DNA of 47,603 bases from Gammaproteobacteria bacterium. GTDB lineage: Bacteria > Pseudomonadota > Gammaproteobacteria > Steroidobacterales > Steroidobacteraceae. Of this stretch, positions 1 to 47,603 are shown piece after piece. The first letter of the stretch is position 1. Every line of letters begins with the position of its first letter. The notes below the pieces were generated by a model. The model was not told the origin of the DNA. It saw nothing but the letters and a program-made list of their open reading frames with translations, and did not search any database. The position numbers and the translations under genes were made by a program. The DNA is taken from assembly GCA_027307325.1 (NCBI GenBank), contig DAHUXE010000031.1, forward strand, positions 1 through 47,603. The letters are read 5' to 3'.

Positions 1-331
1 CGCCGGCCTCGAGCGCCACCTGCATGAGCTGCTCCTCGTCGGTTCCGGGCGGATAGGTCATGAGTCCCACGGTATTGAAGAGGTAACTCACCGAGCCGCC
101 CGCCCCGAGATTGCCGCCGTGCTGGAGAAAGGTGCGGCGCACCTCGGCACCGACGCGCCCCCGGTCGTCGGTCAGGCATTCGACGATGACCGCGGCGCCG
201 CCCGGCCCGTAACCCTCGAAACGGACCAGCTGCTGGCCCGCCCGCGGCGTGCGGGTGCGTTCCTCTTCGCGACGGGCCGCCAGCGTGCCGTTGCGACGCT
301 GGATGCTGGCCCAACTTAAGTGTCCCGGCAT
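1..331 (-). CDS. YebC/PmpR-like protein, internally deleted; 3' part outside the window
   Basis: YebC/TACO1 proteins act as transcriptional regulators or translation factors. The visible 110 residues begin [15 protein letters not shown], matching the family start (MAGHSKWANIQHRKG). They then jump within about 25 residues to the second-domain block [18 protein letters not shown], followed by [15 protein letters not shown]. In ordinary family members roughly 60 more residues lie between these blocks and complete the N-terminal helical domain; here they are missing without a frameshift. The reading frame is open to the window edge and is divergent from relA, with 102 bases between. No good ribosome binding site precedes the ATG. 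It is either a short paralogue or a decaying copy. Family assignment is firm; function is not. Confidence 0.8.
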
Positions 332-433
332 GAGCTTATGCGATAGCGCCCGCGGGCCCTGCGGGCCGGCCCTCGTGAGAAGACCCCCGCGGTATCATAG
401 CCACAATCCCCGCCGACGCCACACCGTCGCCCG

Positions 434-2569
434 ATGGAAACGAGCCAACTCTGTCCGCCCGCAGTTCGCGACGCCATCATCGGCGCGCGCGCCGCCCTCG
501 AGAGCGCCAACCTGCGCGCGCCGGCGGATCTTGGCTTCGCCACCGAGGCCGCCGAGATCATGGGCAGCCTCACCGAAAACACCGAGCTCGCCAACGCACT
601 GCTCGCGCGCGCAGGTGTCGCGCTTGCGGGACTTACGCCCGAGCAGACCGCGGGCATCGTCGGGCAGGGCGCGACCGACATCGCAGTGGCGCTGCAGCGC
701 CTCGGCACGCTCGGGTTGCCGCGCGACTGGTCTCCGGCGCGTGGCCTCGACGCGCGGCAGGCGGAGACGTTGCGCAAGATGCTGCTCGCCGTGGTAAGCG
801 ACCCGCGGCTGGTGCTGGCACGTCTCGCGGAGGAGCTGGTGGGACTGCGCCACGCCCGCGAGCTGCCGGTCGCCGAGCGCGAGCGGCGCGCGGTCGAGGC
901 CCGCGTCATCTATGCACCGCTCGCCAATCGTCTCGGCGTGTGGCAGCTGAAGTGGGAGCTCGAAGACCTCGCGTTCCGTTATCTCGAGCCGCAGGAGTAC
1001 CTGGACATCGCCGCGGCGCTCAACGAGCGCCGCGCCGACCGCGAGCGTTACATCGACGGCCTGTGCCGCGAGCTGCGCGCGGCGCTGCACGCGGCGGGCA
1101 TCGCGGCCGAGGTGTACGGCCGCCCCAAGCACATGTACAGCATCTACCGCAAGATGCAGCGCAAGCAGCTCGCATTCGAGCAGCTGTTCGACGTGCGCGC
1201 AGTGCGCGTCGTGGTGGCCACCGTTCCCGAGTGCTATGCCGCGCTCGGCATCGTGCACGGGCAGTGGCCGTACATCCCCGGGGAATTCGACGACTACATC
1301 GCCACCCCCAAGGGCAACGGCTACCGCTCGATACACACCGCGGTAATCGGTCCGCAGGCCAGGAGCGTCGAGGTGCAGATCCGTACGCGCGACATGCACG
1401 AGCACGCCGAGCTCGGCGTTGCAGCGCACTGGAGCTACAAGGAAGGCGGACCGCGCGATGCCCAGTACCAGCGCAAGATCGAGTGGGTCCGGCGGCTGCT
1501 CGAGCCGCAGGACGGCGCCTCGGCTGCGGATGCCGAGCGCGACTTCGTCGAGGGCATGCGCGCCGAGCTCTTCGAGGACCGCGTCTACGCGTTGACGCCC
1601 AGGGGCGAAGTCATCGATCTGCCGCGCGGCGCGACGCCGCTCGACTTTGCCTACAGCGTCCACAGCTCGCTCGGCCATCGCTGCCGTGGCGCCAAGGTCA
1701 ACGGGCGCATGGTGCCGCTCACCCGCCCCCTCGCCAACGGCGAGATCGTCGAGATCGTCACCGCCAGACACGAGGCGCCGAGCCGCGACTGGCTCGCGCC
1801 CGAGCAGGGCTACCTCGCCTCCCCGCGCAATCGCGGCAAGGTGCGCGCCTGGTTCCGCAAGCAGGACGTGGGCGACAATCGCAGCGCCGGACGTGCCATC
1901 GCCGAGCGCGAGCTCGCGCGCATCGGCGTGCGCACCGAGCAGCTCCCCGCGCTGGTGCAGGAGCTCAGGGCGCGCGACCTCGATCACTTCCACCAGCTGC
2001 TCGGCGAGGGCGAGATCACCGTCACGCAGCTGATGCACGCCGCCTCGAGACTGTTTCAGCCGCCGGCCGCCGCGCCGGTGCTGCGGCCCGCGCGCGCGGC
2101 AGCGCGCGGCACTCGCCGCGGCTCGCCGGTCGAGATCGAGGGCGTCGGCGACCTGCCGATCACGCTGGCCCGCTGCTGCGCGCCGCTACGGCCGCAGCCG
2201 ATCACCGGCTACGCAACGCTCGGACGCGGCGTTACCGTGCATCGCAGCGACTGCGCCAGCCTGCAGCGCATGAGCACGCTCAAGCCCGACCGGGTACTGA
2301 AGGTGGAGTGGGCGGCTGCGGACACCGGGGCCTTCGATGTGGAGATTGCCCTCAGCGCCTACGATCGGCGCGGACTGCTCAGGGACATCACCGACGTCCT
2401 GGCGGCCGAGCGCCTCAGCATCGATGCCGCCACCTCGCGCACCGACCACGAGCTCGGTGTGGCGCATTTTGCGCTCAGCGTCGCGGTCAGCGACCTCGAG
2501 CAGCTCTCGCGCGTGCTGCGCCGCATGGCCGGCGTCGCCAACGTCATCGAGGCGCACCGCCGCGGCTAG
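434..2569 (+). CDS. relA: GTP pyrophosphokinase RelA ((p)ppGpp synthetase I)
   Basis: Makes pppGpp/ppGpp from ATP and GTP/GDP on stalled ribosomes during the stringent response. It has 711 residues, close to the usual RelA length. The N-terminal hydrolase-like region lacks the HD metal-binding motif. The synthetase domain (about 180-340) shows RPKHMYSIYRKM, then EFDD at 284-287, the acidic motif typical of monofunctional RelA rather than the RxKD of bifunctional SpoT/Rel, then YIATPKGNGYRSIHT. A TGS domain (about 380-440, DRVYALTPRGEVIDLPRGAT), a Cys-containing zinc-finger-like stretch (ARCCAPLRP) and a C-terminal ACT domain follow. The gene converges on lpd, and the two stop codons overlap in a CTAG. 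No strong ribosome binding site is visible before the ATG; a TATCAT hexamer at about 392-397 could be a -10 element. Confidence 0.93.
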   Translation: METSQLCPPAVRDAIIGARAALESANLRAPADLGFATEAAEIMGSLTENTELANALLARAGVALAGLTPEQTAGIVGQGATDIAVALQRLGTLGLPRDWSPARGLDARQAETLRKMLLAVVSDPRLVLARLAEELVGLRHARELPVAERERRAVEARVIYAPLANRLGVWQLKWELEDLAFRYLEPQEYLDIAAALNERRADRERYIDGLCRELRAALHAAGIAAEVYGRPKHMYSIYRKMQRKQLAFEQLFDVRAVRVVVATVPECYAALGIVHGQWPYIPGEFDDYIATPKGNGYRSIHTAVIGPQARSVEVQIRTRDMHEHAELGVAAHWSYKEGGPRDAQYQRKIEWVRRLLEPQDGASAADAERDFVEGMRAELFEDRVYALTPRGEVIDLPRGATPLDFAYSVHSSLGHRCRGAKVNGRMVPLTRPLANGEIVEIVTARHEAPSRDWLAPEQGYLASPRNRGKVRAWFRKQDVGDNRSAGRAIAERELARIGVRTEQLPALVQELRARDLDHFHQLLGEGEITVTQLMHAASRLFQPPAAAPVLRPARAAARGTRRGSPVEIEGVGDLPITLARCCAPLRPQPITGYATLGRGVTVHRSDCASLQRMSTLKPDRVLKVEWAAADTGAFDVEIALSAYDRRGLLRDITDVLAAERLSIDAATSRTDHELGVAHFALSVAVSDLEQLSRVLRRMAGVANVIEAHRRG

Positions 2570-4017
2570 CGATTGAGCGAGTCGATGGCGCGCTTGTCGG
2601 CGTTGAGCGCCGCCTCGTGCACCGCCTCCGACAGCGTCGGGTGGGCGTGGATGGTGCGCTGCAGATCCTCGCTGCTCGCCGAATACTCCATCGCCAGCAC
2701 CGTCTCGGCGATCAGCTCGCCGGCCATGGGGCCGACGATGTGCACGCCGAGGATCTCATCGTCGTCGCGCGCCGCGATGATCTTGGCAAAGCCCGCCGCC
2801 TGCTCCATGGCGCGGGCGCGGGCGCTCGCCTGGAACGGGAACACTCCGGTCTTGTACTCGCGGCCGCTCGCCTTGACCTGCTCCTCGGTGAGCCCGACCC
2901 AGGCGATCTCAGGCGCGGTGTAAACCACGGCGGGAATCACCTTGTAGTTCACCTCGCCGTAGCGGCCGGCAATCACGTCGGCCACCATGACGCCCTCCTC
3001 CTTGCCCTTGTGCGCCAGCATGGGTCCGCGCACGCAGTCCCCGACCGCCCACACGCCCTCGGCGCCCGTGCGGCACGAGTGGTCGACCGTGATGAAGCCG
3101 CGCTCGTCGAGCTCGACGCCGGTGTCTGCGCCGAGCAGTTCCCCGGTGTAGGGACGCCGCCCGATCGCCACCACCAGGCGGTCGACCGCGACGTGCTGCG
3201 CGCCCTTGGCGTCGCTGTAGGCGACGTCCACCGCACCGCCCGCAACCGTGGCGCCGGTCACCTTGGCGCCGAGGCGGATGTCGAGACCCTGCTTCCTGAA
3301 GTGCCGCAACGCTTCCCTGGCGAGCTGCTGATCGGCAAAGGCGAGAAAATCCGGCAGCGCCTCGAGCACGGTCACCTCCGCACCGAGCCGCCGCCAGACG
3401 CTCCCCAGCTCGAGGCCGATGACGCCGGCACCGATGACGCCGAGCCGCTTCGGTACCGCCTCGAAATCGAGCGCACCCCAGGAGTCGACCACGTGCGGCG
3501 CCTTGAAGGGCGCCGAGCGCAGCTCGATGGGCACCGAGCCGGAGGCGAGCACCACGTGGCGCGCCGCGAGCTCGCGCCGCGCGCCGTCGTGGGCGGTGAA
3601 CTGCACGCGCCGTCCGGGCAGGAGCTTCCCGTGCCCCTGCAGCGGCGTGACGCCCGCCGCCTTGAAGAGAGCGAGGATTCCGCCCGTCATGCCCTTGACG
3701 ATGCTGGCCTTGCGCTTCTGCATCTGCGCGAGATCGAGCGAGACAGCCGCGACGCCGATGCCGTGGGTGGCGAACTCCTCGCGCGCGCGATGGTAGAGCT
3801 CGGTGGACTCGAGCAGCGCCTTCGAGGGTATGCAGCCCGCGTTCAGGCAGGTGCCGCCGAACGCGGCGCTGCCGTCCCGGTTCTTCCATTCGTCGATGCA
3901 TGCCACGCGCAACTGGTTCTGCGCGGCGCGGATCGCGCACGGGTAGCCGGCAGGACCCCCGCCGATCACGATGACGTCGAAGGAGTCAGGCCCGCCGGGC
4001 TTGTCGTTAGTCGGCAT
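2566..4017 (-). CDS. lpd: Dihydrolipoyl dehydrogenase (E3 of 2-oxoglutarate dehydrogenase)
   Basis: FAD flavoprotein that reoxidises the dihydrolipoyl arm of the E2 subunit with NAD+. It has 483 residues, normal for the family. The FAD dinucleotide fold is VIVIGGGPAGYPCAIRAA. The redox-active disulfide is GGTCLNAGCIPSK (Cys57 and Cys62). The NAD-binding fold is LGVIGAGVIGLELGSVWRR, and the C-terminal catalytic His-Glu pair lies in HAHPTLSEAVHEA. It is the third gene of a sucA-sucB-lpd operon, 35 bases after sucB, so it probably serves this complex first, although E3 is often shared with pyruvate dehydrogenase. Its last bases overlap the relA stop codon on the other strand. Confidence 0.96.
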   Translation of the reverse strand: MPTNDKPGGPDSFDVIVIGGGPAGYPCAIRAAQNQLRVACIDEWKNRDGSAAFGGTCLNAGCIPSKALLESTELYHRAREEFATHGIGVAAVSLDLAQMQKRKASIVKGMTGGILALFKAAGVTPLQGHGKLLPGRRVQFTAHDGARRELAARHVVLASGSVPIELRSAPFKAPHVVDSWGALDFEAVPKRLGVIGAGVIGLELGSVWRRLGAEVTVLEALPDFLAFADQQLAREALRHFRKQGLDIRLGAKVTGATVAGGAVDVAYSDAKGAQHVAVDRLVVAIGRRPYTGELLGADTGVELDERGFITVDHSCRTGAEGVWAVGDCVRGPMLAHKGKEEGVMVADVIAGRYGEVNYKVIPAVVYTAPEIAWVGLTEEQVKASGREYKTGVFPFQASARARAMEQAAGFAKIIAARDDDEILGVHIVGPMAGELIAETVLAMEYSASSEDLQRTIHAHPTLSEAVHEAALNADKRAIDSLNR

Positions 4018-4052
4018 GGAGGTGTTCGTAAAGCCTTGGGTTGGTGGTTCAT

Positions 4053-5342
4053 TCAGATCCCGAGCAGCATCCTGCCGGGATCCTCGAGCGCTTCCTTGAC
4101 CGTGACCAGGAACTGCACCGCGTCGCGTCCGTCGATGATGCGGTGATCGTAGGTGACCGCGAGATACATCATCGGACGCACGGCGACCTGTCCGTCGATC
4201 ACCATGGGCCGGTCCTGGATCTTGTGCATGCCGAGGATCGCGCTCTGCGGCGCGTTGACGATCGGCGTCGACATGAGCGAGCCGAACACTCCGCCGTTGG
4301 TGATGGTGAAGGTGCCGCCGGTGAGATCTGCGAGGGCGATGGTGCCCTCGCGCGCCTTGCGGGCGTGGTCGGCCACCTCTTTCTCGATCTCAGCGAAGCC
4401 CTTCAGTTCCGCGTCGCGCACGATCGGCACGACCAGCCCGCGATCGGTCGAGACGGCCACGCCGATGTCGTAGTACTCGTGATAGATGATGTCGTTGCCG
4501 TCCACCGAGGCGTTGACGACCGGGAACTTCCTCAGCGCCTCGATGCAGGCCTTGACGAAGAAAGACATGAAGCCGAGCTTCACGCCGTGCTGCTTCTCGA
4601 AGCGCTCCTTGTAACGGGCGCGCAGCTCCTGCACTGCGGTCAGGTCGACTTCATTGAATGAGGTGAGCAGCGCCTGGGTGGATTGTGCCTCGATGAGACG
4701 CTGAGCTATGCGCGCGCGCAGCCGCGTCATCGGCACCCGCTGCTCGGCGCGCGCGCCGGCCGGCGATGGCGTGGGCTGCGGCGCTGCCGGTCGAGCCGCG
4801 CCCGCCCCGGGGCGAGCCGCTACCGGGGCGGCACCCGGCGCTGCGGCAGCGGCGGCGAGCGCCGCGGTCGGTGCTGCGGCTGCCGGCTTCCGGTCGAGGA
4901 ATCCCACGACGTCTGCCTTGGTGAGCCGGCCATCCCGGCCGGACGCCGGTATCGCGGCCGGGTCGAGGCGGTTCTCCTCGACCAGCCGCCTTACCGAGGG
5001 ACTGAGCTTGCCGCCGTCGCGGCCCGGCTCCGCTTCCGGGGCGGATGCCGCCTTGGGCGAGGACTTGACCGGCGCGGACTTGACCGGCGCGGCTGCCGCC
5101 GGGTCGCCCTCGTCGATGACCGCGAGCAGCTGCCCGCTCGTCACCACGGTGCCGCTCTGCACGCGGATCTCGCGCACTACGCCGTTGGCAGGCGCCGGCA
5201 CTTCCAGCACCACCTTGTCGGTTTCCAGGTCGGCGAGATTCTCGTCGCGCCGGATCGGGTCTCCGGGCTGCTTGTGCCAGGCGACGAGCGTCGCATCGGC
5301 GACGGATTCCGGAAGCTGCGGGACGCGGATCTCGGTGCTCAT
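4053..5342 (-). CDS. sucB: Dihydrolipoyllysine succinyltransferase (E2 of 2-oxoglutarate dehydrogenase)
   Basis: Transfers the succinyl group from the lipoyl arm to CoA and forms the core of the 2-oxoglutarate dehydrogenase complex. It has 429 residues with one lipoyl domain (about 1-78, lipoyl lysine Lys43 in [12 protein letters not shown]). An Ala/Pro/Lys-rich linker is followed by the peripheral-subunit-binding domain ([15 protein letters not shown], then [15 protein letters not shown]). A second Ala/Pro linker leads to the acyltransferase domain, which ends with the catalytic [10 protein letters not shown] (His400, Asp404). The start codon overlaps the sucA stop (ATGA), which suggests translational coupling. 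Pairing with sucA makes E2o more likely than the E2 of another oxo-acid complex. Confidence 0.96.
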
Positions 5343-8251
5343 GAGCGCTTCCTTATCTGAGTCGCCGGCGGCGCGGACTCACCTGCGGGCGCCGCCGCAG
5401 CGTCCGCGTCCGGCACCACGGCCGCGAGGCGCGTGGTCTCGCGCGCCGCTTCTTCGGTCGCCGTGGCCCGCAGCGCCGTGGCCACCAGCGCCTGCTGCTC
5501 GAGCTCGTGAATCCGCGCAATGCCCGTGGCCGGCGCGGCCGCCGGCGCCCGGCCCGCATACAGCACCGCACGGCCTCCTGCGCCTGAGTCCTGCAACCGG
5601 TGGCGGATCTGATACCAGGCGCCCTGGTTCTGCGGCTCCTCCTGGCACCATACCACCTCGCGCGCGTTCGGGAAGCGGCCGAGGATGGCCTCGTATTCCT
5701 CGCTCGGGAACGGATAGAGCTGCTCGATGCGCACCAGCGCCACGTCGCGCAGCTTCTCCCTGCGCCGCGCCTTGAGGAGGTCGTAATACACCTTGCCGCT
5801 GCAAAACACGACGCGCCGCACTTCGGCGGCGGGCAGCGTATCGATCTCGCCGATGAGGCGCGCGAAGCCGCCGCGCGCCAGGTCCTCGAGCGGCGACACC
5901 GACAGCTGGTCGCGCAGCAGGCTCTTCGGCGACATGACGATGAGCGGCTTGCGGAATGCCTGGCGCATCTGCCGTCTCAACATGTGGAACATCTGCGCCG
6001 GCGTCGAAGGCACGCACACCTGCATGTTGTTCTCGGCGCACAGCTGCAGGAAGCGCTCGAGGCGCGCCGAGGAGTGCTCGGGCCCCGCACCTTCGTAGCC
6101 ATGCGGCAACAGCAGCACCAGCCCGCAGAAACGCTCCCACTTGGCTTCGCCCGAGCTGATGAACTGGTCGATGACCACCTGCGCGCCGTTCACGAAGTCG
6201 CCGTACTGCGCTTCCCAGACCGTGAGGCTGCCCGGCTCGGTGGTGGCATAGCCGTACTCGAAGCCGAGCACGGCTTCCTCCGAGAGCACCGAGTCGATCA
6301 CCTGCACGCGCCGCTGCCCGGGGGCAAGGTGCTGCAACGGGATCCAGGTGGCATCGGTGTTCTGGTCGTGCAGCACCGCGTGGCGATGGAAGAAAGTGCC
6401 GCGCCCGCTGTCCTGACCGGTGAGGCGCACGCCAAAGCCGTCCGCGACCAGGGTCGCGTAGGCGAGCGTCTTGGCACAGCCCCAGTCGAGCGGCAGCTCG
6501 CCGGCCAGCATCTTCCTGCGGTTGTTGACGAGCTGCGCGACACGCGGATGCAGGCTGAAGCCCTCCGGCACGCTGGTCAGCACCGCGCCGAGCTCGCGCA
6601 GCCGCGCGACCTCGACTCCGGTCGGAACCGGATCGGTCCAGTCCGCCTGCGCGTAACTGGTCCAGTCGACGGTGTACTTGTTGCCGATCATGCCGAGCGA
6701 GGCGCGCGCCTGCGGGCGTCCTTCGTCGAGCCCGGTGCGGTACTGCTCGTACATTCCCTCGGCGTCGGCTGCGGAGAGCACACCCGCGCCGATAAGCTGA
6801 TCGGCGTACAGCCGCCGCGCGCTCGGGTGCTGGCGGATGGTCCGGTACATGCCGGGCTGCGTGGCGGCGGGCTCGTCGGCCTCGTTGTGGCCGTGGCGGC
6901 GGTAGCACACGAGATCGATCACGACGTCCTTGCGGAAGCGCATGCGGTACTCGAGCGCGAGGCGCGCCACGAATACCACCGCCTCGGGGTCGTCGGCGTT
7001 CACGTGAAAGATCGGCGTCTCCAGCATCTTGGCGACATCGCTCGCGTACATGGTGGAGCGCGCATCGCCCGGATCGGTGGTGAAGCCCACCTGGTTGTTG
7101 ACGATCAGGTGAAAAGTGCCGCCGGTGAAGAAGCCGCGCGCCTGGCTGAGCTGCAGCGTCTCCATGACGACGCCCTGACCGGCAAAAGCGGCATCGCCGT
7201 GGATCAGCACCGGCAGCACGCGCCCGCCGCGCTCGTCGTCGCAGCGCTCCTGGCGCGCGCGCACCGAGCCCTCGACCACCGGGTTCACGACCTCGAGGTG
7301 CGAGGGGTTGAAAGCGAGCACGGTATGCACGTTGCCCGCGGGAGTGCGCAGATCCGCCGAGAACCCCTTGTGATACTTGACGTCGCCCGAGCCTTTCACT
7401 TTGAGCGGGTCGTAGGCTCCTTCGAACTCGGTGAACAGGTCCGCCGGCGACTTGCCGAGAAGATTGACCAGCACGTTGAGGCGGCCGCGGTGCGCCATGC
7501 CGATCACGACCTCTTCGACCCCCGCCGCGCCGCTCCCCTGGATGAGGTCGTCGAGCGCCGGGATCAGCGCATCCCCGCCCTCGAGCGAGAAGCGCTTCTG
7601 GCCGACGTACTTGGTATGCAGATAGCGCTCGAGGCCCTCGGCAGCGGTGAGCTGCCAGAGAATGTTGCGGCGCTCCTCGGTGCTGAAGCGCGCCGCGAGA
7701 CGCCCCTGCTGGAATTCATCGCGCAGCCAGTTGCGCTCCTCCGAGTTCGAGACGTGGGCGAACTCGGCGCCGATGTTGCCGCCATAGATGTATTGCAGCT
7801 GCGCGAGGATGTCGCGCAGCTTCATCCGCCGGGGCACCGCCGCCGTGTGGCTGCCGGTGTAGAACTCGTGCTCGAGATCCGCGGCGCTCCGCCCGTAAGG
7901 CCCGGGATCGAGCGCCGGCGGCCGGGGGCGCACCTGCAGAGCCAGCGGATCGATGCTGGCGACGAGGTGCCCGCGGTTGATCCACACCTGGATGAGGCGG
8001 GACACGGCTGCCTGCCGCAGGTCCGCCGATCGGGCATCGGCAGGCTCTCCAGCGGGCACGCGCGGCCCGGCTGCGCGTGCCGCGATGGCGTCCGTGACGG
8101 GCCGGTGCGCCCGCTCCCCCTCCGCAGGACCCCATTGCGCGAAATAGCTGCGCCAGCGCTCGTCCACGCTCGCGGGTTCGCGCAGGTAGCGCTCGTAAAG
8201 GGCGTCGAGAAACTCGGCGTTGCCGCCGTAGAGGGGTGTGGGTTCGAGCAT
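5339..8251 (-). CDS. sucA: 2-oxoglutarate dehydrogenase E1 component
   Basis: Thiamine-diphosphate-dependent decarboxylase of 2-oxoglutarate in the TCA cycle. It has 970 residues against about 930 in Escherichia coli; the extra length is a C-terminal Ala-rich tail and small insertions. The N-terminus ([27 protein letters not shown]) is the conserved E1o segment that contacts E2/E3. Other recognisable blocks are [17 protein letters not shown], the cofactor region [32 protein letters not shown], and the late [16 protein letters not shown]. It is the first gene of sucA-sucB-lpd. No ribosome binding site is evident before the ATG, and the upstream 85 bases are GC-rich with a short CCGCCGGCGGGG palindrome. 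Confidence 0.96.
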
Positions 8252-8336
8252 GCGGGGGGAAAACCGGCGGCGAGCCAGTAGTTTAGCGGAAACCCCGCCG
8301 GCGGGGAAAAGCCGGCCTCACCGCCGCGCCGCCGCC

Positions 8337-8816
8337 TCAGACGAGGCCGAGCAAGCGGACTTCGTAGAAGATCAACGTCCCGTACCCGGCCAGCAGCGCG
8401 TAGAGGAGCACACCCGTCGGCACGCGTCCGAACACCCGTATGCTCGCGAGCAGGGTAAGCAGCACCACCCCGCCGGCGGTGATCCCCACCTTGACGACGG
8501 TGAAGGGCAGAGCCGAGCCGAGGACCAGGGGGCGCAGGAGGGGGTTGGCCTCGGAAGCGCCGCGCTCGAGCAGCGCCAGGGTAAGCAGCGCATCCACGCT
8601 CGAGAGCGCCAGGATCAGAATCGCCGTGGCAAGCCACTGCGGGTGATGCCAGTCGACCGCTGCGAGCGCCTGCTCGTCGCAGCGGCGCGGCTGGCGGCGC
8701 CGCGCGTAGAAGCTGCCGAGCAGCAACGCCCGCAGCACCCGCCGGCGCCGTTCGCTGCGTCGCCGCTCAGGCGGGGGGCCCGCCCAGGCGGCTCGATCGC
8801 TCAGTTCGGTGGCCAC
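8337..8816 (-). CDS. Small membrane protein, DUF5658-like
   Basis: A 159-residue protein with a basic, Arg-rich N-terminal cytoplasmic stretch (about 1-60) and three or so hydrophobic segments after it (ATAILILALSSVDALLTLAL, TVVKVGITAGGVVLLTLLAS, GVLLYALLAGYGTLIFYEV). The pattern ssvDALLTLaLLerGasEaNPLLRPL is typical of the DUF5658 family, whose function is unknown. The first helix carries an Asp, and the GasEaNPLL loop is the conserved hallmark. It lies on the same strand as sucA, 85 bases upstream of it, and could be cotranscribed, but nothing links it to the TCA cycle. Confidence 0.7.
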   Translation of the reverse strand: MATELSDRAAWAGPPPERRRSERRRRVLRALLLGSFYARRRQPRRCDEQALAAVDWHHPQWLATAILILALSSVDALLTLALLERGASEANPLLRPLVLGSALPFTVVKVGITAGGVVLLTLLASIRVFGRVPTGVLLYALLAGYGTLIFYEVRLLGLV

Positions 8817-8941
8817 GCTCGTTGTTATCGGTTCTGGTCGTGACGGTCTCCATTGTAGCCGTGCGCCCGCGCCCCGAGTCCACAGTGGGATGAAAAATGT
8901 GCCGCGCCAGCTTATGACACCTCGCGCGCCGCCTCAGTATC

Positions 8942-10330
8942 ATGCGGCCGATGTCGAGCCCGAGCCCCGCCGCCCATGCGAGCGCCCCGGACGGCCTGCC
9001 GGTGCCGCGCCGCTACTGGGCGATCGCGGCCATCGTGCTCTCGATCTCGATGTCGGTGCTCGACAGCACCATCACCAACGTCGCCCTGCCGACCATCGCG
9101 CGTGACTTCCACGCGAGCGCCGCTGCCTCGATCTGGGTAGTCAACGCCTACCAGCTGGCGATTCTCGTGGTGCTGCTGCCGCTCGCGGCGCTCGGCGAGG
9201 TCATCGGCTACCGGCGTGTCTCGCAGGCGGGGCTGTGGGTGTTCACGCTCGCCTCGCTCGCCTGTGCGCTCGCGCCCTCGCTCGTAAGCCTGAGCATTGC
9301 GCGCCTCATCCAGGGGCTCGGCGCCGCGGGGATCGTGAGCGTCAACGCCGCGCTGGTGCGCTTTACCTATCCGCACCGCTATCTCGGCCGCGCCATCGGC
9401 ATCAACGCCTTCGTGGTCGCCACCTCCGCGGCCCTCGGGCCCACGATCGCATCCGCGGTGCTCGCGGTGGCGCAGTGGCGCTGGCTCTTCGGCATCAACG
9501 TGCCGCTCGGCATCGTCACGATCGTGATCGCGCGCTACTCGCTGCCGGATGCCGAGCGGGCGCACCGGCCACTCAATCCGGCGGGTGCGCTGCTCTATGC
9601 CGGCACCTTCGGGTTGCTGCTGGCGGGCTTACAGTCCCTCGCGCACCATTCGGCGACCTGGCTCGCGCTGACGCAGATCCTCGGCGGCGCCGTGCTCGCC
9701 GTCGTGCTGGTGCGTCACGAGCTGCCGCGCCCCGCGCCCCTCATACCGTTCGATCTCATGCAGGTGCGGCTGTTCAGGCTGTCGCTCGCCGCATCGACGT
9801 GCGCCTTCATCGGCCAGATGAGCGCGCTCGTCTCGCTCCCCTTCGAGATCCAGCGGCTCGGGCACACCGCGGTGGAGACCGGGCTCTACATGACCCCGTG
9901 GCCGGTCGCTCTCGCCCTCACCGCGCCGGTCGCCGGCCGGCTCGCCGACCGCTATCCGGCCGGCCTGCTCGGCGGCCTGGGACTCCTCACGATGTCGGCG
10001 GGACTCGCGCTGCTCGCGTTCTTCCCACAGGACGGCACCGCCTGGGGCTTCATCTGGCGCATGGCCGTGTGCGGCTTCGGGTTCGGCCTGTTCCAGTCTC
10101 CCAACAATCACGCCATTCTCTCCTCGGCGCCGCGCGCGCGCAGCGGCGCCGCCGGTGGCATGCTGAGCACTTCGCGCCTCGTCGGACAGACGCTCGGAGC
10201 GGCGGGCGTCGCGATCCTGTTCCGCGCCTACCCCGCGACGGGCTCGAACCTGGCGCTGTGCGCGGCCGCGGGGCTCGCGCTGTTCGCCGCCTTCGTCAGC
10301 ATGGTGCGTCTCGCGGGGCCGCGCTCCTGA
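8942..10330 (+). CDS. MFS drug-efflux transporter of the DHA2 (EmrB/QacA) type
   Basis: Inner-membrane proton antiporter, probably exporting drugs or other hydrophobic compounds. It has 462 residues, hydrophobic throughout, with the segment count expected of a 14-helix DHA2 protein. Family motifs are the first-helix block SVLDSTITNVALPTIARDF, WVVNAYQLAILVVLLPLAAL, and ARLIQGLGAAGIVSVNAALV (motif C region), with GRLADRYPAGLLGG in the second half. No HlyD/EmrA partner is adjacent; the HlyD gene downstream sits with an ABC exporter instead. The start could also be the ATG at 8951 (MSSPSPAAH); neither has a clear ribosome binding site. The following TetR gene is on the same strand but has its own promoter, so regulation of this gene by it is possible but not shown. 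Confidence 0.88.
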   Translation: MRPMSSPSPAAHASAPDGLPVPRRYWAIAAIVLSISMSVLDSTITNVALPTIARDFHASAAASIWVVNAYQLAILVVLLPLAALGEVIGYRRVSQAGLWVFTLASLACALAPSLVSLSIARLIQGLGAAGIVSVNAALVRFTYPHRYLGRAIGINAFVVATSAALGPTIASAVLAVAQWRWLFGINVPLGIVTIVIARYSLPDAERAHRPLNPAGALLYAGTFGLLLAGLQSLAHHSATWLALTQILGGAVLAVVLVRHELPRPAPLIPFDLMQVRLFRLSLAASTCAFIGQMSALVSLPFEIQRLGHTAVETGLYMTPWPVALALTAPVAGRLADRYPAGLLGGLGLLTMSAGLALLAFFPQDGTAWGFIWRMAVCGFGFGLFQSPNNHAILSSAPRARSGAAGGMLSTSRLVGQTLGAAGVAILFRAYPATGSNLALCAAAGLALFAAFVSMVRLAGPRS

Positions 10331-10358
10331 AGAGCGGTTTCCTGCGGGTCATCTGCCG

Positions 10359-10387
10359 TTGAAATTAATTAATGTATTGATTATTAT
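10359..10387 (+). promoter_or_regulatory. Sigma70-type promoter with embedded operator for the tetR-ABC exporter operon
   Basis: In a strikingly AT-rich patch, TTGAAA (10359-10364) and TATTAT (10382-10387) are separated by exactly 17 bases, each one mismatch from consensus. The spacer contains the imperfect palindrome TAATTAATGTATTGATTA (10366-10383, half-sites matching at 7 of 9 positions), placed as expected for TetR autorepression. Only nine bases separate the -10 hexamer from the tetR ATG, and there is no ribosome binding site, so the transcript is probably leaderless. Confidence 0.75.
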
Positions 10388-10396
10388 TTTCTGCCG

Positions 10397-11068
10397 ATGA
10401 GCCCCCCACGAAGCGCACGCCGCAGCATCGGCCGCCCTCCCCAGGCCAGCGCCCTCGACGCGCGGCAGCAGCTGCTCGATGCAGCGCTCACTCTGTTCGC
10501 AGAGCGAGGGGCCGCGGGCACCACCATCGCCGGCATCGCAGCCAGAGCCGGCGTCACTCCGGCAATGGTCCACTACTACTTCAGCAACCGCGACCGCCTG
10601 CTCGATGCGATGGCGCAGGAGCGGCTCAGGGAAATCGTGACCGGTGTGTGGTCTCCGGTGGTCGAGACCAACGAGGTCGTGCCGATGTTGCGCGGCCTGG
10701 TGCAGCGGATCCTTACGGCGACCGAGGTCCACCCCTGGCTGCCCTCCCTGTGGCTGCGCGAGGTCGTGAGCGAGGGCGGCCAGCTGCGCGAACGACTCAT
10801 GCGCATCCTGCCGCTCGAATCCGTCCGGCATCTGATCGGCGCGGTGGCGAGCGCCCAGCGCCGCGGCGAGGTGAGTCCGCGGCTCGAGCCCCGTCTGGTC
10901 CTGCTCTCCGTCCTCGGCCTCACCTTTCTGCCGCTGGCGACCATCAGTCTGTGGCGGGCATTGCCGCTGCTGCAGGGCGTCGAGCGCGAGGACGTCGCGC
11001 GCCACGCCGAAGCGCTCCTGGTGAGCGCTTTCTCGAAGCCCGCGCGCTGGCGCGCGAAACCGACCTGA
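10397..11068 (+). CDS. TetR/AcrR-family transcriptional regulator
   Basis: A 223-residue one-component repressor. The N-terminal helix-turn-helix (about 22-68) reads ARQQLLDAALTLFAERGAAG, TTIAGIAARAGVTPAMVHYY, then FSNRDRLLDAMA, which is the classic TetR_N pattern. The C-terminal ligand domain is divergent, so the inducer cannot be named. It is the first gene of an operon with the HlyD adaptor (starting 8 bases after its stop), ABC ATPase, permease and outer-membrane factor, resembling the ybiH/ybhG-ybhF-ybhS layout of Escherichia coli. It very likely represses this operon through the palindrome in its own promoter. The ATG at 10397 is almost at the predicted transcription start. Confidence 0.9.
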   Translation: MSPPRSARRSIGRPPQASALDARQQLLDAALTLFAERGAAGTTIAGIAARAGVTPAMVHYYFSNRDRLLDAMAQERLREIVTGVWSPVVETNEVVPMLRGLVQRILTATEVHPWLPSLWLREVVSEGGQLRERLMRILPLESVRHLIGAVASAQRRGEVSPRLEPRLVLLSVLGLTFLPLATISLWRALPLLQGVEREDVARHAEALLVSAFSKPARWRAKPT

Positions 11069-11076
11069 GGAACCCT

Positions 11077-12042
11077 ATGGCTCCGATCTGCAGAACTTCG
11101 CTCCTCGCGGCCGCGGCGGTGCTGTCGGTCGCTGCGGGCGGCTGCTCGGACTCGAGCGGCCGCAGCTACCAGGGCTACGTCGAGGGCGAGTTCCTTTACC
11201 TGGCATCCTCGCAGCCCGGCCGTCTCGAGCACCTCGCCGTCAACCGCGGCCAGCAGGTCGGCCAAGGCACCCCGCTCTTCAGCCTCGAGGCCACCGAGGA
11301 GAAGGCCGCGCAGCAGCAGGCGCAACAGCAGCTGGCGGTCACCGAGGCGCAGCTTGCCGATCTCGATACCGGCAAGCGGGCCCCGGAGGTTGCGGTCGTC
11401 CAGGCCCAGCTCGCGCAGGCGCAGGCGGCGGCGCAGAAATCGGCGCTGCAGCGTGAGCGCGACGAGACCCAATACCGCGCCGGCGGCATCTCGCGCGAGC
11501 AGCTCGAGGCGACGCTGGCGCAGGCGAGCAGCGATGCGGCTCGCGTGAGCGAGCTCGGGAGTCAGCTGGAAGTAGCCCGGCTCCCCGGGCGCGCTCAGCA
11601 GCTTCGGGCGCAGTCGCGCCAGGTGCAGGCGGCACGCGCCGTGCTGGAGCAGGCGGACTGGAAGGTGGGCGAGAAATCGATGGCCGCGCCCAGGGCCGGC
11701 CTCGTCTACGACACGCTGTTTCGGGAAGGCGAATGGGTGAGCGCCGGAAATCCCGTGGTGCAGATGCTCCCGCCGGAGAACATCAAGGTGCGGTTCTTCG
11801 TTCCCGAGACGGTCCTTGGGAGTCTCTCCGTGGGCCGCCCGGTGAGCCTGCACTGCGACGGCTGCGCGGCCGACGTGCCGGCGGCGGTCACCTACGTGTC
11901 CTCCCAGGCCGAATACACGCCGCCGGTCATCTACAGCAACGAGACCCGCGGCAAGCTCGTCTACATGATCGAGGCGCACCCGGCACCGCCGGACGCCGCG
12001 AAGCTCCACCCCGGCCAGCCACTCGAGGTGCGCCTCAAGTGA
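11077..12042 (+). CDS. HlyD/YbhG-like periplasmic adaptor lipoprotein
   Basis: Membrane-fusion protein bridging the inner-membrane ABC transporter to the outer-membrane channel. It has 321 residues. The start at 11077 is preceded by GAGG six bases upstream. The N-terminus is a lipoprotein signal (SLLAAAAVLSVAAGGC), so the protein should be lipid-anchored at about Cys24, unlike YbhG and EmrA, which usually use a secretion signal or a membrane helix. A biotinyl-lipoyl-like half (YVEGEFLYLASSQPGRLEHL), a long alpha-helical hairpin rich in Gln/Ala (about 65-190) and the second beta half (MAAPRAGLVYDTLFREGEWV) follow. The C-terminus matches the YbhG-type tail. It overlaps the next gene by four bases. 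Confidence 0.87.
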   Translation: MAPICRTSLLAAAAVLSVAAGGCSDSSGRSYQGYVEGEFLYLASSQPGRLEHLAVNRGQQVGQGTPLFSLEATEEKAAQQQAQQQLAVTEAQLADLDTGKRAPEVAVVQAQLAQAQAAAQKSALQRERDETQYRAGGISREQLEATLAQASSDAARVSELGSQLEVARLPGRAQQLRAQSRQVQAARAVLEQADWKVGEKSMAAPRAGLVYDTLFREGEWVSAGNPVVQMLPPENIKVRFFVPETVLGSLSVGRPVSLHCDGCAADVPAAVTYVSSQAEYTPPVIYSNETRGKLVYMIEAHPAPPDAAKLHPGQPLEVRLK

Positions 12043-12983
12043 ACGCCGCCACGACGCCCGCAATCGACGTGCGCGGGCTGAACAAGAGCTTCGGCGATAA
12101 GCACGTGGTCAGCGACCTTTCCCTGCAGGTGCAGCCTGGCGAGATCTTCGGATTCCTCGGGCCGAACGGCAGCGGCAAGACGACCTCGATCCGCATGCTG
12201 TGCGGCCTGCTGACCCCCGACTCCGGCAGCGGCACGTGCCTCGGCTACGACATTCTGCGCGAGAGCGCCGCGATCAAGCGCAACGTCGGCTACATGACCC
12301 AGCGCTTCTCCTTCTGGGAGGATCTTTCGATCCGCGAGAATCTCGACTTCGTGGCGCGCGTCTACCAGATGCCGCAGCGCGAAGCCGCGGTGCGCCGGGC
12401 ACTCGAGGGACTCGGCCTCGCGGACCGGGCCGAGCAGCTCGCGGGCGAGCTCTCGGGCGGCTGGAAGCAGCGCCTCGCGCTCGCGGCCTGCATGCTGCAC
12501 GAGCCGCGCCTGCTGCTGCTCGATGAGCCGACCGCCGGCGTCGATCCGACCGCCCGCCGGGATTTCTGGGAAGAGCTGCATCGGCTGTGTGCGCTCGGAA
12601 TGTCGGTGCTGGTGAGCACCCACTACATGGACGAGGCCGAGCGCTGCCACAAGCTCGCGTTCATCGCCAACGGACGGCTGCTCGTGCAGGGCTCCGCTTC
12701 CGAGGTGGTGCGCAGCCAGTGCCTCGCCACCTGGTCCATCCAGGGCGAGCGTCTCGCGGAGCTCGCCGACCGGCTGCAGGGACAGCCGGGAGTCGATCAG
12801 ACCGTGGTGTTCGGCTCCTCGCTCCACGTGACCGGCCACGACGCCGCCGCCCTCGAGCAGGCCGTCACGGGCGCCGCCCGGGCCGCCGGGCTGCACGCGG
12901 CACCCGTCGATACCGGGATCGAGGACGTCTTCATCTATCTCATGAACAAGTCCGGCACCGCGGAGGAGCGGCTGGCCTCATGA
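12039..12983 (+). CDS. ABC transporter ATP-binding protein of an ABC-2 exporter
   Basis: Energises the exporter. It has 314 residues, starting at a GTG that overlaps the adaptor stop (GTGA), so translation is probably coupled. Walker A is GPNGSGKTTS, the signature motif is ELSGGWKQR, Walker B is LLLLDEPTAGVD, and the switch His lies in VLVSTHYMDEAE. A DrrA/CcmA-like C-terminal extension of about 80 residues follows. It has a single nucleotide-binding domain, whereas YbhF of Escherichia coli carries two, so the working pump must contain a dimer of this subunit. It overlaps the permease start by four bases (ATGA). Confidence 0.93.
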   Translation: MNAATTPAIDVRGLNKSFGDKHVVSDLSLQVQPGEIFGFLGPNGSGKTTSIRMLCGLLTPDSGSGTCLGYDILRESAAIKRNVGYMTQRFSFWEDLSIRENLDFVARVYQMPQREAAVRRALEGLGLADRAEQLAGELSGGWKQRLALAACMLHEPRLLLLDEPTAGVDPTARRDFWEELHRLCALGMSVLVSTHYMDEAERCHKLAFIANGRLLVQGSASEVVRSQCLATWSIQGERLAELADRLQGQPGVDQTVVFGSSLHVTGHDAAALEQAVTGAARAAGLHAAPVDTGIEDVFIYLMNKSGTAEERLAS

Positions 12984-14122
12984 AGGGGCACGACTTCTTC
13001 TCCATCCGGCGCTGGTGGAGCGTAGTGCGCAAGGAATTTCTGCAACTGCGCCGCGATCGCATCACTTTCGCGATGATCGTCGTCATACCGATCATGCAGC
13101 TCGCGCTGTTCGGCTTTGCCATCAACTCCGACCCGAAGCATCTGCTCACGGGAGTGTTGATCGAGGACCACAGCGAGTTCACCCGCACCTTCGTCGCCGG
13201 GATGAAGGCCTCGAGCTACTTCGATATCGTCACCGAGCTGCCGAACGAGGAAACCGCCCGTGCGGCGCTCGCGCGCGGCGCACTGCAATTCGTTCTCACG
13301 GTGCCGCCGGATTTCAGCCGCCGCCTGCTGCGCGGCGAGCGCCCGGCGCTGCTGCTCGAGGCCGACGCCACCGACCCCGCGGCGACCGGCAACGCGATCG
13401 CGGCGGCCCTGCAGTTGCCGCAGTCGGTGGCCGCCAAGGATCTCACCGGGCCGCTCGCGCGGCTCGCCGGCGGCCGGCCGCCCTTCGAGGTGCGCCTCCA
13501 CAGTCTCTACAACCCCGAAGGCATCACGCAGTACTTCATCGTGCCGGGCATCATGGGAGTCATCCTCAGCATGACGCTGGTGCTCATGACCGGGCTTGCG
13601 ATCACGCGCGAGCGCGCGCGCGGCACCATGGAAAATCTGCTGGCGATGCCCGTGAGCCCGCTCGAGGTCATGAGCGGCAAGATGGTGCCCTACATCTTCA
13701 TCGGGCTCATCCAGGTGAGCATCATCCTGCTCGCCGCGGCGCTCATGTTCCACGTACCCTTCGAAGGGAGCCTGCTCACCTTCTACTGCGCCGCCCTGTT
13801 CTTCATCGCAGGCAATCTGGCCGTCGGCATCTCCCTCTCCTCGCTCGCCCAGAACCAACTGCAGGCGATGCAGCTGACGATGTTCTACTTCCTGCCGAAC
13901 ATTCTCCTGTCCGGCTTCATGTTCCCGTTTCAGGGCATGCCGCGCTGGGCCCGCTGGATCGGCGAAGCCCTGCCGCTCACGCATTTCAACCGGCTGGTGC
14001 GCGGCATCATGCTGAAAGGCAACGGCTGGCCGGATCTGTGGACCGACGTCTGGCCGATCGGACTCTTCATCGTGCTCATCATGTTCGTGGCATTGCGGTT
14101 CTATCGCCGCACGCTCGACTGA
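12980..14122 (+). CDS. ABC-2 type permease (YbhS/YbhR-like)
   Basis: Inner-membrane subunit of the tripartite exporter. It has 380 residues. A cytoplasmic start (SVVRKEFLQLRRDRIT) is followed by the first membrane helix (FAMIVVIPIMQLALFGFAI), a large periplasmic domain of about 150 residues, then five hydrophobic helices from about 180 onward. The loop ITRERARGTMENLLAMPVSP is the hallmark of ABC-2 permeases, and FLPNILLSGFMFPFQGMPRW is typical of the YhhJ/YbhR branch. Only one permease gene is present, whereas the ybh locus encodes two, so the membrane part is presumably a homodimer. The substrate is unknown. Confidence 0.92.
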   Translation: MKGHDFFSIRRWWSVVRKEFLQLRRDRITFAMIVVIPIMQLALFGFAINSDPKHLLTGVLIEDHSEFTRTFVAGMKASSYFDIVTELPNEETARAALARGALQFVLTVPPDFSRRLLRGERPALLLEADATDPAATGNAIAAALQLPQSVAAKDLTGPLARLAGGRPPFEVRLHSLYNPEGITQYFIVPGIMGVILSMTLVLMTGLAITRERARGTMENLLAMPVSPLEVMSGKMVPYIFIGLIQVSIILLAAALMFHVPFEGSLLTFYCAALFFIAGNLAVGISLSSLAQNQLQAMQLTMFYFLPNILLSGFMFPFQGMPRWARWIGEALPLTHFNRLVRGIMLKGNGWPDLWTDVWPIGLFIVLIMFVALRFYRRTLD

Positions 14123-14138
14123 CGGAGGCGCAACGCCC

Positions 14139-15578
14139 ATGCTCATCCGCCCGCTGCTCGCCGCCGCCGCGATTCTTCTCGCCGGCTGCGCCATGGGGCC
14201 GGAGTTCCGCCGTCCGGCAGCGCCCGCGGGCGAGCGCTACAGCTCCGGCGGCCAGCCCGAGGCGACCGCTACCGCAGAGGGCGAAGCGGGCGCCGCACAG
14301 CGCTTCGTGAGCGGCGCCGCGCTGCCGGACCGCTGGTGGGAGTCGTTCGGGTGCGAGGCGCTGACCGCCCTGGTCACGGATGCGCTGGCACACAGCCCGA
14401 GCGCACGAGAGGCGCGCGCACGGCTGCGCGAGGCGCAGGAGGATTTCGCCGCAGAGAGCGGCGCGACGCTCTATCCGTCGGTCGATGCGCAGCTCGGCGC
14501 CACGCGCGAGAAGGTCAACCCGGCGGCCTTCGGGTTCTCGGGCATCCCGCCTGCGCCCGCCTTCAATCTCTACAACGCCCAGGTCAACGTGGCGTACACG
14601 CTCGACCTGCTCGGCGCGAACCGCCGGCTGCTGGAGGGAGCGCGCGCGCGCACCGAGTACCAGGCTTACGAGACCGAGGCGGCGCAGCTCACCCTGGCGG
14701 CCAACGTCGTGGCCGCCGCAATCCGTCAGGCAGATCTCGCGGCTCAACTCGCTTATACGGAGCAGCTGGTTGCGGCCGAGAGCCGCCAGCTCGCGATCAG
14801 CGAGGAGCGCTACGCCGCCGGGGGCCTGGCGCTCGAAGACCTCGACTCGGAGCGCAGCCAGCTCGAGCAGCTGCGCGCCACGCTGCCGCAGCTCGCGGCG
14901 CAGCGGCACCAGGTCGATCACCTGCTCGCCGTCTACTCCGGGCGGGCGCCCTCCGCGGCCGCCATACCGCGCTTCAGCTTAAACGACCTGCACCTGCCCA
15001 CCGAGGTACCGGTGGCGCTGCCGTCCGAGCTGGTGCGGCGCAGACCCGATGTCCGGGCATCCGAGGCGCTCTGGCACGAGGCGTCCGCAAACGTCGGCGT
15101 GGCCGCCGCGAATCTCGTCCCCCACCTCACGATCTCGGGGTCCGCCGGCTCGCAGCGCTCGCAGGCCTCGCAGCTCGTCGACGGCACCAACGTCTGGAGC
15201 GTGGGCGCAAGCCTCCTGCAGCCCATCTTCCACGGCGGCGAGCTCGAGGCTAAGAGGCGCTCCGCGGTCGCCGCCTACGATGCCGCCGCGGAAGCCTACG
15301 AGGAGACGGTGCTCGAGTCGTTGCAGCAGGTGGCCGACAGCCTGCGAGTACTCGAGGCCGACGCCCTCACCCTGAAGGCACGCTCGCTCGCCGCCGAGCA
15401 GTCCGCCGCCACCCGCGTCATTGCGCAGCAGCGCTTCGACGCCGGCGGCATCAGCGAGTTCTCCCTGCTCGATGCGGAGCGCCGCAAGCTGCAGACCGGG
15501 CTCGATCGCAGTCGCGCCGAAGCACAGCGCTTCGCCGACACCGCGGCTCTCATGCACGCCCTGAACGGCACGCCCTGA
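14139..15578 (+). CDS. NodT/OprM-type outer-membrane efflux factor (lipoprotein)
   Basis: Outer-membrane channel of a tripartite exporter. It has 479 residues, the usual length. The lipoprotein signal (PLLAAAAILLAGC, Cys at about 17) is followed by MGPEFRRPAAPAGERY, the conserved family start. Two repeated alpha/beta halves carry the typical blocks AYTLDLLGANRRLLEGARA, ERYAAGGLALEDLDSERSQL, PVALPSELVRRRPDVRASEA and RFDAGGISEFSLLDAERRKL. GGAGG-like GGAGGCGC precedes the ATG. It lies 16 bases after the ABC permease, completing a five-gene operon that encodes regulator, adaptor, ATPase, permease and channel. Confidence 0.94.
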   Translation: MLIRPLLAAAAILLAGCAMGPEFRRPAAPAGERYSSGGQPEATATAEGEAGAAQRFVSGAALPDRWWESFGCEALTALVTDALAHSPSAREARARLREAQEDFAAESGATLYPSVDAQLGATREKVNPAAFGFSGIPPAPAFNLYNAQVNVAYTLDLLGANRRLLEGARARTEYQAYETEAAQLTLAANVVAAAIRQADLAAQLAYTEQLVAAESRQLAISEERYAAGGLALEDLDSERSQLEQLRATLPQLAAQRHQVDHLLAVYSGRAPSAAAIPRFSLNDLHLPTEVPVALPSELVRRRPDVRASEALWHEASANVGVAAANLVPHLTISGSAGSQRSQASQLVDGTNVWSVGASLLQPIFHGGELEAKRRSAVAAYDAAAEAYEETVLESLQQVADSLRVLEADALTLKARSLAAEQSAATRVIAQQRFDAGGISEFSLLDAERRKLQTGLDRSRAEAQRFADTAALMHALNGTP

Positions 15579-15592
15579 ACGGCACGCCCTGA
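15561..15592 (+). repeat. 14-base tandem repeat across the outer-membrane factor stop codon
   Basis: CTGAACGGCACGCC occurs twice head to tail (15561-15574, 15575-15588), followed by another CTGA, with a related GCACGCCCTG at about 15598. The first copy includes the end of the efflux-factor gene and the second supplies the stop codon context, so gain or loss of a unit would leave the protein unchanged or nearly so. It is probably replication slippage rather than a functional site. Confidence 0.75.
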
Positions 15593-15651
15593 GGCAGCGC
15601 ACGCCCTGCCGGCCGCGACTACCCGCGCAGCCGGCAAGGCCTGCTGATTGC

Positions 15652-18600
15652 TCAGAACTGGTAGTCCACCGCCAGCAGATACGTGCGTCCGATGATGCCC
15701 GAGAAGTACAACGACGTCGCCGTGGCAAAATTACCGCCCGTGCCGGCAGCGAGCGCCGGGTACGGCGGCTCCTTGTCGAACACGTTGTCCACGGTGAGCC
15801 GCATCTGCAGCGCCTTCGTCACGTCCAGGCTGATGGTGGAGTTGACGAGCCACCACTTGGGCACGCTCTGGATGTCCTGCGACGTCGGGGTGTTCTGGTT
15901 ATTGAAGTCCATCATGCTGTAGTACTGCGCCTGCCAGTACCACTGGAACGGCCCCTTCACGTAGTTCACATCGAACACCGCCTTGCTCTTGGGGGCGGCG
16001 ACCAGCTGGTTCAATGTATCGGCTTCATTGATGGGGGCCGCCGAGCCGACCCGCAGCAGCAAGGTCTTGGTGTCGAGATAATTGGCACGGAATTGCACGC
16101 TTCCCAGGTGCGCGGGCAGATCGAACGTCTCCTGCAACCCGGCCGAGAACCCCTGGAAGTGCAGCAGGCCCGCGTTGATGAACCCGTCGCTATAGCCCGT
16201 CACCTGGTGGCTGACGGGATTGCGGGTGAAGTGACTGCAGGCCGGATTGTTCGGGAAATCCGTCGAGTCGTAGCACTGGTCCATCAGGTCGACGAGGTTC
16301 AGCTGCGCGATTGCATTGGTCATCTTGATGTCGATCCAGTCCGCCGAGAGACTCAGGTGCGGAACCCAACGGGGGCGCAGTACGACACCATAGGTGTAGG
16401 AGTCGGCCTTCTCGGGCGAGAGGCTTGGATTGCCGGAGGTGATCCCCTGAGCCGTCGCGTTGACCACGTTCGAGGTGAAACCCGCGGGGATGCCCGCGGC
16501 CGCGCAGTTTGCCGCGCGCGTGGCGGGCGCCAGTCCCTGGTTGATGAAGTTCTTGTCGCAGGGATCGTTCGCGAACTCATTGGAGGTGGACGGCGGCAGG
16601 AAGAGCTCCGTGATCGCCGGCGCGCGGATCGAGGTGGTGCGGTTGCCGCGGAACAGCACGTCCTGCACCGGAGCCCAGCGCATTCCCTCGGTGTAGGTGT
16701 TGGACTTCCCGGCAATCGTATTGTCGACGCGGCGGAAGGCGCCCTCGAACTCCACCTGATGCAGGAACGGGATATCCTGAGCGGGCTCGAAGATCGGCAC
16801 CAGCGTCTCGGCGTAGACCTCGTTGGTGACATAGGCGCCCGACACCGCGCCCGCCACGATCTGCCCCGGCGCCGGGGTCGTGGTAAAGAAGCTGTCGGGC
16901 GCAAAGTCCGCTGATTCGCGCCGGTTCTCGAACCCTACCGCTCCCTTCCACTCGCCGGCCGGCAGCTTGAGGATGTCGCCGCTCAGGTTGGCGGTCCCAT
17001 CGCGCTGCGTGTCGGTGGACACCGCCGTCGCCATGTGCGTGATGTAGGCGACCGCCGCAGCGCTCGGCTGACCGGTGCCGAAGATATTGAGTGGCGCGCA
17101 CGTGCCGGAGTTCGTCTGGATCGAAGAGCTCACGTAGCCGGGTGCGCACACGATCTGTCCCCCGACCACCGTCGCATTCAGCGCGTTCTGCACGTTCTGG
17201 AACACGTAGGCCGGCTGCACCGAGGTATTCTGTGAGCGGCCGTAGTTGAGAGCGACGTCCCAAGTGTAATCGTGCGTCGAGCCGAGCGAGAAGTCGCCGT
17301 TCAAGCCCACTACGCCGCGATACACCTCCTGACTTCCGGATGCCGCTCCGCTTTGCAGGTCGGTGCTGGCACGGGAGACGTAGAAGGTGTTCGGGTTCCA
17401 GTTAGGATCAAGCGGCCCCTGCGGCGCGGGCGCTACGGCTGGGTTAATGATCCCCGCCATCGGGAACCCGGCCGCCTGATAAGCCAGCAGATCAGCCGCG
17501 ATGGTCGCCTGGTCCGCGGCGCTCAGGAAGGGATTGTTGACGGGAACCTTGAACATACCGCTCGTCGTGCCCGCCGAGCCGAAGATGGCGGCGTTGTAGG
17601 CCGGCTGCGCAATGAGATTCCTGGCATGGGTCTCGGAGAACCATGTCTCGCCGTAGAGGTTGACGTGGTCCGAGATCTTGAAGTTATCGATCGTGTCGAT
17701 GTTGGTGCGCTCGAGGGGCGAGAGCAGATTGCTGAACTGCGAGAGCCTGATGCCATCGCCACCTGACCAGAACACCGGATTGCCGGTCGGCGTACCCAGG
17801 TTGTAGGGCACGAGCTTGCCGCCGGAGAACCCCAGCGGCTGCCCGGCGGCGTTGGTGACGCCGATGAAATTCGGCGGCAGTCCGGGAAGGTAGAAGAAAT
17901 CATCGAGCATCGGGACGCCCCCGGTGCTCACCTGTGGCACTGCGTTCTGCTGGGTCAGCACGGTGTCGAAGGGTCCCGGCGTCGCCGGCGCGAGGAAGCC
18001 CAGGTTCTCGGAGAAATTCTTGCGGTTCGGGCCCGTGAGGCCGTCGGCCTTGGTGAATTCGGCGACTGCGGTCACGTTGCCGCGATCGCCGGCGAAGTTG
18101 AAGCCCGCGAGGACCCGCGCACGGTAATTCCACGCGTCCTTGTGGTCGGACACACCGACCTGGCCGTCGAGGTCGAGTCCCTCATAGTTCTTCTTCATGA
18201 TGATGTTGACGGTGCCGGCGATCGCATCGGCACCGTAAATCGGCGCGCCGCCGACCGATATGGTCTCGACGCGGTCGATCAGCTTGGTCGGAATGACGTT
18301 GAGGTCGACCTGCTGGCCGGGCGGAGTCGCTTGCGCAAAGAGGCTCGCCGTGTTGGATGAGACGAAGCGGCGGCCATCGACCAGCACCAGCGTGCGCTGT
18401 GAGCCGAGGGAGTACAGGTCCACGAAGCTCTGCGCGATGCCGAAGGTCCCCTGAGTGTTGACCGCGCTGGATGACTGAATGCCGAATGACGGCAGCTCAC
18501 TCAGCGCCTGACCCACGTCGGTATAGCCGCGCTGATCGAAGACTTCCGAGCCCACCACGAGCGTCGGCTCGAGCCGGTCCAGCTCCGGACGTGCGATGCG

Positions 18601-18750
18601 CGAGCCGGTGATGACGACTTCCTTCAGCTCCTCCGGCTTGGCCCCTTCCTTGGGCGTCTCCTGGGCGTACGCGGCGCCCACGCCCATGAAGAGCACCGCG
18701 ATGGCAACCAGGTCTCGCAGGCGAAACCAAAACGCTCTCTTCACCGTCAT
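15652..18750 (-). CDS. TonB-dependent receptor (Xanthomonas-like family)
   Basis: Outer-membrane active transporter for a large substrate such as a peptide, siderophore or glycan. It has 1032 residues from the ATG at 18750, which has GGGAG seven bases upstream; a longer frame to 18795 lacks such support. The signal peptide ends AYA-Q at about 29-30. The plug domain begins EVVITGSRIARPELDRLEP and includes TDVGQALSELPSFGIQ, RTLVLVDGRRFVSS and IYGADAIAGTVNIIMKKNYEG. The 22-strand barrel ends in the expected terminal aromatic residue (LLAVDYQF). The gene is divergent from the amidase/S9 peptidase pair, which would fit a peptide substrate, but the specificity cannot be read from the sequence. Confidence 0.92.
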   Translation of the reverse strand: MTVKRAFWFRLRDLVAIAVLFMGVGAAYAQETPKEGAKPEELKEVVITGSRIARPELDRLEPTLVVGSEVFDQRGYTDVGQALSELPSFGIQSSSAVNTQGTFGIAQSFVDLYSLGSQRTLVLVDGRRFVSSNTASLFAQATPPGQQVDLNVIPTKLIDRVETISVGGAPIYGADAIAGTVNIIMKKNYEGLDLDGQVGVSDHKDAWNYRARVLAGFNFAGDRGNVTAVAEFTKADGLTGPNRKNFSENLGFLAPATPGPFDTVLTQQNAVPQVSTGGVPMLDDFFYLPGLPPNFIGVTNAAGQPLGFSGGKLVPYNLGTPTGNPVFWSGGDGIRLSQFSNLLSPLERTNIDTIDNFKISDHVNLYGETWFSETHARNLIAQPAYNAAIFGSAGTTSGMFKVPVNNPFLSAADQATIAADLLAYQAAGFPMAGIINPAVAPAPQGPLDPNWNPNTFYVSRASTDLQSGAASGSQEVYRGVVGLNGDFSLGSTHDYTWDVALNYGRSQNTSVQPAYVFQNVQNALNATVVGGQIVCAPGYVSSSIQTNSGTCAPLNIFGTGQPSAAAVAYITHMATAVSTDTQRDGTANLSGDILKLPAGEWKGAVGFENRRESADFAPDSFFTTTPAPGQIVAGAVSGAYVTNEVYAETLVPIFEPAQDIPFLHQVEFEGAFRRVDNTIAGKSNTYTEGMRWAPVQDVLFRGNRTTSIRAPAITELFLPPSTSNEFANDPCDKNFINQGLAPATRAANCAAAGIPAGFTSNVVNATAQGITSGNPSLSPEKADSYTYGVVLRPRWVPHLSLSADWIDIKMTNAIAQLNLVDLMDQCYDSTDFPNNPACSHFTRNPVSHQVTGYSDGFINAGLLHFQGFSAGLQETFDLPAHLGSVQFRANYLDTKTLLLRVGSAAPINEADTLNQLVAAPKSKAVFDVNYVKGPFQWYWQAQYYSMMDFNNQNTPTSQDIQSVPKWWLVNSTISLDVTKALQMRLTVDNVFDKEPPYPALAAGTGGNFATATSLYFSGIIGRTYLLAVDYQF

Positions 18751-19084
18751 GTGAGCACTCCCGCTTGTTGTATTTTTGCGGCTCGGCGCTGACACCGAAC
18801 TCCCTGCCTAAATCCTTAACAAATTGCTACTCCTGTGTAAAGCATTGGGGAACGACCTTGAGCGTAAGCTGTTGCAACTCCCGTAGTGCGAGCGCAACAG
18901 GGACTTGGTCGGCGATCGAACAACGTGGATCCGGACGCGCCGGTTATACGCCGGTTAGTTGCATCGCACCATCCGCCGGCTAACCGCAACTCGGCATATA
19001 TGCCGGCGGTGACGGCGAGTTAGGCTTCGCCTTCGCGCGCCGGACGAGCGCTCGGCGCCACTGCAACGCATCGAGGGGAGGCTC
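18751..19084. promoter_or_regulatory. Divergent intergenic region between the TonB receptor and the amidase
   Basis: These 334 bases contain no convincing gene. They should hold both divergent promoters. The part next to the receptor (about 18770-18860) is AT-richer than its surroundings and includes TTGTATTTTTG. The part near the amidase carries three spaced copies of CGCCGGTTA/CGCCGGCTA and a perfect 14-base palindrome, listed separately. Confidence 0.55.
18938..19005 (+). repeat. Spaced CGCCGGTTA repeats and a perfect palindrome in the divergent promoter region
   Basis: CGCCGGTTA at 18938-18946 and again at 18949-18957 are exactly 11 bases apart, about one helical turn. A variant CGCCGGCTA lies at 18974-18982. 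The palindrome CGGCATATATGCCG follows at 18992-19005. Repeats on one face of the helix suggest binding of a dimeric regulator such as a response regulator, but no regulator gene is adjacent. Confidence 0.5.
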
Positions 19085-20638
19085 ATGAATCGCAGAAGCT
19101 TCATTCGGACGGCGGCTGCGCTGTCCCTGGCGGCACCCGCCGGAAGACTCGCCGCCGCGGTCGACACCGACGTCGATCCGACCGAGCAGTCCATCGCCTC
19201 GCTGCAGCGGGCGCTGGCCGCGGGCGTGGTCAGCTCCGAGGCGCTGGTCGCGGCCTATCTCGCGCGCATCGCCCGCTTCGACCAACACGGTGCCGGATAC
19301 CGCTCGGTGCTGACGCTCAACCCTCAGGCGAGCGCGGCCGCACGAACGCTCGATGCCGAGCGCCACGCGAACCGGCTCCGCGGCCCTTTGCACGGAATTC
19401 CAATCATCCTCAAAGACAACATCGAGTCGGCGGACCCGATGGCGACCACCGCGGGTTCGCTCGCGCTTGCGCGCTCCATGCGCCCGACGGATGCGCCACT
19501 CGTCGCGCGCCTGCGGGCGGCCGGAGCGATCGTGCTCGGCAAGGCGAACCTGAGCGAGTGGGCCAATTTCCGCTCGACTCGCTCTTGCAGCGGCTGGAGC
19601 GGCCTGGGTGGTCAGACCCGCAACGCCTATGCCCCCGACCGCAATCCGTCCGGCTCGAGCGCCGGTTCCGCGGTCGCGGCGGCCGCGAGCTTCTGCGCCG
19701 CCGCCATCGGCAGCGAGACCAACGGCTCGATTCTCTCGCCCGCATCGCTCAACGGACTCGTGGGCCTGAAGCCCACCAAGGGTCTCGTGAACGCGGCGGG
19801 TGTGGTACCGATCTCGCCGCGCCAGGACACGGCCGGACCGATGTGCCGCACGGCCGCCGACGCCGCCCTCGTCGCAAGCGTCATCGCCGAGCGCCCGCTC
19901 GGCTTCGGCGCGCACGGCTCGGACCTCGAGGCTTTCCGGCTGCGAGGCGTGAAGATCGGCGCGCTGCCGGTGCCCAAGTCCGCACATCCGCGCACCGCCC
20001 GCTGGTACGCCGAGGCGCGCACGGCGCTCGAGCACGAGGGCGCCGTGATCGTCGACCTCAAGGAACCAGCGGTGTTCGATGAGGGTGGGGATGCGGAGCT
20101 CGAAGCGCTGCTGTTCGAGTTCAAGGCGGCAATCAACGCGTACCTGGCGGCGCTCGATCCCGCCCAGGTCGAGTGCCGGACGCTTGCCGACCTGATTGCA
20201 TTCAACCGGACACACGCCGATCAGGAGCTGATCGTCTTCGGCCAGGAGTTGTTCGAGATGGCCGAGACGCATGGACCGCTTACCGATCCCGCCTATCAGA
20301 AGGCTCTCGCAACCCTGCAACGGACCGCCGACACGGAAGGCCTGGCGACACTGCTCGGCCAGCAGGGTGTCGAGATTCTCATGGCGCCGAGCAACGGACC
20401 GGCGGAGCGGCTCGACGAGGTATGGGGCGATCGTCACGATACGGGCTTCGCACAGATCGCCTCGGCGGCGGCGATCGCCGGCTACCCAAGCCTCGCGATG
20501 CCCGCGGGTGCCTTGACCGGACTGCCGGTTGGCATCACGCTGGTCGGCAATCGCAATCAGGACGGGCTGCTGCTGCAGGTGGCGCGCGCCTACGAGCGCG
20601 CGACCCAGGCGCGCCTGGCGCCGCGTCTCGTGATCTGA
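19085..20638 (+). CDS. Secreted amidase, peptide-amidase-like (amidase signature family)
   Basis: Ser-cisSer-Lys amidohydrolase of 517 residues. It starts MNRRSFIRTAAALSLAAPAG, a twin-arginine export signal, so it should act in the periplasm. The catalytic triad is visible: Lys110 in PIILKDNIES, cis-Ser191 in NPSGSSAGSA, and nucleophile Ser215 in SETNGSILSPAS; the 24-residue gap between the two serines is the family spacing. The block NGLVGLKPTKGLVNAAGVVP and the QDTAGPM that follows closely resemble the Stenotrophomonas peptide amidase, which removes C-terminal amide from peptides; that substrate is inferred. The ATG is preceded by GGGGAGG. It lies 37 bases before an S9 peptidase, suggesting joint peptide breakdown. 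Confidence 0.88.
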   Translation: MNRRSFIRTAAALSLAAPAGRLAAAVDTDVDPTEQSIASLQRALAAGVVSSEALVAAYLARIARFDQHGAGYRSVLTLNPQASAAARTLDAERHANRLRGPLHGIPIILKDNIESADPMATTAGSLALARSMRPTDAPLVARLRAAGAIVLGKANLSEWANFRSTRSCSGWSGLGGQTRNAYAPDRNPSGSSAGSAVAAAASFCAAAIGSETNGSILSPASLNGLVGLKPTKGLVNAAGVVPISPRQDTAGPMCRTAADAALVASVIAERPLGFGAHGSDLEAFRLRGVKIGALPVPKSAHPRTARWYAEARTALEHEGAVIVDLKEPAVFDEGGDAELEALLFEFKAAINAYLAALDPAQVECRTLADLIAFNRTHADQELIVFGQELFEMAETHGPLTDPAYQKALATLQRTADTEGLATLLGQQGVEILMAPSNGPAERLDEVWGDRHDTGFAQIASAAAIAGYPSLAMPAGALTGLPVGITLVGNRNQDGLLLQVARAYERATQARLAPRLVI

Positions 20639-20675
20639 GCGGGCGCGCTTCACATTCCCGGCTTCCGAGGCAGCA

Positions 20676-22634
20676 ATGAAGAATCTCACCGCGGCGTTAC
20701 TTGCTCTCGTGGGCTCGTGCCTCTCTCTTCCCGGACAGACGGCAGCGTCCGGTCCTGAAGATCGTCAGGTCACCGATCCGCACTCCGTCATGTCGGCGGG
20801 CAATGCCGCCGCCCACGCGCTGTCGATCGACGACCTGTACTTCACGCGTTCGGTATTCGACGGCTCGTGGTCGCCCGATGGAAAGCAGATCGTCTTCACC
20901 ACCGATCTCACCGGGCGCCAGAACCTCTGGAAGGTCGATGCCGCCGGCGGCTGGCCGGTGCAGCTGGTGCAGTCGGACCAGCGGCAGTACGCCGCAGCCT
21001 GGTCGCCGGATGGCAAGTGGATCGCGTACCAGCAGGACCTGGACGGGAATGAGCTCTGGGATGTGTTCGCCGTCGCGAGCGACGGCGGTGATCCGCTCAA
21101 CCTGACCAGCACGCCCAACGTGCGCGAAGAGTCGCCCCGCTGGTCACCGGACAGCAAGCTGATCGCGCTCGACATCAAGGACAAGAGTGCGACCTCCTAC
21201 GATCTGGCCACCCTGGATTTCGCGACGCGCCAGGTGAAGAACCTGACGCAGGAGCGGGCCCCGGACCGCTCCTGGACCTCGACCGCGTGGAGCGCCGATG
21301 GACGGACCCTGTATGCCACCCGGTACGAGATCAGCTTCCAGGACTCGGATGTTTACGCGGTCGACGTCGCCACGGGAAAACTGACCAATCTCACACCGCA
21401 CCAGGGCAAGGTGGTGACGTTCGCCTCGGCGCTCTCCCCCGACGGTAAAACCCTGCTGGTCACCTCCAACGAGCACGGCGGATACCAGAACGTCGCGCTG
21501 CTCGACATCGCAACTCACAAGCTCCGCTGGGCGACCGACACGCAGTGGGAAGCGACCGCGGGCGATTTTTCCCCGGATGGGAGCACCTTCACCTATACGC
21601 TGAACGCCGATGGCCTGGTCGACGCTTACCTGGTCGACTCCTCCACCCTGAAGGCGAAGAAGATCCCAGCCGGCGGTGGCGTCAACGGCTTCCCGGGCCA
21701 CCCAAGCTCCTACTCGCCTTCGGGAGGGAAGCTGCTGCTGTCACACCAGAGCTCGGTGCAGCCGTCCGACTTCTGGATCTACGACATCGCGAGCGGACAT
21801 GCCGAGCGGCTGACACGCTCGGCCATCGCCAGCGTCGTGACCGCACCCATGCCGGAATCGCAGGTAATTCACTATCGGAGCTTCGACGGCAAGATCATCA
21901 GCGCATTGCTCTGGGTGCCGGTGAATCTCAAGCGTGACGATTCCAATCCCGCGATCGTCCTGCCGCACGGAGGTCCGACCGGCCAGACTCAGGACCGCTG
22001 GAGCCCGCTGGTCGCGGCCCTGGTATCGCGCGGCTACGTCTGCATCGCACCCAACGTCCGGGGCTCGACCGGCTATGGACTCGCCTTTCAGAAGGCCAAT
22101 TACCAGGACCTGGGCGGCGGAGACCTGCAGGACGAGGTCTACGCCGCGCGCTTCCTGCAGGCGACCGGCTACGTCGCCAGGAAGAAGATCGGCATCACCG
22201 GGGGCTCCTACGGAGGATTCATGACCCTCATGGCGATCGGCCGCACGCCCGAGGAATGGGCCGCGGGCGTCGAGCTCTACGGCATCATCAACTGGATGAC
22301 GATGCTGCAGCACGAGGACCCCCAGCTGCAGCAGTATGAGAAGTCACTCCTCGGCGATCCGGTCAAGGACCGGCGGGCATACGACGCCGCCTCGCCGATC
22401 ACCTACCTGCACAATGTCAGGGCGCCGCTGCTCGTGCTGCAGGGGGACAATGATCCGCGAGTACCGCGGGAGGAAGCCGAGCAGGTCGTCGACATCCTCA
22501 CGAAAGACGGCAAGACGATCGCAGCCCACTACTATGCGAACGAAGGTCATGGGTTCGCCAAGCGCGAGAACCGGATCGACGCCGCGCGCCGCACCGTCGA
22601 ATGGTTCGACAAGTACCTGAAGGGCGCGCCCTGA
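20676..22634 (+). CDS. Exported S9-family (prolyl oligopeptidase-like) peptidase
   Basis: Serine peptidase of 652 residues with a signal peptide (LTAALLALVGSCLSLPGQTAA), hence periplasmic. Residues about 45-395 form a TolB/WD40-like beta-propeller with repeated WSPDGK blocks (SWSPDGKQIVF, AWSPDGKWIAY, SALSPDGKTLLV). The C-terminal alpha/beta-hydrolase domain has Ser511 in GITGGSYGGFM, Asp593 in QGDNDPRVP and His625 in NEGHGF, so it should be active as an oligopeptidase or acylaminoacyl/dipeptidyl peptidase. GAGG lies six bases before the ATG. It is probably cotranscribed with the upstream amidase, and a divergent TonB receptor completes a plausible uptake and degradation set. Confidence 0.92.
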   Translation: MKNLTAALLALVGSCLSLPGQTAASGPEDRQVTDPHSVMSAGNAAAHALSIDDLYFTRSVFDGSWSPDGKQIVFTTDLTGRQNLWKVDAAGGWPVQLVQSDQRQYAAAWSPDGKWIAYQQDLDGNELWDVFAVASDGGDPLNLTSTPNVREESPRWSPDSKLIALDIKDKSATSYDLATLDFATRQVKNLTQERAPDRSWTSTAWSADGRTLYATRYEISFQDSDVYAVDVATGKLTNLTPHQGKVVTFASALSPDGKTLLVTSNEHGGYQNVALLDIATHKLRWATDTQWEATAGDFSPDGSTFTYTLNADGLVDAYLVDSSTLKAKKIPAGGGVNGFPGHPSSYSPSGGKLLLSHQSSVQPSDFWIYDIASGHAERLTRSAIASVVTAPMPESQVIHYRSFDGKIISALLWVPVNLKRDDSNPAIVLPHGGPTGQTQDRWSPLVAALVSRGYVCIAPNVRGSTGYGLAFQKANYQDLGGGDLQDEVYAARFLQATGYVARKKIGITGGSYGGFMTLMAIGRTPEEWAAGVELYGIINWMTMLQHEDPQLQQYEKSLLGDPVKDRRAYDAASPITYLHNVRAPLLVLQGDNDPRVPREEAEQVVDILTKDGKTIAAHYYANEGHGFAKRENRIDAARRTVEWFDKYLKGAP

Positions 22635-22667
22635 ACGGCGGCCTCGGCCGCCGTACGAGTCAATCAC

Positions 22668-23183
22668 TCAGGGGATGCCGGCCGAGCCGGCACGTGGGGC
22701 CATCGTGCCTGTCGCGTGTGGTGCGCCATCCCTGCCGCCAAAGAGATCGAGTCCCTCGCTGAAATTCTCGTGCACGCAGTAGGCCGACTCGCCGATCGAG
22801 GCGATCTGCCACACCCACTTCGCGGCGCGCCACCAGTCAGAGCCGGTCGCCTCGGCCTCGCGGTCGAGCCAGCCTGTTACCAGAAGGTGCGCCAGGGAAA
22901 GTCCCGCCCAGGCAGCCTCGACGCTGCGCTCGCTCGGGTACCGGCCGATGAGGCGCGAGGTCAACGGATCGGCTTCGTAGTAGCGCTGCGGGCGGCGCGC
23001 GATAGTGACGGTTTGTGCGAAATCGACGGCGTGGAGTCCCTGATAGACCCATTCGCTCTTGTCACGGGCACCCTCCTGAAGCGCGGCACAACCGGCAAGG
23101 AGCGCGACGAGTGGCGCGGCGGCATGCTTCACAGCCGCACGAGTTTCGCCGCGTGCCGCAAGGCGGCGCCATAGGTAAAGCAC
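22668..23183 (-). CDS. Small hypothetical lipoprotein
   Basis: Up to 171 residues; not a family I recognise. A lipoprotein signal (APLVALLAGC) is evident, with a soluble remainder containing YQGLHAVDFAQTVTIARRPQ, YEADPLTSRLIGRYPSERSV and several Trp residues (WLDREAEATGSDWWRAAKWV), which may form amphipathic helices. Both possible starts are GTG: the one at 23183 used here, or one at 23132 (VKHAAAPLV), which gives a more usual lipoprotein signal length. Neither has a good ribosome binding site. It converges on the S9 peptidase and lies near a second TonB receptor on the same strand. Confidence 0.65.
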   Translation of the reverse strand: MLYLWRRLAARGETRAAVKHAAAPLVALLAGCAALQEGARDKSEWVYQGLHAVDFAQTVTIARRPQRYYEADPLTSRLIGRYPSERSVEAAWAGLSLAHLLVTGWLDREAEATGSDWWRAAKWVWQIASIGESAYCVHENFSEGLDLFGGRDGAPHATGTMAPRAGSAGIP

Positions 23184-23311
23184 GCATGGCCTGGCTCGGT
23201 GCCGACATCGTGTAATGGCGGAGTCGAGTACGCTTGGCGCGACTCGGCGTCGGTTACCTGTATGTCGCTGGAGAAGCTGGGGTCGTATCAGTCTTCAAGG
23301 CGCGAGGGGGC

Positions 23312-23339
23312 CGGGGGCTGAGTCACCGCGCAGCCCCCG
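23312..23339 (-). other. Hairpin at the 3' end of the second TonB receptor gene
   Basis: CGGGGGCTG (23312-23320) and CAGCCCCCG (23331-23339) form a perfect 9-base-pair stem around a 10-base loop that contains the receptor stop codon. No U-run follows on the minus strand, so it is a stem that may slow 3' decay or aid termination, not a textbook intrinsic terminator. Confidence 0.5.
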
Positions 23340-25506
23340 AGTCGTACTCGAAGTTCTCATTGTTCGTCTTCATCACCCCGATCGTGTATACGACTCCGAC
23401 GAAGGCGACACGTCCTGCGACCGTGCGCTCATAGACCTGAGTAAGCGTTGGCGTGATGGCCACCCGCTCGTAACGCTGACCATCGAAGAGATCGGAGATG
23501 GTCGCTACCGCAGAAAGTGCGGAAGTGAACGCGTGCTTATAGCCCAGGTTTACGAGATTGATCGCACTCACGCTGCCCTGGGGTGTCAGGCGCTTGTCGG
23601 TGCGGCTAAAGGTGAGCTGCGCCGAATCAGCGGCTGTCGGGCGGTAGTCGAGTTTGACCTTGGCGTTCACACCGGTAGTCGACTTCAGCCCGGGGAAGCC
23701 GAGCGCGGTGGCGTCGATCTGCGTGTAGAACGCATTGCCGCTCAGGCTGTAGGACAGTGCTCGAGAGAAATGCCCGGTCGCCGAGAACTCGAGGCCAGCC
23801 GAGTCGCTTCGCGGCAGGTTAGCCTTGCTCGTGACCGTCAAGCCCTGACCGACGTACTCCGTCACGTCCGTCAGGCTGTTCTGGTTTCGACGATAGTAAC
23901 CCGTGAGCCCGTAGCTCGATTCGCGCCCTTGGTACTCATACCCCAACTCATATGATTGGGTGAACTGAGGCCTCAGGTTGGGATTCCCGGCGGTGAAGTT
24001 CGGCGGGTACTCCTCGAAGACGTAGGGGTTCAGGAGATCCGGGTCCGGGCGCGTTACTCGACGGCTCGCACCGAAGGAAACCGTCGAGCGGTCCGAGAGA
24101 CTGCGATCGACGTGCAGGCTCGGATAGACATCGGAGTAGCGGATGTCCGTCGCTACGGCGGGATTGACCTGCGTGGTCTCCGTGCGGGTCCACTCAGTCC
24201 GCACGCCCGCGAGCCAGGTCCAGGGGGCGATACTTGCCTGGTAGCTCAGGTAAATCGCGTGAATGCCCTGGTGAAACTTGAAGTCGCTGTTGAGTATCGG
24301 GTTGAGCGTCTGCACGCCGCTCGCCGGGTCAACATTGGCGCCTGCGGTAACGAATCCGTAGTGGTCCTGCTCAAAGGCATATCCGAGCTTCAACGTTTGC
24401 GTCTTTGACAACGGCAGGGTGTAGTCGACGTCGGCTTCGGTGATGGCGTTGTCCTCGCCAAAATCCAGGTTGTCGTAAAGCACAGGCGCCGGTGGCACGA
24501 ACGAATCATTCACATAGTCGTAGTGCTCGTGCTGATGCGAGATCGAGCGATGCAGGGAAAAATCCAGCGTCTCGCCGGGCTGCCTGAACTTCTGAGTAAA
24601 GCCGAGCGTTGCGTTGTAGTCATCTTCCGGATCGTGACCGCTCGTCAGGCGCCCCGTGGAACTCGTTACGGTGCCCGACGCGAGTGAACTGCCATCGACC
24701 TGACTGTAGGTGCGCAGTCCTCCACGCTTCATCCAGCTCATGGAACCCGAAAGCGACTGAAGCTCGCTGGGATCGTATTCACCCGAAACCCCAAGAGTAG
24801 GAACATCGCGGCGAATGTGCTGGCTCGCATGGTCCTGGCTATCGAGAATCTGCCCTGTCGTCGGGTCCGGCCCGATCACCTGAGACTGAATCGTGCGTGC
24901 ACGGTAATCGGCCCTATACCCGGCATTCACAGATGCCGTGAAGTCCTTGCCCCCGTAGTTGCCATTGGCGCCAGCCAGCCACCGGCCGCCGTCGCCGAAA
25001 CTGGTCTGGGCGGACGCCGATTTCGCTTCTCTGGAGCGGTGCTTGCGCGTGATGATGTTGATGACACCGGCAGCACCTTCGGCCTTGAACTGCGCGGGTG
25101 GTGTGGTGAGAACCTCGATGCGCTCGATATCCCGGGCGGAAATCGACTGAAGGTTGTCGCCAGCCTTCGACCCCTGCAGCTGGGTAGCCGGCTTGCCGTC
25201 GATCAGGATCAGTACGTTGGTGTCCCCACGCAGCGATACCACACCGTCGGGGTCAACATCGATCGAGGGGATCACGCCCAGAATGTCGCTCAGAGTCCCA
25301 AGCGTGCTTTGCGCGTCCTCGGGCACCGAGTAGATCTTGCGGTCAATCCGCGACTCAACATTCAACTTCTGACCCTGGACGACGATGGTGTCGATCGGAG
25401 TTGAGGAATTCTCGGCGGGCGCTGCGGCTGCGACGATCGGTGTGAGGACGAGGAGGATTCCGGAGACACTAGCCGCACTGAGCCCCGAACCGGCTCCGTG
25501 CCTCAT
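23323..25506 (-). CDS. TonB-dependent receptor-like outer-membrane beta-barrel protein
   Basis: Outer-membrane protein of 727 residues from the ATG at 25506, which is preceded by AGGAG; an upstream ATG at 25533 lacks one. The signal peptide ends near VAAAAPAEN. The plug has TIVVQGQKLNVESRIDRKIY, LGTLSDILGVIPSIDVDPDG, then VSLRGDTNVLILIDGKPA and EGAAGVINIITRKHR. The barrel belongs to the OMP_b-brl_3 type (YDPSELQSLSGSMSWMKRGG, RVTRPDPDLLNPY). The C-terminus extends beyond the last strand with a tail NNENFEYDSGAAR, a feature of this subfamily, instead of a terminal Phe. Base composition is visibly less GC-rich than its neighbours, common in receptors but also compatible with transfer. The substrate is unknown. 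Confidence 0.88.
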   Translation of the reverse strand: MRHGAGSGLSAASVSGILLVLTPIVAAAAPAENSSTPIDTIVVQGQKLNVESRIDRKIYSVPEDAQSTLGTLSDILGVIPSIDVDPDGVVSLRGDTNVLILIDGKPATQLQGSKAGDNLQSISARDIERIEVLTTPPAQFKAEGAAGVINIITRKHRSREAKSASAQTSFGDGGRWLAGANGNYGGKDFTASVNAGYRADYRARTIQSQVIGPDPTTGQILDSQDHASQHIRRDVPTLGVSGEYDPSELQSLSGSMSWMKRGGLRTYSQVDGSSLASGTVTSSTGRLTSGHDPEDDYNATLGFTQKFRQPGETLDFSLHRSISHQHEHYDYVNDSFVPPAPVLYDNLDFGEDNAITEADVDYTLPLSKTQTLKLGYAFEQDHYGFVTAGANVDPASGVQTLNPILNSDFKFHQGIHAIYLSYQASIAPWTWLAGVRTEWTRTETTQVNPAVATDIRYSDVYPSLHVDRSLSDRSTVSFGASRRVTRPDPDLLNPYVFEEYPPNFTAGNPNLRPQFTQSYELGYEYQGRESSYGLTGYYRRNQNSLTDVTEYVGQGLTVTSKANLPRSDSAGLEFSATGHFSRALSYSLSGNAFYTQIDATALGFPGLKSTTGVNAKVKLDYRPTAADSAQLTFSRTDKRLTPQGSVSAINLVNLGYKHAFTSALSAVATISDLFDGQRYERVAITPTLTQVYERTVAGRVAFVGVVYTIGVMKTNNENFEYDSGAAR

Positions 25507-25602
25507 TGCGCTCCTGGGCAGCCAATTTCTCATGGAATGCGTATTTTTCCAGGACCTCGTGAGACTCCGAGAGCGTAGGTGATACTCCCCGAGAAGAGGA
25601 TC

Positions 25603-25678
25603 TGGCGCCCCCGGCCGGAGTTGAACCGACGACCTACCGCTTAGGAGGCGGTCGCTCTATCCACTGAGCTACGGGGGC
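25603..25678 (-). tRNA. tRNA-Arg (anticodon CCT)
   Basis: Folds as a complete cloverleaf: acceptor GCCCCCG/CGGGGGC, D arm GCTC...GAGC, anticodon stem ACCGC/GCGGT with loop CTCCTAA (anticodon CCT, reads AGG), variable AGGTC, T arm GTCGG-TTCAACT-CCGGC. Discriminator G and an encoded CCA 3' end are present. It lies between a TonB receptor and a membrane-protein gene. Confidence 0.97.
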
Positions 25679-25790
25679 GCGAGCGTTGCCAGTGTACCGG
25701 CGCGGCGCCCGCGACCACCATCCCTGCCCGCGGCGACAGGCGTACCATGAGCCGAGTGCCGCTCGCGCGGTGCCCGGCCAGGAGACGTCC

Positions 25791-26564
25791 ATGACCACCT
25801 CCATCAGCGTCGGCAAACATGAGCCTCTGCGCGTCGAGATCCGCAGCGTTCCGCTGCGGCAGCCGCTCGAATGGCTGCGCCGCAGCTGGGAAGACCTCAG
25901 GGAGATCGGCAAGCCAGGGCTCGCCCACGGCGTCCTGATCGCAGTCCTCGGCGCGGTGCTTCTCATGCTCGGCAGCACGCACCTCTACCTGACGGCTGCG
26001 GCCGTGACCGGCTACCTGCTGGTGGGCCCGGTGATGACCACCGGCCTCTGCGAGCTGGCACGACGGCGCGAGGCGCGCGAGCGGCTCGGCTTCGATGAGT
26101 CGCTGCAGGCGCTCAGCCGTAATCCCCAAGGTCTGATGCACTTCGCGGGTGTGCTCGCGCTGGTTGCGCTCCTCTGGTTCCTGTTCTCCGCGGTGGTGCT
26201 CGAGACCGCGCTCAACGCTTCCGTTCCGAGCCTGGCTGTCGCCCTGTGGGGAGGGGGCGCGGGATCCCTCGGACCGGAGCAGGTGCTGGGATACGTCGGC
26301 AGCGGCGCCGTGCTTGCGGCGTTCGTCTTCTCCGTGTCAGTGGTGGCGGTACCGCTGATGATCGACCGGCGCGCGAGCGCGAGCGATGCCATCCGCGCCA
26401 GCCTGCGGGCGACCTTCGCCAATCTCCCCGCGATGCTCCTGTGGGGCGCCCTCATCGTGGCGGTGACGGCGATCGGCTTCATCACGCTGCTCGTCGGGAT
26501 GGTGTTCGTGGCGCCGCTCCTCGGGTATGCGACCTGGCACGCCTACCGCGATCTCATCGCCTAG
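25791..26564 (+). CDS. DUF2189 family inner-membrane protein
   Basis: A 257-residue predicted integral membrane protein. The start at 25791 has GGAG seven bases upstream. A soluble N-terminus contains the block IRSVPLRQPLEWLRRSWEDL, characteristic of DUF2189. About five or six hydrophobic segments follow (GVLIAVLGAVLLMLGSTHLY, GVLALVALLWFLFSAVV, VLAAFVFSVSVVAVPLM, LLWGALIVAVTAIGFITLLV, GMVFVAPLLGYATWHAYRDL). The conserved late motif FVAPLLGYATWHAYRDLI is present. The family is often found near cytochrome oxidase genes in other genomes, but no such link exists here. Function unknown. Confidence 0.85.
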   Translation: MTTSISVGKHEPLRVEIRSVPLRQPLEWLRRSWEDLREIGKPGLAHGVLIAVLGAVLLMLGSTHLYLTAAAVTGYLLVGPVMTTGLCELARRREARERLGFDESLQALSRNPQGLMHFAGVLALVALLWFLFSAVVLETALNASVPSLAVALWGGGAGSLGPEQVLGYVGSGAVLAAFVFSVSVVAVPLMIDRRASASDAIRASLRATFANLPAMLLWGALIVAVTAIGFITLLVGMVFVAPLLGYATWHAYRDLIA

Positions 26565-26675
26565 CTCAGTCCCGCCTCACGCCGCCCGCTGCGTGAAGCT
26601 CGCCACCTCGTCCCGCGCGGGGACGTGCTGCGCCCGCGTGCGACAATGGCACGCCTCCCCTGCAAAGGATCATCG

Positions 26676-28805
26676 ATGCCTCGAGCACCCCTCGCCCGCA
26701 CGCTCATCGCCGTTGCACTGCTCGCGCAGACCCCGGCAACCTTCGCCGCGGGATTCACCATCCCGCAGATCCTCGCAGCCCCATTCGCCTCGGACCTGGT
26801 CGCGTCACCGGACCTGCGGGCGTTCGCCTGGGTGAGCGACGCGCGGGGGGCGCGCAACGTGTGGATTGCGGTGGGGACTTCGCCAAACGGCGCGTTCGAG
26901 GCGCGCCGACTCACGCATTACGCGGCCGACGACGGCCTCGAGATCGCCGATCTCGCCTTCGTGCCGCATCGCGACCAGCTGCTGTACGCGCGTGGCGGCG
27001 ATTTCGAATACCCGGACAAGCCGGCCCCCAATCCGGCGCAGCTCACGGCCGGCGTCGTCCAGGAGGTCTGGCTGGCGGATCTCCGCGGCCGCGAGTCCAT
27101 CAAGCTCGGCGAGGGCCACGCGCCGCTGGCCTCCCCGGATGGCGTGCGCGTGCTGTTTCTCCATGAGGGAAAGGTGTTCGAAGTCGCGCCCCGCAAGGGC
27201 GCGAAGGCCGAGCGGCTCTTCAAGACACGCGGCACGGTGGACTCGCTGCGCTTTTCACCGGACGGCAAGCATCTGGCCTTCGTCTGCACGCGCGGCGATC
27301 ACAGCTTCGTCGGGGTCTACACCTTCGCCGACCGGACGCTGCGCTGGGTCGACGCGAGCTTCTCTTACGACCTCGAGCCGCGCTGGTCGCAGGATGGTAC
27401 GCGCATCGCCTTCCTGCGCATCCCCTCGACGCACGATGAGGTCGGGCTCGTCCCGCACCGCACAGGCTTCCCCTGGTCGATTCGCGTCGCAAGTCTTCGC
27501 GACGCTGCCGTCGCCGAGGTCTACCGCGCGCCGCACGGCGCCGGCAGCGTATTCCATGCCCTCAGCTCCGATCAGCAGCTGTTCTGGAGCGGCGGCGACC
27601 ACCTGGTGTTTCCCGCGGAGAACGACGGCTGGATGCACTTCTACTCGGTACCGGCGTCGGGCGGGGCCGCGCGGCTCCTCACTCCGGGGCCTTTCGAGAT
27701 CGAGTACGCGGCCGCGAACCCCGACGGCACCCGTATCGTGTATGCCGCCAACGCCGGCGACATCGGCCGTCGGCATCTGTGGCAGCTGACCATCGCCGAC
27801 GGACGTCTCGAGCAGCTGAGCCCCGGCACGGGCATCGAGACCACGCCCGCGGTACTTGCCGACGGCACCTCGGTCGCCTTCCTGCGCGCCGATGCCCGCA
27901 CGCCCATGCACGCCGCCGCGCTCTCGCCCGGCACGCCCATCGCCGAGCTCATGGCCGAGGGGCTGCCCGCGGATTTCCCGGCCGCCGCCCTCGTCGAGCC
28001 GCAGCACGTCGATCTGCCGCAGCGTGCGGGCCTTGCTGCTCATGGCGTGCTGTTCGTGCCGACTTCCGCGGCCGCAGGCGAGCGGCACCCGGCCGTGGTG
28101 TTCATGCACGGCGGCCCGATCCGCCAGATGCTCCTCGGCTGGCACTACATGGACTATTACAGCAACGCCTACGGCATGAACCAGTACCTCGCGAGCCGGG
28201 GCTACGTGGTACTCGCGCTCAACTATCGGGCGGGGATCGGCTACGGCCTCGACTTTCGTGAGGCGGACGGCATCGGCGCCGCCGGCGCGAGCGAATACAA
28301 CGACCTGCTCGCGGCAGCCGACTTCCTGCGCGCGCGCCCCGACGTGGACCCGCAACGCATCGGACTGTGGGGCGGCAGCTATGGCGGCTATATGACGGCG
28401 CTCGGGCTGGCGCGTAACTCCGACCTCTTCAAGGCGGGAGTCGACCTGCACGGCGTGCATGACTGGCATCACTGGACCCTGGCGACGGTGCGCGACAATC
28501 TGCCGCTCTACCCGCTCGATGCGCCCCCGGCAGTGCTCGCCACCGCGCTCGCCGCATCGCCGATCAGCTCGATAGCAAGCTGGCGCTCGCCCGTGCTGCT
28601 GATCCAGGGCGACGACGATCACAACGTCGCGTTCTCGGAGTCGGTGCGTCTCGCCGAGGCACTGCGCGAGCAGGGCGTCGAGTACCAGGAGCTCGTGCTT
28701 CCGGACGAGATCCACGGCTTCCTGCGCTACGCGTCCTGGGTGCGAGCCTACGAGGCGGCCGCGGAGTTCCTCGATGCGAAGCTCGGGGTCGCCGCGGCGC
28801 GGTGA
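26676..28805 (+). CDS. Exported S9-family peptidase, second copy
   Basis: Serine peptidase of 709 residues. The start at 26676 is chosen because AAAGGA lies six bases upstream and a clean signal peptide follows (ARTLIAVALLAQTPATFAAG). A beta-propeller region (about 30-430) includes SLRFSPDGKHLAFVCTRGDH and PDGTRIVYAANAG. The alpha/beta-hydrolase domain carries Ser568 in WGGSYGGYMT, Asp648 in QGDDDHNVAF and His680 in DEIHGF, so the triad is complete. It differs from the copy at 20676 in having an Asp-Asp-Asp-His segment and no Pro after the catalytic Asp, so substrate preference probably differs. It lies between the DUF2189 gene and tRNA-Ala with no obvious operon partner. Confidence 0.92.
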   Translation: MPRAPLARTLIAVALLAQTPATFAAGFTIPQILAAPFASDLVASPDLRAFAWVSDARGARNVWIAVGTSPNGAFEARRLTHYAADDGLEIADLAFVPHRDQLLYARGGDFEYPDKPAPNPAQLTAGVVQEVWLADLRGRESIKLGEGHAPLASPDGVRVLFLHEGKVFEVAPRKGAKAERLFKTRGTVDSLRFSPDGKHLAFVCTRGDHSFVGVYTFADRTLRWVDASFSYDLEPRWSQDGTRIAFLRIPSTHDEVGLVPHRTGFPWSIRVASLRDAAVAEVYRAPHGAGSVFHALSSDQQLFWSGGDHLVFPAENDGWMHFYSVPASGGAARLLTPGPFEIEYAAANPDGTRIVYAANAGDIGRRHLWQLTIADGRLEQLSPGTGIETTPAVLADGTSVAFLRADARTPMHAAALSPGTPIAELMAEGLPADFPAAALVEPQHVDLPQRAGLAAHGVLFVPTSAAAGERHPAVVFMHGGPIRQMLLGWHYMDYYSNAYGMNQYLASRGYVVLALNYRAGIGYGLDFREADGIGAAGASEYNDLLAAADFLRARPDVDPQRIGLWGGSYGGYMTALGLARNSDLFKAGVDLHGVHDWHHWTLATVRDNLPLYPLDAPPAVLATALAASPISSIASWRSPVLLIQGDDDHNVAFSESVRLAEALREQGVEYQELVLPDEIHGFLRYASWVRAYEAAAEFLDAKLGVAAAR

Positions 28806-28843
28806 CCCAAGCGGGCCCCGCATCGGAACGGACCAAGGGAAAT

Positions 28844-28919
<76 letters not shown>

Positions 28920-29135
28920 AATAACCAGCCCGCGAATCACAAGCATCGCCGGGCGCGGGCAGCCGCCCGCTCGTCAGGACGCGGATTTCACGGGGGCCCG
29001 GTTAAGGCGCGCGATTCTAGCATCGCCGGGGGGGCGGTCCAATTTCGCCGGGCCGGCTCCCGGCCCCCGAGTGCCCCTGCCGCCGGGCCGAACCGGGCCC
29101 GATGCGGCTATGATGCCGCGTCGGGAGGAGCACCC

Positions 29136-29618
29136 ATGCTGGCGATGGGCGGACGGGCGCCGGAGTTCACGCTGCCGGATCAGGATGAGCGGAACGTGTC
29201 GCTCAGCACTCTGCTGCGCGACGGCCCGCTGATCCTCTATTTCTATCCGGCCGACTTCACCCCCGGCTGCACCCGCGAGGCGTGCGCGTTGCGGGATCTG
29301 CACGGCGATATCCTGCAGGCGGGACTCGACATTGCGGGAGTGAGCCCCCAGGACCCGGCGAGCCATCGCGCCTTCCGCGAGAAGTACCAGCTGCCCTTCA
29401 CCCTGCTGTCGGACGTCGACAAGTCGGTCATCCGCATGTACGAGGTGCGCGGGCCGCTCGGGTTCAGCGTGCGCCGTGCCACCTACCTCATCGACCAGGC
29501 CCGCTACATCCGCGCTGCGGTGCTGGCGGATTTCCGCATCGCCGAGCACCAGGATTTCGTGCACAAGGCGATCGCGATGAGCGCGGGCACCACGCGCACG
29601 CGGCGCCTGCGGCTGTGA
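29136..29618 (+). CDS. Peroxiredoxin, AhpC/TSA superfamily, Bcp-like
   Basis: Thiol peroxidase of 160 residues reducing hydrogen peroxide and organic hydroperoxides in the cytoplasm. The thioredoxin fold begins GRAPEFTLPDQDERNVSLST. The peroxidatic Cys45 sits in YPADFTPGCTREAC, and the Cys50 five residues on is the resolving Cys of the atypical 2-Cys Bcp/PrxQ type. GVSPQDPASHRAFREKYQLP and FTLLSDVDKSVIRMYEV are also family blocks. A strong GGAGGAG lies before the ATG. The upstream bases 29050-29066 contain a perfect GGGCCGG/CCGGCCC hairpin. It is followed by a convergent gene 12 bases away. Confidence 0.92.
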   Translation: MLAMGGRAPEFTLPDQDERNVSLSTLLRDGPLILYFYPADFTPGCTREACALRDLHGDILQAGLDIAGVSPQDPASHRAFREKYQLPFTLLSDVDKSVIRMYEVRGPLGFSVRRATYLIDQARYIRAAVLADFRIAEHQDFVHKAIAMSAGTTRTRRLRL

Positions 29619-29630
29619 GGGCGAGCCGCC

Positions 29631-30197
29631 TCAGTACTTCAGCTGCAGCACGCGCGCCCGGCCGAAGCTCGGTACGCTGACTATATATAAGAGGTCGGGT
29701 TCGGCAGCCGTCACTCCTGCGCCGGCGGGGCCGGCGAGCTGTCGCAGAAATTGCTGCAGAGCGGCAGCGCTGCCGACCACGAGCACTGCGCCGCCCCCAT
29801 GGCCGTGCAGCAGGGCCGTCGCAACTGCGGGAGCATCCTTCACGTCGTATACCGTGGGTGTGAGGTGCAGCAGCTCGGCGAGCGGAGCCGCGGTCTGCTG
29901 CGCGCGCCGCTCGCTGCTCACGTAGAGCGCATCGAGCCGTCCGGCTCCGCCGGGCGCGAACATCTGCGTAAGGCGCAGCGCCCGTCCTTCGCCCTCCGCG
30001 GAGATTGGCGGGTCATCGATCGTTCCCGGCGCCTTTTCCCCGGATGAAGCCAGCACCACGATCGTGGTGGCAGCGCCACGGTACACGGTGTACACGACGC
30101 CCGCCGCGATCAGCAGGGCGAGCAGCGTCACCCACAGGGGCGCGAGGAAGGGGCGTCGATGGCGGGTGATGCCCGGCGGCTCCATGGCGGCCATCAT
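29631..30197 (-). CDS. Membrane-anchored histidine-phosphatase-fold protein lacking the catalytic histidines
   Basis: About 188 residues: a short cytoplasmic start, one membrane anchor (LWVTLLALLIAAGVVYTVY), then a phosphoglycerate-mutase-like domain. The blocks GEKAPGTIDDPPISAEGEGR, LDALYVSSERRAQQTAAPLA and GGAVLVVGSAAALQQFLRQL line up with active family members. However, where those have L-V-R-H-G-E-K this protein has L-A-S-S-G-E-K, and where they have V-V-G-H-S-N it has V-V-G-S-A-A. Both histidines of the RHG and late GH motifs are therefore replaced, so it is probably a non-enzymatic binding or sensor protein. The start could be any of ATG 30197, 30194 or 30185; none has a ribosome binding site. 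It is divergent from the diguanylate cyclase, 91 bases apart. Confidence 0.75.
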   Translation of the reverse strand: MMAAMEPPGITRHRRPFLAPLWVTLLALLIAAGVVYTVYRGAATTIVVLASSGEKAPGTIDDPPISAEGEGRALRLTQMFAPGGAGRLDALYVSSERRAQQTAAPLAELLHLTPTVYDVKDAPAVATALLHGHGGGAVLVVGSAAALQQFLRQLAGPAGAGVTAAEPDLLYIVSVPSFGRARVLQLKY

Positions 30198-30288
30198 AGT
30201 GGGGCGGCGACGCTCACGGGTATCTAGCCCGTGATATCGAGTAATCTTGCGCGCAAGCGGGCGGACACCCGCGGCATGAGGGGCCTCG

Positions 30289-31326
30289 ATGGCGTTCGCC
30301 GGCCAGACCACCGTCATCCAACGCATTCTCGAGCGGCGCGCCGAGCGCCCGGCCGAGGTGCACGAAGGAACTACCGCGACGGTCGCCGTCATGCTGCGGG
30401 TGCTCCCGCCTCCCAAGGCGCTGCTTGCGTGCCACGACCCGGCGGTCCGCGCCCAACTGATGCGGCGCATTGCACCCGACGTCTTCGAGGTCGAGCCGGT
30501 CGCCTCGGACGAGGAAGCGCTGCGGCAGTTCGCGGCCGAGTATCGGCCCGTGGTGATTACCGACAGCCTCGAGCTCATCCGTCAGCTGCGTGCACGCAAG
30601 ACGGCGCGCAATCCGTTCGTGCTTTACGTCGCCGAGCTCGACGAGGGAGCGGAGCGCGAGGCCGGCCTGCACGCCGGCGCCGACGAATGTCTGGGGCGGC
30701 GGGCCCCGGAGCGCGAGGTCGACGCGCGCGTCGCGAATGCGCGGCGCATCGCCGAGCTCGAAGCGGTGCTGCGCATCACCCTCGAGGAGAATCGCAAGCT
30801 CTCGGCGACCGACGACCTCACGCGGGTCGCGAGCCGGCGCTTCTTCGGCAAGCACTTTCCGCGCGAGGTCGAGCGTGCGGCGCGCTACCAGCGCGCCCTC
30901 TCGCTGGTGCTGTGCGACATCGACTTCTTCAAGAAGATCAACGACACCCTGGGGCACGGTTGCGGCGACGATATCCTGCGCCAGTTCGGTGCGCGGCTGC
31001 AGGAGGCGCTGCGCCGCGGAGTCGACTGGGTGGCGCGCATCGGCGGAGAGGAATTCGCCGTGGTGGTCCCCGAGACCGCCTACGAGCCGGCACTGGAAGT
31101 CGCCCGCAAGCTGCGCGCCGCGATCGCGGGCAGTCCCTTCCGCCACGAAGGCAGGGATGTCGGCGTCACCGCCAGTTTCGGCATGTGCGGGCTCGACTGC
31201 GTACCGAGCGGCGAGCGCGAGCTCGCCGGCCGCGTCTTGAAGATTGCCGACGCAGCGCTCTATCGCAGCAAGCAGGCCGGACGCAATCGCGTCACCGCCA
31301 CGCGCTACAACGGCACGGCCGGCTGA
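30289..31326 (+). CDS. Diguanylate cyclase with a degenerate receiver domain
   Basis: Makes c-di-GMP from two GTP. It has 345 residues. Residues about 43-150 form a receiver-like domain: a candidate phospho-acceptor Asp92 in VVITDSLEL is kept, but the usual conserved Lys near the end is replaced (GADECLGRRAPE). A coiled helical linker (VANARRIAELEAVLRITLEE) leads to the GGDEF domain (about 165-335) with SATDDLTRVASRRFF, LCDIDFFKKINDTLGHGCGD and an intact GGEEF at 252-256. The inhibitory I-site RxxD (RGVD) lies five residues before it, so product inhibition is expected. GAGGGG precedes the ATG. No sensor kinase gene is nearby. Confidence 0.92.
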   Translation: MAFAGQTTVIQRILERRAERPAEVHEGTTATVAVMLRVLPPPKALLACHDPAVRAQLMRRIAPDVFEVEPVASDEEALRQFAAEYRPVVITDSLELIRQLRARKTARNPFVLYVAELDEGAEREAGLHAGADECLGRRAPEREVDARVANARRIAELEAVLRITLEENRKLSATDDLTRVASRRFFGKHFPREVERAARYQRALSLVLCDIDFFKKINDTLGHGCGDDILRQFGARLQEALRRGVDWVARIGGEEFAVVVPETAYEPALEVARKLRAAIAGSPFRHEGRDVGVTASFGMCGLDCVPSGERELAGRVLKIADAALYRSKQAGRNRVTATRYNGTAG

Positions 31327-31400
31327 CAACTGGCGAAAACTCATCCACCGCGACGCAAACCATTGCCGGCGCTCGGCGTTTTGACCGGCCGCGTGCGCAC

Positions 31401-31435
31401 TGTCCACATGGTTATGCACAAATTCTGTGGATAAC
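31401..31435. promoter_or_regulatory. Inverted pair of DnaA-box-like 9-mers
   Basis: TGTGGATAA (31426-31434) is the exact complement of the consensus DnaA box TTATCCACA. TTATGCACA (31412-31420) is a one-mismatch box facing it, and the two form an inverted repeat around AATTC (31411-31435, 9 of 10 pairs). TGTCCACA at 31401-31408 is a third, weaker match. They lie 70-100 bases before the histone-like gene in a GC-rich background. They may regulate that gene, titrate DnaA or be coincidental; no dnaA, dnaN or gyrB gene is present to suggest an origin. Confidence 0.5.
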
Positions 31436-31504
31436 TGTCGACGGTGGCAACGATGCGGCGATTGTGTGAGACTCCCGGCCCTTCGCGCTTCGCAGGAAGA
31501 AAAG

Positions 31505-32086
31505 ATGAAGAAAAGCGGCAGCGAACCGGCAAACCTTCCCGCAGAGCCCCTGGAGAGAGCACGACTGCAGGCCGAAGTGGCGAAGCAGCGAGTTCGTATC
31601 GCGAAGGACGAGTTGAAGCGCGCACGCAAGCGCCTCAAGGAGGCCAAGCGCGAGGCGAAGCGCGCGCGCAAACAATCCGCCGCCGCACGCAAGGCCTGGA
31701 AACGCGCGCGCCGCGCGCAAAAGGACGCCGCGCCGGCGTCCGGGCGCAAGAACCGCGCGAAGACCACGCAAGATTCACCGCGGCATGCCGCCGCGCGACG
31801 CTCCGCGCCGGTCCGTGCTGCGTCCAGGGTTCGGGGCCGCCGCAGCGCGCGCCCGCGGCACGCATCTCCCGCCCGGACGCGGCGGCCGCAGGGCGGAGCA
31901 ACCCGCGCGACTGCGGTGGTGCCGGCTGTTCCCGTCAAGCGACCGCCGCGCGTGCGCCTTCCTGCCGCAGCCGCGACGCCGAAGGGCGTGACAGCTGCCG
32001 CCGTGACACCACCGGCCGCGCCGCCGAATCCGCCGACAGAGGCACCGACCGACCTCGGCGTGCCGGGCACCGAACGGGCGGCCTGA
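31505..32086 (+). CDS. Lys/Arg/Ala-rich histone H1-like basic protein
   Basis: A 193-residue, extremely basic, low-complexity protein. The start at 31505 (MKKSGSEPANL) is supported by AGGAAG upstream; an open frame extends further but without such a signal. Residues about 14-80 should form a long charged helix or coiled coil (ERARLQAEVAKQRVRIAKDE, then LKRARKRLKEAKREAKRARK). The rest is a disordered Arg/Pro/Ala tail containing PRHASPARTRRPQGG, resembling bacterial H1-like and AlgP-type tails. It probably binds nucleic acid non-specifically, but no fold-defining motif exists. It lies four bases before the next gene, so the two are almost certainly cotranscribed. Confidence 0.7.
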   Translation: MKKSGSEPANLPAEPLERARLQAEVAKQRVRIAKDELKRARKRLKEAKREAKRARKQSAAARKAWKRARRAQKDAAPASGRKNRAKTTQDSPRHAAARRSAPVRAASRVRGRRSARPRHASPARTRRPQGGATRATAVVPAVPVKRPPRVRLPAAAATPKGVTAAAVTPPAAPPNPPTEAPTDLGVPGTERAA

Positions 32087-32090
32087 GCTC

Positions 32091-32648
32091 ATGCCCGAGC
32101 CTCAGGCCGCTGCGGAAACCGCCACGGCGTCACACCCGGCGCCCTCAAGCTCGCGCATGGTGGCGAGCTACCTCACCGATGTGGAGCAACTCCTCGAGGC
32201 GCAACGCTGGGACGCGGCGCTCTGCGAGGCCTACGATCTGCCGCGCATTGCCGTCGCGCTGACCGACCCGACGCTGCAGAGCTCGGGCGAGCAGCAGAAG
32301 ACCTGGTGCGAGCAGTGGATCCGGCCCGCCGCCGATGAGCACGCGAGCGACGACCACGACTACGAGCAGGTCTGTCGCGCCGTATGCGAGCACATCGAGC
32401 ACCAGGAGGCCGCCGGGCCGAAGTCGATTCCGGCACGCGCTCTGCGCCGGCTGCGTTTGCGCCGCCACGTGCGCACCGCACCACGAGGCTTCTTTCACGA
32501 GCCCAACCCCGCCGACGATCCGGAGGCGGGCGAAAGCGCGCGGATTTGTGCGGCCCTCGTCGATGCCGCCCGCCGCTGGTACGCGCGCAGCGCGTGCCAC
32601 AATACGATCGTGCAGGCGAATCTCGCCAAGCTCGCCGTTCTGCGCTGA
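32091..32648 (+). CDS. Hypothetical protein cotranscribed with the histone-like gene
   Basis: A 185-residue soluble protein I do not recognise. It begins with a disordered Ala/Ser/Thr stretch. A mostly helical region follows, with VASYLTDVEQLLEAQRWDAA, LCEAYDLPRIAVALTDPTLQ and SGEQQKTWCEQWIRPAADEH. A basic middle segment (PARALRRLRLRRHVR) and a final helix (RICAALVDAARRWYARSACH) complete it. It has no signal peptide or membrane helix. The four-base gap from the H1-like gene suggests a functional pair; a role with nucleoid structure is only a guess from context. Confidence 0.7.
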   Translation: MPEPQAAAETATASHPAPSSSRMVASYLTDVEQLLEAQRWDAALCEAYDLPRIAVALTDPTLQSSGEQQKTWCEQWIRPAADEHASDDHDYEQVCRAVCEHIEHQEAAGPKSIPARALRRLRLRRHVRTAPRGFFHEPNPADDPEAGESARICAALVDAARRWYARSACHNTIVQANLAKLAVLR

Positions 32649-32903
32649 AGAACCCGCAAGCGGGTCACCTGAAGACTAAGGCCGCGGCTCCGCTTCCGGG
32701 GCACGCCGCCGGCCGTTGCACCGGTCGGCGCTACCCCCTGAATACCTGTTCAATGCACTGCATGCCAGCGGATCGATGGGGTATCGCTATCCGATTTGGT
32801 GCATATCTTTATGTTTGCTAAAGAACTTCTCGCGATACTGCATGCTCTTGCTTCCCAAAAGAGCTTGGCGGAAGATAACTGAGAAAGGGAGGGGGGAAGT
32901 CGA
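32649..32903. promoter_or_regulatory. Intergenic region upstream of the GlxA/GbdR-like regulator
   Basis: Contains no supported gene. Its second half (about 32750-32890) is clearly AT-richer than the surroundings and should carry the regulator promoter. A partial BetI-type box lies at 32737-32754, a GCTCTT/AAGAGC hairpin at 32844-32864, and a purine-rich ribosome-binding stretch (GGGAGGGGGGAAG) at 32887-32899 just before the TTG start. Confidence 0.55.
32737..32754 (+). promoter_or_regulatory. Partial copy of the shared ATTGA-N8-TCAAT box
   Basis: CCTGA-ATACCTGT-TCAAT keeps the exact right half and three of five bases of the left half at the same eight-base spacing. The ten bases CTGTTCAATG are identical to the right side of the box at the betI-betB start. 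It lies about 150 bases before the regulator gene, possibly an auxiliary operator. Confidence 0.4.
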
Positions 32904-32920
32904 TTGAGTGAGCGTTCAAT
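32903..32920 (+). promoter_or_regulatory. Shared operator over the start codon of the GlxA/GbdR-like gene
   Basis: ATTGA-GTGAGCGT-TCAAT is an inverted repeat identical in arms and spacing to the site at the start of the betI-betB fusion. In both genes the TTG start codon lies inside the left arm and an in-frame ATG starts at the end of the right arm. The likely binder is the BetI half of the fusion protein, because BetI-type operators are built from TTGA/TCAA arms. Confidence 0.65.
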
Positions 32921-33971
32921 GACGCACTCAAGCGGGTTTCAGCGCGCGGCTGCGACGGAGCGCGGCGCCCGCCCGCCCCTGCGGGTCGGCGTCATCCTGG
33001 CCCAACACTTCACTCTCTCCGCATTCGCGGTGTTCATCGACCACCTGCGGCTCGCGGCGGACGAAGGCGACCGCAGCCGCCCGCTGCACGTGCAATGGTC
33101 GATCATGGCGAGTCGCGCGGAATCGGTGCCGGCCAGCTGCGGCGTGTCGCTCGAGCCGACCAGCGGCTTCCTGTCACCCGACTCCCTCGACTACGTGGTG
33201 GTGATCGGTGGCATCCTCCACGCAGGTCCCCAGGTCGATGAAGCGACCATGCGCTACCTGCGCGAAGTCAGCTCGACCAACGTGCCGCTGATCGGTATCT
33301 GCACCGGCAGCTTCGTGCTGTGCCGCGCGGGCCTGATGAAGGGACGGCGCTCCTGCGTCAGCTGGTATCACTACCAGGATTTTCTCGAGGCCTTCCCCAC
33401 CCACGACGTCATCGCCGACCGGCTGTTCCTGGTCGACGGATTGCGCATCACCTGCGCCGGCGGCGCCGGGGCTGCGGCGCTCGCCACGTTCCTAATCGAG
33501 CAGCATCTGGGCCGCGCGCTCGCGCAGAAGGCGAGCCAGGTGCTGCTGTTCGATCGCCCGCGCTCCGGCAGCGAAGCCCAGCCCCATCCGCCCATGTCGG
33601 AGGTGGTGACCGAGCCGCGCGTGCGCCGCGCGCTGCTGCTCATGGAACAGAACCTCGCGCGCCCCATTGCCATCGCGGCGGTCGCCGCCGAACTCGGGCT
33701 CTCCGCCCGCCAGCTCGAGAGGCTGTGCCGGCAGCACGTCGGCATGGGGCCCGCCTCGCTCTACCGCCAGCTGCGCATGCGCTACGCCAACTGGCTCATC
33801 GAGAACACCGACCGCTCGGTCACCGACATCGCCAACGAGGCGGGCTTCGCGGACTGCGCGCACTTCTCGCGCCAGTTCAAGGATGCCTACGGCCTCTCGC
33901 CCTCGACCCGGCGCCTGCAGCCGCAGCGTGCCGGCAACGGCGATGCCGCGCGCGCCCGGGTATTCGAATAG
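32904..33971 (+). CDS. GlxA-family (DJ-1/PfpI plus AraC HTH) regulator, GbdR/CdhR-like
   Basis: A transcriptional regulator of 355 residues. The TTG start at 32904 is preferred because a GGGAGGGGGGAAG stretch lies just before it; an ATG at 32919 has none in range. Residues about 27-210 form an amidotransferase-like sensor domain (GVILAQHFTLSAFAVFIDHL, PLIGICTGSFVLCRAGLMKG, RITCAGGAGAAALATFLIEQ). Residues about 235-335 are an AraC helix-turn-helix pair (AAVAAELGLSARQLERLCRQ, SVTDIANEAGFADCAHFSRQ). Architecture matches GbdR and CdhR, activators of glycine-betaine and carnitine catabolism, and the surrounding bet and sox genes fit that role. Regulation by the fused BetI is suggested by the operator over its start codon. 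Confidence 0.87.
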   Translation: MSERSMTHSSGFQRAAATERGARPPLRVGVILAQHFTLSAFAVFIDHLRLAADEGDRSRPLHVQWSIMASRAESVPASCGVSLEPTSGFLSPDSLDYVVVIGGILHAGPQVDEATMRYLREVSSTNVPLIGICTGSFVLCRAGLMKGRRSCVSWYHYQDFLEAFPTHDVIADRLFLVDGLRITCAGGAGAAALATFLIEQHLGRALAQKASQVLLFDRPRSGSEAQPHPPMSEVVTEPRVRRALLLMEQNLARPIAIAAVAAELGLSARQLERLCRQHVGMGPASLYRQLRMRYANWLIENTDRSVTDIANEAGFADCAHFSRQFKDAYGLSPSTRRLQPQRAGNGDAARARVFE

Positions 33972-33990
33972 TTTGACGCGTCCGTTCAAT
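33972..33990 (+). promoter_or_regulatory. Degenerate BetI-like box before the TonB receptor
   Basis: TTTGA-N9-TCAAT lies on the regulator stop codon, about 60 bases before the receptor ATG. The right half is exact (CGTTCAAT as in the regulator box), but the left arm has one mismatch and the spacing is one base longer. Weak evidence that the receptor belongs to the same regulon. Confidence 0.3.
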
Positions 33991-34051
33991 CGCAGGACCG
34001 GCCGTCAGGTCTCTAATCAGTTTGCCTCTGCCCTCGATAGGGGAGTCGACC

Positions 34052-36904
34052 ATGCAACGCAAGCACCCTGCCCTCATCCGCAACCCTCGCTCGCGGATTT
34101 CCTGCGCCGTCGCGGCCGTCATCGGCGGCGCGTCGCTGACAGCGCACGCTCAGGTGCAGCCGGCGGGCAGCGGCGCAGCAGCGAGTGAGACGAGCGGCGA
34201 CGTGCTCGCCGAGATCACTGTCACCGCGCAGCGCCGCAATGAGCGCATGCAGGACGTGCCGATCGCGATGCAGGCGCTGACAGCCGAGGCCCTGCAACAG
34301 CTCCATATCACGACGTTCGATGATTACCTCAAGTATCTGCCCAACGTGACCTCCGCCAGCAACGGGCCCGGACAGAACGAGGTGTTCATGCGCGGCTTGA
34401 GCGCGGGCTCACAGGCCAGTCAGGGCAGTGGCTCGACAGGCCTGTGGCCGAACGTCGCCATCTACCTGGACAACCAATCGGGCCAGCTGCCGAATCGCAA
34501 CCTCGATGTCTACGCGGTCGACATGAATCGCATCGAGGTGCTGGAAGGTCCCCAGGGCACGCTATTCGGTGCCGGCGCCCAGGCAGGAGTCATCCGCTAC
34601 ATCACCAATCAACCGAAGCTTGATGCCACCGAAGCGAACGTCGCCGCCAGCTATGGCGTGACTGCCCACGGTGACCCGAACAGCTCCGCGAATGCCGTGC
34701 TAAACCTGCCGCTGATCCCGAGCACCATGGCGGCGCGCGTGGTGATCTACGCCGACCATCGCGGCGGGTACATCGACAACGTCCCGGCGACCTTCACGCG
34801 CCAGAACACCGATATCGGCATCGGCTTCGCCTACCTCCCCGCCGACGCGAACGGCAATTGTCCGGACGGCCAGCCCAATAACGGCCACTGCGTGCCGCCG
34901 GGCAGCCCGGCCATCAACAACTACAACCTCGCCAAGAACCATTTCAACCCGGTGACCTACCAGGGCATGCGCGCCGAGCTGCTCTACAAGTTCAACGACG
35001 ATTGGGATCTGCTCATCACCCAGTCCTACCAGGACATGGAGTCGCAGGGCGTCTTCTACCAGCAGCCCTTCGCCTCCGATAGCACGACGCAGCAACCGCG
35101 GCCGCTGCAGCCGCTCCAGGTGACGCTCTTCAATCCCGGCTGGGACAAGGACAAGTTCGAGAGCACTGCGTGGACGGTCAACGGAAAGTTCGGCGACCTC
35201 AAGGCTGTGTATACAGGCGGCTACCTGGTGCGCCACATCGAGCAGGTGGGCGACTACACAAACTACGCTCGCGGTGTCTATGCCGACTACTATCAGTGCT
35301 ACGGGCCGAGTACGGCGTACTACGCCGGCTTTCCCAATCAGGCGCCGCTACCCTCAACCTGCTACTCGCCGAGCGCCTACTGGCGCTCGACTGAGCGCAA
35401 CGAACACTTCCAGAACGAGCTGCGCTTCTCTACCCCGGACGAATGGCACCTGCGCGGCATCCTCGGCGCCTTCTGGGAGGACAACAAGCTCTACGACCAG
35501 ACCGCGTGGGGGTACAAGACCATCCCGCCGTGCACCTCGAGCGGCACGCCGGGTGTCGATCCGGGCAATACCGGCTGTCTGTCGGACGTCGGCACGATAC
35601 CGGGCACTACGGTCCAGAGTCCCGGCTTGCAAAGTGACAACACCTCTTTTTACCAGGATCAGGTTCGTGAAGTTAAGCAGCTCGCCTTCTTCACCTCCTG
35701 GGATTACGACCTGATTCCCAAGACTCTGACGCTCACCGCCGGTACGCGTTATTTCCGCTTCGACAACTCCATGAAGGGCAGCGTGCTCTCGAGCTTCGGC
35801 TGCTTCCAGCGGGGACTGAACGGTTTTAACGTCACGGGCGCTACCAACGGCTGCTACATCGCCAACAATCCGAATCCCTATCCGATACCGTCGTTCGGCT
35901 CGCTGTACTACAGCTTCAACCTCGACTCCGACAATCTCAAGGATACCGAGAGCGGTTTCCGGAGCCGTGTAAATCTGACCTGGCACGTCACGCCGGATGC
36001 CATGCTGTACTACACGTTCTCACAGGGCTTCCGCCCAGGCGGTTTCAACCAGAACGGCGGTGCGCCGCATGCCTATCTCAATCTGACACAGCCTGGCGTC
36101 CCTGGAACCACCAACTTCGCGCAGTACATCATCCCGAGCGCTTACCACTCCGACGATCTGACGAACAATGAGATCGGCTGGAAGACTGAATTCCTGAACC
36201 ACCGGGTGCAATGGAACGGAGCCATATACCGCGAGGGTTGGAACAACGTACAGATCGAGTTCTTCAATCCCGGGGTGGTCGGCAACCTCTTCTACGACAC
36301 CAACGGGCAGAACTTCGTCATCAAGGGGCTCGAGACGTCGTTGGTGGCGCGCATTGCCGATGGGTTGACCGTTCAGGGAGCCGCCGCGTGGAACCGCAGC
36401 GAGCAGACCAATGCGCCCTCGCTGCTAGTCAATAATCCCGCCGCCCCCGGAGTGGGCACACCGATCACCAACGCCTGCAACCTGTTCCTGTTCGTTTGCT
36501 CGCCGGTCTCCAACCCGTTCGGCACCGTCGGCTCGCCGAGCGCCGATGCGCCACCGGTGCAACTCAACCTGCACGCGCGCTACCAGTGGAGCATGGCCGG
36601 GTACGTCCCCTACATCCAGGCAGGTGTGAGTCACACCGGGCATTCCTTCACCCAAGCGGGCGCAAATCCCAACTACCACCTCGGGGGAACGGTGAGCACC
36701 TCAAGAGGTCGCTTCGAGAATCCCGCCTACTCGACCTACGATGCGGCGATTGGCGTCTCAAAGGATGCCTGGTATTTCGCGCTGTCGGCCGAAAACCTGA
36801 GCAATTCGAACGCGAGCACGTTCGTCAGCTCCCAGCAATTCATCACCGCGCAGACGCCGCTGCGACCGCGCGTGATCACCGGTACCTTTGGTTATACGTT
36901 CTGA
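34052..36904 (+). CDS. TonB-dependent receptor in the betaine cluster
   Basis: Outer-membrane transporter of 950 residues from the ATG at 34052, which has GGGGAG seven bases upstream. The signal peptide ends near TAHAQ. The plug domain reads EITVTAQRRNERMQDVPIAM, FDDYLKYLPNVTSASNGPGQ, EVFMRGLSAGSQASQGSGST, then RIEVLEGPQGTLFGAGAQAG, the alphaproteobacterial/Nevskiales-type receptor pattern. The barrel ends VITGTFGYTF with the terminal Phe. It lies 80 bases after the GbdR-like regulator and 41 bases before the TPR-sulfotransferase, probably in one transcript with the latter. The substrate is unknown; a choline- or betaine-containing compound too large for porins is a reasonable guess from context only. 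Confidence 0.92.
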   Translation: MQRKHPALIRNPRSRISCAVAAVIGGASLTAHAQVQPAGSGAAASETSGDVLAEITVTAQRRNERMQDVPIAMQALTAEALQQLHITTFDDYLKYLPNVTSASNGPGQNEVFMRGLSAGSQASQGSGSTGLWPNVAIYLDNQSGQLPNRNLDVYAVDMNRIEVLEGPQGTLFGAGAQAGVIRYITNQPKLDATEANVAASYGVTAHGDPNSSANAVLNLPLIPSTMAARVVIYADHRGGYIDNVPATFTRQNTDIGIGFAYLPADANGNCPDGQPNNGHCVPPGSPAINNYNLAKNHFNPVTYQGMRAELLYKFNDDWDLLITQSYQDMESQGVFYQQPFASDSTTQQPRPLQPLQVTLFNPGWDKDKFESTAWTVNGKFGDLKAVYTGGYLVRHIEQVGDYTNYARGVYADYYQCYGPSTAYYAGFPNQAPLPSTCYSPSAYWRSTERNEHFQNELRFSTPDEWHLRGILGAFWEDNKLYDQTAWGYKTIPPCTSSGTPGVDPGNTGCLSDVGTIPGTTVQSPGLQSDNTSFYQDQVREVKQLAFFTSWDYDLIPKTLTLTAGTRYFRFDNSMKGSVLSSFGCFQRGLNGFNVTGATNGCYIANNPNPYPIPSFGSLYYSFNLDSDNLKDTESGFRSRVNLTWHVTPDAMLYYTFSQGFRPGGFNQNGGAPHAYLNLTQPGVPGTTNFAQYIIPSAYHSDDLTNNEIGWKTEFLNHRVQWNGAIYREGWNNVQIEFFNPGVVGNLFYDTNGQNFVIKGLETSLVARIADGLTVQGAAAWNRSEQTNAPSLLVNNPAAPGVGTPITNACNLFLFVCSPVSNPFGTVGSPSADAPPVQLNLHARYQWSMAGYVPYIQAGVSHTGHSFTQAGANPNYHLGGTVSTSRGRFENPAYSTYDAAIGVSKDAWYFALSAENLSNSNASTFVSSQQFITAQTPLRPRVITGTFGYTF

Positions 36905-36945
36905 GCACGAGCACTGCCGTGGATGAGGCGGCGTAACATAGGGGT

Positions 36946-38931
36946 GTGTCGGCAGTAGAGCTCGAGGTACGGCGCATCCGCGAACTCGTGAAGGAACGCG
37001 AGCTCGCGCCGGCGTTGGCCGCTACCGCGGCGCTGCTCGCCGCGGTGCCCGAGAATCGCGATGCCCTCTACCTGCGGGCACGCGCACAGCGTCTCTCGGG
37101 TGCCACGGCAGCGGCACTCGCTACCCTCACCGAGCTCGAGCGGCTCTACCCGCGCTTCAGCCGGCTGCACGAGGAGCGGGGCCTGTGCCACGTGGTGCTA
37201 AAGGAGGCGCCGCAGGCGATCGGCGCGCTGCTCAAGGCAGTGAACATCAACCCGGCGCTGCCGGCGAGCTGGAGCATGCTCGAGGGCCTCTACCGGATGA
37301 CCGGGCAGGCCGCCAACGCCGCCGCGGCTGCGGCCCACGTCGCAACGCTGAAGCAGCTGCCTCCCGAGGTGGTCGCCGCGACCGCGCTGTTCTCCGACGG
37401 CGAGCTGGCCCCAGCGGAGGAGTTGATTCGCGCCTTCCTCCTGAAGAACGGCCACCAGGTCGAGGCCATGCGCCTGCTGGCCCGCATCGGCACCGAGCGC
37501 GAGGTGCTCGATGATGCGCAGCTGCTGCTCGAGGGCGTACTCGACCTCGCACCGGACTACCACGCCGCGCGCGCCGACTATGTGCGCGTCCTGAACGAGC
37601 GCCACCTGTACCGCGAGGCCCAGCAGCAGGCGCTCAAGCTATTCGCCGCCGATCGCGCCAATCGCGACTTCCGCATACTGCTCGCGCTCACCTGCGTGGG
37701 CCTCGGCCAGCACGAGCGCGCGATCGGCCTGTACCGCGAGCTGCTATCGGGCGCAACGCAGCGCGAGGACCTTCACCTCTCGATCGCCCACTCCCTGAAG
37801 ACCCTGGGTCGCACCGCGGGCGCGATCGCCGAGTATCGGGCCGCCGCGAACGCCCGCCCCGACTTCGGCGACGCGTACTGGAGCCTCGCCAACCTCAAAA
37901 CCTACCGCTTTGAGGAGCGGGAGGTCGCGGCGATGCGTGCCGCGGAGGCGAGCCCAGCGACCCCGGCGGTCGACCGCTACCACCTCTGCTTCGCGCTCGG
38001 CAAGGCGCTCGAGGACCGCGAGCAGTTCGCGGAATCCTTCCGCTACTACGAGCGCGGCAACGCCCTCAAGCGCGCCGCCGGCCGCTACCGGCCGGAGCTC
38101 CTCGAGCTCAACACCCGCCGGCAGATCGAGGTGTGCACCTCAGAGCTGTTCGCGCGCCGCGCGGGCGCCGGCGCGCCCGCGGCCGACCCGATCTTCATCG
38201 TCGGATTGCCGCGCTCGGGCTCGACGCTCATCGAGCAAATCCTCGCGTCACACTCAGGGGTCGAGGGCACCCACGAGCTCGCCGACCTTCCACGTATCGT
38301 GGCGGAGCTTCCGGGGCGGGAGGCAAGCACCGACGAGTCGCGCTATCCGGCGATGCTCGCGCAGTTGAGCGGCGACGATTTCCGCCGCCTCGGCGAGAAG
38401 TACCTCGCCGACACGCGCGCGTACCGCACCGGCAGGCCACACTTCATCGACAAGATGCCGAACAACTTCCGCCATATCGGCCTAATCCATCTGATGCTGC
38501 CGCAGGCCACAATCATCGACGCACGGCGCGAACCGATGGCCTGCTGCTTCGGCAATCTCAAGCAGCTGTTCGCCAAGGGCCAGGAGTTCACTTACGGCAT
38601 CGAAGACATCGCGCGTTACTACCGCACCTACCTCGAGCTCATGCGCCATTGGGACGCGGTACTGCCGGGCCGCGTGCTGCGCGTACAGCATGAGGACCTG
38701 GTGGATGACCTCGAAGGCAACGTGCGGCGCATTCTCGAGCACTGCGGGCTCGCCTTCGAGCCCAGCTGCGTCGAGTTCTACAAGACCGAGCGCAGCGTAC
38801 GCACCGCGAGCTCCGAGCAGGTCCGCCAGCCGATCTATCGCGAAGGGCTCGACCAGTGGCGGCATTACGAGCCGTGGCTCGAGCCGCTGCGCACGGCACT
38901 CGGGGATGCGCTGACGCGCTACCGCGACTGA
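36946..38931 (+). CDS. TPR-repeat sulfotransferase
   Basis: A 661-residue cytoplasmic protein. Residues about 1-400 are tetratricopeptide repeats (for example AALYRARAQ-type helices and DYHAARADYVRVLNERHLYR). The C-terminal part is a PAPS-dependent sulfotransferase domain (Sulfotransfer_3): the 5'-phosphosulfate loop is VGLPRSGSTLIEQIL (Pro422-Thr427), the 3'-phosphate region is IIDARREPMACCFGNLKQLF, and DKMPNNFRHIGLIHLMLPQA lies between. The acceptor is unknown; protein or small-molecule sulfation are both possible. The GTG start has AGGGG only one base away, so the true start is uncertain. TonB receptor plus TPR-sulfotransferase pairs recur in related bacteria as far as I recall. It converges on betA with 8 bases between. 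Confidence 0.88.
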   Translation: MSAVELEVRRIRELVKERELAPALAATAALLAAVPENRDALYLRARAQRLSGATAAALATLTELERLYPRFSRLHEERGLCHVVLKEAPQAIGALLKAVNINPALPASWSMLEGLYRMTGQAANAAAAAAHVATLKQLPPEVVAATALFSDGELAPAEELIRAFLLKNGHQVEAMRLLARIGTEREVLDDAQLLLEGVLDLAPDYHAARADYVRVLNERHLYREAQQQALKLFAADRANRDFRILLALTCVGLGQHERAIGLYRELLSGATQREDLHLSIAHSLKTLGRTAGAIAEYRAAANARPDFGDAYWSLANLKTYRFEEREVAAMRAAEASPATPAVDRYHLCFALGKALEDREQFAESFRYYERGNALKRAAGRYRPELLELNTRRQIEVCTSELFARRAGAGAPAADPIFIVGLPRSGSTLIEQILASHSGVEGTHELADLPRIVAELPGREASTDESRYPAMLAQLSGDDFRRLGEKYLADTRAYRTGRPHFIDKMPNNFRHIGLIHLMLPQATIIDARREPMACCFGNLKQLFAKGQEFTYGIEDIARYYRTYLELMRHWDAVLPGRVLRVQHEDLVDDLEGNVRRILEHCGLAFEPSCVEFYKTERSVRTASSEQVRQPIYREGLDQWRHYEPWLEPLRTALGDALTRYRD

Positions 38932-38939
38932 GCGCGCCC

Positions 38940-40601
38940 CTAGCGCTGCGTGCTCTCCCAGGCCGGCGCGACGTAGTACGGCGCCGCCGAGGGCGGCAAT
39001 AGCGTGCGGCCACGGATGTGGTCGGCGGCTTTTTCCGCCAGCATGATGGTCGGTGCGTTGAGGTTTCCGGTCGTCACCGAGGGCATGATCGAGGAGTCCA
39101 CCACGCGCAGCGCCTGTGTGCCGATGACGCGCGCCTGCGCGTCGACGACCGCGAGCGGGTCCGATGCCCGGCCCATCCTGCAGGTACCGCACGGATGGAA
39201 GGCGCTCTCGACCTTGGCGCGAATGAAGGCGTCGATCTCGGAATCGCTCTGCACGTTCTCCCCGGGCTGGATTTCCCGGCTGCGGTAGCCGGCGAAGGCC
39301 GGCTGCGCAAAGATCTCGCGCGTCAGGTGCACGCAGGCGCGCATCTCGGTCCAGTCCTCGGGCTGCGACATGTAGTTGAAGAACACGCGCGGCTGCTCGA
39401 GAGGCTCCGCGGACCTGAGACGCACCCAGCCCCTGCTGCGCGAGCGCATGGGTCCCACGTGCGCCTGAAAGCCGTGCTCGCGCGCCAGCGATGAGCCGTC
39501 GTAGCTCACCGCCATCGGCAGGAAGTGGAACTGAATGTCCGGGTAGCGCACGCCGGCGCGGCTGCGGATGAAGCCGCCGGTCTCGAAGTGATTGGAAACG
39601 CCGAGCCCGTCATGACGCAGCAGCCAGCGCAGACCGATGAGCGCCTTGCGGTAAGGGTTCATCTGCGAATAGAGCGTAATGGGCAGGCGGCAGGCAACCT
39701 GAAAGTAGAACTCGAGGTGATCCTGCAGGTTCTCGCCGACGCCGGGGAGCTCGTGCACGACGCTGATGCCGTGCGCCGCGAGCTCGGCCCGCGGGCCCAG
39801 CCCTGAGAGCTTGAGCAGCTGGGGCGAGTTCACGGGACCGGCGCAAATGAGCACTTCGCGCCGTACCAGCACGTCGTGCAGCGTCGCGCCGCGGCGGTAG
39901 CGCACGCCGCTGGCGCGCCGCCCGTCGAAGAGAATCCGTGTCGCGAGTGCATGGGTGCGCACGCTCAGGTTGGTGCGGTGCATGGCCGGCCGCAGATAGG
40001 CATTCGCCGTGCTGCAGCGCCGGCCGTCACCGACCGTCATCTCGAAAAAGCCGAAGCCCTCCTGCTGGAAACCGTTCACGTCCGCCGTCGAGGGGTAACC
40101 GGCCTGCCGCGCGGCCTCGAGCCAGGCGGCGTGCAGGGGGTTCTCGAGGAGGCCGCGCCGGGTGGCGAGCGGACCGTCGCCGCCGCGGTAGTCGTCGCCA
40201 CCACCGGCATGGCTTTCGGCACGCCTGAAGTACGGCAGGACGTCGCGGTAGCTCCAGCCCGCCGCTCCCTCGCTTTCCCAGCGCTCGAAGTCGAGCGCAT
40301 TGCCGCGCATGTACACCATGCCGTTGATCGAGGAGGAGCCGCCCAGCACCTTGCCGCGCGGCGTGTGCAGGCGGCGGCCGTTCAGCTGCGGCTCGCTCTC
40401 GGTGTGATAGCCCCAGTCGTACTTCGGCATGTTCATCGGAATCGACAACGCGCTCGGCATCTGGATCCACACCGAGCGATCCGAGCCGCCGTACTCGAGC
40501 AGCAGCACCTGGTCGCGTCCATCCTCGGTGAGACGGTCGGCGAGCACGCAGCCCGCGGAGCCCGCGCCGACGATCACGTAGTCGACGGTTTCCTGCGCCA
40601 T
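38940..40601 (-). CDS. betA: Choline dehydrogenase (GMC oxidoreductase)
   Basis: FAD enzyme oxidising choline to betaine aldehyde (and possibly on to betaine) at the inner membrane. It has 553 residues, the standard BetA length. The FAD fold is VIVGAGSAGCVLADRLTEDG. GMC signatures are RGKVLGGSSSINGMVYMRGN and GPVNSPQLLKLSGLGP. The active-site His is in FHPCGTCRMG and the late Asn in TTGNLNAPTIMLAEKAADHI. It starts 11 bases after the betI-betB stop on the same strand, so the two form one operon, matching the betIBA order of many proteobacteria except that betI and betB are one gene. The related GMC alcohol dehydrogenases are the main alternative, made unlikely by context. Confidence 0.92.
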   Translation of the reverse strand: MAQETVDYVIVGAGSAGCVLADRLTEDGRDQVLLLEYGGSDRSVWIQMPSALSIPMNMPKYDWGYHTESEPQLNGRRLHTPRGKVLGGSSSINGMVYMRGNALDFERWESEGAAGWSYRDVLPYFRRAESHAGGGDDYRGGDGPLATRRGLLENPLHAAWLEAARQAGYPSTADVNGFQQEGFGFFEMTVGDGRRCSTANAYLRPAMHRTNLSVRTHALATRILFDGRRASGVRYRRGATLHDVLVRREVLICAGPVNSPQLLKLSGLGPRAELAAHGISVVHELPGVGENLQDHLEFYFQVACRLPITLYSQMNPYRKALIGLRWLLRHDGLGVSNHFETGGFIRSRAGVRYPDIQFHFLPMAVSYDGSSLAREHGFQAHVGPMRSRSRGWVRLRSAEPLEQPRVFFNYMSQPEDWTEMRACVHLTREIFAQPAFAGYRSREIQPGENVQSDSEIDAFIRAKVESAFHPCGTCRMGRASDPLAVVDAQARVIGTQALRVVDSSIMPSVTTGNLNAPTIMLAEKAADHIRGRTLLPPSAAPYYVAPAWESTQR

Positions 40602-40612
40602 CAGCGCGCCCG

Positions 40613-42703
40613 TCAGTAGGGCGACTCGACGTCGCTCAGGGCGACGTAGACGCTCTTCAGCTGCGTGTAGTGCTCGATCGCGGCCCGGCCGTTCTCGCGC
40701 CCGAGCCCCGACATCTTCACGCCGCCGAAGGGCAGCTCGATGGGAGTCACGTTGTAGTGATTGATCCAGCAGGTGCCGGCCTGCAGCCGGGCGATCACGC
40801 GGTGGGCGCGCGTGAGATCGCTGGTGAAGACGCCGGCCGCAAGGCCGAACTCGGTGGCGTTGGCCCGCGCGACCACCTCGTCCTCTTCGCTGAACTCCAG
40901 CACCGACATGACCGGCCCGAAGATCTCGCGCCGCACGATGTCCATGTCGTCGTGGCAGAGGTCGAACACGGTCGGCGCGACGAAACAGCCGCGCGCCAGC
41001 TCACCGCTCGTCACGCGCGCGCCACCCGTGACGAGGCGTGCGCCCTGCGCCCGGCCGCGCGCGATGAACCCGAGCACCTTCTCCATGTGCTCCGCGGAGA
41101 TCAGCGAGCCGACCTGGGTGCGCGGGTCGAGGGGATCGCCGATGCGCATGGCTGCGGCGCGCTCGCGCAGCCGCTCGACGAAGGCCGCGCGCACGCTCCT
41201 GTGCACGAACACCCGTGTGCCGTTCGAGCACACCTCGCCGGCGGAATAGAAGTTTCCGAGCAGCGCCCCGGCGACCGCGTTGTCGATCTTCGCGTCTCCG
41301 AACACGATCAGCGGGGACTTGCCGCCGAGCTCGAGCGTCACCTGCTTGAGGGTCGCCGCGGCATCGGCCATCACGGCCTTGCCGGTACCGACCTCGCCGG
41401 TGAGCGAGATCTTGCGGATGCCGCGGTGGCGGCTGAGGAGGCGCCCGGTCTCGGCGCGGCCCTGCACCACCTGAAAAACCCCCTCCGGCAGGCCGGCGGC
41501 CGCGAAGATCTCGCGCAAGCGCAAGGCCGTGAGCGGCGTGAGCTCCGAGGGCTTGAAGATCATGGCGTTGCCGCAGGCGAGCGCCGGCGCGCTCTTCCAG
41601 CAGGCAATCTGCAGCGGGTAGTTCCAGGCGCCGATTCCGGCGACGACGCCGAGCGGCTCGCGCCGCGTGTAGCCGAAGGCCTTCGGTCCCAGGTCGAGAT
41701 GCTCGCCCGCAAGTCCTGCGGCGATACCTGCGTAGTACTCGAGGCAATCGGCGCCCGAGAGCACGTCGACCGCTGCGGTCTCCTGGATGGGCTTGCCGGT
41801 GTTGCGCGTCTCGAGCTCGGCGAGCTCGGCGTTCTGCGCGCGCAGCATCTGCGCCGCGCGCTGCAGCACGCGCCCACGCTCCGCTCCGGTGAGCGCCGCC
41901 CAGTCCCGCTGCGCCGCGAGCGCCCTCTCCACCGCCGCATCGACCTGCGTGGCCCCGTCGGCCGCAAACTCCGCGAGCTGCTCGCCGGTGGCGGGATTCA
42001 CCACCGTGAAGGTCCCCGGCACTTTGAACGTGCCCGACTCGCCCGCCGCAGCCGTGCCCGGCGCTTGAGAGGACTGCGGTGTCCCCTGCCGCGCGAGGTC
42101 GCGCAGACGTCCGTCGACGAATGCCGTGAGCAGCGCGCGCGCACTGCCACTGTCGGCCTCCTGCCATTGCGAGAGCGCGGCGCGCAGCCACACGCCGTCG
42201 ATCATCGCCGCGATCATGGCGGCGAGCGTGCGCGCGTCCTCGCCGGGAATCACGCTGCGCAGGTCGCCGCGCAGGTTCGACAACATGCGCCGCTGATACG
42301 CCGTCTGCACCCTCTTCAGTCCGTCGAAATGCAGCACCTGGCCCCAGAAAGCGAGCCAGGCGTTGCCGGTGCGCCTGTCGAAATTCTCCGGCCCGAGATT
42401 GGCATCGATGACCGCCTGCACGCGCGCACGCGGCGTGCGCGCGAGCGCGAACTGCTCGCGCATGCGCACCGCCACCACGCGGGCGAGCGCGCGGAAGGCG
42501 GCCTCGAGGAGGCCCTCCTTGTCGCCGAAGTAATGCGCCACGAGTCCCGGGGAAACCCCGGCCCGGCCGGCGATTTCGGCGAGCGTCGTATCGACGAAGC
42601 CGACTTCGGCGAGACTGTCGATGGTCACCTCGATGAGCTGGGCGCGCCGGGCCTCTTCCAGCTCATCCCGCGGTACGGCAGCGGACATTGACTGTCTGTT
42701 CAA
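40613..42703 (-). CDS. BetI-BetB fusion: TetR-type repressor joined to betaine aldehyde dehydrogenase
   Basis: One uninterrupted 696-residue frame. Residues 1-203 are a full-length BetI-like repressor: helix-turn-helix at about 39-60 (TTLAEIAGRAGVSPGLVAHY then FGDKEGLLEAAF) and the BetI ligand domain with GNAWLAFWGQ and IAAMIDGVWLRAAL. A Gly/Ala/Ser/Thr-rich linker (about 204-230) leads to betaine aldehyde dehydrogenase (231-696): TRREPLGVVAGIGAWNYPLQ, FKPSELTPLTALRL, catalytic Glu458 in LELGGKSP, catalytic Cys492 in GEVCSNGTRVFV, and the C-terminal PFGGVKMSGLGRENG. Only the usual first beta-strand of BetB is missing, replaced by the linker. A TTG start has GGAG seven bases upstream; an ATG 15 bases later (42688) is the alternative. 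It would convert betaine aldehyde to glycine betaine and repress its own operon. An internal GTG start for the enzyme alone (about residue 228) cannot be excluded. Confidence 0.93.
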   Translation of the reverse strand: MNRQSMSAAVPRDELEEARRAQLIEVTIDSLAEVGFVDTTLAEIAGRAGVSPGLVAHYFGDKEGLLEAAFRALARVVAVRMREQFALARTPRARVQAVIDANLGPENFDRRTGNAWLAFWGQVLHFDGLKRVQTAYQRRMLSNLRGDLRSVIPGEDARTLAAMIAAMIDGVWLRAALSQWQEADSGSARALLTAFVDGRLRDLARQGTPQSSQAPGTAAAGESGTFKVPGTFTVVNPATGEQLAEFAADGATQVDAAVERALAAQRDWAALTGAERGRVLQRAAQMLRAQNAELAELETRNTGKPIQETAAVDVLSGADCLEYYAGIAAGLAGEHLDLGPKAFGYTRREPLGVVAGIGAWNYPLQIACWKSAPALACGNAMIFKPSELTPLTALRLREIFAAAGLPEGVFQVVQGRAETGRLLSRHRGIRKISLTGEVGTGKAVMADAAATLKQVTLELGGKSPLIVFGDAKIDNAVAGALLGNFYSAGEVCSNGTRVFVHRSVRAAFVERLRERAAAMRIGDPLDPRTQVGSLISAEHMEKVLGFIARGRAQGARLVTGGARVTSGELARGCFVAPTVFDLCHDDMDIVRREIFGPVMSVLEFSEEDEVVARANATEFGLAAGVFTSDLTRAHRVIARLQAGTCWINHYNVTPIELPFGGVKMSGLGRENGRAAIEHYTQLKSVYVALSDVESPY

Positions 42704-42704
42704 T
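42687..42704 (-). promoter_or_regulatory. Operator over the betI-betB start codon
   Basis: In the gene sense the site reads ATTGA-ACAGACAG-TCAAT, a five-base inverted repeat with eight-base centre. The TTG start lies in the first arm and the alternative ATG at the end of the second. The arms and spacing are identical to the box at 32903-32920. This position would let the BetI half shut off its own expression. Confidence 0.65.
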
Positions 42705-42811
42705 GTGCGACTCCATCGGGCTCGCCCCGAGGGCGGGGAAACGGACGGTGACGCCTGGTCTGCCCGGGAGTCACTGCGAGGCGGTTCAGTGACTTACCCA
42801 GGTTATGGCAC

Positions 42812-42843
42812 TTGACACGTGGATGATTAAACGGCTATTCAAG
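42812..42843 (+). promoter_or_regulatory. Permease promoter with BetI-like box
   Basis: A perfect -35 hexamer TTGACA (42812-42817) is followed by ATTAA-ACGGCTAT-TCAAG (42826-42843), which keeps eight of ten arm bases of the shared box at the same spacing and sits where a -10 element should be (candidate TATTCA, weak). The region lies between divergent betI-betB and permease genes, so one repressor could control both directions. Confidence 0.45.
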
Positions 42844-42934
42844 CCTCGAGGGGGATCATGAAGTGGGCTGCCCGCTTCGGTCAAGTGCACCGCCGCGTCG
42901 ATGAAGAATCCCGACATCGCCCGAGGACAACCGC

Positions 42935-44470
42935 GTGGTTGAGAACAAGACTGACGACAGCGGCATGGAGCACTTCGGCTACCGCGAGTCGCTCGCCCGC
43001 AGCATCGGTGCCTTCGGCAGCTTCGCGGCCGGCGTGAGCTACATCTCGATACTCACCGGCACATTCCAGCTCTTCTACTTCGGCTTCGGCACCGCCGGGC
43101 CCGCGTATCTGTGGTCCTGGCCGATGGTGCTCGTCGGTCAGCTGGCGGTCGCCCTGTGCTTCATGGAGCTGTCGGCCAAATATCCGATAGCGGGCTCGGT
43201 CTACAACTGGTCGAAGCTCCTCGGCAGCCAGATCGTGGGCTGGTCTTCGGGCTGGCTGATGCTCACTGCATCGATCGTCACGCTGTCGGCGGTGGTGCTC
43301 GCGCTGCAACTCAACCTGCCGCGCCTCTGGAGCGGCTTCCAGATCATCGGCGACGGCCGTGGCACCTACGATTTCGCCACGAACGCGGTGATCCTCGGCA
43401 CGGTGCTGATCGTGTTCACCACCGTCGTCAATGCGCTCGGCGTGCGCTGGATGGCGATGATCAACAGTGCGGGCGTCTTCATAGAGCTGATCGCGGCCTG
43501 CCTGATCGCAATCTTCCTCGCCTTCAACCTGAGGCGTGGTCCCCAGGTCTTCTTCTCCATCGGCGGCTACGGCTCCGGCGGCGGCTCGGGCTATCTCGGC
43601 GACTTCCTGGTGGCGTCGCTGGCTTCCGGATACGTCATGTACGGCTTCGACACTGCGAGCTCGCTCGGTGAGGAGACGCTCGAGCCGCGGCGCACCGCTC
43701 CCCGGGCGATCCTGCGGGCCATCCTCGCCTCGTTCGTCATCGGTGGCGCAATCCTGGTGTTCGCGATCCTGGCGGCGCCCGATTTACGCGATCCGATGAT
43801 CGGCAGCAGCAACGGCGGGCTGCAGTACATCGTCGAGCAGGTGATGTGGGGTCCGCTCGGCAAGATATTCCTGGTATGCATCGTGGTCGCGGTGACGGTG
43901 TGCTCGCTCGCCGTGCACACCGCGGCCATCCGCCTGGCCTTCGCCATGGCGCGCGACAACGCGCTGCCGTTCGGGGAAAGGCTGGCGCGGGTGAATTCCG
44001 CGACTCAGACTCCGATCGTTCCTGCCGTAGTGATCGGCGTGATCGCCGAAGCGATCCTGGTCCTCAACATCGGGCAACCGAAGATCTTCACGGTGCTGAC
44101 CTCGATTGCGGTCATCATGATCTACCTAGCTTACCTGGTGGTCACCGGCGCAATGCTGAAGAAGCGCCTGGCCGGGGCATGGCCGCCGGCGGATCTCGCC
44201 GCGGGCCGCTACTTCACCATGGGCAGCGCCGGTATGCTCGTCAACGTGGTCGCGGTGCTGTGGGGCGCGGGGATGGCGATCAACCTGGCCTGGCCGCGCG
44301 AGGCCGTGTACGGCGCACCCTGGTGCAACACCTGGGGAGCGTTCGTGTATATCACCGCGATCCTCGGAGCGGGGCTCGTCTGGTACGCCATCACCGGCCG
44401 TCATCATGTCGGCACGCTGGCATCACACACGCTGACCGCAGGCGACGGCTCACTGCAACCGCAAGCCTGA
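42935..44470 (+). CDS. APC-superfamily permease, probably for choline, betaine or a related amine
   Basis: Inner-membrane transporter of 511 residues with about twelve hydrophobic helices. The first helix block RSIGAFGSFAAGVSYISILT and the AKYPIAGSVYNWSKLLGSQI loop are the amino acid/choline transporter pattern of the APC superfamily. SLASGYVMYGFDTASSLGEE, followed by PRRTAPRAIL, matches the conserved helix 6 region. The GTG start has GAGGA seven bases upstream; an ATG at 42965 lacks one. It is divergent from betI-betB and followed by soxBDA after 113 bases, so import of a methylated amine is the likely job; the exact substrate is inferred from context. Confidence 0.86.
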   Translation: MVENKTDDSGMEHFGYRESLARSIGAFGSFAAGVSYISILTGTFQLFYFGFGTAGPAYLWSWPMVLVGQLAVALCFMELSAKYPIAGSVYNWSKLLGSQIVGWSSGWLMLTASIVTLSAVVLALQLNLPRLWSGFQIIGDGRGTYDFATNAVILGTVLIVFTTVVNALGVRWMAMINSAGVFIELIAACLIAIFLAFNLRRGPQVFFSIGGYGSGGGSGYLGDFLVASLASGYVMYGFDTASSLGEETLEPRRTAPRAILRAILASFVIGGAILVFAILAAPDLRDPMIGSSNGGLQYIVEQVMWGPLGKIFLVCIVVAVTVCSLAVHTAAIRLAFAMARDNALPFGERLARVNSATQTPIVPAVVIGVIAEAILVLNIGQPKIFTVLTSIAVIMIYLAYLVVTGAMLKKRLAGAWPPADLAAGRYFTMGSAGMLVNVVAVLWGAGMAINLAWPREAVYGAPWCNTWGAFVYITAILGAGLVWYAITGRHHVGTLASHTLTAGDGSLQPQA

Positions 44471-44583
44471 CGCGCGCCATCGATGTCGCACCGGTTCAAG
44501 TGGCCCGGCGCGCGGGTGCTCGTCTCGCCAGTGCGCGCGGCGCATGATCGCGCACCCGGGGCAGGCCGCATCCGCAACCGACC

Positions 44584-45834
44584 ATGACACCCTTCTCCGC
44601 GCTGTCGCTGCTGCGCATGGGGCTGAGTGGCCAGCGCGGCTGGAAGCCGCAGTGGCGCAGCCCCGAGCCCAAGGGCGCCTACGACGTGGTCATCGTCGGC
44701 GGAGGCGGTCACGGTCTCGGCACCGCCTACTACCTCGCGCGCGAGCACGGGCTCACCAACATCGCGGTGCTGGAAAAAGGCTGGATCGGCGGCGGCAATA
44801 CCGGACGCAACACGACGATCATCCGCTCCAACTACCTGTTCGCCGAGAGCGCGGCGCTCTACGACCACGCGCTCAAGCTGTGGGAAGGCCTGTCGCAGGC
44901 CCTCAATTACAACACGATGTTCTCGCAGCGCGGCGTCATGCTGCTCGCCCACACGGTGCACGACGCACAGGTGGCGAAGCGCCACGTGCACGCCAACCGC
45001 GCCGCCGGCGTCGACAACGAGTGGCTCACGCCACGCGAGGCCCAGGCCTTCTGCCCGCCTCTGAAGATTGACGACATCCGCTATCCGGTGCTCGGCGCGG
45101 CGCTGCAGCGGCGCGGCGGCACCGCGCGGCACGACGCGGTGGCCTGGGGCTACGCGCGCGCCGCCGACGCGCTCGGCGTCGACATCATCGAGAACTGTGA
45201 AGTCACCGGCATCCGTCTCGACCCGCACGGCGCCGTCACAGCGCTCGAGACCACGCGCGGCCCCATCCGCACGCAGCGCCTCGGCGTGGTCGCCGCCGGC
45301 CATACCAGCGTCATCATGAGAATGGCCGGCGTTGCACTGCCGCTCGAGAGCTACCCGCTGCAGGCGCTGGTATCGGAGCCCGTGAAGCCGGTGTTCCCGT
45401 GTGTCGTCATGTCGAACACCATCCATGCCTACATCAGCCAGTCCGACAAGGGCGAGCTCGTCATCGGCGCCGGCACGGATGCCTACACCTCCTACACCCA
45501 GCGCGGCGCGCTCCATATCCCGAGCCATGCGCTCGAGGCGATCTGCGAGCTGTTCCCGACGTTTCGCCGCCTGCGCATGCTGCGCAACTGGGGCGGTATC
45601 GTCGACGTGTCGCCGGACCGCTCACCGATCATCGGCAGGACGCCGGTGCCGGGGCTCTACGTAAACTGCGGCTGGGGCACCGGTGGCTTCAAGGCGACGC
45701 CGGGCTCGGCGCACCTGTTCGCCTGGACCATGGCGCACGACGCGCCGCACCCGATCAACGCGCCGTTCAGCCTCGAGCGCTTCCGCGACGGCAACCTGAT
45801 CGATGAAGCCGCGGCGGCCGCCGTGGCTCACTGA
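44584..45834 (+). CDS. soxB: Sarcosine oxidase beta subunit
   Basis: Catalytic subunit of heterotetrameric sarcosine oxidase, demethylating sarcosine to glycine with FAD and covalent FMN. It has 416 residues, the usual length. The FAD fold is [20 protein letters not shown], followed by [39 protein letters not shown] holds the His (about 183) expected to carry FMN covalently. The late block [20 protein letters not shown], followed by [13 protein letters not shown], is also a family marker. No good ribosome binding site precedes the ATG. It is the first of soxB-soxD-soxA; the gamma subunit (soxG) would be expected beyond the window edge. Confidence 0.96.
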
Positions 45835-45842
45835 AAGCTCCC

Positions 45843-46151
45843 ATGCTGCTCATCCAGTGCCCGTGGTGCGGCGAGCGTCCCGAGCCCGAGTTCGTCTACG
45901 GCGGGCAGGCGCATATCGCGCGCCCGCCGCGTCCGGCAGACGCGAGCATCGAGGAATGGACGAATTACCTCTACCACCGCGACAACACCCGCGGCGTGCA
46001 TGCCGAGCGCTGGCGGCACACCCACGGGTGCGGACGCTTCTTCAACGCGCTGCGCGACACCACCACCGACCGGTTCATCGCGACTTACCGCGTGGGTGAG
46101 CGGCCGCCGCAGGCGCCGGCCGGCCCGGCAGTGAAGGCGGCCCGCCCATGA
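45843..46151 (+). CDS. soxD: Sarcosine oxidase delta subunit
   Basis: Small zinc-binding subunit of tetrameric sarcosine oxidase. It has 102 residues, normal for the family. The zinc ligands are visible as CPWCGERPEPEF at the start and HTHGCGRFFNALRDTTTDRF later. EEWTNYLYHRDNTRGVHAER is the conserved centre. It starts 8 bases after soxB and overlaps soxA by four bases (ATGA), so the three genes are translated together. Confidence 0.96.
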   Translation: MLLIQCPWCGERPEPEFVYGGQAHIARPPRPADASIEEWTNYLYHRDNTRGVHAERWRHTHGCGRFFNALRDTTTDRFIATYRVGERPPQAPAGPAVKAARP

Positions 46152-47603
46152 CAGGGGAGCTGCGCACACCGATCGGCGGGCGCATCGACCGCGCGCGTGC
46201 GCTCAACTTCCGCTTCGACGGCCGCGCCTATCGCGGTCTCGCGGGCGACACGCTCGCCTCGGCGCTGCTCGCCAACGGTGTGCATCTCCTCGGCCGTTCC
46301 TTCAAGTACCACCGGCCGCGGGGGCTGCTAGCCGCGGGCGCCGAGGAGCCGAGTGCGCTCGTCACGGTACGGCGTGATGCCGCACGCTGCACCCCGAATC
46401 TGCGCGCCACGCAGCTCGAGCTCTACGAGGGGCTCGAGGCCTTCAGCCAGAACCGCTGGCCCGCCCTCGCCTTCGACCTCGGCGCCGTCAACGATCTGCT
46501 CGCACCCTTCATTCCCGCCGGCTTCTACTACAAAACCTTCATGTGGCCGCGCAGTGCGTGGCAGTGGCTGTACGAGCCGCGCATCCGCGCGGCGGCCGGG
46601 CTCGGACGCGCCCCGCAGCACGCCGATCCGGACCGCTACACGAGCCGTTTCGCGCACTGCGACGTGCTGGTGGTCGGCGCCGGCCCGGCCGGGCTCGCCG
46701 CGGCGCATGCCGCCGCTGCCGCCGGTGCACGCGTCGTCCTGTGCGACGAGCAGAACGAACCCGGCGGCTCGCTGCTCTGCGACCCGGCCTGGGACGATGC
46801 CTCGCTGGAGGGGCGGCCGGCAGGGCTGTGGCTGCACGAGACCGCCGGCGCCCTCGGTCGCAACCCGCGCGTTACGCTTCTCACCCGCACGACCGCCTTC
46901 GGCTATTTCCCGCACAACCTCGTCGGGCTGTCACAGCGCCTCACCGACCATCTCGCCTCTCCCCACCCCGGGGCACCACGCGAGCGGCAGTGGCAGGTGC
47001 GTGCCCGCGAAGTCGTGCTGGCAACCGGCGCCATCGAGCGGCCGCTGGTGTTTCCCGGCAACGACCGGCCGGGAATCATGCTGGCCGACGCGGCGCGCAC
47101 CTGGCTCAACCGTTATGGCGTCGTGCCCGGCACGCGCGCCGTCGTGGTGACGGCCTGCGACGCCGCGTACCGCGCGGCGCTCGACCTGAAGCGTGCCGGC
47201 GTCGACATCGCGTGCATTGCGGACGTACGTACCGGCGGCGAGGGGAGCTGGGCGCAGCGGGCCCGCGAGGCGGGCCTCGCGGTGCGCTCCGGGGTCACCG
47301 TGCTCGGCACCCGCGGGCGGCGACGCGTCGCGAGCATCGAGCTCGCGCGGCTCGAGTCGGGCCGGGTGGTCGAAGGCGGCATGCAGCCCTGCGATCTGGT
47401 CCTGATGTCGGGCGGGCTCACTCCGAGCGTGCACCTGCACTCGCAATCGCGCGGCAAACTCGTCTGGGACGAGAGCCTGCAGGCGTTCCTGCCGGCCGAG
47501 CCGGCCGAGCGCTCGCGCAGCGCCGGCGCCTGCCGCGGAATCTTTGCGCTCGATGCGGCCTTCGCCGACGGCGCCGCCGCCGGCGCCGCCGCGGCCCGCG
47601 ACG
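46148..47603 (+). CDS. soxA: Sarcosine oxidase alpha subunit, cut by the window edge
   Basis: Large subunit of sarcosine oxidase, binding NAD and tetrahydrofolate. The 485 visible residues are about half of the usual length near 1000. The N-terminal domain has LAGDTLASALLANGVHLLGR, SFKYHRPRGLL and FYYKTFMWPRSAWQWLYEPR, typical of SoxA. The dinucleotide fold is DVLVVGAGPAGLAAAHAAA, with EVVLATGAIERPLVFPGNDR and the late CDLVLMSGGLTPSVHLHSQS. The frame is open to the last base. The tetrahydrofolate-binding C-terminal half lies outside the window. Confidence 0.95.
   Translation, partial: MTGELRTPIGGRIDRARALNFRFDGRAYRGLAGDTLASALLANGVHLLGRSFKYHRPRGLLAAGAEEPSALVTVRRDAARCTPNLRATQLELYEGLEAFSQNRWPALAFDLGAVNDLLAPFIPAGFYYKTFMWPRSAWQWLYEPRIRAAAGLGRAPQHADPDRYTSRFAHCDVLVVGAGPAGLAAAHAAAAAGARVVLCDEQNEPGGSLLCDPAWDDASLEGRPAGLWLHETAGALGRNPRVTLLTRTTAFGYFPHNLVGLSQRLTDHLASPHPGAPRERQWQVRAREVVLATGAIERPLVFPGNDRPGIMLADAARTWLNRYGVVPGTRAVVVTACDAAYRAALDLKRAGVDIACIADVRTGGEGSWAQRAREAGLAVRSGVTVLGTRGRRRVASIELARLESGRVVEGGMQPCDLVLMSGGLTPSVHLHSQSRGKLVWDESLQAFLPAEPAERSRSAGACRGIFALDAAFADGAAAGAAAARD

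Follow-up and report, generated by a model that had tools for sequence, protein, structure and literature searches.

The betIB locus and its product

The window (the whole 47.6-kb stretch of DNA that was analysed) contains a gene, betIB, in which a BetI-type repressor and a betaine aldehyde dehydrogenase (BADH) are encoded in one frame. It is followed by betA, and a GbdR-like regulator gene, a permease gene and genes for sarcosine oxidase lie in the same window. The features are listed in Table 1.

Table 1. Coordinates of genes, protein segments and predicted control elements in the window
Feature	Position	Strand	Details
betIB fusion gene	40613..42703	-	696 aa; putative TTG start codon (42703) and stop codon (40613-40615); orthologues also found
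BetI half, residues 1-206	42086..42703	-	TetR HTH and BetI-type C-terminal domain; Pfam, NCBIfam, AlphaFold2 helices 12-206, pN/pS
Linker, about residues 207-229	42017..42085	-	disordered, fast-evolving; pLDDT, pN/pS, motif scan
BADH half, residues 230-696	40613..42016	-	catalytic Glu458 and Cys492; profile and structure matches
betA, choline dehydrogenase	38940..40601	-	TIGR01810 over cut-off
Proximal BetI box	42686..42705	.	matrix score 21.6; overlaps TTG start codon
Distal BetI box	42825..42844	.	score 13.8; centre 139 bp upstream of proximal box
Promoter-like match TTGACC-18-CATGAT	42855..42884	-	just upstream of distal box; consensus match only
GbdR-like AraC/DJ-1 regulator gene	32904..33971	+	best NCBIfam model GbdR, 185 bits, cut-off 480
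BetI box over TTG start codon of GbdR-like gene	32902..32921	.	score 22.0
Second, weaker box at GbdR-like gene	32736..32755	.	score 12.5; 166 bp upstream
ORF before GbdR-like gene	32091-32648	co-oriented	no NCBIfam match
Amino-acid/urea-carboxylase-type permease, divergent	42935..44470	+	profile matches
soxB, soxD, soxA-like (sarcosine oxidase)	44584..47602	+	soxA runs off window

An earlier note on this DNA had described a single 696-residue frame joining BetI to a nearly complete BADH, with catalytic Glu458 and Cys492 intact and betA 11 bases downstream, and the analysis bears out each of these points. The frame is uninterrupted (computed mass 74.5 kDa) and carries three Pfam domains: TetR_N at residues 23-69 (45.6 bits, cut-off 24), the BetI-type TetR_C_6 at 91-200 (88 bits, cut-off 27) and Aldedh at 231-685 (over cut-off). 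The gap to betA measures 11 bp. The BetI half passes the NCBIfam model NF001978 (189.5 bits, cut-off 118) and is 4 bits under the cut-off of TIGR03384 (197.3, cut-off 201.3). The BADH half passes NF009725 (763.9 bits, cut-off 593) and is 17 bits short for TIGR01804 (651.5, cut-off 668.6), with model positions 1-13 of 467 unmatched. Glu458 and Cys492, together with Asn361 and Lys384, are invariant in 82/82 aligned fused proteins, as are five residues of the HTH region.

The BADH half resembles BetB of P. aeruginosa (2wme) and Agrobacterium (3r31), with 56-57% identity over 464-470 alignment columns and the catalytic residues kept. Unlike in these enzymes, the counterpart of the first 21 residues of the best solved BADHs is missing: alignments of NF009725 and of the solved BADHs, which are its nearest relatives of known structure, to the window protein begin at their residue 22, so the BADH N-terminus is absent. 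A regular expression for the strand β1 motif of BADH, which misses β1 in at least three other loci (L093, L099 and L102), found none in the window linker.

An AlphaFold2 monomer model made with 54 fused sequences as input has two well-folded parts (mean pLDDT 84.6, pTM 0.64), joined by a linker of about 24 residues. The helix before the linker ends at residue 206, and the strand after it begins at 231. Disorder is predicted at 209-227 (pLDDT <50) and, in the C-terminal part, at 644-647 and 654-680, so the placement of the two halves relative to each other is undefined in the model. In a fold search the 50 matches listed, of 1638, are all aldehyde-dehydrogenase-fold entries and concern the BADH half only.

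The putative start codon of betIB is a TTG supplied by the proximal box, 7 bp after a GGAG. This start is supported by comparison of the fused loci: the box TTG and the HTH share a reading frame in 28/30, at ten different distances ranging from 57 to 87 nt (the 30 are fused loci classed as lacking β1 by the regular expression and having an exact box no more than 90 nt from the HTH anchor; the exceptions are L071 and L093).

Spread, integrity and history of the fusion

The same two-domain order, which the earlier note had proposed looking for in related genomes, is found widely. The fused frame is open in 80/80 of the best-scoring loci from other records (the best 80 of at least 563 confirmed candidates, so that the figure gives no frequency; three of them, L075, L100 and L119, are truncated by the contig end). 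These 80 loci come from Steroidobacteraceae and other gammaproteobacterial MAGs, from Caulobacterales MAGs and from isolates; isolates with the fusion belong to Ancylobacter, Bosea, Kaistia, Aureimonas, Azorhizobium, Methylobrevis and Acidocella. In genome searches whose cut-offs could miss a distant fused copy, a stop-free frame across both halves is present in 57/217 Steroidobacteraceae genomes (matches kept below 1e-150; 56 are full length and one, G013, is cut at the contig end). With the same proviso, the full-length fusion is present in 12/297 genomes of the order of Ancylobacter (below 1e-170) and 3/385 genomes spread over the Alphaproteobacteria (below 1e-185), and likewise in 1/369 genomes spread over the Gammaproteobacteria (below 1e-160), this being the window's own genome. 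One further fused frame (G061:C117:3617-5311) has a single internal TGA and a match that ends at residue 574, through frameshift, decay or an assembly fault.

The window's genome is a draft of 199 contigs, in which a sequencing or assembly error might have joined two genes. However, assemblies made independently of each other show the same fusion, as do isolates from several genera, and the linker frame is preserved while the linker sequence diverges. These fused orthologues refute an assembly artefact, to which we give a negligible chance. Two of the grounds on which the earlier note would have abandoned the fusion, a sequencing error and the want of any fused relative, are excluded.

Plasmids of Komagataeibacter saccharivorans also carry the fusion. 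The protein is annotated there solely as betB, which shows that annotation can miss betI. Acidiphilium is given as betBA without betI in a table of PMC7824335 and may have a hidden BetI-BADH fusion; it is not among the 15 records listed of 139 plasmid records.

Comparison of 12 close pairs gives pN/pS values of 0 to 0.19 (HTH), 0.05-0.26 (BetI), 0.05-0.21 (BADH) and 0.42-0.83 (linker). These ratios indicate that both halves are under purifying selection. A degenerate BetI half is ruled out for the sequences seen by the HTH values and by the HTH-region residues invariant in 82/82 proteins. When the window's genome was searched for another BetI orthologue, five TetR_C_6 matches were obtained, the next best of which has 37% identity across the BetI half, and this candidate was rejected.

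The earlier note had also allowed for separate internal translation of the two halves. In the window this appears unlikely, as the linker offers no in-frame candidates beyond three GTG codons, all of them lacking a Shine-Dalgarno match. Among the fused loci in general, one gene might still give two functional proteins by proteolysis or by internal initiation in the linker, and loci that keep β1 often have an in-frame linker ATG (23/32, vs 4/50 of those without β1) from which a second product may arise. When ATGs are counted 24-33 codons ahead of reference position 236, a range close to the former start of betB, 18/32 loci with β1 and 5/50 without have one (in short-linker loci this range extends beyond the linker window used for the preceding counts). 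However, the linker ATG has a Shine-Dalgarno-like match in only 4/82 loci, and a scan of the linkers of 82 fused loci found no conserved internal start for BADH. The GTG codons of the window, its lack of a β1 motif and the absence of stops in the 80 best-scoring relatives likewise argue against two products, and we regard this explanation as very unlikely.

The history of the fusion was examined with a two-domain tree of fused and adjacent separate loci only (110 rows, thinned from 135; quick method, SH-aLRT support, rooted on Enterobacterales) and a BADH-only tree (thinned set of 105). The two-domain tree needs two changes between fused and separate, a number that cannot by itself separate gain from loss. 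We read it as one fusion inside the Alphaproteobacteria, found later in the Steroidobacteraceae, and one re-split in the Steroidobacteraceae (G127 and G132). The Steroidobacteraceae genes are placed among alphaproteobacterial ones, which suggests horizontal transfer. In the re-split loci betB begins at the same shortened N-terminus as in the fused relatives; an AAGGTAA element and a GTG or TTG codon precede it, and this fits fission. The Komagataeibacter copy lies outside the fused clade in the BADH-only tree and inside it in the two-domain tree, on a long branch in both, and its independent origin is left open.

In the BADH-only tree, genes for betB alone lie beside fused ones (L144 by L092; L156-L158 by L159), so that BetI has been lost at least twice. 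Of 16 betB-only genomes of the family that were searched, some of them incomplete drafts, 15 have no BetI match at 1e-20 and one (G149) has a 36% match. Seventeen Steroidobacteraceae betB genes (L141 and L143-L158) have no betI nearby, and 14/17 also have no box within 700 nt; repressor and operator therefore seem to have been lost together.

Separate genes were seen in two other settings. In eight alphaproteobacterial loci (L182, L183, L186 and L210-L214) betI and betB are in the same frame and parted by a single stop codon, or by two in the case of L213; by sequence these loci are one or two changes short of fusion. Two records named Acinetobacter phage MD-2021a (CAKLQF020000014.1 and CAKLQH020000010.1), possibly bacterial sequence, have separate betI and betB.

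BetI boxes at betIB and at a GbdR-like gene

The box that the earlier note had placed at 42687-42704 is real: its pattern, TTGAACNNNCNNTCAA, occurs three times in the 2.98-Mb genome and the reversed-pattern control does not occur. The third exact copy is at L198 (G000 contig 54, 18075-18090). A TTGA-N(4-10)-TCAA palindrome is present upstream in 52/80 fused loci that have 150 nt or more of upstream sequence, where 1.2 are expected from shuffles.

Using a symmetrised matrix, at least one box was found within 420 bp in 94/94 fused loci with enough upstream DNA. At least two boxes are present in 82/94 fused loci, in 4/41 adjacent separate betI-betB pairs and in 0/46 betB-only loci; 12/94 fused loci have one box, as do the re-split pairs (two loci), and 39/46 betB-only loci have none. 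A single box is the usual state of separate pairs. Two fused loci with less than 400 nt upstream and L225, in which betI and betB lie apart and have no box, were left out. Some genomes appear twice among the 94 (at least five: L162, L164, L166, L170 and L171), and we therefore give thinned counts as well. Loci with at least two boxes then number 65/72 fused vs 3/38 separate at 92% identity, 46/52 vs 3/36 at 85%, and 24/28 vs 3/32 at 80%.

As the original matrix was built from fused loci, it was rebuilt from unfused loci only; the contrast between fused and separate loci holds with this matrix and at thresholds from 5 to 11. The background inside genes is no more than 0.011 matches per 430 nt. 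Since the tree has two changes, the independent contrasts number two; they have the same direction in 1.7/2 on average and are never opposite. A simple p-value would be too small because the rows are related.

Of the fused loci with exactly two boxes (n=77), 62 have a spacing of 130-190 bp and 15 lie outside this range. In an alignment of 15 upstream regions, the two boxes, a CAT(G/C)AT element and a GGAG-like stretch stand out in diverged sequence, and the CAT(G/C)AT element lies 9-12 nt before the TTGAA of the distal box in 14/15, the window included. There is no helical phasing of the two box distances overall (R=0.19, p=0.91, n=45). For subsets of related rows, R, computed without a significance test, is about 0.35 in 28 early loci and 0.59 near 10.6 bp in 17 later loci, most of which are alphaproteobacterial. 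Four of the nine loci of the unfused sister clade (L172-L180) carry a second box, at a distance of 175-339 bp, which suggests that box doubling may predate the fusion.

At a matrix score of at least 7 there are exactly four boxes in the whole window, namely the pairs at betIB (42686/42825) and at the GbdR-like gene (32736/32902). An orthologue of the GbdR-like gene is found in 12/40 genomes searched, the window's included; 11 of these have the full fused frame, and one (G017) has it in two pieces on different contigs. The box at the start codon is present in 12/12 orthologues and a second box, 151-166 bp away, in 9/12, the other 3/12 being without it. A paralogue (L266) has no box. These observations suggest that the GbdR-like gene is a second target of the fused repressor. 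Because the preceding ORF is co-oriented, the pair at this gene serves no divergent promoter in the window. A second predicted target, the paired-operator signature and the wide distribution of the fusion all go beyond the earlier note.

With soxB, soxD and a soxA-like gene also present, the genes of this region appear to form a choline-to-glycine pathway with common control. A TPR-sulfotransferase gene (36946-38931) adjoins betA in the window, with a TonB receptor nearby. A Komagataeibacter plasmid also has a TPR-sulfotransferase gene (L139:1-929), at a distance of 5 kb from the fusion and again with a TonB receptor nearby. A link of the sulfotransferase to choline sulfate is possible.

A predicted repressor-enzyme and its relation to known systems

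The fused protein is probably a single-chain, choline-responsive autogenous repressor-enzyme. Autogenous control had been claimed in the earlier note, and an intact, constrained HTH together with BetI boxes at the gene's own start supports it. The BetI half would dimerise and bind the boxes found where betIB-betA and the GbdR-like gene begin, choline would loosen or alter its hold on DNA, and the BADH half would oxidise betaine aldehyde to glycine betaine, a protective compound. Repression and the response to choline are proposed by analogy with BetI elsewhere, which represses betIBA and is relieved by choline (PMC7876524). Repressor and enzyme would be made 1:1, so the repressor should accumulate on induction and help to shut the operon once choline is gone.

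BADHs are tetramers and TetR proteins are dimers. Each assembly should therefore have two dimers able to bind DNA, both held by long flexible tethers; the BADH tetramer would make the repressor multivalent, and two dimers per assembly would suit paired boxes that are mostly 130-190 bp apart. We tentatively propose that the BADH tetramer is the scaffold of a bivalent, DNA-bridging repressor whose operators were doubled at betIB and at the GbdR-like gene and of which the re-split loci lost one. The doubling of boxes with the fusion, the loss upon re-split and the pair at the GbdR-like gene speak for bridging; the missing helical phasing, the fused loci with one box, the second boxes of the sister clade and the divergent neighbours speak against it. 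Phasing would be weakened by a long floppy tether, although this argument only excuses the result and is no evidence for bridging.

The paired boxes could also be used separately by an autogenous repressor-enzyme that does not bridge, the fusion only fixing the 1:1 ratio. The distal box would then block the promoter or the divergent gene, and the proximal box would act as a roadblock or block the start codon. The promoter-like match just upstream of the distal box and the lack of phasing (n=45, p=0.91) are in keeping with this, as is the orientation of the upstream neighbours, which are mostly divergent. Orientation was called from GC periodicity, which is rough (a longest-ORF call disagreed at some loci, such as L069 and L074, and was not used for counts). 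By this call the neighbour is divergent in 74/82 fused loci with at least two boxes, so some distal boxes may serve the divergent gene. However, among loci called divergent, at least two boxes are present in 74/83 fused loci, whereas unfused loci have mostly one (two in 4/25). Moreover, 4/4 fused loci called co-oriented have at least two boxes (rough calls, with L083 and L119 close relatives), and the GbdR-like gene has its pair despite a co-oriented preceding ORF. Separate use of the boxes is thus a possibility that we would put forward only with reserve.

Among self-repressing enzymes PutA is the example usually given, and it and the BetI-BADH fusion have separate origins. Few enzymes are known to include a complete, ligand-sensing repressor for the operon that encodes them. 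PutA is a catabolic dehydrogenase with an N-terminal DNA-binding domain and represses its own regulon or operon (PMC5293562). The fusion is like PutA in being a catabolic dehydrogenase that carries an N-terminal DNA-binding part. Unlike PutA, which combines a ribbon-helix-helix domain with proline dehydrogenase and P5C dehydrogenase, it has only TetR_N, TetR_C_6 and Aldedh; its DNA-binding part is of another family with its own ligand-type domain, and there is no proline dehydrogenase.

The parallel with the trifunctional architecture of PutA (PMC5293562) and the intact catalytic residues of the enzyme would agree with a PutA-like trigger enzyme, as proposed in the earlier note, in which betaine aldehyde or NAD(H) in the BADH half alters DNA binding by the BetI half. 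However, the linker is disordered in the model, weakly constrained and of varying length (22-48 residues from reference position 200 to 236 of the aligned fused proteins), which suggests that it would relay a conformational change poorly, and the BetI half retains its own conserved C-terminal domain. We consider such a trigger unlikely, and the choline-responsive repressor-enzyme remains the reading that we favour.

The repressor half resembles BetI, the TetR-family repressor of betIBA in E. coli and others, in having TetR_N and TetR_C_6 and a score over the NF001978 cut-off, and its box has the same form as TATTGAACGTCCAATCAATA, which precedes betI in E. coli (record L194). It differs from BetI in that the protein continues in frame into BADH and that the boxes are usually paired. 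In Ruegeria pomeroyi the two BetI2 boxes described in PMC12442346 overlap each other, unlike those of the fused loci. In the open-access papers searched, a BetI-BetB fusion was nowhere described; where PMC7824335 uses 'fused' together with gene names, the genes are for methyltransferases. Repression of an operon by its own enzyme is known from PutA, and the BetI-BADH version appears to be new and is built from other families.

If the paired boxes are bridged, this would show that the quaternary structure of an enzyme can be recruited for gene control. The fusion has one apparent origin and many descendants, cultured strains among them, with one re-split and at least two losses of the repressor, so the effect of fusion on regulation is open to comparative testing.
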